Shown in pieces: positions 1-35,585 of a DNA stretch of 35,585 nucleotides. The DNA is from a virus, in IMG/VR virus record IMGVR_UViG_3300010412_000043, positions 1-35,585 of that record. The stretch is one strand, 5' to 3'. The notes below the pieces were generated by a model. That model was given only the letters and a program-made list of their open reading frames with translations. It did no database searches and was not told the origin of the DNA. A program made the translations under genes and the position numbers. The number at the start of each line of letters is the position of its first letter. Positions within the stretch are counted from its first letter, which is position 1.

Positions 1-41
1 TCTTTTTAATGCATTCAAACAAAAAAATTTCCCGCAGAAAT

Positions 42-155
42 GTAGCCATTCGGCTACCGAGCTATAAGCGATACGGCATTCCATGTCTCTGGTCGAAGAC
101 CAGCCATTCGGCTACAGCGACTACGTCGCGACCAACGTTTCTCCATATTCTGGAG
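42..155. other. Hairpin cluster 1 (four to five short dyads)
   Basis: This noncoding stretch contains consecutive perfect inverted repeats with short loops. They are GTAGCC/GGCTAC (42-57, loop ATTC), CTGGTC/GACCAG (89-103, loop GAA), AGCC/GGCT (102-113, loop ATTC), GCGAC/GTCGC (117-129, loop TAC) and CTCCA/TGGAG (141-155). The stems are unrelated to each other, except that AGCCATTCGGCTAC occurs twice (44-57 and 102-115). No T-run follows any stem, so they do not look like intrinsic terminators. An 82-codon frame at 9-257 crosses the whole cluster and is not considered a gene. Confidence 0.7.
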
Positions 156-242
156 GGGGCTACAATAAGTTTTGTACAAAAACAACAATTCTTAAAAAAA
201 TATTTTAATTGGAGAGTTTACATTTGTCGATTTTTTGGATAT

Positions 243-405
243 CTTTATATTATATAAAGCGAGAATAAATTAAGTTTATTCGAGCGCAGACAACTACGAT
301 AGTAGTTGGATACAAAAAACACTTACAAGCGAAGTCTTGTAAGACTACGAGTAATATTGGTATAATCAATATTACGAGTTATCCCAGCCTGTAGATCAGG
401 CTGGG
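243..405. other. Hairpin cluster 2 upstream of first plus-strand gene
   Basis: Five further dyads follow one another with spacers of about 7 to 14 nt. They are CTTTATAT/ATATAAAG (243-259), GAATAAA/TTTATTC (263-281), CAACTAC/GTAGTTG (291-308), CTTACAAG/CTTGTAAG (322-343) and GTAATATTG/CAATATTAC (351-375). A sixth and strongest dyad, CCCAGCCTG/CAGGCTGGG (383-405, 5-nt loop), ends 20 nt before the start codon at 425. Stem lengths rise from 7 to 9 bp towards the gene. If transcribed they would make a densely structured leader; alternatively they are DNA dyads serving as operators. The layout resembles the minus-strand leader at 34349-34466. Confidence 0.75.
337..366 (+). promoter_or_regulatory. 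Candidate sigma70-type promoter within hairpin cluster 2
   Basis: TTGTAA (337-342), an 18-nt spacer and TATAAT (361-366) give a perfect -10 box and a 4/6 -35 box, with a predicted start near 373. The -35 overlaps the right arm of the 322-343 dyad, and the -10 lies in the loop of the 351-375 dyad. A weaker alternative is TTTACA (217-222), 17 nt, TATCTT (240-245), which would place all later dyads in the transcript. Either would drive the plus-strand virion genes. This is inferred from sequence alone. Confidence 0.35.
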
Positions 406-424
406 TAATATAAGAACAAATAGT

Positions 425-955
425 ATGAATTATATAGATTATCTTTCTTTTATAGAAAAGTCAGCAAGTGACCGTGTCCTGCTTCTAAAAGACTCTCTAT
501 ATAGGTATAGAACTAAATCTCTTTTCTACGAATATAGAAAACCAGACTATCCCTTTATCTTCACTCTGAAGGACTACGATCTGGTCATTCCAGATGTAGG
601 TACGATTAAGAGTCTGAAGAGATTATATCTGGAACTAAATGATCCAACTGAGTATACTATTGCTGCTGAGATCTTTGGTGGTCTAGAGCACTGGAATACC
701 CTGACCAGACTTGGTTGGTTCAACCCTTTAATTGAGCAATGGAGAGACGAACTGGAAGTCAAAGTGAGATCAGAAGCTCTACTCCAGCTACGATTACAAT
801 CGGCTAAGTCTACGTCTGCTGCTCAATTTCTATCCAAAGCCATGTGGAAGGATACACGTGGTAGGCCCAGTAAGGCTGAGAAAGACGCTCTACTCAAGAA
901 GGAAGCATGGATTGAAGATGAAGTAGATGAGCTATACAATAGAGCAATTAATTAA
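425..955 (+). CDS. Putative terminase small subunit / DNA maturase A-like protein
   Basis: This 176-residue protein is the first gene of the plus-strand virion block. No domain is certain. The C-terminal third (about residues 125-170) is a charged helical segment with a GRPSKAEKD stretch. Stretches of the GRP(S/T/K)K-E type are common in small terminase-like phage proteins, and the length fits. The large terminase lies 5 kb downstream, so the pairing rests on position and this motif, not on adjacency. The ATG is preceded by no clear Shine-Dalgarno, only AAGAAC, which is unusual among its neighbours, and it follows a strong hairpin ending at 405. It could instead be an unrelated early or regulatory protein. 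Confidence 0.45.
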   Translation: MNYIDYLSFIEKSASDRVLLLKDSLYRYRTKSLFYEYRKPDYPFIFTLKDYDLVIPDVGTIKSLKRLYLELNDPTEYTIAAEIFGGLEHWNTLTRLGWFNPLIEQWRDELEVKVRSEALLQLRLQSAKSTSAAQFLSKAMWKDTRGRPSKAEKDALLKKEAWIEDEVDELYNRAIN

Positions 956-960
956 TTCTT

Positions 961-1035
961 GGCGGGATAGTTTAATTGGAAGAATGGTGGTTTATAGACC
1001 ATCGAATCTGGGTTCAAATCCCAGTCCCGCAACCA
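961..1035 (+). tRNA. tRNA-like gene with encoded CCA, isotype unresolved
   Basis: The sequence folds as a cloverleaf. The acceptor is GGCGGGA (961-967) against TCCCGCA (1025-1031), followed by A and an encoded CCA (1032-1035). T8 and A9 are present, and the D-arm is GTTT/GAAT with a GG-containing 8-nt loop. The T-arm is CTGGG/CCCAG around TTCAAAT. Two points are odd. Positions 1 and 72 are G and A and do not pair. The best anticodon stem, GGTGG (986-990) with CCATC (999-1003), encloses an 8-nt loop TTTATAGA instead of 7. Counting from U33 the anticodon would be UAU (Ile AUA), but the extra base makes this unsafe. An alternative stem ATGGT/ACCAT leaves a 9-nt loop. Confidence 0.7.
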
Positions 1036-1040
1036 ATTAA

Positions 1041-1154
1041 AAAGTGCAATGTTCGGGCTAAACTACTACGACTGTAATGAAAAAGTCCAATGGGCTCATC
1101 CATTCGGCACAGAAATGTGCAAGAGCATAGAGGTTCGCACTGCTCCTCTTTTTT
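1041..1154 (+). ncRNA. Structured noncoding stretch ending in a terminator-like T-run
   Basis: The gap between the tRNA and the next gene holds CCAATGG paired with CCATT(C)GG (1087-1107, one bulged C). Next comes GCACA/TGTGC with a GAAA tetraloop (1107-1120), then GAGCA (1123-1127) with TGCTC (1141-1145). CTC and six T residues follow (1149-1154). A shorter alternative to the last stem is AGAGG/CCTCT (1129-1149). The T-run suggests an intrinsic terminator closing the tRNA transcript. AGTGC (1043-1047) could also pair with GCACT (1137-1141), which would enclose a small RNA of about 100 nt. No known RNA family was recognised. Confidence 0.4.
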
Positions 1155-1165
1155 AGGTAACTACT

Positions 1166-1432
1166 ATGCCGTACATGAAAAATGGAAAAAGAGACTACCG
1201 AAGGGAATACGACGAGTACCAGTCTAGACCAGGCGTTAAGAAGAGACGCGCAAGAAATAACGCTGCGAGACGGGTTATGGAGAAGGCTGGCAGGGTCCAT
1301 AAGGGGGATGGAAAGCACGTCGCTCATAAAGACAATAATACACGTAATCAATCTAGAAGTAATCTCTCAGTACAATCGGCTTCTAGGAATTCATCTGTAC
1401 CACGTACTAAAGCAGGCACAAGAAAAAAATGA
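1166..1432 (+). CDS. Small basic HNH-like protein
   Basis: This 88-residue, very basic protein begins with a YMKNGKRDYRREYDEY segment. It then carries a region resembling a small, possibly degenerate HNH/HNH-3 nuclease core: HVAHKD near residues 51-56, followed by NNTRN and SNLSVQSASRN at about 57-75. The pattern H-x-x-H-K-D, N-x-x-N, SNL-x-V, N is common in tiny phage HNH-like proteins. Small HNH proteins near terminase genes can assist DNA packaging in HK97-like systems, but that role is not shown here. The stop overlaps the next start (ATGA at 1429-1432), implying translational coupling. Catalytic competence cannot be judged. Confidence 0.55.
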   Translation: MPYMKNGKRDYRREYDEYQSRPGVKKRRARNNAARRVMEKAGRVHKGDGKHVAHKDNNTRNQSRSNLSVQSASRNSSVPRTKAGTRKK

Positions 1433-1656
1433 AAGCAGTATTATTTCTTCTGGTATTTCTGACAGGCTGCTCAAGTATTCAGATCGAGAATGATAAAATG
1501 GTACGTGTGATTGAGTATGGCGCTCAAGCAGACTTAGTTGGAGACGGACAGGTAGGTGGGTGTAAGGTACAGACGTCAGACTTTCCAATTGAGGGAAATC
1601 TGATCCTGACTTACGATGGTGAGAAATGTGATGTAGAATATTCTAGAGGATACTAA
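1429..1656 (+). CDS. Small predicted lipoprotein
   Basis: The 75-residue product starts with MKAVLFLLVFLTGCSS, a short signal peptide ending in the lipobox L-T-G-C with predicted lipidation at Cys14. The mature part is about 61 residues, polar, with two more cysteines (in GGCKV and EKCDV) that could form a disulfide in the periplasm. Candidate roles are an outer-membrane spanin partner or a superinfection-exclusion lipoprotein. It lacks the proline richness of Rz1 and no inner-membrane spanin partner lies next to it, so the role stays open. It overlaps the preceding stop by 4 nt. Confidence 0.65.
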   Translation: MKAVLFLLVFLTGCSSIQIENDKMVRVIEYGAQADLVGDGQVGGCKVQTSDFPIEGNLILTYDGEKCDVEYSRGY

Positions 1657-1745
1657 TGGGCTGTCCGTGCAAACGCATCAAAGACTATTTTAACAAACTT
1701 CGTCAAAGAATGAAGGGAAAGGGGTATAAACCAAACAATGGCTAA
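1656..1745 (+). CDS. Tiny basic 29-residue peptide
   Basis: The ATG at 1656 uses the last base of the preceding TAA (TAATG). The frame runs 29 codons to a TAA at 1743-1745, overlapping the tailspike start at 1738. The peptide begins MGCPCKRIKDYFNKL and is rich in Lys/Arg with a CPC motif near its N-terminus. The two-sided overlap matches the packing style of the whole operon, which favours a real coupled gene. The short length leaves open that it is only a ribosome-transit frame. No function is recognised. Confidence 0.4.
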   Translation: MGCPCKRIKDYFNKLRQRMKGKGYKPNNG

Positions 1746-3822
1746 AGTAGATCTAACTAAAGTCTCTGGTGGATACTATACCCAGAAACAACTTAATGCA
1801 AACTTTGACAAGTTACGTGTAGCTATAAACAACGCTCTGTTCAGGAATGGAACTATTCCAAATCAGATGGAAGCTGATCTGGACATGAACTCCAATAACA
1901 TTCTAAATGTTAATGAGCTATCTGTAGATAGTCTAATTATTGGTGGTAGTGCTACTCTACCAGTGCTAGTGTCAAGATCTGTTGAAGTACAAAATCCTGG
2001 TGCTGGTATTCTTGAGCTTACTACGAATCCTTATTATGTGGGTAATGGTAGTCTAACTATCCATGTAGATGGTCTAAAGGTAAGTAATGGTATTGAATAT
2101 AATGAGCAGGGTGATACTAACTCTGTAAGTACCAGTGTTATTTTTGTGTCCCCATTTGCTGGTACTGAGACTGTAGAGATTATTGTAGATGCTACTTATC
2201 AGAAAGGGGAGTGCTCAGCTAATCCTGCAATTGTTAACTGGATATCCTTAGCAGATTATATCTGTGCTGGTGATGATCCTGACACTGCACTAGCAAGTGC
2301 TTTATCTGATGCTTGTACATATAGTAGGGCTGTTTATATTCCATCCGGAACATGGGACTTTACAGCAGCAGGGACAGCTACCAATTGTAATATTTCTATC
2401 TTTGGTGACGGACCGGCTTTAACTATTCTACGATTCAACGGAACTAACGGGTTCCAGTTGAATTACACAACCTCGGATCATTTCCGGGCCTATTTTGCTA
2501 ATATGAGTATCCTTCAGGAGCAGGAGTCTTCCTCGTCTGCTATTATCCTGAGTAATACATCTGGTAGTACTGGAGAAGGATACCATACTATATTTTCTAA
2601 TCTTGATTTCATGTACCGTAATCCTACGGCTGGTAACTTTACCAACCATTGTTGGGCGGCTGGAATCGATATTAATGGTGTGTCTGAAGGTACTGTCGAA
2701 AATTGTGTATACCTTGCTAATAACGATGGTATCTACGATAACTCCTTTATCAAGTTTAATGAGTCTGAGTCCAGTTTCCGGTGGAGTATCACTGGTAATA
2801 CGATTGGATATGTGAACTACGGTATCTGGTTTAAGACTTCGCCTACTGTCTTCCATGAAGGTATTATTGTATCTGACAATGACTTTGCAAACCTTGATTA
2901 CGCTGTATATCATGATTATGTTAGTGGTGATCTCAATGTTCAGCACGTAGATATTAACAACAACTACATGTTCTGTGCGAAGGACGGAATACGAATTTCC
3001 GCTCTTCTGCCTAATGTGCATGATAATATCATTGTGCATCAGCAAGCAGTGCATAGTTCTACCAATGGTCAGTACTCTTGCATCTACCTATTTGGTGAGT
3101 GCATCAATGGTACTATCCATGACAACCAACTTGGTAGTGATAATACTGGTGGATATACCGCCAATGGTATCACCATCAATGGTACTGAGGCAGCTAGTAT
3201 TAAGTACCTAGACATTCATAAGAATGTCATTAACTATGCCTATACTGGTATCTTGGTGCAGAATAATGTTGAGCACTGTAACTGGGATGACCAGATGTTT
3301 GGTGAGGATGTAACCACTCTGGTATCTGATACTACGGCTAGTAGCAAGCGTAATTATCACCAGAATGGTGCTAGTACTCATTATCGGTCAGACGATGTTG
3401 TAGATATTACTACTGCTGTATCTATTCCTACAGCCTATCAAGTTCCATTTACTTACTTTGATAATAACAAAGACGAACTTGACCTTACACCAGTACCTGC
3501 TAGTACTATTACTATTCCGGAGCATATTAATAAAGTTCGTGTAACTGCTTATCATATAATTCGGTCTGACGCTGTTCCGACTCCTGGTACAACTGTTAAT
3601 ATCAATATTGTTGGTACTAATGTCGATGGAAACCCACTACCAACTATAATTGGTGCTATGGAATTGCCTGCTCCAGGAAATGGTGATTATCAAACTCTTG
3701 TCGCAGCAGCAGCAGTTGTCAATGTAGTTGCAGGATCTACTCTCTATGTAAGAGTATGGTCTAGTGCTGCTCTTGCAAAATCAACTATCCGTTCTGACCT
3801 ATTTATAGAGAATGTAACCTAA
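1738..3822 (+). CDS. Tailspike-like protein with beta-helix body
   Basis: This 694-residue protein has a short N-terminal attachment segment (about 1-70; NANFDKLRVAINNAL and MNSNNILNVNELSV), of the kind used by podovirus fibres and spikes to dock on the tail. A region near residues 165-240 reads like the start of a pectate-lyase/glycan-hydrolase right-handed beta-helix (DPDTALASALSDAC, YIPSGTWDF, ISIFGDGPALT). Many N-x-(I/V), DNDF and GI-type turns follow up to about residue 540. The last 150 residues form a separate beta-rich trimerisation or receptor module. Such proteins sit at the tail and bind or cleave host surface glycans. No catalytic residues can be assigned by eye. TAATG couples it to the next gene. 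Confidence 0.8.
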   Translation: MAKVDLTKVSGGYYTQKQLNANFDKLRVAINNALFRNGTIPNQMEADLDMNSNNILNVNELSVDSLIIGGSATLPVLVSRSVEVQNPGAGILELTTNPYYVGNGSLTIHVDGLKVSNGIEYNEQGDTNSVSTSVIFVSPFAGTETVEIIVDATYQKGECSANPAIVNWISLADYICAGDDPDTALASALSDACTYSRAVYIPSGTWDFTAAGTATNCNISIFGDGPALTILRFNGTNGFQLNYTTSDHFRAYFANMSILQEQESSSSAIILSNTSGSTGEGYHTIFSNLDFMYRNPTAGNFTNHCWAAGIDINGVSEGTVENCVYLANNDGIYDNSFIKFNESESSFRWSITGNTIGYVNYGIWFKTSPTVFHEGIIVSDNDFANLDYAVYHDYVSGDLNVQHVDINNNYMFCAKDGIRISALLPNVHDNIIVHQQAVHSSTNGQYSCIYLFGECINGTIHDNQLGSDNTGGYTANGITINGTEAASIKYLDIHKNVINYAYTGILVQNNVEHCNWDDQMFGEDVTTLVSDTTASSKRNYHQNGASTHYRSDDVVDITTAVSIPTAYQVPFTYFDNNKDELDLTPVPASTITIPEHINKVRVTAYHIIRSDAVPTPGTTVNINIVGTNVDGNPLPTIIGAMELPAPGNGDYQTLVAAAAVVNVVAGSTLYVRVWSSAALAKSTIRSDLFIENVT

Positions 3823-4439
3823 TGGCTGAGAAAAAGAAATCTATTTATAGAGACACGGGTCTAGGACTTGGTAAGTTCATTGAGTCAGGTGGTATACCCG
3901 CTGCCTTAGGCAAGGTTGTTGCTCATATTATCGCAGGAGATCCGTATAAACAAGGAGCCATGCTGTCTCCTCGTACCAAAAAGTATGCTGAGACTAGGCG
4001 GACCAGAGGAAGTTATTCTAGTGGTGGAGGGAAAATGGTGGTGGCACCTAAACCCTCTGCCCTCGATGCTAGCCTGTCTAGTGCCCCATCTAAAGCTAGT
4101 AGAAAACAAGAACCTGCTCCAGCATCATTTCAGAAGGTGGCCTCGAGTAATAAGGATATGTCACCCAAGACTAACTCTGATCTGAATAAGATGTCGCAGA
4201 GTAAGCCTGCTGTATCTCCGCCTTCTAATAAGGCATTTGGTGGTGATGCTCCTGCATTTAAGACATCTACTAAAGCTCCAGTAACGAATCTTGATCTTAA
4301 GACTAGCACTAAGCCTAAGTCTGGTGGATCCTTGTCTGGCCTGAAAAGTGCACTGACTAAGAAACCTACTGCTCGTGGTCCTTCTGAGTATGAGCAGATC
4401 ATGACTGATATCCAGCCTTCACGTAAGAAGAGGCGTTAA
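3822..4439 (+). CDS. Low-complexity, Ser/Lys/Pro-rich basic protein
   Basis: This 205-residue protein has a short ordered N-terminus of about 60 residues (KKKSIYRDTGLGLGKFIESGG, then a small hydrophobic helix around GKVVAHIIAG). A long Ser-, Lys-, Pro-, Thr- and Ala-rich stretch follows, predicted to be disordered, with loosely repeated KTSTK-type elements near residues 146-165. A charged end (EQIMTDIQPSRKKRR) closes it. Its position directly behind the tailspike and before adhesion proteins suggests a virion or assembly-linked role. No family was recognised. It is joined to both neighbours by TAATG overlaps. Confidence 0.6.
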   Translation: MAEKKKSIYRDTGLGLGKFIESGGIPAALGKVVAHIIAGDPYKQGAMLSPRTKKYAETRRTRGSYSSGGGKMVVAPKPSALDASLSSAPSKASRKQEPAPASFQKVASSNKDMSPKTNSDLNKMSQSKPAVSPPSNKAFGGDAPAFKTSTKAPVTNLDLKTSTKPKSGGSLSGLKSALTKKPTARGPSEYEQIMTDIQPSRKKRR

Positions 4440-4657
4440 TGGCTACTTGGTGTAATCCAGACGGTCTGCTGGTTCATTATGGTAGACGTGAAAAGGGGGA
4501 TACTCTTGAGTGTTGCTCTAAGACTGAACCTGCTGGTGAGTGCGATATACCGTCTTATACTCGTGCTACTAATCAGTACAAGTATATTGAGTACTGGAAT
4601 ACTGGTGAAGTAGAGCGTGGATTTGGTCCAATGCAAGTAGAGACTGACTCAGAATGA
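4439..4657 (+). CDS. Small protein with W-x-N-x-DGL-V motif
   Basis: This is a 72-residue product of unknown function. Its first 20 residues contain WCNPDGLLVHYGRRE, which resembles YWVNSDGLVVPFGPRE at the N-terminus of the decoration-like protein at 11265. The two may share a small virion-docking element. Three cysteines follow in the middle (ECCSK, GEC). It starts at a TAATG overlap and its end overlaps the next start by 4 nt (ATGA). The sequence similarity is read by eye over about 16 residues. Confidence 0.6.
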   Translation: MATWCNPDGLLVHYGRREKGDTLECCSKTEPAGECDIPSYTRATNQYKYIEYWNTGEVERGFGPMQVETDSE

Positions 4658-6045
4658 GCTGTAAATACGGAGGTGATATTACCATTTATGGATTATTTCC
4701 AGAGGATGATATTCTTGCTGTAGATGAGCCTTGTGATTGGAGTGTGTATCCTAGACCTGAATGCATTGTTCAGGAATACGAAAGACTTCCTAATGCGCTT
4801 GAGTATGCTGCTTCACAAGAATTAGTATTTCCACTAGCCTCTTTGATTGATGTAGATGCAGAGTTTACTATATCAATGGATGTGTATCCAACCAACCAAG
4901 GAGCTGGCTTTAGCGTTCCTGTAATAGAGCAACTAGATTATAGTACTGACGAGCGTATGTATTTGACACATGCGTGGAGAACAGCAGAGGCTAATCAAGT
5001 ATCAAATGCAACATTAGGAGCAAGTAGTGTTGCTGGTGTATTAGCATTTTATTTAGGTGATTTTAATATATCAGACTGGAGTACGATTAAAATTACGCTA
5101 AATCGCACTACTGGGGATGCTGAAGTATTGATACTTAATACGGTAGGTGCATCCCACGACATAACTCCAGCAGCATGGACACCAGCAGTAGTGCAGGCAT
5201 TTGTAGTGCCTCCAGATTTTTATTTGGGAGGTAAGGCTGTTAGTTATACTAGTAAAGGTTTTATATACGGTAATTTAAAAATTATTCAGGGAGACACAAA
5301 AGCATATTGGCCTATTGATGAGGGCACTGGTAGCATCTTTTATGATCAGAGCGGTAATGGTAATCATGTAATAGCTAAGGCTATTGGAGGAGCCACTTGG
5401 GTAGATGCTCCATACTTCCGTACAAATTTACAACTACACATGGATAATTCTCAAGTGCGTATACCTTGGGGATCTATACCCATAAATACAGATTTTAAGA
5501 TAGATCTGTTTGTAGAAGCAGATGCAGATAGTACTTATAATATTTTAGATACGGAAGGTACTACTACTGCTGACGATGATAATTTGCAATGGGACGTAAC
5601 TTTTACTACTGCTGGTACTGGCAATAATGCAGTGGAGTTTGGCACGTACTCTAGTTCAGTATCGACTGGAGTAGCTTATCCTAAATCATCCAAACTTACG
5701 CTGTTGTCTTTTAGATATTACAATGCTACTAATATATTAGTAACAGAGGACGATACTACACAGCATGGTACTGGTACAACATCAACAATACTGCCATGTG
5801 GTGCTGGACCAATTACTAATTTCTTTGCTGATGGAGTGCTTGTAATTGGCGATGATGGGGTAAACCCATTAGTAGGAAAAGTACGAGAGATTAAGATATT
5901 TGCAACATACACAGATTATTATCCAGTAGCATATTATTGCTTAGATGATAATGTGGCCGATTCTGAAATTATTCAAGACCGTACTGGAAATGGTTACGAT
6001 GCTACATTTGTTAAAGGCTCAGGTAGTTGGGTAGTTATTAACTAA
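4654..6045 (+). CDS. LamG/concanavalin-like virion adhesion protein
   Basis: This is a 463-residue beta-rich protein. It contains two jelly-roll-like tracts, each ending in a D-x-(S/T)-G-N-G turn: IDEGTGSIFYDQSGNGNHV near residues 223-241 and DRTGNGYDATF near 446-456. That pattern is typical of LamG/concanavalin-A-like domains with a closing DxSGNGN strand. The same element recurs at the C-terminus of the protein at 23934. It is probably a tail-associated fibre or receptor-binding component given its place among spike genes. The ATG at 4654 overlaps the previous stop (ATGA), and TAATG links it to the terminase gene. Confidence 0.6.
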   Translation: MSCKYGGDITIYGLFPEDDILAVDEPCDWSVYPRPECIVQEYERLPNALEYAASQELVFPLASLIDVDAEFTISMDVYPTNQGAGFSVPVIEQLDYSTDERMYLTHAWRTAEANQVSNATLGASSVAGVLAFYLGDFNISDWSTIKITLNRTTGDAEVLILNTVGASHDITPAAWTPAVVQAFVVPPDFYLGGKAVSYTSKGFIYGNLKIIQGDTKAYWPIDEGTGSIFYDQSGNGNHVIAKAIGGATWVDAPYFRTNLQLHMDNSQVRIPWGSIPINTDFKIDLFVEADADSTYNILDTEGTTTADDDNLQWDVTFTTAGTGNNAVEFGTYSSSVSTGVAYPKSSKLTLLSFRYYNATNILVTEDDTTQHGTGTTSTILPCGAGPITNFFADGVLVIGDDGVNPLVGKVREIKIFATYTDYYPVAYYCLDDNVADSEIIQDRTGNGYDATFVKGSGSWVVIN

Positions 6046-7595
6046 TGTCTACTGCACATAATAAATTAACTATTGTACGTGAGGCATGTGAGGCAGATCT
6101 AGAAACATACATCAGAACTGTCTCTCCTAATCGACAACTTAGCTCTATTCATAAGGAAGTGATCTCATGGTGGACTAGGCAGGAGGCTAAGGATAACCAG
6201 CTTCTGTTGTTGCCTCGCGCTCATCAGAAGTCAGTGTTAATAGCATATCGTGTTGCGTGGGAATTGGTAAAGAATCCGGCGCATGAAATTTTGTATGTGT
6301 CTGCTACATCAGCTCTGGCTGAGACACAACTTAATCTCATAAAGATGATTTTGGAATCTCCAGTTCATCAGAGGTTGTGGCCTGATCTGATTGATCCTGA
6401 GTCTGGTAAACGCACTAAGTGGACTGCTGATGCTATTATAGTAGATCATCCGCTTAGAAGAAGTTCCGGAGCACGAGATCCGTCAATTAAGGCAGCCGGA
6501 CTAACTACTAATATTACTGGATTCCATGCTACTATTGTTGTACTAGACGATGTAGTTGTTCCTGATAATGCGTATACTCAAGATGGTAGGAATACAGTAG
6601 CTAAGTTATATTCTCAGTTAGCATCTATCGAAGTTCCAGGAGCCAAGGAATGGGTAGTTGGTACTAGGTATCATCCATCGGATCTGTATGGATCCTTACT
6701 GGATATGGACGAGTTTGATGTTAATGAAGATGGTGAGATAATTAATGAGACGTCTGTCTATGAGGTAATGGAAAGAGTAGTAGAGATTGATGGTGAGTTT
6801 CTCTGGCCTAGATCTCGTGGTAAAGATGGTAAGTTTTATGGATTTAACGCTGCGGTACTATCCAGGATTAAGGCTAAGTATTTGGATAAATCCCAATTCT
6901 TTGCACAGTATTATAATGATCCTTCGGATCCAGACAATGCAAAGATAGATCCATCTCAGTTCCAGTACTATGAGCCAAAGTACCTATCCTATCAAGGCGG
7001 ACGCTGGTATTATAAGAACAAAGCCCTGAATACCTTTGCTGGAATGGATTTTGCTTTCTCTCAACGAGAAGGTGCTGACTACACGGCTATAGTAGTGATT
7101 GGCATAGATCAGGATGGGTTTATTTATGTACTAGATGTTGATCGTTTTAGGACAGATCGTATTTCTACATACTTTGAACATCTATTCAAGGCATACAACA
7201 AATGGATGTTTAGAAAGATTAGACTAGAGGTAACAGTAGCTCAGCAGGCTATCGTTAGAGATCTAAAAGACAATTACATTAGACCGAATGGTATTCCCTT
7301 AGCAGTTGACGAGTACCGTCCTGGAAGGACAGAGGGATCTAAAGAAGAGAGAATGGATGCTACACTGTTGCCTCGTTATGATAATGCCAGTGTGTTTCAT
7401 TATAGAGGGGGAAACTGTCAGTTGTTAGAGGATGAGTTGATTCCTGCTAAACCAGAGCATGACGATATTAAAGATGCTTTCACTGCTGCTATTGACATCG
7501 CCAAAGCGCCAGTCAAGGTTGTAGATAGAGAAGATAGAAATAACAATGTTGTTTTTCACAATCGCTTCGGCGGTATAGCATGTTATGGGACATAA
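6045..7595 (+). CDS. terL: Terminase large subunit (DNA packaging ATPase-nuclease)
   Basis: This 516-residue protein is the motor that pumps DNA into the prohead and cuts concatemers. The ATPase half shows a deviant Walker A, PRAHQKS at residues 57-63, resembling the PRG-H-x-KS version seen in some short-tailed phages. Walker B is TIVVLDDV, ending at D168-D169 (followed by V170 rather than the usual glutamate), and the coupling-type motif is GTRYHPSDLYG near 207. The nuclease half begins at FAGMDFAFS (D335 as likely first metal ligand) and ends with HDDIKDAF near residue 480. Portal follows with no gap, as expected for a packaging module. Its placement downstream of spike genes is less usual. 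Confidence 0.92.
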   Translation: MSTAHNKLTIVREACEADLETYIRTVSPNRQLSSIHKEVISWWTRQEAKDNQLLLLPRAHQKSVLIAYRVAWELVKNPAHEILYVSATSALAETQLNLIKMILESPVHQRLWPDLIDPESGKRTKWTADAIIVDHPLRRSSGARDPSIKAAGLTTNITGFHATIVVLDDVVVPDNAYTQDGRNTVAKLYSQLASIEVPGAKEWVVGTRYHPSDLYGSLLDMDEFDVNEDGEIINETSVYEVMERVVEIDGEFLWPRSRGKDGKFYGFNAAVLSRIKAKYLDKSQFFAQYYNDPSDPDNAKIDPSQFQYYEPKYLSYQGGRWYYKNKALNTFAGMDFAFSQREGADYTAIVVIGIDQDGFIYVLDVDRFRTDRISTYFEHLFKAYNKWMFRKIRLEVTVAQQAIVRDLKDNYIRPNGIPLAVDEYRPGRTEGSKEERMDATLLPRYDNASVFHYRGGNCQLLEDELIPAKPEHDDIKDAFTAAIDIAKAPVKVVDREDRNNNVVFHNRFGGIACYGT

Positions 7596-9329
7596 ATGGC
7601 TAAACCACTAGATCTACAATTATCCCAAAGACCTATGGCTTGTAATATATCCGAGACATGGGATCGTTGGAAAAGGGCACGAGATACTTTTGAAAGTGAG
7701 CAAAGGGAACTGCGTAACTATATATTTGCTACTGATACCACTAAGACAACTAATAGTCAGTTGCCTTGGAAGAACAAAACTACTATGCCTAAGATTTGCC
7801 AGATTAGAGATAATCTACATGCAAATTATATGGCAGCTCTATTCCCAAATGAAGATTGGCTAGAATGGGAAGGAAGCAACGAAGAGTCTGTTACATATGA
7901 GAAGGCTAAAGCCATCAAGGCTTACATGAAGAATAAGCTGGATGTATTTGGCTTTAAGGATACTGTCTCACAGCTTGTGCTTGATTATATAGACACTGGC
8001 AATCCAGTTGGTGGTATCGAGTGGGTAAATGAAACTAAAACAGATCCAGTTTCTGGAGAAACTATTCCTGGTAGGATTGGCCCCCGTGCTTATAGGATTA
8101 GCCTTTTTGATCACGTATTTGATCCAAGTGCTATTTCGTATAGAGACTCTCCTAAGATAACTCGTAATCTAGTTACGGTAGGACAGCTTAACAAGTTTCT
8201 CGCGGATCCTAGTTACGAAGCAGACGCGATTAAAGAGACTATATGGCTCAGGTCTCAAATCACTCAGTATGGAACTGAGGATGTAGGAAAGGATGAAGCC
8301 TATAGGATTGATGGTTTTGGTAGTCTGTACCAGTATTACACGTCAGGTTATGTTGAACTGCTCGAGTTTGAAGGAGACATCTTTGATTCATCTACTGGAG
8401 AGTTTTACCAAGATAGAATCATTACGGTCATGGACAGGAGAACGGTTCTTAGGAATGTTCCAAATCCCTCCTGGTTCGCAAATAATAACAAGTTTCATTG
8501 TGGGTGGAGGCTTCGGCCTGATAACCTCCTTGCTATGGGTCCACTACATAATCTGATTGGATTGCAGTATCGTATAGATCATATTGAGAATGCTAAGGCT
8601 GACGCAATTGACCAGTACATCAATCCTCCAAAGAAGATCAAAGGTTATGTAGAAGATTTCGATGACATGCCTGGAGAGCGCATCTACTGTGGAGATGATG
8701 GTGATGTAGAGTTCCTTCGTCCTCCCTTGGATCAGTTCCTGGCATATAATAACGAGACTATCTTCTATCAGAACCAGATGGAAGAGATGGCTGGTGCTCC
8801 TAAGCAAGCAATGGGCATCCGTACTCCTGGAGAGAAGACTGCGTATGAAGTACAGACACTGGAGAATGCCGCAGGTAGGATTTTCCAGAATAAGGTTGAG
8901 TACTTTGAGACTCAGTTTATTGAACCATTACTAAATGCAATGCTCGAGCTTGCTCGTAGACAAATGGATGGTGCCGACATTGTACGAGTGATTGACGATG
9001 ATATGGGTGTTGTTGAGTTCCTAAAGATTACCAAGGAAGATATTACAGCTTCTGGATTGCTACGGCCACGTGGGGCTAGACACTTTGCTGCGCGTGCTAA
9101 GCTGGTACAAGAAGTTACTCAATGGCTGACTACCATCGGACAGGATCCTTCAGTGGCAGCACATATCTCTGGATATAAAGTGGCAGAGTTGTTTGAGGAT
9201 GTTCTTGGATTGGATAAGTTTGATCTGGTCAGGAACAATGTCCGTATCATGGAGCAGATGGAAACTCAGAGACTCATGCAATCTGGAGAGGATAATCTAG
9301 CAGTAGAAGGGATGACGCCAATTGAATAA
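7596..9329 (+). CDS. Portal (head-tail connector) protein
   Basis: This 577-residue protein lies directly after the large terminase and before the scaffold and capsid genes, the standard position for portal. The N-terminus (WDRWKRARDTFESEQRELRNYIFA) and the segment with NLHANYMAALFPNEDWLEW resemble portals of environmental short-tailed phages. The central part is alpha/beta. The region around GAPKQAMGIRTPGEKTAYEVQ (about residues 400-420) is the conserved portal stem/clip-side motif. It forms the dodecameric ring at the capsid vertex through which DNA passes. The start is at the abutting TAA-ATGG junction. Confidence 0.9.
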   Translation: MAKPLDLQLSQRPMACNISETWDRWKRARDTFESEQRELRNYIFATDTTKTTNSQLPWKNKTTMPKICQIRDNLHANYMAALFPNEDWLEWEGSNEESVTYEKAKAIKAYMKNKLDVFGFKDTVSQLVLDYIDTGNPVGGIEWVNETKTDPVSGETIPGRIGPRAYRISLFDHVFDPSAISYRDSPKITRNLVTVGQLNKFLADPSYEADAIKETIWLRSQITQYGTEDVGKDEAYRIDGFGSLYQYYTSGYVELLEFEGDIFDSSTGEFYQDRIITVMDRRTVLRNVPNPSWFANNNKFHCGWRLRPDNLLAMGPLHNLIGLQYRIDHIENAKADAIDQYINPPKKIKGYVEDFDDMPGERIYCGDDGDVEFLRPPLDQFLAYNNETIFYQNQMEEMAGAPKQAMGIRTPGEKTAYEVQTLENAAGRIFQNKVEYFETQFIEPLLNAMLELARRQMDGADIVRVIDDDMGVVEFLKITKEDITASGLLRPRGARHFAARAKLVQEVTQWLTTIGQDPSVAAHISGYKVAELFEDVLGLDKFDLVRNNVRIMEQMETQRLMQSGEDNLAVEGMTPIE

Positions 9330-9576
9330 TCGAATTCCAACTGAGTATCTGGCTGGCCTAACTCTAGAAAAACAGGCAGAGATTAAAAGAATTTGGAAAC
9401 TACAAAATCCACTAATAGTAAGACTAAAAGAAGTTCTAGAGAAGCAATTGGAATCTATCCAGATTAGTAACGAAAAGGATTACGATAGGCCAGGATGGCC
9501 TTATTGGAGAGCTAATCAAGATGGACAAATACAGATGTTACTAACTATTTTACAATTACTACCTGACCAGAGGTAA
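9322..9576 (+). CDS. Small hypothetical protein between portal and scaffold
   Basis: This 84-residue helical, charged protein starts most likely at TTG 9322, overlapping the end of the portal gene (…ATTGAATAA). AAGGGA lies about 11 nt upstream. No ATG occurs near this position in the frame. The middle is a helical segment with a potential coiled coil (QNPLIVRLKEVLEKQLESIQ), followed by RPGWPYWRANQDG. Its place suggests a head-assembly accessory role. The family was not recognised. Confidence 0.6.
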   Translation: MNNRIPTEYLAGLTLEKQAEIKRIWKLQNPLIVRLKEVLEKQLESIQISNEKDYDRPGWPYWRANQDGQIQMLLTILQLLPDQR

Positions 9577-9578
9577 TT

Positions 9579-10277
9579 ATGAGCGAAGAAAATACATTTG
9601 GGGACCAGACCAAAGCGATCACCGAAGGAGTAGTTGAGAATAAGGATGTGTTGTTTGAGATAGGAGAGCGTAAATATGATCTAGACGCAGTGCAGAAGAA
9701 GATCATAAGTGCTGATGAGCACATCAAACGCATCGAAGCTGAAAATGCTGAGTTACGTGAGAAGATCAACAAAGCAACTACTCTAGATGCAGTTATGCAA
9801 GCAATGAAAGAAAGAGGCGAGGCCACGAACCAGCAGACCACTGTTCCAAATGCCGACGACCTAGTTTCATTGGTGAAAAGGACTTTGAGTGAGCAGAGTC
9901 AGGAGGAAAGGCGCGCAAACAATCTGGCGACTGCTGACAAGCTGATGAAAGAACGATTTGGAGATAAGGCAAAAGAAGCACTGGAGAAGAAAGCAAAAGA
10001 ACTTGGAATCGGACTACAAACAGCTACGGACGTAGCCGCACACAGTCCTGCTGCATTTATGCAGTGGTTCCAGTCTACTCCTGCTGAACCTGTCCATTCT
10101 ACAAATCAGGGGACTAATCTTGGGAATCCAGATGCTACTTCTGGACCAGAAGAGGGTACTTATAAATGGTATGCTGCTATGCGTAAAAGTGATCCAGCAC
10201 GCTACAACTCTCCTTCTGTTCAGAGGAAGATGATAGAGGATGCCGAACGATTAGGAAAAGAGGCATTTTTCAAATAA
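9579..10277 (+). CDS. Capsid scaffolding protein
   Basis: This 232-residue acidic, helix-rich protein lies immediately before the major capsid gene. Residues about 30-75 form a likely coiled coil (AVQKKIISADEHIKRIEAENAELREKI in overlapping heptads), and a second helical region spans about 95-145. A Gly/Ser/Thr-rich linker leads to a basic C-terminal helix ending in AERLGKEAFFK, consistent with a capsid-binding tail. This architecture and position are typical of podovirus scaffolds, which template the prohead and leave before packaging. TAATTATG spacing and GAGGTAATT provide the ribosome site. Confidence 0.8.
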   Translation: MSEENTFGDQTKAITEGVVENKDVLFEIGERKYDLDAVQKKIISADEHIKRIEAENAELREKINKATTLDAVMQAMKERGEATNQQTTVPNADDLVSLVKRTLSEQSQEERRANNLATADKLMKERFGDKAKEALEKKAKELGIGLQTATDVAAHSPAAFMQWFQSTPAEPVHSTNQGTNLGNPDATSGPEEGTYKWYAAMRKSDPARYNSPSVQRKMIEDAERLGKEAFFK

Positions 10278-10289
10278 TAGGAGTCTACA

Positions 10290-11252
10290 ATGTCTTGGAC
10301 TACTGGTAATAGTGACCATCTTATTCGTTCCGAAATCTGGTCGAATGAGCTGAAAGAGATTCTCTTGGATGAACTCCAAGGGATGCGTTATGTACGCTGG
10401 CTGGATAATTTCCCGGATGGTACGCAGTTGACCATTCCGTCTATCGGTCAGTCCACTGTTCGTGATTACACCGAAGATACCGCGATCCGTTATGATGCGA
10501 TGGATACTGGTGAGTTCACGTTCAACATCACCGAGTACTTGTCGTCTGGTACGTACATTACCGACAAGGATAAGCAGGATGCATACTATTCTGCTCAGTT
10601 GATCGCTAGCTTTATTCCGAAGCAGAGACGTGCTCTTGACGAGCGTCTTGAGACTGATATCTTCCTGACTGGTCAGCCTAACTCTGCACAGGGTGGTCAG
10701 ACTGCTGCCAATACCAATACTATTAATGGTGCATACCATCGGTTTGTTGGTTCTGGTACTAATGAGACCATGCGTCTGGAAGACTTTGCTAAGGCGAAGT
10801 TTGCTCTGCGTAAGGCCAATGTTCCTCTGTCCAGCCTGGTCGCTATTGTCGATCCGTCGGTTGGATATGAACTGGAGACTTTAACTAATATCGTCAACGT
10901 CTCTAATAATCCGCAGTGGGAAGGTATCGTAACGTCTGGTATTACTACTGGAATGCGCTTCATCAAGAACGTGTATGGATTCGATGTGTATGAGTCCAAC
11001 TACCTGCCCACGGGCTACACGGAAACCATTGACGGCGTAACTGCTACGTCTGGTACTGCTAACCTGTTCTTCAGTGTTGCTGATCCGATGATTGTTCCAT
11101 TCGTCGGTGCGTGGCGTCAGCTTCCTCGCGTTGAGTCCGAGCGTAATAAGGACTTCCAGCGTGATGAGTACGTGACTACTGCACGTTATGGTCTGAAGTT
11201 GTTCCGTCCTGAGAACTTCGTGACTATTCTGACTGAAGATCACGTCTACTAA
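10290..11252 (+). CDS. Major capsid protein
   Basis: This 320-residue protein is preceded by a strong Shine-Dalgarno (AGGAGTCTACA-ATG). Its position after scaffold, its length, and segments such as DTGEFTFNITEYLSSGTYITDKDKQDAYY and the C-terminal ERNKDFQRDEYVTTARYGLKLFRPENFV fit an HK97-fold capsid protein of short-tailed phages. No N-terminal delta domain or protease gene is seen. Codon use in this gene and the next is visibly more GC-rich at third positions and richer in CGT/CTG codons than its neighbours, as expected for very highly expressed proteins. An intrinsic terminator lies behind the next gene. Confidence 0.92.
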   Translation: MSWTTGNSDHLIRSEIWSNELKEILLDELQGMRYVRWLDNFPDGTQLTIPSIGQSTVRDYTEDTAIRYDAMDTGEFTFNITEYLSSGTYITDKDKQDAYYSAQLIASFIPKQRRALDERLETDIFLTGQPNSAQGGQTAANTNTINGAYHRFVGSGTNETMRLEDFAKAKFALRKANVPLSSLVAIVDPSVGYELETLTNIVNVSNNPQWEGIVTSGITTGMRFIKNVYGFDVYESNYLPTGYTETIDGVTATSGTANLFFSVADPMIVPFVGAWRQLPRVESERNKDFQRDEYVTTARYGLKLFRPENFVTILTEDHVY

Positions 11253-11264
11253 GAGGAGGCTAAT

Positions 11265-11759
11265 ATGGCTAACAATCAAGGCAAGAATGCGTACTGGGTG
11301 AACAGCGATGGTCTCGTTGTTCCCTTTGGTCCGCGTGAGCAGGCGAATGTTCGTGGTGGAGTTAATGACTCTGCTGGGAATGTGCATACTATTCGTGTGA
11401 AGTTCACTTATAATGATCTTCCTACTGGTGGTGGGTCTGATTCGGGTTCTCCGGCAATTCCGGCTAATGCCGTTATTCTGGAGGGTTATGTTTATGTCAC
11501 GACTGCGTTTGCTGGTACGACTGGTCTGACTATCGGTCTTAACACGGTTGCTGATGTGGCAATTGATGCTGATGGTCTGCTGGCTAGTAAAGCTGCGGCT
11601 GCGCTTACTGACGAGACTAAGGTAGCACTTGATGGTGCCCTGGTTGGTACGACTATTGGTGCCAATCGTGGTTACATCATTGCTGCTGATGCCGCCAGTG
11701 CATCTACCGCTGGTGAGGCAGAACTAGTCGTGAAATATATGATCCCTGATCGCTTCTAA
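11265..11759 (+). CDS. Head decoration-like virion protein
   Basis: This 164-residue protein follows the capsid gene behind a very strong GAGGAGG ribosome site. It has an N-terminal YWVNSDGLVVPFGPRE motif and then a small beta-rich, Ala/Gly/Thr-rich domain (AVILEGYVYVTTAFAGTTGL…GLNTVADVAIDADG). Position, low complexity and highly expressed codon use fit a capsid-surface decoration or cement protein. A minor capsid role is also possible. The N-terminal motif recurs in the 72-residue protein at 4439. Confidence 0.7.
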   Translation: MANNQGKNAYWVNSDGLVVPFGPREQANVRGGVNDSAGNVHTIRVKFTYNDLPTGGGSDSGSPAIPANAVILEGYVYVTTAFAGTTGLTIGLNTVADVAIDADGLLASKAAAALTDETKVALDGALVGTTIGANRGYIIAADAASASTAGEAELVVKYMIPDRF

Positions 11760-11768
11760 GTAACACGG

Positions 11769-11793
11769 GGGGAGCCTTGCGCTCCCCTTCTTT
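11769..11793 (+). terminator. Intrinsic terminator behind capsid and decoration genes
   Basis: A 7-bp perfect stem GGGGAGC/GCTCCCC (11769-11775 with 11781-11787) with loop CTTGC is followed by TTCTTT. It lies 10 nt beyond the stop of the decoration-like gene. It probably cuts off part of the transcription after the most abundant virion proteins. Confidence 0.85.
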
Positions 11794-11804
11794 GAGGTAA
11801 TATT

Positions 11805-11969
11805 ATGGCACTATTTGGTGGATATAAAACTCGACAAGCACAGTTGGACGCTATGGAAAAAAAGGCCACAGCTACTAAAAAGACTGCTGCGAAAAAGAAA
11901 ACTACTGCTAAGAAGAAAGAACCCCAGTATGTATTGGACAAAAAGACTGGACGATACGTTCAAAAATAA
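11805..11969 (+). CDS. Lys/Ala/Thr-rich basic 54-residue protein
   Basis: The ATG at 11805 follows GAGGTAATATT, a good ribosome site. The 54-residue product has a short N-terminal head (MALFGGYKTRQAQLDAMEKK) and then a histone-H1/alginate-regulator-like tract of TKKTAAKKKTTAKKK between residues about 24 and 38. It ends in a TGRYVQK tail. It probably binds nucleic acid or coats packaged DNA non-specifically, which is inference from composition. It is the first gene after the terminator. Confidence 0.7.
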   Translation: MALFGGYKTRQAQLDAMEKKATATKKTAAKKKTTAKKKEPQYVLDKKTGRYVQK

Positions 11970-11980
11970 GAGGCTGACTA

Positions 11981-13276
11981 ATGGCAATTGAGCATAGCGT
12001 TATAACAGATCCTGATGTCCATGAGCCGAAAGGTATTGTTGCTGCCGCAGCAGGTACTGTATATGTAGCTAATGGTGCAGGAACTGGCTCGTGGACGGCA
12101 TCTGTTAATGTAGACGCTGCCTCCGATAATATTCCTTATGTGCGTCTTAATAGTACATGGCAGCCTGCTGCTGTTAACCCTGTAGACAGTTACTGGGTTG
12201 CAGACACTACTGGCATAGCTGCACCTCCTGCTGGTGGGGATTTGCTCTGGAACAATGTTACTCAGGCTAGTGCTACGCACATCTTCGTTAGTGCTGAGAA
12301 TACTGTTGGTGTTACTAAGCGTCCTGAGATGCTGAACTATATTCAGTCATATGATACTATGACTATATATGCTGCTGGCGATCCTAACACATTTCAGAGA
12401 TGGAAGATTGTTAGTGCAGCAGATGGTACTTCGTACATTGATTACACGGTAGAGTTGATTGCTTCTAATGGCGGCAATATCGCAGATAATACTGATCTAA
12501 TTCTAACTTTCCAGGCTAATCTAGTAGATGCTCAATTGTCCAGCTTTCTTGTAGAGCTAGGCTCTGCTACTGCCGGTGAGACATTCGTATCAGATGGAGC
12601 AGGAAGTGGTAGTTTTGCCTGGCCTCTACTTGATGGTCAAGCTGGAGCTAATGCTGATGATGTTCCTCTAAGCGATGGTGGTGGGGGAGTTACCTGGAAT
12701 AAACCATATATTCTTAGAGATGGCTGGCGTGATATGATTATGCCATTCTTCTCAGCTACTGCTGGTCCCGCACTATCTGCTCCTGGATGGGTAAAAGTAC
12801 GAGACAATGGCGCTGGCTCTACTGGTATTTATCAAAGAGGATTCGATGATACTACTGAGGAAGAACTTTTTGTAACATTTCATGTAGATCATGACTATAA
12901 GGTAGGTACTGCATGGTATCCTCATATTCATTGGATGCCATTGAGTTCTGGAACTGGTGTAGTTCGATGGGGACTTGAGTGGACATTCGCTATAAGGGAT
13001 GATGTTACTCCAGCAGTGTTTGGTACTACTACCTTTGCATATTTAGAGCAAGCCGCGTGTGGAACTCCATACTCGCATCAGATTATAGAAGTTGCTGATC
13101 CTGGTATAACGCTTCCTAATTGTGAACCTGATACTCTTATTCAGGTAAGAATTTTCAGAGACGCAACCCATGTTAATGATACTTACGTAGGAGACGCAAT
13201 AGGACTTTTCCTAGATGCACACTATCAAATAGATAGAAAGGCAACTCCTAATAAAGCACCGGACTTTTACGCATGA
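11981..13276 (+). CDS. Virion structural protein, head fibre/decoration-like
   Basis: The 431-residue protein begins MAIEHSVITDPDVHEPKGI, a motif I associate with phage capsid-fibre type proteins. Repeated Gly-rich elements follow (GAGTGSWT near residue 35 and GAGSGSFAW near 207). The C-terminal 180 residues form a beta-rich domain with YPHIHWMPLSSGTG and a GLEWTF strand, again familiar from virion surface proteins. It lies between head and tail-tube genes. The exact location in the particle is not certain. It starts behind AAGAGGCTGACTA and ends in an ATGA overlap with the next gene. Confidence 0.65.
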   Translation: MAIEHSVITDPDVHEPKGIVAAAAGTVYVANGAGTGSWTASVNVDAASDNIPYVRLNSTWQPAAVNPVDSYWVADTTGIAAPPAGGDLLWNNVTQASATHIFVSAENTVGVTKRPEMLNYIQSYDTMTIYAAGDPNTFQRWKIVSAADGTSYIDYTVELIASNGGNIADNTDLILTFQANLVDAQLSSFLVELGSATAGETFVSDGAGSGSFAWPLLDGQAGANADDVPLSDGGGGVTWNKPYILRDGWRDMIMPFFSATAGPALSAPGWVKVRDNGAGSTGIYQRGFDDTTEEELFVTFHVDHDYKVGTAWYPHIHWMPLSSGTGVVRWGLEWTFAIRDDVTPAVFGTTTFAYLEQAACGTPYSHQIIEVADPGITLPNCEPDTLIQVRIFRDATHVNDTYVGDAIGLFLDAHYQIDRKATPNKAPDFYA

Positions 13277-14034
13277 GCAGACAGACACTTCTAGAGATTG
13301 TCCAGGATACTCTGAGTCTGCTTGACTCAGATGAGGCTAATTCTATATCTGATACTGTTGAAGCAGAGCAGATAGCTAATATTGCTAAGCAGTGCTACCT
13401 TAACCTAGCATCGTTTAGACACTGGCCGTGGGAGAGGAGACTCATCCATTTGGATGCAGTTGGTGATGGTGATAAGCCAACTCTTCTCAAGATCCCAGAG
13501 AATGTCAATCGTATTGAGCGAGTGCTCTATAATAGATCCTGTGACGAGTTAAAGTATGAAGAACTCACTCACCTTGACGTTTATGACTTTATCCTTCATA
13601 CCTATACTTTTGATGCTACTGCCTCTAATACTGGATCTTATACGCTTTTGACCAGACCAGATGACGAAGAGAGTACAATTACAATACTGTACAAGAATGA
13701 TTCTCAGCCTAGATACTGGACTTCAGTAGATGATACTTTCATTATATTTGATACATACGACTCCACTGCTGAGGATACTATCCAGTCATCTAATAGCCTG
13801 ACCTGGGCAGAACTTCAACCTACATTTATTATTGAGGATGACTTTGTTCCAAACTTGCCAGAACAGTATTGGCAGATGTACTTGAATGATGTACGAGTAA
13901 CCGCGTTTGTAAATCTGAAGCAGGCAGCTCATCCCAAATATGCAGCAGATCTCAGACGTAATATGATTAGACTACAGAAAGCAGAGTGGAGACAAAATGG
14001 CAACCCGACAACCCCGAACTACGGTAGGAAATAA
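13273..14034 (+). CDS. Tail tubular protein A-like adaptor (T7 gp11-type)
   Basis: This 253-residue protein directly precedes a nozzle-sized tail protein, matching the gp11-gp12 order of T7-type tails. The N-terminal helical segment (LLEIVQDTLSLLDSDEAN, then EAEQIANIAKQCYLNLASFRHWPWE) is typical of adaptor/tubular A proteins that dock beneath the portal. A beta-rich insertion follows, then a C-terminal helical segment (NDVRVTAFVNLKQAAHPKYAADLRRNMIRLQKAEWR). The ATG overlaps the previous stop (ATGA). Assignment rests on context and this pattern. Confidence 0.75.
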   Translation: MSRQTLLEIVQDTLSLLDSDEANSISDTVEAEQIANIAKQCYLNLASFRHWPWERRLIHLDAVGDGDKPTLLKIPENVNRIERVLYNRSCDELKYEELTHLDVYDFILHTYTFDATASNTGSYTLLTRPDDEESTITILYKNDSQPRYWTSVDDTFIIFDTYDSTAEDTIQSSNSLTWAELQPTFIIEDDFVPNLPEQYWQMYLNDVRVTAFVNLKQAAHPKYAADLRRNMIRLQKAEWRQNGNPTTPNYGRK

Positions 14035-14191
14035 GCGCGATATTATTACCGTGCAGTCCAAGGAAAGTCCTGGATTGTATGAGTTAAAGTTTGACGGTGG
14101 TGGTGAAGTTCCAGATGTTTGGAAAAATCACAAGTTCACTACTCCGCTCGAAGCTGAGAAATTTGTACAAAAATATTTGGCGACTCGCTAA
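13997..14191 (+). CDS. Small hypothetical protein
   Basis: This 64-residue basic protein overlaps the end of the tubular A-like gene by 38 nt, with GGAGACAAA in front of its ATG. It has a compact beta-like core (LYELKFDGGGEVPDVWKNHKFTTPLEAEKFVQKYL). The C-terminal segment could be a small helix. It ends in a TAATG overlap with the nozzle gene. No family was recognised. A tail-assembly accessory role is suggested by position only. Confidence 0.6.
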   Translation: MATRQPRTTVGNKRDIITVQSKESPGLYELKFDGGGEVPDVWKNHKFTTPLEAEKFVQKYLATR

Positions 14192-16479
14192 TGGCAATTC
14201 CAGTAAATTACTACTCGTTTGTTGGTGGAATTAACACAGAGGCTAATCCTCTTAATTTTCCTGAAAACACACTCCTTGATGCAGATAATGTTATCTTGCT
14301 TAGGGATGGTTCTATCCGGTCTAGACTTGGTATAGACTATGAATCCGGATATGCACGAGTAGGCCCTATTGTTGCTCAGGCGTATTCTGACATTAGACTT
14401 ACTCCAGATAGAGCACGTAGGATAGCTACAGGACTTGGTACATGGCCCAGTGTTGGTGGTAATGGTGAGCTTGAGTTTACTGTTGTACAGTTTGGTAATG
14501 TTTTGTACTTTCATGATTCTACTTCAGGCGCTATTAGCGATAATCAAAAAGAGTTCCAGGTGGATCTGGACAACTTTAAGATCAGTAGTATCTCGTATGA
14601 AGATAGGGTAGAGCTGGCGACTGGTAATGGTCTATTGTTTGTTGCTGGACCACAGATTAACCCATTCTATATTGAGTATGATCCAGGCACAGATTCTGTA
14701 ACCACAACGCAGATTGATATTAAGATACGTGACTTTGAGGGTGTTGAGGATAATCTACCTATAGATCTTCGTCCAGTTACTCTCTCTACTGAGCACAAAT
14801 ATAATCTTAGGAACCAAGGCTGGCCTTTTGATTTTCTCTGTGCTACTGACAAAGTAAACGCTAATGAGAAAGACCATGCTTACATACGTGATCCAATAGA
14901 AATTACTAAGGATCTATTGAATGTATATCCCAGCAATGCTGATATTATAATGCTAGGATATACCGTAATGGCTAATGGTACGGAAGCATATTGGCCTCAT
15001 GAACTTAGATCTGCTAATATTGGTACTACTCCTGCACCGAAGGGCCGGTTCGTTGTTGATGCGTTCAATATTGATCGTACTATTTCTTCCGGAATTCCTG
15101 GATTACCTAAGCAAGTAGAGAGTAGCCGCCCTAGTACGATTGCCTTCTATGCAGGTAGGGTATGGTATGCTGGTTTGGATGTAGGATTAAATACTGGTAA
15201 AATATATTTCTCTCAACTAGTAGATGACAACGACAAGATTAATAAATGCTATCAAGAGGCAGATCCAACGTCAGAGAGTGTGTCTGACCTGGTGGATACG
15301 GACGGTGGTGTAATACCTATTCCTGATGCCGGTCAGATCCATAAACTTCTGGCCGTAGGTAGATCTATACTGGTGTTCGCTACTAATGGTATTTGGGAGA
15401 TTACAGGTATTGATGGATCCTTTATAGCTACTGGATACTCCATTAATAAGATTGGTGAGCAGGGTATCTACTCTCCTCAAGCAGTTGTTCCTGTAGAATC
15501 AGATGTATATTTTATTGGAAAGGATGGTCTCTATGTTCTTACCAAGGAGCAGTTTGGTGTAAACTTCCAGATACAAGACCTGTCGTCTGTAACGATCCAG
15601 TCACTTTTGAACAGTATCTCACCTTATGGTAAGGACTACGCGCTAGGTGTATATGATTCAGAGGAGAGACGTATTACTTGGTTTTTCAACAATACTGAGG
15701 AGAATGACGGAACTAATTATAGATTTCTCTATAATAGAGCCTTAGTTTACGATACTATTCTCAAAGCATTTTACCCACTAACTATCTCTACAGGGACCAA
15801 CTATCCAATTGTAGGTGGAGTTGTTGGATCTAGACGTTACACGTATTCTACAGATCCTACAGATGTTGAGGCGAGTGTATCTGAAGTACAGGTGGGTGGA
15901 GCTAGTGTCTATTTAGATACTAAGAACTTGGTTAAAGATCCTCTAAAGTATAAGTTCCTATCTATCTGGAGAGACTATAAGGATGGTTTCTACTACTACA
16001 CGTTCAGTGAACTGAAGAATGAGAACTTCAGAGATTGGGAGAACTTTGACAGAGCTGGTATTACATTCCCTGCATATGCAGAGACTGGATATCAAGTAGG
16101 TGGTAATGCTGCTGTTTGTAAACAAATCCAATATGTCTATTGCTACTTGAAACGTACAGAGACAGGATTTGAATATAACTCCAAGGGAGAGCTAGTTCTA
16201 GCCGACCAGTCCAGTTGTCTCCTATCTACCAAGTGGGATTGGGCTGATGCTTCTGGTTCTGGCAAATGGTCTACTCCCAGACAGATTTACAGATACAAAC
16301 GATTCTACCAACCGAAGGATGTAAATGACGCCCTGGAATATGGTAAGGCAGTCATTGTAAGTAAGAGTAAGATAAGGGGGAGGGGTCAATCTGTAAGATT
16401 TAGGTTCGAGAATGAGCCTGGTAAAAACTTCCATCTATACGGATGGCAGGTATATTATAACGCTAATGCTGCACCATAG
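14191..16479 (+). CDS. Tail tubular protein B-like nozzle (T7 gp12-type)
   Basis: This 762-residue protein starts with YYSFVGGINTEANPLNFPENTLLDADNVILLRDGSIRSRLG, the characteristic opening of podovirus nozzle/tubular B proteins (a conserved GG-hN, P-x-N, A-x-N and G-x-h-x-x-R-x-G pattern). Large beta-rich, propeller-like regions follow, with motifs such as FYAGRVWYAGLD and GIWEITGIDGSF and the run EQGIYSPQAVVPVESDVYFIGKDGLYVL in overlapping strands. It forms the tail tube end through which DNA leaves the virion. It directly follows the adaptor-like and small genes. Confidence 0.85.
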   Translation: MAIPVNYYSFVGGINTEANPLNFPENTLLDADNVILLRDGSIRSRLGIDYESGYARVGPIVAQAYSDIRLTPDRARRIATGLGTWPSVGGNGELEFTVVQFGNVLYFHDSTSGAISDNQKEFQVDLDNFKISSISYEDRVELATGNGLLFVAGPQINPFYIEYDPGTDSVTTTQIDIKIRDFEGVEDNLPIDLRPVTLSTEHKYNLRNQGWPFDFLCATDKVNANEKDHAYIRDPIEITKDLLNVYPSNADIIMLGYTVMANGTEAYWPHELRSANIGTTPAPKGRFVVDAFNIDRTISSGIPGLPKQVESSRPSTIAFYAGRVWYAGLDVGLNTGKIYFSQLVDDNDKINKCYQEADPTSESVSDLVDTDGGVIPIPDAGQIHKLLAVGRSILVFATNGIWEITGIDGSFIATGYSINKIGEQGIYSPQAVVPVESDVYFIGKDGLYVLTKEQFGVNFQIQDLSSVTIQSLLNSISPYGKDYALGVYDSEERRITWFFNNTEENDGTNYRFLYNRALVYDTILKAFYPLTISTGTNYPIVGGVVGSRRYTYSTDPTDVEASVSEVQVGGASVYLDTKNLVKDPLKYKFLSIWRDYKDGFYYYTFSELKNENFRDWENFDRAGITFPAYAETGYQVGGNAAVCKQIQYVYCYLKRTETGFEYNSKGELVLADQSSCLLSTKWDWADASGSGKWSTPRQIYRYKRFYQPKDVNDALEYGKAVIVSKSKIRGRGQSVRFRFENEPGKNFHLYGWQVYYNANAAP

Positions 16480-16488
16480 GAGAGAACA

Positions 16489-16668
16489 ATGACACTTGAC
16501 GAACGACTTGCTGATATCGCGCCCCTGCTGCGGATGTACATCAAAGAGCTTCAGGATGTATATGGTTGTGGGGACGTACTGTATGTAGATTCTGACCATA
16601 CTGGTGGAACTGATAAGACCATTACTTTTGCTGCCACGACTCACGAAGTAACTGTATCTGATACGTAA
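16489..16668 (+). CDS. Small 59-residue hypothetical protein
   Basis: The ATG at 16489 has a strong ribosome site (TAGGAGAGAACA) and the frame runs 59 codons to TAA 16666-16668. It fills the only gap between nozzle and internal virion genes. The product has an N-terminal helix (LDERLADIAPLLRMYIKELQDVYG) and a short beta-like end with DSDHTGGTDKTITF. The good ribosome site and fit to the gap support a real gene. No function was recognised. Confidence 0.65.
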   Translation: MTLDERLADIAPLLRMYIKELQDVYGCGDVLYVDSDHTGGTDKTITFAATTHEVTVSDT

Positions 16669-16678
16669 GGATTAAACT

Positions 16679-17125
16679 ATGCCCATTCCTCTGATTATTC
16701 CAATTGCCATGATGGCAATTAGCGCTATTGCGGCGGGAGCATCTATTCGTCAGCAATCGAAAGCAGCAGAGGCCCAGAAAGAAGCAGCACAGCAGGAAAA
16801 CAATCTTGCTAGCTTAGAGAATAGGAAAGCTAGGATCAAGGCTGTACGAGAGGCTAGGATGGCGCGTGCCCAGACTATAGCACAGGGAGAGGCTAGTGGC
16901 GCTCTAGGTAGCTCTGGTATAGCTGGTGGTACATCCTCTATTCAATCTCAATTGGGATCTAATATTGGGTTTGCCAATCAGAGGGAAGCATTTTCTCAGA
17001 ACATAACTGGTCTTCAGAATAAAGCTATTACAGCTAGTAATAGAGCTAATACATTTGGCGCTATTAGCAAGATAACTGGCACAGCATTTAACCAGATGGG
17101 TGGCTTTGACACTATCTTCCGCTAG
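16679..17125 (+). CDS. Internal virion protein B-like (T7 gp14-type)
   Basis: This 148-residue protein has an N-terminal hydrophobic helix (IPLIIPIAMMAISAIAAGASI), then a long Ala/Gln/Arg-rich amphipathic helix (residues about 25-75). A Gly/Ser-rich, Asn/Gln-rich C-terminal half follows. This is the typical form of gp14-like ejection proteins, which leave the head first and line the outer-membrane part of the DNA channel. Its place before two very large internal-type proteins is as in T7-like phages. The ATG follows AAGGATTAAACT. Confidence 0.75.
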   Translation: MPIPLIIPIAMMAISAIAAGASIRQQSKAAEAQKEAAQQENNLASLENRKARIKAVREARMARAQTIAQGEASGALGSSGIAGGTSSIQSQLGSNIGFANQREAFSQNITGLQNKAITASNRANTFGAISKITGTAFNQMGGFDTIFR

Positions 17126-17142
17126 AGTGAGCCTAAATACTA

Positions 17143-20100
17143 ATGAATCCCTACGAAGCAGAAAATATAGTACCCACTACTAATCCGTATGAGTTGCAAA
17201 ATATAACTCCTGACAAGGGAGTGAGACTTGACGCTACTGTACGGACTCAGGTAGCTATGTTTAATTCAGAGGCTGAGCAAAAGGATTTGCTCGATACCTA
17301 TGAGGCTACCAAGTATAATAGTAATGCTCAGTTCGATGCTCTGTCCTTGGCAGAGGCTTACAACGAAGGAATTAAGCAGTATCGAGTAGAGCAAATTGCA
17401 AGTACTGGAGATGTAGCTGGAACCTTTGCTGCTATTCAGGAGCCTGCTGATCCTTTTAAACCACCAGAAGAAGACGCAGCAATTGCCTATCAAGTGGCTC
17501 AGGTAGCATCTGACAGAGAAGCTGCGGAGACAGGAGATATTGACTATGCACAGGTTGTTATGGATGAACTTGAGTGGGCTAACAATGCTTCTCAGTTTGT
17601 CTCTGGTCTGCGTGACGACGGAACTTTATGGGATCTTGGCTGGGATGTTCTCTCTGATTTTGTTGTTGGAGACGATGCGTTCGATCTAACTTCTGTAATG
17701 CAAGAGTACTACGGAGAGGATTTCAATACTTATTCTGGTAGTACCATTGACGCGCTCAAGACACTCAGAAAGAAATACCTTACTTCCAATGTTGCCCAGA
17801 AGAAAGTAATCTTCCAGGGACTGTATGCTGCTGCTAAAAGTCAGACTGATGATCCTGTTGAACAGGCAAAGATCCTTCAGATGCTGTTGGAGGAAGATGT
17901 AGGTGAGGCTAGGGTAGATCAGGTATTTTCCTGGATTGATAGTGTAGCTCTGGCTGGTCCTCTGGTCACTGGCTTCATCAAAGCAGTTAAAGCTGGAACA
18001 ACTGTTAGTAAGCAATTGAAGGCAGTTAATAGTGCTCATGTTGAGCAGTGGATTAATCGTGCCATCAATGATCCTGAACTTGCCGCAACTATCAACTCCA
18101 CTCCGCAAGAGCTTACTAATCTTCTACAGCCTTGGAGAACGAAGGCTGACTTCAATGTATTTCCAGAACCTGCTGTAGCGAAAGCAGTCATTACTGGAGA
18201 TATCTATGCCAAGTACCATAAGGAAGCACTTCGTCAAGCTCGTTTAGCTGATAACTTTGGCTGGACATTTGACGAACAGAAGGCAGCCGCTCAGGCTCAG
18301 GCTGATGCGTATAAGGCAGCTAATGCTCAGGTAAATACTATTACAGTGGTAGATGATTCTATTACTGATCGTGGTTTTCTAGCAGAAATTACCTCTGTTG
18401 GTCAACCCGCTAATAGCCGTGTGCGTAGAGCATTTAGATTTACAGTTGATGATATCACTGGTGATTTTAAGGCTACCCCTGTTGTAACTTCTACTAAGTA
18501 CGTGGATCCTGAAGCTGTGTTTGCAGAGGATGCTGCTATCTTAGTGAGGGGTTTGACTCAGGCGCAGGATGCTCGTGCGCTTGCTCATAAGTTTGCTGGT
18601 GCCAGACTTGTAAACTTTAAGAAGGCTGTAGCCAAATCAAGGAACACTAAAGAAGAAGTTTACCAGGCTCTTATTGACGGAGCTGAAGCACCTACTCCTA
18701 CAGTATGGAACTGGACTCAATTGCATAATAGAGGCTTGGATAATATGGCCAAAGCTGCCTATTATTCAATGCGACAGACATTCGATGATGGTTGGAAGAT
18801 CCTTAATACAGAGGAGATCAATCGTCTTCGGTCTAATGGATTCAAGAAGCTCAGTTTTAATAACGGTCAATATGCTGCGAAAGAAATTACTAGCGGTTAT
18901 AATGATAAGCTCATTCGTCTGGATCTGCTCGGTAATCCGAAAACAGTGTCCAGGGCTGACGTTACTGGTGGGAGATTACCTGCTAATTCTGTCGTAGTCA
19001 GGCTTGAGAAGCCTTACATTATTGGTAATGATGCGTTTACCCAAGCTGTGGTAGACCGTGCTCATTTGTCTGATTGGAGACCTCGTGACAAGGTTGTGCC
19101 TTATACTGAGGCATACTTCCCTCGTATTAGAAAGGGAGTAAACTATACTCTACGTCGTTACAATAATAAGAGATTGAATGGCTCTACTACAGTTACTCGT
19201 ATAAGCCATGAAACACTGGAGACATTCTCCAATAAGAAACTGGCTGATGATTCTCTGGCTAATTGGAGAAGGACTGAGCCTGGATCTGATTTTGAAGTTG
19301 TAGCAGACAGGGAGTATGGATCACAGGTAATCGAAGAAGGGTTTGGTGGACAGCAGTACATTGGTACTGGTAGTAGAAGTTCACGATTCATTCCACATGA
19401 TGGTCAGCCGGATTTCCCAATGGAAGATCCAGTGCAGTCTGCTGCGCGTTATTTCCAGATGCTGGATAATCGTAGCATTCTACCTCGTTGGAGGGCAGGT
19501 GTTAAGAAGCGTCTACTGACTACTGCTGGACAGTATGGATGGAAAGGTAATCCTACAGAAGTTACCTTTGATAATTGGAGAGACTATACTAAGCTAGCCA
19601 AGAATGATCCTAAGTACAAGGAACTAGATGCGAGAGCAAAGTATGTAACAGAGATGATTGGTACGAAATCCTCTGATGAGCTGAAGGCTGAGACTCGTCT
19701 TTGGAGGCTTGCTGGTCATTTGGATTATATTGCAGAAAACAATACAATGATTAGGAAGGGAGCACAGTTCCTAGCTAATACTGCCAGAACATTGCACGAT
19801 ACTGACATACCTGCTTTTATAAGAGCTGTTACCTTTCATCCAACTCTTGGATGGTTTGGTGTTAGTCAGTTGTTCATGCAGGCTCAGGGTATGATGATTC
19901 CTTTTCTAGCTAATCCTGGTCATTTCATTAAGAACATTGATAACATCATCGGTCTTTCTCTATTAGACGCTAGACTGGGTGGAAAAGTTCCCACAAATAT
20001 TCTCTCTAGTCTTGGACAACATCCTAAAAATAAGATCGAAGCTATAGCTAATATGTGGAATAAGTCTGGGTTCCGAGAGGCTGTAATGCACAATGACGAT

Positions 20101-21375
20101 CTTCGTCGTGCTTCTCTTGGAATGGACTTTGCAGGAGATCCTAAGCAAAAACTACGAAACCTCAGTGCATATCCGTTTAAGGCTGGTGAGTTGTGGAATA
20201 GACGTGCTGCTTTTACTGTAGCTTATGATAAATTAGCCAAAGAAATGGGAGTAAAGATACTTCCTGATGATATGACTACCTTGACTAGAGTCAAGAATAA
20301 AGCATATGATTTGATGACTAACATGCAATCAGCTAATGCATCAGATCTACAGAAAGGAGCAAAGGGCGTATTCTTCCAGTTCCAACAGGTATGGATGAAG
20401 GGTCTTACCAACTTCCTACCATTTAAGAAGGCTGGTATCACTCGAGTTGATGGTCTTAGCAATGCTGAAAGGTCCAGGGTTATGATTGGACTTGCTATGT
20501 TGTATGGAGCAGCAGGAATACCATTGGGTGACGTTCTACTACACAATGTCATGAAGCTGTACAATATAGAGGAGCCTACCAGGGAAGACGCACAGGCAGT
20601 TGAGTTTATGTATGGTGGTGTTACTCGTATGCTCACTGGGATGGATATGAGCAAGTATGCCCATATGAATGTTGAGGGCATGGATTGGTGGCGGCTATTT
20701 ACTAATGGAATGGACTTTGGCGACTTCGTAGATCGTCGTGCTAGAATGCCAGCATTGTCTGTTGGTCAACGAGCACTTAATGCTACAAGTTCTCTCTGGG
20801 ACTTTATGTTCTATGATCTTGGTCAAAAGGAGGAGCAATACTCCTCAGTAGATACTTGGGATAAGTTGGCAGTTACTCTTACCGAGTTTGCTAAGATCTC
20901 CAGTGACTTTAATCGTTTTGACAAAGCACGGTGGTTACACAAGTCCCATGCTATTTGGAATAACAAAGGTGAGAAGATGGTAGAGATAGATGATCCTACC
21001 TTCTGGGATTTGGTACTTACTGGACTTGGTATTCCATATGGTGAGGAAGATGATTACTGGGTAATGAAAGGAAATGAAACAGATTGGCAAAGGGAAAAGA
21101 CTGAAGTTATAGATCTTATGATGAAGGTCTTTAACAATCCAGACTATGACTATACAACTTTTTCCGAGTTGGCAAGTACGAATGGAGTGATAGCGGCTAA
21201 ACTGGCTGGGTATTCTCCAGAAGAATTGGCAGACCTTGAGAAGTCATTCCATGCTAGAGAGTGGAATGCCAGAACTAAAGGGGATCATTTGCAACAAACA
21301 CGAGATAGGCTATTCTCTGATGAGGTAGTAAAATCTCAGACTCCTACTCTTCTTAAAATGCAGACGGATTACTAA
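17143..21375 (+). CDS. Large internal virion (ejection) protein
   Basis: At 1410 residues this is the largest gene of the window, placed as the gp15/gp16 proteins are in T7-type phages. The N-terminus has two NPYE-x-x-NI-x-P copies (residues 2-10 and 15-23). Long helical, Ala/Gln-rich stretches follow. The last third has hydrophobic segments, for example around FHPTLGWFGVSQLFMQAQGMM (about 900-920) and VMIGLAMLYGAAGIPLGDVLL (about 1112-1132), suitable for a trans-envelope channel. No lysozyme domain is seen here; it lies in the next protein. Injection with the DNA is inferred from context. Confidence 0.7.
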   Translation: MNPYEAENIVPTTNPYELQNITPDKGVRLDATVRTQVAMFNSEAEQKDLLDTYEATKYNSNAQFDALSLAEAYNEGIKQYRVEQIASTGDVAGTFAAIQEPADPFKPPEEDAAIAYQVAQVASDREAAETGDIDYAQVVMDELEWANNASQFVSGLRDDGTLWDLGWDVLSDFVVGDDAFDLTSVMQEYYGEDFNTYSGSTIDALKTLRKKYLTSNVAQKKVIFQGLYAAAKSQTDDPVEQAKILQMLLEEDVGEARVDQVFSWIDSVALAGPLVTGFIKAVKAGTTVSKQLKAVNSAHVEQWINRAINDPELAATINSTPQELTNLLQPWRTKADFNVFPEPAVAKAVITGDIYAKYHKEALRQARLADNFGWTFDEQKAAAQAQADAYKAANAQVNTITVVDDSITDRGFLAEITSVGQPANSRVRRAFRFTVDDITGDFKATPVVTSTKYVDPEAVFAEDAAILVRGLTQAQDARALAHKFAGARLVNFKKAVAKSRNTKEEVYQALIDGAEAPTPTVWNWTQLHNRGLDNMAKAAYYSMRQTFDDGWKILNTEEINRLRSNGFKKLSFNNGQYAAKEITSGYNDKLIRLDLLGNPKTVSRADVTGGRLPANSVVVRLEKPYIIGNDAFTQAVVDRAHLSDWRPRDKVVPYTEAYFPRIRKGVNYTLRRYNNKRLNGSTTVTRISHETLETFSNKKLADDSLANWRRTEPGSDFEVVADREYGSQVIEEGFGGQQYIGTGSRSSRFIPHDGQPDFPMEDPVQSAARYFQMLDNRSILPRWRAGVKKRLLTTAGQYGWKGNPTEVTFDNWRDYTKLAKNDPKYKELDARAKYVTEMIGTKSSDELKAETRLWRLAGHLDYIAENNTMIRKGAQFLANTARTLHDTDIPAFIRAVTFHPTLGWFGVSQLFMQAQGMMIPFLANPGHFIKNIDNIIGLSLLDARLGGKVPTNILSSLGQHPKNKIEAIANMWNKSGFREAVMHNDDLRRASLGMDFAGDPKQKLRNLSAYPFKAGELWNRRAAFTVAYDKLAKEMGVKILPDDMTTLTRVKNKAYDLMTNMQSANASDLQKGAKGVFFQFQQVWMKGLTNFLPFKKAGITRVDGLSNAERSRVMIGLAMLYGAAGIPLGDVLLHNVMKLYNIEEPTREDAQAVEFMYGGVTRMLTGMDMSKYAHMNVEGMDWWRLFTNGMDFGDFVDRRARMPALSVGQRALNATSSLWDFMFYDLGQKEEQYSSVDTWDKLAVTLTEFAKISSDFNRFDKARWLHKSHAIWNNKGEKMVEIDDPTFWDLVLTGLGIPYGEEDDYWVMKGNETDWQREKTEVIDLMMKVFNNPDYDYTTFSELASTNGVIAAKLAGYSPEELADLEKSFHAREWNARTKGDHLQQTRDRLFSDEVVKSQTPTLLKMQTDY

Positions 21376-23507
21376 TGGCTAATATATTTCAACAGACATT
21401 GACTGATATTCCAGTACAGGGATATAAGCCTACTGAGCAAAAGAACACCGCAGTAGCTGACACAATCACTGCTGTTGGAAACACATTACTGGAAGCTGAT
21501 GCTGCTAGGGAGAGAGTCTTGTTAGAGGGACGTTCCTCTGATGAAGTTCCAATGATGGATAAATGGACCTCAGAGGAAATGGCTGGTCCTTACCGTCCAG
21601 GTGAGCCTCCTATCTTTCGTGCAAAGCATGAGGAAGTGTTTGATGCAAGCGCAGATCTAAACCTTAGCCAGATTGCAAAGGCCAGGAAACAAGGTCTGAT
21701 TACTCCTGGAGAGGCTGAGGTTCGTATTAACTCTGCCCTTCGACAAGCTATTAATAGACGTCCTGGTAGACAGGCTGAGCTTGTACAGACAGCTAATGAG
21801 TACCTTGGTGTGTATTCTGGTATTACCCAGGAGACCGAGGCTGAGAAAGCAGCAAAAAAAGCTGCCGATATGAACCAGAAGCTGGAGTACCATTTCAGAA
21901 CTAAGTTTGGTCTTGGTCGAGAGGCTGGTGAAAAGTGGCAACTTCAACTTACTATGGATGAGATGCGTGCTCGGTCTGAGCAAGGATTGGCTACTACGCA
22001 ACCTACTGAGTTTGCCAGACTTGACCAACAAGTGGCTTATCAGATGCTGGCTAATGTTATGAATCTGCCTGAGCAAGATAGGCCAGAGGCTATTCTAGCA
22101 ATCAAAACGTTTCTTGATGGCAAAGCAGTAGAGCGTCATGGTATGATTGGCTCTACTTATCTTGATAAAGGTCTTAGGGAAAGTGCTATAGCAGAATATG
22201 ACAAGAGTATGGCAAGAGTGTACGAGCGCGCCGGTGACGTTGACTTCATGACTCTGTCAGCTAGGCGTAATAATGAGCTTAGTCAAGCTGGTCTTGGTAA
22301 TATTTATGCAGCACTTGGTCCTGAGATGGCTGTACTAGCAGAAAAGTTTCCTGAAAGAGCGGTCGATCAGATAACTCGTATAATGATTAGCTACGATAAG
22401 ATAGCAAAGGACAAGAAATTCGAGAAAAATCCAGAGATGCTAGACGAAGTTCTCTGGAATGAGGCTATCAAGAACGGTCACTTTGGTATTATGGCGTATA
22501 AACTGCGCGGTATGCCGGAATCTGTTTGGGGTAGGGCCATGCTAAAAGGCAAGGAAGAGGTTCAAAAAGGTATCAGGAGTGGTCATAGACCCCCTAGCTT
22601 GTCCACACTCGAGTATGGAACTGGTGCTGCTGACCAGATGGTTTACGACAAAGAGATGGGAGAAGATCCTTATCCAGCAGGACTAGCTTTCTTGAATAAT
22701 GCTGTAGATGATCCTATGTCGTATGTGTATGCGCTAAATCCAGAAAAGAAAGCAATTATAGACGGAGATCCTCGTCTAAAAGAGAAGTTGATTAGGTCTT
22801 TAACTGTAAGTTACCAGGCCCTGGTCTCTCAACTTGGTCACTCTCCAACTGAGCCGAATCTGGTACAAAAGATATTTGATTTAACTGGATCAATGGCAGC
22901 ACGTAGTATTGAGATTGAGAAACTTAAAGCAGTTGTAAAGACTGCCAAGGAGTTTGGCGTAGATCTGGAGGCACTTAGTGGAGCACCCGATAATAATTCT
23001 GTATCTAAAAAAAACTCTGAAGGAAACGCAATGAGCACTGACATCAATAAACTTTATACAGCCGTAGCTTCTGCTGAAACTGGTGGGCAGCCTGACCCTT
23101 TTATTAGAACTAAAGTGACTACAGCTAAGGGTGGATCCTCAGCATATGGGCCTGTCCAGATTACTAAGTCACTCGCCAGTAATATGCTACGAAAGTATCC
23201 AGATGCGTTTGATGCTGAGGAGAAAGCGTATCTAGCTAAGTTTATTGAGCAGGGAAACACTTTCTTGAAGTATGGTAATGAGCCTTGGCGTGAAGGTTAT
23301 GATCCAAAGTATGATTACGGTGGTGCTGGTGTACTCAATAGTGCAGAAGACAGGGCTATGTATGAGCAAGTAGCCAAGAAGTTTATGCAGATCGAGTTGG
23401 ACGCCGTTAGTGGAGATGTAGATAAGTTTATTCGTAGATGGCGGGGAGCGGATCCAGAGAAGTGGTATGCTAGCAAGATCAAGAAAGGAATGGAAGAGGT
23501 AGTCTAA
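21375..23507 (+). CDS. Internal virion protein with C-terminal transglycosylase domain
   Basis: This 710-residue protein overlaps the preceding stop (TAATG). Residues 1 to about 535 are helical and Lys/Glu/Ala-rich without a recognised domain. A linker (GAPDNNSVSKKNSEGN, about 536-551) leads to a lysozyme/transglycosylase-like domain from residue 553. That domain has ASAETGG with the likely catalytic Glu at about residue 567, then GGSSAYGPVQIT, and ends at the stop. The virion-borne enzyme would open peptidoglycan during DNA entry. The linker is encoded by an A8 run (23007-23014). One A fewer would end the upstream part at a TGA overlapping an internal ATG at 23031. Whether the fused form is the only product is therefore open. 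Confidence 0.75.
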   Translation: MANIFQQTLTDIPVQGYKPTEQKNTAVADTITAVGNTLLEADAARERVLLEGRSSDEVPMMDKWTSEEMAGPYRPGEPPIFRAKHEEVFDASADLNLSQIAKARKQGLITPGEAEVRINSALRQAINRRPGRQAELVQTANEYLGVYSGITQETEAEKAAKKAADMNQKLEYHFRTKFGLGREAGEKWQLQLTMDEMRARSEQGLATTQPTEFARLDQQVAYQMLANVMNLPEQDRPEAILAIKTFLDGKAVERHGMIGSTYLDKGLRESAIAEYDKSMARVYERAGDVDFMTLSARRNNELSQAGLGNIYAALGPEMAVLAEKFPERAVDQITRIMISYDKIAKDKKFEKNPEMLDEVLWNEAIKNGHFGIMAYKLRGMPESVWGRAMLKGKEEVQKGIRSGHRPPSLSTLEYGTGAADQMVYDKEMGEDPYPAGLAFLNNAVDDPMSYVYALNPEKKAIIDGDPRLKEKLIRSLTVSYQALVSQLGHSPTEPNLVQKIFDLTGSMAARSIEIEKLKAVVKTAKEFGVDLEALSGAPDNNSVSKKNSEGNAMSTDINKLYTAVASAETGGQPDPFIRTKVTTAKGGSSAYGPVQITKSLASNMLRKYPDAFDAEEKAYLAKFIEQGNTFLKYGNEPWREGYDPKYDYGGAGVLNSAEDRAMYEQVAKKFMQIELDAVSGDVDKFIRRWRGADPEKWYASKIKKGMEEVV
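23031..23507 (+). CDS. Possible internal start: stand-alone transglycosylase/endolysin
   Basis: Within the 710-codon gene and in the same frame, ATG 23031 is preceded by GAAGGAAACGCA, giving AGGA six bases before the start. Translation from here gives 158 residues that comprise the complete lysozyme-like domain (ETGG and SSAYGPVQIT motifs). The holin-like genes follow at once, and no other endolysin gene is visible in the window. A shorter second product could therefore serve lysis while the long form serves entry. Coupled TGA/ATG overlap appears in the frame reached after slippage on the A8 run. The use of this start is inference. Confidence 0.4.
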   Translation: MSTDINKLYTAVASAETGGQPDPFIRTKVTTAKGGSSAYGPVQITKSLASNMLRKYPDAFDAEEKAYLAKFIEQGNTFLKYGNEPWREGYDPKYDYGGAGVLNSAEDRAMYEQVAKKFMQIELDAVSGDVDKFIRRWRGADPEKWYASKIKKGMEEVV

Positions 23508-23818
23508 TGGACGACAATTATCAAAGAGAGGTAATTGAGGGTATTGCTGCTATCAGAAAGTTGCAGCAAGAATTGGCTAGAACGGCTGAGAAACAGATTG
23601 AATTGCTGGAGAGGTTAGTTGAAGTAGAGCATACGTCAAATGATTTTAAGAAAGCACTTGATCGTATATTTACTAGATTAGATAAAGTTGAGGACGAGGT
23701 TAATAAGTGGCGCTTGATGCGCCAGCTACTTACATGGATTGGTCCAGCAGGACTAATTGCTATTGTCTGGGGACTATTGTATCTACATGACGCCATGAAT
23801 ATCGGTATACATCCATGA
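23507..23818 (+). CDS. Holin-like coiled-coil membrane protein (XhlA-like)
   Basis: This 103-residue protein begins with about 70 residues of charged coiled coil, with heptads in AIRKLQQELARTAEKQIELLERL and ALDRIFTRLDKVEDEVNKW-type segments. One hydrophobic membrane span follows (WIGPAGLIAIVWGLLYL, about residues 77-93), then a short tail. This layout matches XhlA-type holin-associated proteins. Its place right after the transglycosylase domain supports a lysis role. It is less like an inner-membrane spanin, whose span is normally N-terminal. TAATG overlaps with the previous gene and ATGA with the next imply coupling. Confidence 0.65.
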   Translation: MDDNYQREVIEGIAAIRKLQQELARTAEKQIELLERLVEVEHTSNDFKKALDRIFTRLDKVEDEVNKWRLMRQLLTWIGPAGLIAIVWGLLYLHDAMNIGIHP

Positions 23819-23934
23819 ATGCACCCTGGTATTCCAGAATTGCGGTAGGCATATTAATGTCTATTGTTATAGGACTTGATATGATTATCGGTATATTCAT
23901 AAGTATAAAAGAATATTGGAAGGAGATCTGGTAA
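23815..23934 (+). CDS. 39-residue single-span membrane protein, possible holin
   Basis: The ATG at 23815 overlaps the preceding TGA (ATGA) and the frame ends at TAA 23932-23934, itself overlapping the next ATG. The peptide is almost entirely a membrane helix (ILMSIVIGLDMIIGIFIS, about residues 13-30) with a short Arg-bearing N-terminus and a basic/aromatic end KEYWKEIW. With the XhlA-like neighbour it forms a plausible two-part holin cassette. Overlaps on both sides make a chance frame unlikely. The function is inference. Confidence 0.6.
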   Translation: MNAPWYSRIAVGILMSIVIGLDMIIGIFISIKEYWKEIW

Positions 23935-24818
23935 TGCCAACAATAAATGATCTGAAATTAGCTAATTTAATTACTCTTGGATATTCTGGAACAGTAGATG
24001 ATGCTGAGTTTGATTATCTTGGTAGTCTTGGTCATACAGGAACTCTAGACGATAGACGCAAGCAGTTCTGGATTGCTGCTGGATTTGCTAATGAGATGGA
24101 ATTTCTTCGAGGTAAAGGTTATTCAGGAACTCTCCAAGACATGCAAGGAGCAGCATTTACTGATGGAGCTTACTATGCATATTTACGAAATAATTACTGG
24201 AGAGCTTTGGGTTCTTCCGAGCGCATACGTGTGCCCTATGGAACAGCCGGAATTACTGCATCTGGTAGTATAGTTGTACAGTTAACTTTTGGGCATACTT
24301 CTACATCTACTCAGAATTTTTTAATACAAACAAGTGTTACAACAGGAGTAAGTTATAGATACGTTTTAATGGGATCATATAATATGTCAACTGGTTATGT
24401 TCATTATGTAAATGGACTATCTACCAGTTGGAGTCAGGGTACATCCACACTGAATACTAATTTCTGGGTACTTAGAGTAGAGTTAGATATAGCTAATTAC
24501 ACACACCAAGCTCAATTTTGGTCAGAAGCTGATCCTGAAGGCACTTTGAGAACTTCTACTTTAGCTAATCTAACACACGCTAATATAGATGCCCATACTA
24601 TCTCAAACTACCTGCATCTAAACGTTTCGTCAGGATTCCAAAATCTTTGTATTAAAGATGTTTATGTTATTCAAAATAATGATACTGTTGTATATCTTCC
24701 TATAGATGATGGTTCTGGAACCACTTTAGCAGATCAGAGTGGTAATGGCAATGACGGACTGCTTTTTGGGACTGTAAATGGCAGTTGGGTAGAAACTGCA
24801 CCATATATCGAGGGTTAA
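23934..24818 (+). CDS. Virion adhesion-like protein with GYSGT repeats and LamG-like domain
   Basis: The chosen ATG 23934 has GGAGATCTGGTA in front and overlaps the previous stop. A longer TTG-initiated frame from 23916 is less likely. The 294-residue product starts with three copies of a G-(Y/H)-(S/T)-GT-(V/L)-x-D module (about residues 16-71: LGYSGTVDDAEFDYL, LGHTGTLDDRRKQFW, KGYSGTLQDMQGAAF), found in phage tail and head-surface proteins. The rest is a beta-rich LamG-like domain ending in LADQSGNGNDGLLFG, matching the modules of the protein at 4654. It is probably a tail-end or fibre protein placed after the lysis genes. Confidence 0.6.
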   Translation: MPTINDLKLANLITLGYSGTVDDAEFDYLGSLGHTGTLDDRRKQFWIAAGFANEMEFLRGKGYSGTLQDMQGAAFTDGAYYAYLRNNYWRALGSSERIRVPYGTAGITASGSIVVQLTFGHTSTSTQNFLIQTSVTTGVSYRYVLMGSYNMSTGYVHYVNGLSTSWSQGTSTLNTNFWVLRVELDIANYTHQAQFWSEADPEGTLRTSTLANLTHANIDAHTISNYLHLNVSSGFQNLCIKDVYVIQNNDTVVYLPIDDGSGTTLADQSGNGNDGLLFGTVNGSWVETAPYIEG

Positions 24819-24820
24819 TT

Positions 24821-24955
24821 GTGCCTATTCAGAAATGCAATAATGGTCATAAGTACGGCAACACAGGGAAGTGTTATAAAGGGAAGGGGAGCCGCGCTAA
24901 GGCGGCTCGTCAAGGAAGGGCTATTGAGGCAAGTAAATCAAAGAGGGGGCGTTAG
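24821..24955 (+). CDS. Small basic protein with C-x-NGHKYG / GKCY knuckle
   Basis: A GTG at 24821, two bases after the preceding TAA, opens 44 codons ending at TAG 24953-24955. The product has KCNNGHKYGNTGKCYKGKG followed by an Arg/Lys/Ala-rich helix and a basic end. Close relatives of this pattern (a K-C, G-x-K-(Y/W)-G, G-K-C-Y-x-GK signature) are common as small unnamed phage proteins. The two cysteines may hold a metal or pack a small turn. It is the last plus-strand gene and overlaps the convergent minus-strand gene by 4 nt. Confidence 0.75.
   Translation: MPIQKCNNGHKYGNTGKCYKGKGSRAKAARQGRAIEASKSKRGR
24889..24908. terminator. Possible terminator hairpin at the convergence point
   Basis: GAGCCGC (24889-24895) and GCGGCTC (24902-24908) form a 7-bp GC-rich stem with a 6-nt loop inside the last plus-strand gene. 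On the plus strand no T-run follows. Read on the minus strand the stem is followed by CCCCTTCCCTTTAT, a moderately T-rich stretch, so it may slow or end minus-strand transcription just past its last gene. The evidence is modest. Confidence 0.35.
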
Positions 24956-25191
24956 TACGCGTCTTTAGTGCATTTTATTAGAGTAACATCTACGGTCGCA
25001 TCATTGATGCCTTGATGATATGCTTTGATAAGTTCGTCTGCTACCCAATTCCAATCTCTGTAAAATGTTTGGTCTTCAGGCTCGCCTCCATCCCAATACT
25101 CTCTCTTACCATTATCATCTTCTATGACTAGCGTAGTAGTATAGTCATAGGGATCATCTTCATTCTCAACATATTCAACTGAGTAGCTCAT
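24952..25191 (-). CDS. Small acidic hypothetical protein
   Basis: This is a 79-residue acidic protein, the last gene of the minus-strand unit. The N-terminus (MSYSVEYVENEDDPYDYTTTLVIEDDNG) looks like a beta-hairpin. A helix (WVADELIKAYHQGINDA) and a final strand follow. It starts at an ATGA-type overlap with the gene before it and its stop overlaps the converging plus-strand gene by 4 nt. No family was recognised. Confidence 0.6.
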   Translation of the reverse strand: MSYSVEYVENEDDPYDYTTTLVIEDDNGKREYWDGGEPEDQTFYRDWNWVADELIKAYHQGINDATVDVTLIKCTKDAY

Positions 25192-25442
25192 TAGAGTACT
25201 CCTGTTGCTTGGTATTGACTGAACAGTCTAAGAAGCTCTTCCTGATTGAATACATCAAATGTTACTGTGTATTGCTTCATGGGCACACCTGCATGATAAT
25301 CACCGGTTGTCTCTCTTTTGATTGTCATGTATTTCTCAACAATCTCTTTTGCGATCTCGTGTGCAAATTGAGATCTGATGTAATCATCTGATCTACTGTT
25401 AGCTATTCTTGGATCAACATACATTACCTTAAAGAATCTCAT
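25191..25442 (-). CDS. Small hypothetical protein
   Basis: The product is 83 residues from ATG 25442, which has GAGAGTAATT in front. A longer start at 25457 would add MQRVI but lies inside the previous gene. The sequence reads as two beta strands around a helix (YIRSQFAHEIAKEIVEKYMTI) and a C-terminal helix with NQEELLRLFSQY. No domain was recognised. Its position after the ribonucleotide reductase and a Cys-rich peptide gives no clear role. Confidence 0.6.
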   Translation of the reverse strand: MRFFKVMYVDPRIANSRSDDYIRSQFAHEIAKEIVEKYMTIKRETTGDYHAGVPMKQYTVTFDVFNQEELLRLFSQYQATGVL

Positions 25443-25444
25443 AA

Positions 25445-25612
25445 TTACTCTCTGCAATATTCACATTCAAATCTAACATATGGAAAATTATCAAAGAAGT
25501 CAGGAGGAGCAGTATAGTATACGCTATCCGCAGGAAGCTCATACCCAAACATCCATCCTTCGTCATGACAGTATTTACACTTACAATTGCACTCGTTAGA
25601 ATCAGATTTCAC
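25445..25612 (-). CDS. 55-residue Cys-rich protein behind ribonucleotide reductase
   Basis: A GTG at 25612 follows AGGAGGTAGTT, a near-perfect Shine-Dalgarno that is at the same time the coding sequence of the reductase's C-terminal redox tail. The gene overlaps the reductase stop by 11 nt. The product carries ECNCKCKYC near residues 7-15 and CEYC at 50-53, six cysteines in all, with HDEGW between, suggesting a small zinc-binding fold. Tight coupling hints at a link to the reductase, but no reductant fold such as glutaredoxin is visible. The function is unknown. Confidence 0.65.
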   Translation of the reverse strand: MKSDSNECNCKCKYCHDEGWMFGYELPADSVYYTAPPDFFDNFPYVRFECEYCRE

Positions 25613-27740
25613 AACTACCTCCTGTACATGCTAGTTCTTGACTACCTAGAGTCATGTCAGTATTTTCAAAATTGCCGAGCTCTTCCCAACGGGCTTCAGG
25701 AAATCCCTCCGAAAATCTCTTAAATTCTTGTTCAGTAATCTCCTGATACGGTGCTTGTTGGTAGGAACCCCCGTCGTAGGGGAGAAAAGAGACCCCGGAC
25801 AGTTCATCAAAGTGTCTCCAAACCCATGCACCAACATCCATCCACTCTTCATCTTTAACATAGACTGTTATACTCGGTTTATGTTCTGCCCAATATCTCT
25901 GGTAAGTTAGCCAGAGTTCCAACTGCTCTATAGCACTTCTGTCATTTCTAAAGACAGAGTCCTTTGGAGATTCAACTGGAAATGAGAATACCATTGTATT
26001 TTGTCTCAACTCTCCCGTGTCAGGATCTCGATCAGCTAAATTCCATTCCCAAGGAAATCCTTGAGCTGCCATCATCTGAGCCAACGGATCCTTAGCATCA
26101 GCTCTTACAGTGCGAATATAATAAGGACTATGACGAGGATGAATCCCGCTAGCTGAATTAACGAGTTGTGAAACCGTTCCACTTGGCTTGACACACGTAA
26201 TCGCAGCGGATTGGTTGATTCCAAGTCTGTTAGACCATTCTTTGTTTGTTTCAATAGCGACATTCTTTAGTTCCTCTAATAGAGTGGAAAGATTAAAATC
26301 ATCCTTAGTATTTAGCCACTCTTTACCAAAAAATTTAACTAATCCTTTCCCAGTAAGACCATCAACATTCCCACTCAACACTGGATGATCCATAATCCCA
26401 GTTAAGGATACGCCAAGTAATGCCTCCTCCTCAGTATTCTGTTTCCACTTGGGACTTAGGTATCTGAAGTTGGTAAGTGTTGCTTGGAGTGTACCCAAGA
26501 TTGTAGCGATTCTAACTTTTCGTTTAAGATCACTAAATGTGTCAGTAGAACGGACAACGATTTCGGAGAGATTGCAGAACTGCCTGTCTCTAAGGATAAT
26601 TTCAGAACATGGGTTAGTCCCGAATGAATACTCCGGATTCCTACGGCCATTTCGCTTAACTTGTCTAACACTTGCTTCTCTGTTGAATATTCCTCGTTCA
26701 CCACTTTTGCTCTCCATCAATGCCAGCCACTCACGCGTGAATGTATCAATGTCTGGCTTTTCTGTATAGGCTACACTGTTATTAGCCAGTGCGTATTCGT
26801 TGTGGTGTTCCCACCACATTCCAGACTTAGCATGACGCATCCGATCATCACTGAGGTTAGAAAGAGATATAAGAGCACTCCTACGAACCCCACCCACCAC
26901 CACGACCTGCGCGATTTTGCAGACAAGTCCGTGGACATCGACCGAAGTAAGGCGACGACCGAGGCTACTCCTAAAAAGGCGAACAGTATAATTAAAGAGT
27001 TCATTTAGAGGCTCAGGCCCTGACGCTCTTCCTCCAAACGTCTTGAGTGGGGCTCCTGCTGGCCGAATCTTAGAGAGATCCCATGTGATTTCGGTGTTAC
27101 CATTATAGAGTTCCGTGATAAGAATTCTGAGAGCTGATGACCATCCATATTTTGAATCTGCAACATAGATTTTATTGTACTTAGTGCTGTAGGTAGAGAG
27201 TTCATCAATTGGCACTCCTGGGTAGTTCTCATCATTGCGAGCATAGACAGTTCTTGGTAGTTTATGACCTACAACTGGAAGAGACGCGATTACCTGCCTC
27301 TCACAACTGAAACCTACTCCAGTACCACATAGCAAGATGTACATAATCTCATCGAATGCTATTGGAGTAGAGACATTGATTGTGACCGGATCCGTGAATC
27401 CATTATCAAGCATCTCTTGAGTAAGAACTTCAATAGACTTACCAGATCCAGATGCTTCCCTATAGGAGCAATTGAATCCTGCTACGTTGTCTCGATCAAG
27501 AGCCTTACCAGCAGTCATCAAAGCCCTCATTGAGGGCATTACTTCTAGATCATAGATAGCATCGTACAATTTATCATAGAGTTCCTCAGTACCGTCATCT
27601 TCTCGAAAGATATCAGGATACTTATCTCTCCAAAAATTTATATATCTTGCTACAGTTTCTTCCCATGTCTCTCTTCGTTTTTCTTTTGGTAGCCATCTAG
27701 CATAACGTGATAGGGCTATGTATTGTTGATATTGATTCAA
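25602..27740 (-). CDS. nrdJ: Class II (adenosylcobalamin-dependent) ribonucleotide reductase
   Basis: This 712-residue enzyme reduces ribonucleoside (tri)phosphates to deoxyribonucleotides for phage DNA synthesis. Motifs match the monomeric Lactobacillus leichmannii type. They are NCSY with first redox Cys C91, LLCGTGVGFS (137-145), VVGGVRRSALISLSN (281-295) and NPCSE with N376, radical Cys C378 and E380. CNLSE follows with C389, exactly 11 residues after C378 as in that family. The C-terminal CTGGSC (C705, C710) is the tail that re-reduces the active site. The start is TTG 27740, overlapping the previous stop (TTGA) with GGAG eight bases upstream. The cofactor must come from the host, implying a B12-making or B12-salvaging host. 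Confidence 0.93.
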   Translation of the reverse strand: MNQYQQYIALSRYARWLPKEKRRETWEETVARYINFWRDKYPDIFREDDGTEELYDKLYDAIYDLEVMPSMRALMTAGKALDRDNVAGFNCSYREASGSGKSIEVLTQEMLDNGFTDPVTINVSTPIAFDEIMYILLCGTGVGFSCERQVIASLPVVGHKLPRTVYARNDENYPGVPIDELSTYSTKYNKIYVADSKYGWSSALRILITELYNGNTEITWDLSKIRPAGAPLKTFGGRASGPEPLNELFNYTVRLFRSSLGRRLTSVDVHGLVCKIAQVVVVGGVRRSALISLSNLSDDRMRHAKSGMWWEHHNEYALANNSVAYTEKPDIDTFTREWLALMESKSGERGIFNREASVRQVKRNGRRNPEYSFGTNPCSEIILRDRQFCNLSEIVVRSTDTFSDLKRKVRIATILGTLQATLTNFRYLSPKWKQNTEEEALLGVSLTGIMDHPVLSGNVDGLTGKGLVKFFGKEWLNTKDDFNLSTLLEELKNVAIETNKEWSNRLGINQSAAITCVKPSGTVSQLVNSASGIHPRHSPYYIRTVRADAKDPLAQMMAAQGFPWEWNLADRDPDTGELRQNTMVFSFPVESPKDSVFRNDRSAIEQLELWLTYQRYWAEHKPSITVYVKDEEWMDVGAWVWRHFDELSGVSFLPYDGGSYQQAPYQEITEQEFKRFSEGFPEARWEELGNFENTDMTLGSQELACTGGSCEI

Positions 27741-27922
27741 TTGCTATACTCCTTATCTATATAATATCGTATTAATTTAGCTATTCCAATTCCTGCCATC
27801 GCTAATAAGATAAATCCTAATATATCAGATAGAACCTTATAGCCTATATACAAATATACAGCACTAGATGAATTATCACCTAATTCTATAATAAATTTTA
27901 ACGTGTCAAGATAGTCAGACAT
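27737..27922 (-). CDS. Small single-span membrane protein
   Basis: The 61-residue product has two hydrophobic stretches: a short one near residues 20-30 (SAVYLYIGYKVL) and a strong span at about 34-53 (ILGFILLAMAGIGIAKLI). The tail is charged (RYYIDKEYSN). GAGGAG precedes the ATG. It lies between unknown genes and the ribonucleotide reductase, whose TTG start overlaps its stop. No function was recognised; an envelope-located accessory role is inference. Confidence 0.6.
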   Translation of the reverse strand: MSDYLDTLKFIIELGDNSSSAVYLYIGYKVLSDILGFILLAMAGIGIAKLIRYYIDKEYSN

Positions 27923-27925
27923 GTC

Positions 27926-28114
27926 TTAAGACTCCTCTTTATTTAGTTGTATCCACTCAGCTACGTGCTCTAATGCCCACAACATTGATCTGATTATGCG
28001 CCTTGCTAATTCTTTGGCTCCATACATAGTCATACGCATCCTACCATATCTTTCTACCTGGACTCTCAGGTCCCCATATTGTGCCCTCACTAGATAGTCG
28101 CAGTTTCTAATCAT
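27926..28114 (-). CDS. Small basic hypothetical protein
   Basis: This is a 62-residue protein, basic in its first half (RAQYGDLRVQVERYGRMRM) and helical in the second (AKELARRIIRSMLWALEHVAEW). Two bases separate it from the upstream gene and three from the next. No ribosome site stronger than a weak purine stretch is seen. No family was recognised. Confidence 0.55.
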   Translation of the reverse strand: MIRNCDYLVRAQYGDLRVQVERYGRMRMTMYGAKELARRIIRSMLWALEHVAEWIQLNKEES

Positions 28115-28116
28115 TC

Positions 28117-28473
28117 TTATACACTGAACACTTTGATGTAGAGACCTTCTCGCAGGGCTATATCAATCATATGCTCAGTTCCCTTACTCTTACCATCCCA
28201 GAAAGCTACCAAAGCCTCTGCTCTTTCAGCCATTGCTACATTCCTTTTATACCCAGCACTCTTGCCGTGGGTGTCCCACTGGGCATGGTATACCTCACAT
28301 GGAATCTCCATTTCCTTTGCCCAGCGTTCCCCCATCTGATCTACTCCTCTTGCTCCTCCTACTATTACTCTGTCAATAGACCAAGCATAATCGTCTACGT
28401 CCTCAAGGCAAGAGGACAACTGCTCATAATCTACATAATCTCGAGAACCAGCAATGATTGTAATCATGACCAT
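28117..28473 (-). CDS. SLOG-superfamily DUF2493 (YspA-like) protein
   Basis: This 118-residue protein has the DUF2493 pattern: TIIAGSRDY at the start, VIVGGARGVDQMGERWA near residues 37-53, and GKSAGYKRNVAMAERAEALVAFWDGKSKGT near 69-98. The fold is Rossmann-like and in the SLOG superfamily binds nucleotide-derived ligands. In phages these proteins are frequent and of uncertain role, with suggested links to nucleotide signalling or ADP-ribose handling. It overlaps the metallophosphatase gene by 10 nt, so the two may act together. The second ATG (28467) is an equally possible start. Confidence 0.85.
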   Translation of the reverse strand: MVMITIIAGSRDYVDYEQLSSCLEDVDDYAWSIDRVIVGGARGVDQMGERWAKEMEIPCEVYHAQWDTHGKSAGYKRNVAMAERAEALVAFWDGKSKGTEHMIDIALREGLYIKVFSV

Positions 28474-29243
28474 TTCTTCAACAGGTAGTCCATACTAACA
28501 AACATAGGATCATACTCGCCATCCTTGACTTGGTGCTTAACAATTACTCCTCTCCAGTATGCTGTTCCTTGTGGTGTTAGATAATCTTCATCATGCATGT
28601 AGAAGCTACCAGCTATCAATCCATAGAATCGTCTGGTTCCTGTTTGGTGAATAGCGAAGTCAAGTCCCTGAAGATGACCGCTAGTGCATGATTGCATCTC
28701 TCGTCTGACTTGTAGAGCAGCAGATGGGCTTCCTCGAAAGCCCTGAACAACTCTTCCTTGAGCATTGCGCGGGAAAAAGTGTGAGTATAATATCCCGTCG
28801 AGTTCGACAACCTCAAGGAAATCATGAACTTCCCATCCCCAGTCTCTGTAGCCCAGATCGTCAGTAGATAGTCGCCCACTGAGGATTGGATATTGATTGA
28901 CATGTTTGTTAATTCTATGTTCATGATTGCCTAATGTCAGGATTTGGATTGGTTTATATTGTCTAAGTTTTTGGCGTCGTGCTCGGTTATTATGTTCCTC
29001 AATGCCATACATAAGCGTCCGCATACCCAGTTTCCCAGCCTGTATATCGTCTTCATAACGTGCACCTTCACCTGCTTTCCTCCCCTGATCGTAAGTTGAG
29101 AGAGAGTGCATATCTGCAAAGTCTCCCACCTGTACAATCACATCTGGCCTAACATGTACTATATAATTGGAAAGTGCCGCTAAATGATCTAACGGCACTC
29201 CCGGTCTTATCTGTGTATCAGGTATAACAAGATGTATAGACAT
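28464..29243 (-). CDS. Calcineurin-like metallophosphoesterase
   Basis: This 259-residue enzyme carries the metallophosphoesterase motifs: VIPDTQ (residues 6-11), QVGDFAD (38-44), TLGNHEHR (103-110), SHFFP (154-158) and SGHLQGLDF (188-196). The first motif has D-x-Q instead of the usual D-x-H. The two-metal site would hydrolyse phosphodiester or phosphomonoester bonds; the substrate is unknown. Similar enzymes sit in replication regions of many phages. It is followed directly by the SLOG-type gene. Only three bases part its ATG from the stop of the acidic peptide gene upstream. Confidence 0.85.
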   Translation of the reverse strand: MSIHLVIPDTQIRPGVPLDHLAALSNYIVHVRPDVIVQVGDFADMHSLSTYDQGRKAGEGARYEDDIQAGKLGMRTLMYGIEEHNNRARRQKLRQYKPIQILTLGNHEHRINKHVNQYPILSGRLSTDDLGYRDWGWEVHDFLEVVELDGILYSHFFPRNAQGRVVQGFRGSPSAALQVRREMQSCTSGHLQGLDFAIHQTGTRRFYGLIAGSFYMHDEDYLTPQGTAYWRGVIVKHQVKDGEYDPMFVSMDYLLKKWS

Positions 29244-29246
29244 TAT

Positions 29247-29405
29247 TTAACTATTGTTCCACCATTCTATCCAGTGGTTTGGCCCCCTCTTATATATATT
29301 ACCAAACATATCATATAACACATCATCGTCGTCAGAGTCGTCAGAGTCGTCGTTATACGTGTCTTCGTCCAACTCATCATACATATCATCGTTATAATAA
29401 GTCAT
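29247..29405 (-). CDS. 52-residue highly acidic peptide
   Basis: The ATG at 29405 overlaps the stop of the DUF1289 gene (ATGA) and 52 codons end at TAA 29249-29247. The N-terminal half is dominated by Asp/Glu (for example DDSDDSDDDD, residues 19-28), and the end is aromatic (NHWIEWWNNS). The acidic part is encoded by a GTC/GTCGTCAGA-type repeat seen on the plus strand at 29325-29357. It could mimic DNA charge, as some small phage anti-host proteins do, but that is speculation. Confidence 0.6.
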   Translation of the reverse strand: MTYYNDDMYDELDEDTYNDDSDDSDDDDVLYDMFGNIYKRGPNHWIEWWNNS

Positions 29406-29632
29406 ACTGTCTCTCCTAGTTTCTTCAACCTAAGTCGTGCAAGTCTGGTATGATACTCTCTTTCGTCGTCTGTGTAAATAGTCCAGTTATTAAGTTCTTC
29501 TGCTCTTCTACCACATGATGTACACAATCGTCTCTTGATATCGTAATTACACTCCTTTTTGCAAGGACTTTTCATCCACACACTCCACAAGTTTATTGGA
29601 GGAAAGGTAATATCAGGCCAGTTGATGCTCAT
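29402..29632 (-). CDS. DUF1289-domain protein
   Basis: This 76-residue protein has SPCKKECNYDIKRRLCTSCGRRAEELNNW (residues about 22-50), the DUF1289 signature: S-P-C, a second Cys, then C-x-x-C-G-R and a Trp. These four cysteines probably bind a metal. In bacteria the family is unnamed and sometimes linked to Fe-S proteins. The N-terminus (INWPDITFPPINLWSVWM) is unusual and not part of the domain. The ATG overlaps the previous stop, and its own stop overlaps the next ATG. Confidence 0.75.
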   Translation of the reverse strand: MSINWPDITFPPINLWSVWMKSPCKKECNYDIKRRLCTSCGRRAEELNNWTIYTDDEREYHTRLARLRLKKLGETV

Positions 29633-29805
29633 ACATCAAATGATCTCTCATAATCAACTACATAACCAAGATCATCTAACATGCTAAACAACTGGCTCAT
29701 ATCATCAGGCCAGATAGTGTATGTGTCTGTCCAACATTTACCATGTTTTATATATATTGTTGTAGAGTTATCGAACTCTTGTATACGAACTATAGGTTTA
29801 TCCAT
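29629..29805 (-). CDS. Small hypothetical protein
   Basis: The product is 58 residues from ATG 29805, chosen because GGGAGTTGTCT lies in front. A longer frame from 29841 has no such site and would run through the Cys-rich gene upstream. The sequence reads as a beta-beta-helix (VRIQEFDNSTTIYIKHGKCW, then DDMSQLFSMLDDLGY). No family was recognised. It is coupled to its neighbours by overlaps of 8 and 4 nt. Confidence 0.6.
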   Translation of the reverse strand: MDKPIVRIQEFDNSTTIYIKHGKCWTDTYTIWPDDMSQLFSMLDDLGYVVDYERSFDV

Positions 29806-29944
29806 AGACAACTCCCTCACCTTCACACAATGGGCAATCAAACTCTTCTATAATACCTGTACCATTACATATTGGACATACAGTAGGCAGCGACCTATTC
29901 GTCTGGTGAGCATGCCCCTTCTGTTTCCAAGTGTCGTCGCGCAT
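29798..29944 (-). CDS. 48-residue DnaJ-type zinc-knuckle protein
   Basis: An ATG at 29944, inside the 3' end of the GIY-YIG gene and in another frame, opens 48 codons. The stop at 29798-29800 overlaps the next gene. The product contains CPICNGTG (residues 23-30) and CPLCEGEG (37-44), two exact C-x-x-C-x-G-x-G elements as in the DnaJ zinc-finger domain. They would together hold one zinc ion. Such tiny proteins occur in many phages and may act in protein or nucleic-acid contacts. The motif pair makes chance very unlikely although the ribosome site (GAGAAC) is weak. Confidence 0.75.
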   Translation of the reverse strand: MRDDTWKQKGHAHQTNRSLPTVCPICNGTGIIEEFDCPLCEGEGVVYG

Positions 29945-30395
29945 GTTCTCGTAGTTCTTTTTTTCTACCATTTATAAATCTCCTGATGCGTTGGATCTCG
30001 TTAGCGTCACGTCTATTAAGACTGAGGCTTCCTCTAATCGAGGGAGCAGATCTGTTATAGTATTTTTCTGGTTCCTCAAGGCATCCTGAACAAATAATAG
30101 CAGTGCTCTCTCCGAGAGCCATTCCGGTCTTACTAGAGAACGTAGCGATGATGTGGAATTGAAATTTATCCAATCCGTATCTCTCGATATCAATATGAAC
30201 AAGTCTGCTAGAGCCTTTGTAGAATCTCCACGACTTGTCTGGCAGCATTCTACGACGTTTAAATTTGACGAATTGCTTTCTTCCATAATATGTTTGTCCA
30301 GTTACAGTATTGATGATTGCATATATGAATCCTATTGCGTCATTAATGCTACAACCTTTAGGTATTATCCAGTGATGGTGGTGGTCTATAGACAA
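29895..30395 (-). CDS. GIY-YIG nuclease-like protein
   Basis: The 166-residue product has FIYAIINTVTGQTYYGRKQF (residues 23-42), the GIY-YIG core with variant FIY and YYG, and a conserved Arg (R39). An aromatic/basic stretch WRFYKGSS (56-63) and E96 in ALGESTAI are candidates for the remaining catalytic positions. Two cysteines (ICSGC) and a long Arg-rich helix follow, probably for DNA contact. It resembles free-standing phage GIY-YIG homing-type nucleases. The only plausible start is TTG 30395, with AGGAG nine bases before it. That places the start within the preceding 54-codon gene and suggests late insertion. Confidence 0.75.
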   Translation of the reverse strand: MSIDHHHHWIIPKGCSINDAIGFIYAIINTVTGQTYYGRKQFVKFKRRRMLPDKSWRFYKGSSRLVHIDIERYGLDKFQFHIIATFSSKTGMALGESTAIICSGCLEEPEKYYNRSAPSIRGSLSLNRRDANEIQRIRRFINGRKKELREHARRHLETEGACSPDE

Positions 30396-30522
30396 TAGTC
30401 ATTTCTCCTAACTCATTGGTCCAGACATACACGACAGTGGATCCGTCTTTGATTTCACGACCAATCCTATCTGGAGTGTCTGGATCGAAAACATTAAGTG
30501 TCAGGGTTTCGGTGGGTTCCAT
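30358..30522 (-). CDS. 54-residue hypothetical protein overlapping two genes
   Basis: ATG 30522 lies within the end of the exonuclease gene with TAGAG upstream. The frame continues 54 codons to TAA 30358-30360, well into the GIY-YIG gene. The product (MEPTETLTLNVFDPDTPDRI…) looks like a small beta-rich domain with DGSTVVYVWTNELGEMTIVYR. It is the only frame that covers the 106-nt gap between exonuclease and nuclease genes. No family was recognised. The length of the downstream overlap (38 nt) is larger than usual for this genome. Confidence 0.6.
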   Translation of the reverse strand: MEPTETLTLNVFDPDTPDRIGREIKDGSTVVYVWTNELGEMTIVYRPPPSLDNT

Positions 30523-31310
30523 TCGTAATCTCTACTCTCAAGAAGTTTAAGGAGGCGTGCTCTTCTAATGATTTCGTCAATACTTACATCTGGTTCCCTC
30601 TCGGCATACACGGCAACCACTTTATCCCACATATCCAATCCTGTGTCGCAGTCAGCCAAGATCTTTTCTGCTGTCTTTGGCCCAATTTTCCTGAGTCCAG
30701 GAATATTGTCAGACCTATCGCCACATAGAAGCTGAGTATAAAAATAATAATCGGCATAAAAAGGATCAATGTGATAAGTTTGATAGTCATTATAGTTCAA
30801 ATGCTCACCTGGAATTTGATCTAGGTCTTTGTCAATATGAGCAATAACAAAGTCTATATCATGGTCAGTTAACTGGGTAGCTTTGATACAAACTAAATCA
30901 TCTGCTTCCAGTCCAGGTTCATCTTCTGCATCAAATACTACGGACAAGTACTCATATATATTATGGTAATGCGACGGCTTAGGTTGGGTTCTATTGGCCT
31001 TGTATTCTGGATATAGTTCTGATCTCCACGTGGATCCAGGAGCAGTAAGATATATTGTGATGTTATCAGTCTTGGCAGCCATTTGCATATCAGCAACAAT
31101 ACGACGAGCCAAGAAGTTAGCGTTCTCTGGAGGTTCTAGTAAATGGTCTGTTGAAATGAGTTCCCATCCATCCTCTAGATAGGATTTAAGTTCTTTTACG
31201 TATCTCGTATCATGATACTCGCCATCCTTGGCGAGAGTATAAACCTTATACTCTGTGGCAAACCCTGCCTTGTAGATGATAGAGTCTCCGTCAATTAAGA
31301 GTCTCTTCAT
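30501..31310 (-). CDS. 5'-3' exonuclease (FEN/T7 gp6-like)
   Basis: This 269-residue protein has all main features of flap/5' exonucleases: IDGDSIIYKAG with D7 and D9, EYKANR (102-107), GLEADDLV with E135-D138, and IAHIDKDLDQIPG with D160 and D162. The metal-binding, helix-three-turn-helix part is GDRSDNIPGLRKIGPKTAEKIL (197-218). It would remove RNA primers and degrade host DNA ends, supplying the activity missing from the polymerase. The C-terminal 50 residues are helical. It overlaps the preceding 90-codon gene by 20 nt. Confidence 0.92.
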   Translation of the reverse strand: MKRLLIDGDSIIYKAGFATEYKVYTLAKDGEYHDTRYVKELKSYLEDGWELISTDHLLEPPENANFLARRIVADMQMAAKTDNITIYLTAPGSTWRSELYPEYKANRTQPKPSHYHNIYEYLSVVFDAEDEPGLEADDLVCIKATQLTDHDIDFVIAHIDKDLDQIPGEHLNYNDYQTYHIDPFYADYYFYTQLLCGDRSDNIPGLRKIGPKTAEKILADCDTGLDMWDKVVAVYAEREPDVSIDEIIRRARLLKLLESRDYEWNPPKP

Positions 31311-31563
31311 GACGAACTATTTTTAACTCCGGTTTCTTAAAAAAAATTCCTGGAAGGATCCCTATTGCTGTATGTAGTTGTTGGTCAAGGTTATCAGCAG
31401 AATGTAGAGCTTCTGGAAGGGTAAAACACAATGCTTCACTTGCTCCAGTTGCTATATTAACAACCTTGTAATTATAAAGAGTGGCGTCTGGAGTCATTCC
31501 AATAACACCTTCCTCAGTATCACACACTACCTTATAATGTTTTCCAGCATAAACATCAATCAT
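31291..31563 (-). CDS. Small hypothetical protein
   Basis: This 90-residue protein is of mixed alpha/beta composition (MIDVYAGKHYKVVCDTEEGV at the start, ALCFTLPEALHSADNLDQQL in the middle). Near its end it is encoded by a T8 run (plus-strand A8, 31339-31346). One T fewer would end it earlier at a TAA before the exonuclease start, so its C-terminus may vary. It overlaps the ssDNA-binding-like gene by 8 nt. No family was recognised. Confidence 0.6.
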   Translation of the reverse strand: MIDVYAGKHYKVVCDTEEGVIGMTPDATLYNYKVVNIATGASEALCFTLPEALHSADNLDQQLHTAIGILPGIFFKKPELKIVRHEETLN

Positions 31564-31978
31564 CTTCGTTTGCCTTTGGTTGGTCCCTCAAGAAGAAACG
31601 ATCCGTGACAAGATCAATCATGTTCAGAACAGCGTCCAGCTTACCTGCCTTATCATTGGGAAGCACAAACACCTGATTCTGTAACATTCCAAGTACCGTG
31701 GTGATTGCATCCCTACGAGCAGACTGCATCTCGATTTTCTTCTGGGTCTCAGGATCTGCCTTGTATCCTCCACCACCAGCAGGTGCTGCTTCTTCAGGAG
31801 TCTCGATCTTGTCAACCGAGATAATCTCTCCCTTTGCACTGGTAGTCAAAGTGACTGTATCCTTCCACTTAACCTCCGCGAGAAGGTCCGCGTCTCCATT
31901 ATACCACTTCTTTTTGTCGATCTGAATACCAGTGCCAGCACGAGATTTGGAAGTAACTTTACCAGAAATAGTAGCCAT
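31556..31978 (-). CDS. Putative single-stranded DNA-binding protein
   Basis: The 140-residue product has an N-terminal small beta-barrel-like part (ISGKVTSKSRAGTGIQIDKKKWYNG to VTLTTSAKGEIISVDKI in consecutive strands, residues 4-58). A flexible Ala/Gly-rich linker (EEAAPAGGGG), a helical segment and a short acidic tip (NEDD) follow. OB-like barrel, linker and acidic tail, together with the location between polymerase and exonuclease, resemble phage ssDNA-binding proteins. The fold is guessed from strand pattern only. GGAG lies upstream of the ATG, and a 65-nt gap in front holds no gene. Confidence 0.5.
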   Translation of the reverse strand: MATISGKVTSKSRAGTGIQIDKKKWYNGDADLLAEVKWKDTVTLTTSAKGEIISVDKIETPEEAAPAGGGGYKADPETQKKIEMQSARRDAITTVLGMLQNQVFVLPNDKAGKLDAVLNMIDLVTDRFFLRDQPKANEDD

Positions 31979-32043
31979 TTTTATTAATTCTCCGAAATTA
32001 TTTAGTTGATGTCCTATACTTAAAAGATTTCCCTATCAATAAC

Positions 32044-32283
32044 TCATATAAATGCCCGTGGCAAGACCATTGCTTCAACATTTACACGATTAAGTTCTAT
32101 AGCACGTATCAATTCTTCGATAGTATTACTTACGTATTTGTCCTCCTCTTCAGTTAAAAGTTGTCGTCCCTCTTCGTCAACATGGTCCAAGATAGATTCA
32201 AGATCTGCAACAGCGTTTCGTAGTGCGTAGTAACTATTTTCCAGATGGAAGATAATACCATTCAACTCTTTATAGCTTTTCAT
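32044..32283 (-). CDS. Small acidic helical protein
   Basis: ATG 32283 (79 residues) is preferred to a longer frame beginning at 32358, because GGAGTCTTGT stands directly before it and the shorter form overlaps the polymerase end by only 14 nt. The product is mostly two helices with a coiled-coil character (ELNGIIFHLENSYYALRNAV and YVSNTIEELIRAIELNRVNV). It may be a polymerase-linked accessory protein by position, but no family was recognised. Confidence 0.6.
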   Translation of the reverse strand: MKSYKELNGIIFHLENSYYALRNAVADLESILDHVDEEGRQLLTEEEDKYVSNTIEELIRAIELNRVNVEAMVLPRAFI

Positions 32284-34165
32284 ACAAGACTCCGTCAAGT
32301 TTCGTTGGAGGGTTGACCTGGATCTTAGTCTCGACACCCTCACCCCAGTGTTCACCAAATTTCATTCCAACTCCCAATGGAGCAACAAACTCTATATCGT
32401 AAACCTCCTTCAAGTATTTGTAGACGTAGTCTGTGTATGCTTCGATTATAAGGGGCTTGACATCTTCTACTTCGTCTCTGTGTACCTCCATTGGTGATGA
32501 GTCATGAATAGTGTTGATTATAACAGATTTGAGATTTTTGTCAAGTAGTTCGTGCCACAATTTTGTAACAGCGATTGGAATAATATCTGCTGTGGCTAAC
32601 GATTGTACTGGATAGTTGCATATTGCTTCTCTGTTCTTGATGTACTTACTATTCTGTTCTTGTCTTGTATCCGGCCAGTAGAATATCAATCCTGTCTCTG
32701 TTCGTAGATACTTCTGTGCTAGAACCTGTCTAACCCACCAATCCTGTGTCCTTGCTATTCCACTGTACTTTTCTTTGAATGCTTTGTAGTAGGCTTGCTC
32801 TGCTCTGGTTCCGCTTGATCCACCATAAAGAGGTTTGAAAGTATGTGACTTCGCTCCTTGTCTGTCAGTAGCTTGTCCCGCAGCACTAATCGTGTCAGCA
32901 GTAAATGTATGTACGTCAACATTGTCTACGATGTCCTGTATTGCTTGGCGGTCTCTACCAAGGTGTCCTGCTACCCTGAACTCTAGTTGTGCTCCGTCTG
33001 GCTCGCAGTATATATATGCAGGATCTTTTGTCCTGAACAAACGCTTGTATATTCGTGGCAGATTCTGGAACTGGGCCGATTTCTCTTTTTTGAAGAGATC
33101 GAATTTGAGTTTGCGTCCAGAAGAACTAAGACGTTGAGTAGCGGTAATGGTTTGATTAAATTCCCCGAAGAAGATACCATCTTTTTCCCTCACTACTCCT
33201 AGAAAGAACTCCAATGATTTCGATAGTGCTGCGCTTACTTTGGAGTACTCTCGTTGGAGTTGTACGAATGCGAGTTGATCTGGAGTCTTTGCTTTAAGTT
33301 TTGCAAGAGTCTTTGCGTCAGTTTTTGGTTGACCATTTGGGAATTTCTTCGACGGCTTACCTCTAATAGCATTTCCTTTATTGTCTGTAAGCTCATTAAA
33401 TCCAAGTGTCTCATATAAAAATGTTGCCAGTTGTGGTGGAGAGTTTAGGTTTATTCCTCCAGTGATTACTGCAAGCTCTTCCTCGAGTTCTGCAAGTCTC
33501 TTGGACTGGGCTAGGTATTCTGCTTCTACTCTATCCTTGTCAAGAGCTAATCCTTGTTCCTCAATGTGAGTGAGGACTGGAATGAACAGGCATCTTGTGT
33601 ATTGAGTTGGTAGGAGTCCTCTTTCTTTTAGGGCCTTCCGTTGGTCCAGGAAAATCATTCTTGTTTGTTCTACGTCCTTGTTGCATCTGAGTATAAGTAT
33701 TGATCGTGGCATCTCAGACGGACATACGCCAGATTGCATACATAGCTGAACATATGCGTCCTTACCACCATATCCGTATCTCTCAGAGACCGCGTCTAGA
33801 TTGATCTCTTTGCCTTTCCTACCTGATAAGTTGGAGTGTATGACGTATTCTCCAATCATTGTATCGTATACCAGTATCTTGTTTAGCTGTACTCCCATTC
33901 GTGATAGCCAGTGGAGTTCAAATTTGGCATTGTGCGCCACTACCAGAGCAGACCTGTCTATGTCCTGGAGTAGCTCTGCCATCTCATATTCGGATCCTGC
34001 TACTGACTTAAGCAGTCCGTCGTACCACCAGCTTGCTAAGATTAGTCTGTTGTCTGGATTGAGTGCGTTGCCTTTCTCGAGATTGGTAGTTTCAAAATCC
34101 AGAACTAAGTAGTTATCCGTCAGCAGTAGTGTTGGATCTGGATTGGTTATGAATTCTGGAATCAT
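32270..34165 (-). CDS. Family A DNA polymerase with 3'-5' exonuclease
   Basis: The ATG 34165 start (631 residues) overlaps the previous stop (ATGA); GTG 34180 would add five residues. The proofreading domain shows LVLDFETTN (exo I, D23/E25), AHNAKFELHWL (exo II, near 77-87) and a tyrosine-containing exo III region. The polymerase domain has TATQRLSSSG (about 341-350), motif A EPDGAQLEFR with D390, and motif B RQGAKSHTFKPLYGG (435-449). Motif C is IHDSSPMEV with D555. Motif C has HDS where E. coli Pol I has HDE. No 5' nuclease domain is present; this is supplied by the separate exonuclease gene. It is the replicative polymerase of the phage. Confidence 0.93.
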   Translation of the reverse strand: MIPEFITNPDPTLLLTDNYLVLDFETTNLEKGNALNPDNRLILASWWYDGLLKSVAGSEYEMAELLQDIDRSALVVAHNAKFELHWLSRMGVQLNKILVYDTMIGEYVIHSNLSGRKGKEINLDAVSERYGYGGKDAYVQLCMQSGVCPSEMPRSILILRCNKDVEQTRMIFLDQRKALKERGLLPTQYTRCLFIPVLTHIEEQGLALDKDRVEAEYLAQSKRLAELEEELAVITGGINLNSPPQLATFLYETLGFNELTDNKGNAIRGKPSKKFPNGQPKTDAKTLAKLKAKTPDQLAFVQLQREYSKVSAALSKSLEFFLGVVREKDGIFFGEFNQTITATQRLSSSGRKLKFDLFKKEKSAQFQNLPRIYKRLFRTKDPAYIYCEPDGAQLEFRVAGHLGRDRQAIQDIVDNVDVHTFTADTISAAGQATDRQGAKSHTFKPLYGGSSGTRAEQAYYKAFKEKYSGIARTQDWWVRQVLAQKYLRTETGLIFYWPDTRQEQNSKYIKNREAICNYPVQSLATADIIPIAVTKLWHELLDKNLKSVIINTIHDSSPMEVHRDEVEDVKPLIIEAYTDYVYKYLKEVYDIEFVAPLGVGMKFGEHWGEGVETKIQVNPPTKLDGVLYEKL

Positions 34166-34332
34166 GCATTCTTCAAACACTCACTGGGAGTTGGAGATTT
34201 ATGAATCGGTACTGGTACTATAATTGGTATTCTTGAATTAGTGAACGCCTCTGTGGCGTTCTGGATATGGACTGCAATAGCAAGCAGTCCAATTATGATT
34301 GTTAGTGTAGAGAATAATATTGTTTTTGTCAT
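34162..34332 (-). CDS. Small membrane-anchored peptide behind promoter leader
   Basis: ATG 34332 (56 residues) has AGGAAAATATTA in front. A longer frame from 34362 would begin inside a hairpin of the leader. The product starts with a membrane segment (ILFSTLTIIIGLLAIAVHI, about residues 5-23) followed by a polar, Pro-rich tail (IPIIVPVPIHKSPTPSE). It may be an uncleaved signal anchor or an exported peptide. It is the first gene of the transcript that begins at the 34475-34503 promoter and is coupled to the polymerase gene by ATGA. Confidence 0.6.
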   Translation of the reverse strand: MTKTILFSTLTIIIGLLAIAVHIQNATEAFTNSRIPIIVPVPIHKSPTPSECLKNA

Positions 34333-34348
34333 TAATATTTTCCTATTA

Positions 34349-34466
34349 ACCAGAATTCCCATAAGAGGAATTCTGGTATTATTGGAAACTTAATTTTTTT
34401 CTAATGAAAAAATTAAGTTTCTTATTGCTTAACTGTCTTAGACAGTTAAGTTATTATCTCAATAAC
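34349..34466 (-). other. Four-hairpin 5' leader of the polymerase operon
   Basis: Read on the minus strand, four perfect dyads follow each other. They are GTTATT/AATAAC (34466-34450, 5-nt loop), CTTAACTGTC/GACAGTTAAG (34450-34428, 3-nt loop), GAAACTTAATTTTTT/AAAAAATTAAGTTTC (34421-34385, 15 bp, 7-nt loop) and ACCAGAATTCC/GGAATTCTGGT (34377-34349, 7-nt loop). The predicted transcript start is about base 34468, so the RNA would open with these hairpins almost without single-stranded spacing. The last ends 17 nt before ATG 34332. None has a terminator-like layout apart from the A/T-rich third stem. Confidence 0.8.
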
Positions 34467-34474
34467 TAATATAT

Positions 34475-34503
34475 ATTATAGCATATTTTTCACCAAATGT
34501 CAA
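34475..34503 (-). promoter_or_regulatory. Consensus sigma70-type promoter with extended -10
   Basis: On the minus strand TTGACA (34503-34498), a 17-nt spacer and TATAAT (34480-34475) match the sigma70 consensus at all 12 positions with optimal spacing. The spacer ends in TGC, an extended -10 element. It lies two bases beyond the helicase stop codon. The expected start is near 34468. It would give strong transcription by host RNA polymerase of the membrane peptide, polymerase and downstream replication genes. A palindrome TAATATATATTA (34467-34478) covers the -10 and start region and might be an operator. Confidence 0.9.
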
Positions 34504-34505
34504 CA

Positions 34506-35585
34506 CTATTTTTGAAATAAAACTTCCAGGTTCTTCGCCAGACTGAGTTTTGGTACGAATCGCATGTAAACTGTGCTGTGGTCTCCAGATATCTTGTTCT
34601 TAATGAAGGTTGCTGCTCTCTCATTATGGGATGCCATAGTAGCGTCTGCTCCAACTCCTATCATGACATCAGCAGATCCAGGGATACCAGTATTGGAGAA
34701 GTCCACATCACCCATCGTCAGTACAATCTTGTCATCGGCTGAATCTCCAGCCTGAGTAATGGACAATCCTACTGCTCCAACATCCTTGTAAATGGCCCTG
34801 AGAGAGCGTGCAATGTACTCTAAGCCCTCAACCCTAGCCATACTACTGGTTGTGTTAATATTGCGTAGCTGGTCCACTACAATGACTTTGGGCTCATGTT
34901 CCTCCGCCATCCTACGCACAAGACCAACATCCATCTTACCTTTAGCAACAAATACCAAGTTCCAGTATCCACGATTCTCTGCCAATGCCCATGCCTTTCC
35001 AGGACTAGCCCTGATTGCATCAAGGTCCATTTCTGCTAGTCTGGACACAAACCTCATCCTCATGACTTGGTGAGGATCCTCATTGCCAAAGTACAGAACT
35101 TTATGACCTTGCTTTAGGAACTCTGATGCCATATTAATAGCCAACAAGGACTTGCCCATCTCTGGTCTGGCTATCAGGATAATATGAGTTCCAGGTGGAA
35201 CACCTCCTCCAAGTACATCATTTAAGTTTGGTGGATGTAATTTAATGAGATTCTCCCCACGGAATGGTTCTAGAAGTTCTTCAATAGTACCTCCTATAAA
35301 TACATCCTCACTTTCTTGGGCTTCAACTGGAGTGTCAAGTTCCTTCAGTCTCTCTATTAACTGCGGTATCTTATCTGATGTGGGCGTCGTTAATAAAAGA
35401 CCTCCAAGATCTTGAGCTACTGCGTTTCGTTGTACTCGTCTATATTCCTCCAGTATGTTAGGTACTGAAACTTTTTCAAGGTTATTTAGAGCATTTATTA
35501 AGGTCTTGCTCTGCTTCGGGAAGTCCTGTTCTATTCTGTGTGATAAAATTTCCTTATCACACTCCTCTGCATTTGGATCTATATC
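34506..35585 (-). CDS. DnaB-like replicative helicase, N-terminus beyond window
   Basis: At least 359 residues are visible; the frame stays open to the right edge. The visible N-terminal part is helical (QSKTLINALNNLEKVSVPNILEEYRR, like the DnaB N-terminal region). A linker leads to a RecA-type core with Walker A IARPEMGKS, where family members mostly read ARPGMGK(S/T). FGNEDP follows, then Walker B KVIVVDQL, sensor SITQAGDSAD, and C-terminal strands with TFIKNKISGD. It unwinds DNA ahead of the polymerase. No primase domain is seen in the visible part. The stop TAG (34508-34506) is followed after two bases by the promoter of the next unit. Confidence 0.85.
   Translation of the reverse strand, partial: DIDPNAEECDKEILSHRIEQDFPKQSKTLINALNNLEKVSVPNILEEYRRVQRNAVAQDLGGLLLTTPTSDKIPQLIERLKELDTPVEAQESEDVFIGGTIEELLEPFRGENLIKLHPPNLNDVLGGGVPPGTHIILIARPEMGKSLLAINMASEFLKQGHKVLYFGNEDPHQVMRMRFVSRLAEMDLDAIRASPGKAWALAENRGYWNLVFVAKGKMDVGLVRRMAEEHEPKVIVVDQLRNINTTSSMARVEGLEYIARSLRAIYKDVGAVGLSITQAGDSADDKIVLTMGDVDFSNTGIPGSADVMIGVGADATMASHNERAATFIKNKISGDHSTVYMRFVPKLSLAKNLEVLFQK

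What the first reader, a model, noticed from the sequence alone, without database searches (positions are those of the whole stretch)
34349..34503. Perfect promoter firing straight into a chain of four hairpins
A 12/12 consensus promoter with an extended -10 and 17-nt spacing sits directly behind the helicase gene. Its predicted transcript begins with four back-to-back perfect hairpins (6, 10, 15 and 11 bp; loops 3-7 nt) before the first start codon. The stems are unrelated, so this is not a repeat family, yet almost every base of the leader is paired. Known precedents for hairpins placed right at the transcript start are the put antiterminator RNAs of HK022, where two stem-loops modify RNA polymerase. 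Other options are RNase protection, host-factor binding, or attenuation of the replication operon. A leader made wholly of chained hairpins may be an undescribed RNA regulator.
Basis: partly seen in the sequence, partly recalled or inferred. Interest (0 to 1): 0.72.

Follow-up and report, generated by a model that had tools for sequence, protein, structure and literature searches.

The report
Phage leaders built from chained hairpins
A Zobellviridae-like phage has, right behind a textbook promoter, a stretch between two genes that is almost entirely back-to-back hairpins; the same genome has a second such chain and several distant relatives have their own with unrelated sequences, which points to a sequence-free structural element whose job is still untested.

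Summary
On the minus strand, a 12/12 sigma-70-type promoter with extended -10 directly follows the DnaB-like helicase gene, and the predicted leader is a chain of perfect hairpins (fold z about -8; none of 200 or 500 shuffles equal it). One correction: the 6-bp first hairpin shares a base with the second, and the best fold replaces it by an 8-bp helix with the start-codon region. The chain is not unique. An energy scan found a second one (window 243-405, six hairpins) at the start of the structural operon. Three robust chains (L125, L129, L293) lie in replication-module gaps of phages related through their DNA polymerase (about 44-51% identity; Zobellviridae-like). Stem sequences are mutually unrelated. 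None of T4, T7, N4, HK022, SIO1, HTVC010P, VpV262 or lambdoid contigs has one. It is not a put RNA, an Rfam family or a set of terminators. Best reading (inferred, about 0.4): a sequence-independent structured 5' leader shielding phage mRNA from decay and Rho. The main rival is a DNA-level function (origin or single-strand hairpins), supported by the near-absence of G-U pairs and equal folding of both strands. There are no transcript data, and no close relative of this phage was found.

The parts
34475..34503 (-). sigma-70-type promoter, TTGACA-17-TATAAT with extended -10 (TGC)
   Evidence: 12/12 match; not shown to be active
34450..34466 (-). hairpin 1 (6 bp, loop 5); shares base 34450 with hairpin 2; competes with an 8-bp helix to the start-codon region
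34428..34450 (-). hairpin 2 (10 bp, loop 3)
34385..34421 (-). hairpin 3 (15 bp, loop 7)
34349..34377 (-). hairpin 4 (11 bp, loop 7), ends 4 nt before the Shine-Dalgarno
34341..34344 (-). Shine-Dalgarno-like AGGA
   Evidence: read directly
34162..34332 (-). 56-aa ORF with a hydrophobic N-terminus between helicase and polymerase; no family match
   Evidence: small ORFs sit at the same place in VpV262 and 1.070.O, homology not detected
34243..34291 (-). two further perfect hairpins (8 and 7 bp) inside the small ORF
34506..35585 (-). DnaB-like replicative helicase, cut by the window end
   Evidence: Pfam DnaB_C 1.9e-15, PHROG 19 8.6e-43
32270..34180 (-). family A DNA polymerase
   Evidence: Pfam DNA_pol_A 1.8e-42
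243..405 (+). second chain: six perfect hairpins (7,7,7,8,9,9 bp) filling the leader of the structural operon; 252-421 folds with z -8.0
217..245 (+). weak promoter-like site TTTACA-17-TATCTT upstream of the second chain
   Evidence: 9/12; not above chance on its own
425..955 (+). first ORF after the second chain (PHROG 8035, unknown function)
   Evidence: L052 encodes a 34% identical homologue that also follows hairpins

Best explanation
The chain is a sequence-independent structured 5' leader. Host RNA polymerase starts at about 34467 from the strong promoter; the untranslated leader folds as it emerges into consecutive hairpins that begin 1-2 nt from the predicted 5' end and stop 4 nt before the ribosome-binding site. 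This leaves no accessible single strand for 5'-end attack (RppH, RNase E) or for Rho loading and limits RNA polymerase backtracking, so the polymerase operon message lasts and is completed. Only pairing matters, so the stems can change freely, which is why the second chain and those of relatives have unrelated sequences. Shown: the promoter match, the structure, its excess over chance, its recurrence in upstream-of-gene gaps, the absence of shared sequence. Inferred: transcription from this promoter, co-transcriptional folding, and every protective step.
For: The chain fills the space between the predicted start and the Shine-Dalgarno. Both chains of this genome, and nine of the ten chains in the related set, lie in gaps between two same-strand genes, upstream of a gene; none lies in 85 convergent or 50 divergent gaps. 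Recurrence with unrelated stems fits a function carried by structure alone. In L205 versus L203 the sequence just upstream of the -10 has changed while the stems have not. Orthologous leaders before helicase in L372-L384 keep hairpins in place with some compensated pairs. A 5' hairpin is known to stabilise E. coli mRNA and to impede RppH (review PMC3997798), and long 5' UTRs alter RNA stability in phage SW1 (PMC4762005).
Against: No transcript or half-life data. A clear promoter is seen only for this chain; those of L293, L129 and the second chain have at best weak matches. Stems have 2.6% G-U pairs against 10% in shuffles and both strands fold equally well, which a purely RNA function does not predict. 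One good 5' hairpin would do for RppH. Most relatives, including VpV262, have no chain. In the equilibrium fold the start codon is mostly paired, which would lower translation.
Confidence: 0.4

Rival explanations
1. DNA-level element: the palindromes act as DNA, as part of a replication origin or as hairpins on single-stranded DNA (or cruciforms) recognised by primase, SSB or another replication protein, as at complementary-strand origins of small phages (precedent from own knowledge).
For: Robust chains of relatives sit in replication-module gaps before primase, helicase or nearby genes; stems are perfect on both strands with only 7 G-U pairs in 274.
Against: This genome has two chains, one at the structural operon; chain positions differ among relatives; a strong promoter feeds straight into the chain; G-U scarcity is partly due to searching for perfect stems, although the second chain was found by energy alone and has 2 G-U in 51 pairs.
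Confidence: 0.25
2. put-like antitermination RNA that binds and modifies RNA polymerase.
For: Leader position right after a strong promoter, one chain on each of the two transcription units, and no phage RNA polymerase found among the families searched.
Against: put needs a specific two-stem fold with bulges and non-canonical pairs and a conserved sequence (PMC9378689); the chains are perfect, mutually unrelated and not similar to the HK022 copy.
Confidence: 0.07
3. Translation control: the 5' end pairs with the start-codon region of the 56-aa ORF, closing the hairpins into a junction, and hairpin 1 forming first gives an open state; a switch or thermosensor.
For: 8-bp helix GUUAUUGA/UUAAUGAC in the best fold, start codon about 9% unpaired. 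Closing helices are also predicted around the L125, L129 and second-chain leaders.
Against: Equally stable pairing arises in 78 of 1000 shuffled ends, so it is not significant for this leader.
Confidence: 0.1
4. Processing sites or protein-binding stems (RNase III or a phage RNA-binding protein).
For: Perfect stems at operon leaders resemble places where T7-type messages are processed (own knowledge).
Against: Stems of 6-15 bp are shorter than typical RNase III sites; no shared loop or stem sequence for a specific binder.
Confidence: 0.08
5. No function: palindromes created and kept perfect by template-switching during replication in AT-rich gaps.
For: Perfect Watson-Crick stems and fast turnover of sequence; AT-only chains (L302, L365) are no more structured than their own shuffles.
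Against: The GC-containing chains are far beyond shuffles (z -6 to -8), chains are absent from convergent and divergent gaps and from the control phages, and L205 keeps stems while the neighbouring sequence changes.
Confidence: 0.1

Closest known systems
5'-terminal stem-loops that stabilise bacterial mRNA (ompA, papA leaders)
   Same: hairpin close to the transcript 5' end upstream of the ribosome-binding site; sequence matters little
   Different: here four in a row (six in the second chain) filling the whole leader; stability not measured
HK022 put antiterminator RNAs
   Same: stem-loops at the start of phage transcripts, one per operon
   Different: put is a two-stem RNA with bulges and a conserved sequence that contacts the RNA polymerase zinc-binding domain; these chains share no sequence
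Hairpin arrays at single-strand replication origins (G4-type), from own knowledge
   Same: several adjacent stem-loops close to replication genes
   Different: double-stranded DNA phage, two chains per genome, unrelated stems, promoter in front
N4 virion RNA polymerase hairpin promoters, from own knowledge
   Same: short hairpins upstream of phage genes
   Different: needs a virion RNA polymerase; the large virion protein here matches an internal virion protein family (PHROG 12003), not an RNA polymerase

Membership tests
HK022 put RNA | conserved put sequence shared by putL and putR | tested here: not met
   local alignment to the likely put copies no better than shuffles; the two chains of the window are unlike each other
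HK022 put RNA | about 70 nt, two stems with bulges and non-canonical pairs | tested here: not met
   three to four perfect stems over about 118 nt, six in the second chain
HK022 put RNA | suppresses termination by binding the beta' zinc-binding domain | not testable with these tools
   needs transcription assays
5'-terminal mRNA-stabilising stem-loop | stem within a few nt of the 5' end | tested here: inconclusive
   hairpin 1 starts 1-2 nt after the predicted start, but the start is not mapped and hairpin 1 is not in the best fold; the 5' end is paired in either fold
5'-terminal mRNA-stabilising stem-loop | longer mRNA half-life | not testable with these tools
   needs experiment
Intrinsic terminator / attenuator | G+C-rich stem followed by a T run on the transcribed strand | tested here: not met
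   no minus-strand terminator found in 33500-35585; no chains in 85 convergent gaps
Known Rfam families | score above gathering threshold | tested here: not met
   only a tRNA in the window; nothing near threshold at either chain
N4-type vRNAP hairpin promoter | phage encodes a virion RNA polymerase | tested here: not met
   1410-aa virion protein matches PHROG 12003 internal virion protein only; genome incomplete
Replication origin | initiation of DNA synthesis at the site | not testable with these tools
   GC skew follows gene strand and is uninformative here

The most novel reading that the evidence does not exclude
Zobellviridae-like phages carry an undescribed class of sequence-free regulatory or replication element: chains of consecutive perfect hairpins that fill leaders of their operons, whose architecture is selected while the sequence turns over completely, so that no sequence or covariance search can find it.
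Probability: 0.3. Interest if true: 0.75.

Novelty: new variant of a known kind. Interest (0 to 1): 0.55.

Why it matters
Functional RNAs and origins are normally found by conserved sequence or by covariation in an alignment. A feature selected only for being a row of hairpins escapes both. If chains protect phage messages or license replication, they are a compact, portable part and a new type of signal to look for in phage genomes. The scan used here (consecutive perfect stems of 6 bp or more within 25 nt) finds it directly and can be run on all phages. It also gives a clear experimental test: swap a whole chain for one of unrelated sequence.

Tried and rejected
DNA search for this leader and flanks in 50,697 phage records: no match. 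Helicase as a single query in viral contigs: none. No close relative found, so covariation of this very leader could not be tested. 1.35 Mb of mostly capsid relatives gave one more weak chain (L208 1379-1487), which is built of repeated ACTTAGT-type units in a long AT-rich region and is set aside. AT-only chains (L302, L338, L365) are not above shuffles of their own gap and are not counted as robust. L052 (four hairpins upstream of a homologue of ORF 425) has a fold z of only -1.4 although its perfect stems exceed 500 of 500 shuffles: counted as suggestive. L140 42575-42737 is strongly structured (z -6.3) but with G-U pairs and strand asymmetry, not a perfect chain. Rfam at E up to 5: only chance-level matches. 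GC skew gave no origin signal. Terminator, repeat-family, put and N4-promoter readings rejected or lowered as stated in the membership table. Literature searches for consecutive or tandem hairpins in phage leaders found no description in the held library; subscription papers are not held.

Full report
What is there. The window is a 35,585-base virus record with structural genes on the + strand and replication genes on the - strand. Between the DnaB-like helicase (34506-35585, -) and a 56-aa ORF (34332-34162, -) that overlaps the start of a family A DNA polymerase (34180-32270, -) lies a promoter with all 12 consensus bases, 17-nt spacing and an extended -10. Two perfect TTGACA/TATAAT pairs exist in the window where 0.03 are expected; the other is inside the polymerase gene. 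The predicted start is at about 34467. From there to the Shine-Dalgarno AGGA at 34344 nearly every base belongs to a hairpin of 6, 10, 15 or 11 bp. The fold is 8 standard deviations below shuffles, and the region is the most extreme of the window.

Hairpins 1 and 2 share base 34450. At equilibrium hairpin 1 is displaced by an 8-bp helix between the 5' end and the start codon of the 56-aa ORF; as shuffled ends pair as well in 8% of cases this may be chance. Two more perfect hairpins follow inside the small ORF.

A second chain in the same genome. The energy scan, which does not look for perfect stems, also picked window 301-440. Reading it shows six perfect hairpins in a row from 243 to 405, directly before the first ORF of the structural operon, fold z -8.0 for 252-421. 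With stems of at least 7 bp and gaps up to 30 nt, the window has two clusters of three or more hairpins; 100 shuffles gave a mean of 0.01.

Relatives. The polymerase is 40-45% identical to that of Vibrio phages of the Zobellviridae (VpV262, 1.209.O, 1.070.O), whose genomes show no such chain. A scan of 88 non-redundant records related through the polymerase (1.42 Mb) found ten chains; nine lie in gaps between same-strand genes and the tenth (L125) runs across the start of a primase-like gene; none lies in 85 convergent or 50 divergent gaps. Robust against shuffles of their own sequence are both window chains, L293 (seven hairpins, z -8.0), L129 (= L008; z -6.8) and L125 (= L004; z -6.2). AT-only chains (L302, L338, L365) are not. 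Chain sequences are no more alike than shuffles. Lambdoid control contigs (0.43 Mb) have none, and T4 (first 50 kb), T7, N4 (first 40 kb), HK022, SIO1 and HTVC010P have none above 21 paired bases, against 36 and 47 in the window.

Is the structure selected? Indirect evidence comes from relatives. In L205 versus L203 the sequence just upstream of the -10 shows a 10-nt deletion and several substitutions, while the chain shows one change, outside the stems. In a clade with 80-100% identical helicases (L372-L384) the gap before the helicase keeps hairpins at the same places with changed sequences: TAAGTAGT-ctaa-ACTACTTA, AGTAGT-ttaa-ACTACT, AAAAGTAGT-ccag-ACTACTTTT; and ATAATATTAC-aatt-GTAATATTAT, ATAATTAC-tta-GTAATTAT, ATTAC-att-GTAAT. 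Counted from the loop, five pair positions change on both sides with pairing kept (one in the first family, four in the second), and several others are broken. These gaps are AT-rich and individually weak, so this is moderate support only.

RNA or DNA? The five robust chains have 7 G-U pairs in 274 (2.6%); shuffles give 10% and other structured gaps 11%, and both strands fold equally well. Part of this is ascertainment, because the scan seeks perfect stems, but the second chain was found by energy and has 2 in 51. So the elements are palindromic as DNA, which keeps an origin or single-strand-hairpin role open, all the more since the robust chains of relatives lie in replication modules. Against it stand the strong promoter aimed into this chain, the two chains per genome, and the exclusive upstream-of-gene placement.

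Best reading. I favour a sequence-independent structural leader (0.4): the hairpins shield the untranslated 5' part from RppH and RNase E and from Rho. A 5' hairpin is known to stabilise mRNA and impede RppH (PMC3997798), and long 5' UTRs change RNA stability in phage SW1 (PMC4762005). The protective steps are inferred. put-like antitermination is unlikely because put is a specific, bulged, conserved two-stem RNA (PMC9378689) and nothing of that is met. Terminators are excluded by the lack of T-tracts on the transcribed strand.

Limits. There are no transcript data; the host is unknown; the record is incomplete; ORFs are mechanical calls; the metagenome collection was not searched; the hairpin scan settings were chosen after seeing this chain, although shuffles and control phages were treated alike.

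Noticed in passing
243-405 (+), extending to about 27: Second hairpin chain in the leader of the structural operon; weaker hairpins (5-6 bp) continue upstream to about position 27, roughly 13 in 380 nt.
   Followed up: yes
32517-32544 (-): Second perfect TTGACA-16-TATAAT promoter with TG before the -10, inside the polymerase coding sequence.
   Followed up: no
961-1035 (+): tRNA gene (Rfam 47 bits) for which ARAGORN reports a four-base anticodon (tata); possible unusual anticodon loop.
   Followed up: no
358-366 (+): TGGTATAAT with a TTGTAA 18 nt upstream; the -10 falls in the loop of a hairpin of the second chain, so a promoter may lie inside the chain.
   Followed up: no
L140 (Vibrio phage 1.209.O) 42575-42737 (-): Strongly structured leader (z -6.3) with repeated GTATACagtGTATAC hairpins and G-U pairs, asymmetric between strands.
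   Followed up: partly
L125 2418-2437 (= L004 743-762): Hairpin with the Shine-Dalgarno in the loop and the start codon of the primase-like gene in the stem (ATGTTTTCtggaGAAAACATGG), looks like a translation-control stem.
   Followed up: no
29895-30395 (-): GIY-YIG homing-type endonuclease (Pfam SegE_GIY-YIG) within the replication gene cluster.
   Followed up: no
L208 1279-1487: Long AT-rich noncoding stretch with repeated ACTAAG/CTTAGT palindromes, possibly an origin with iterons.
   Followed up: no
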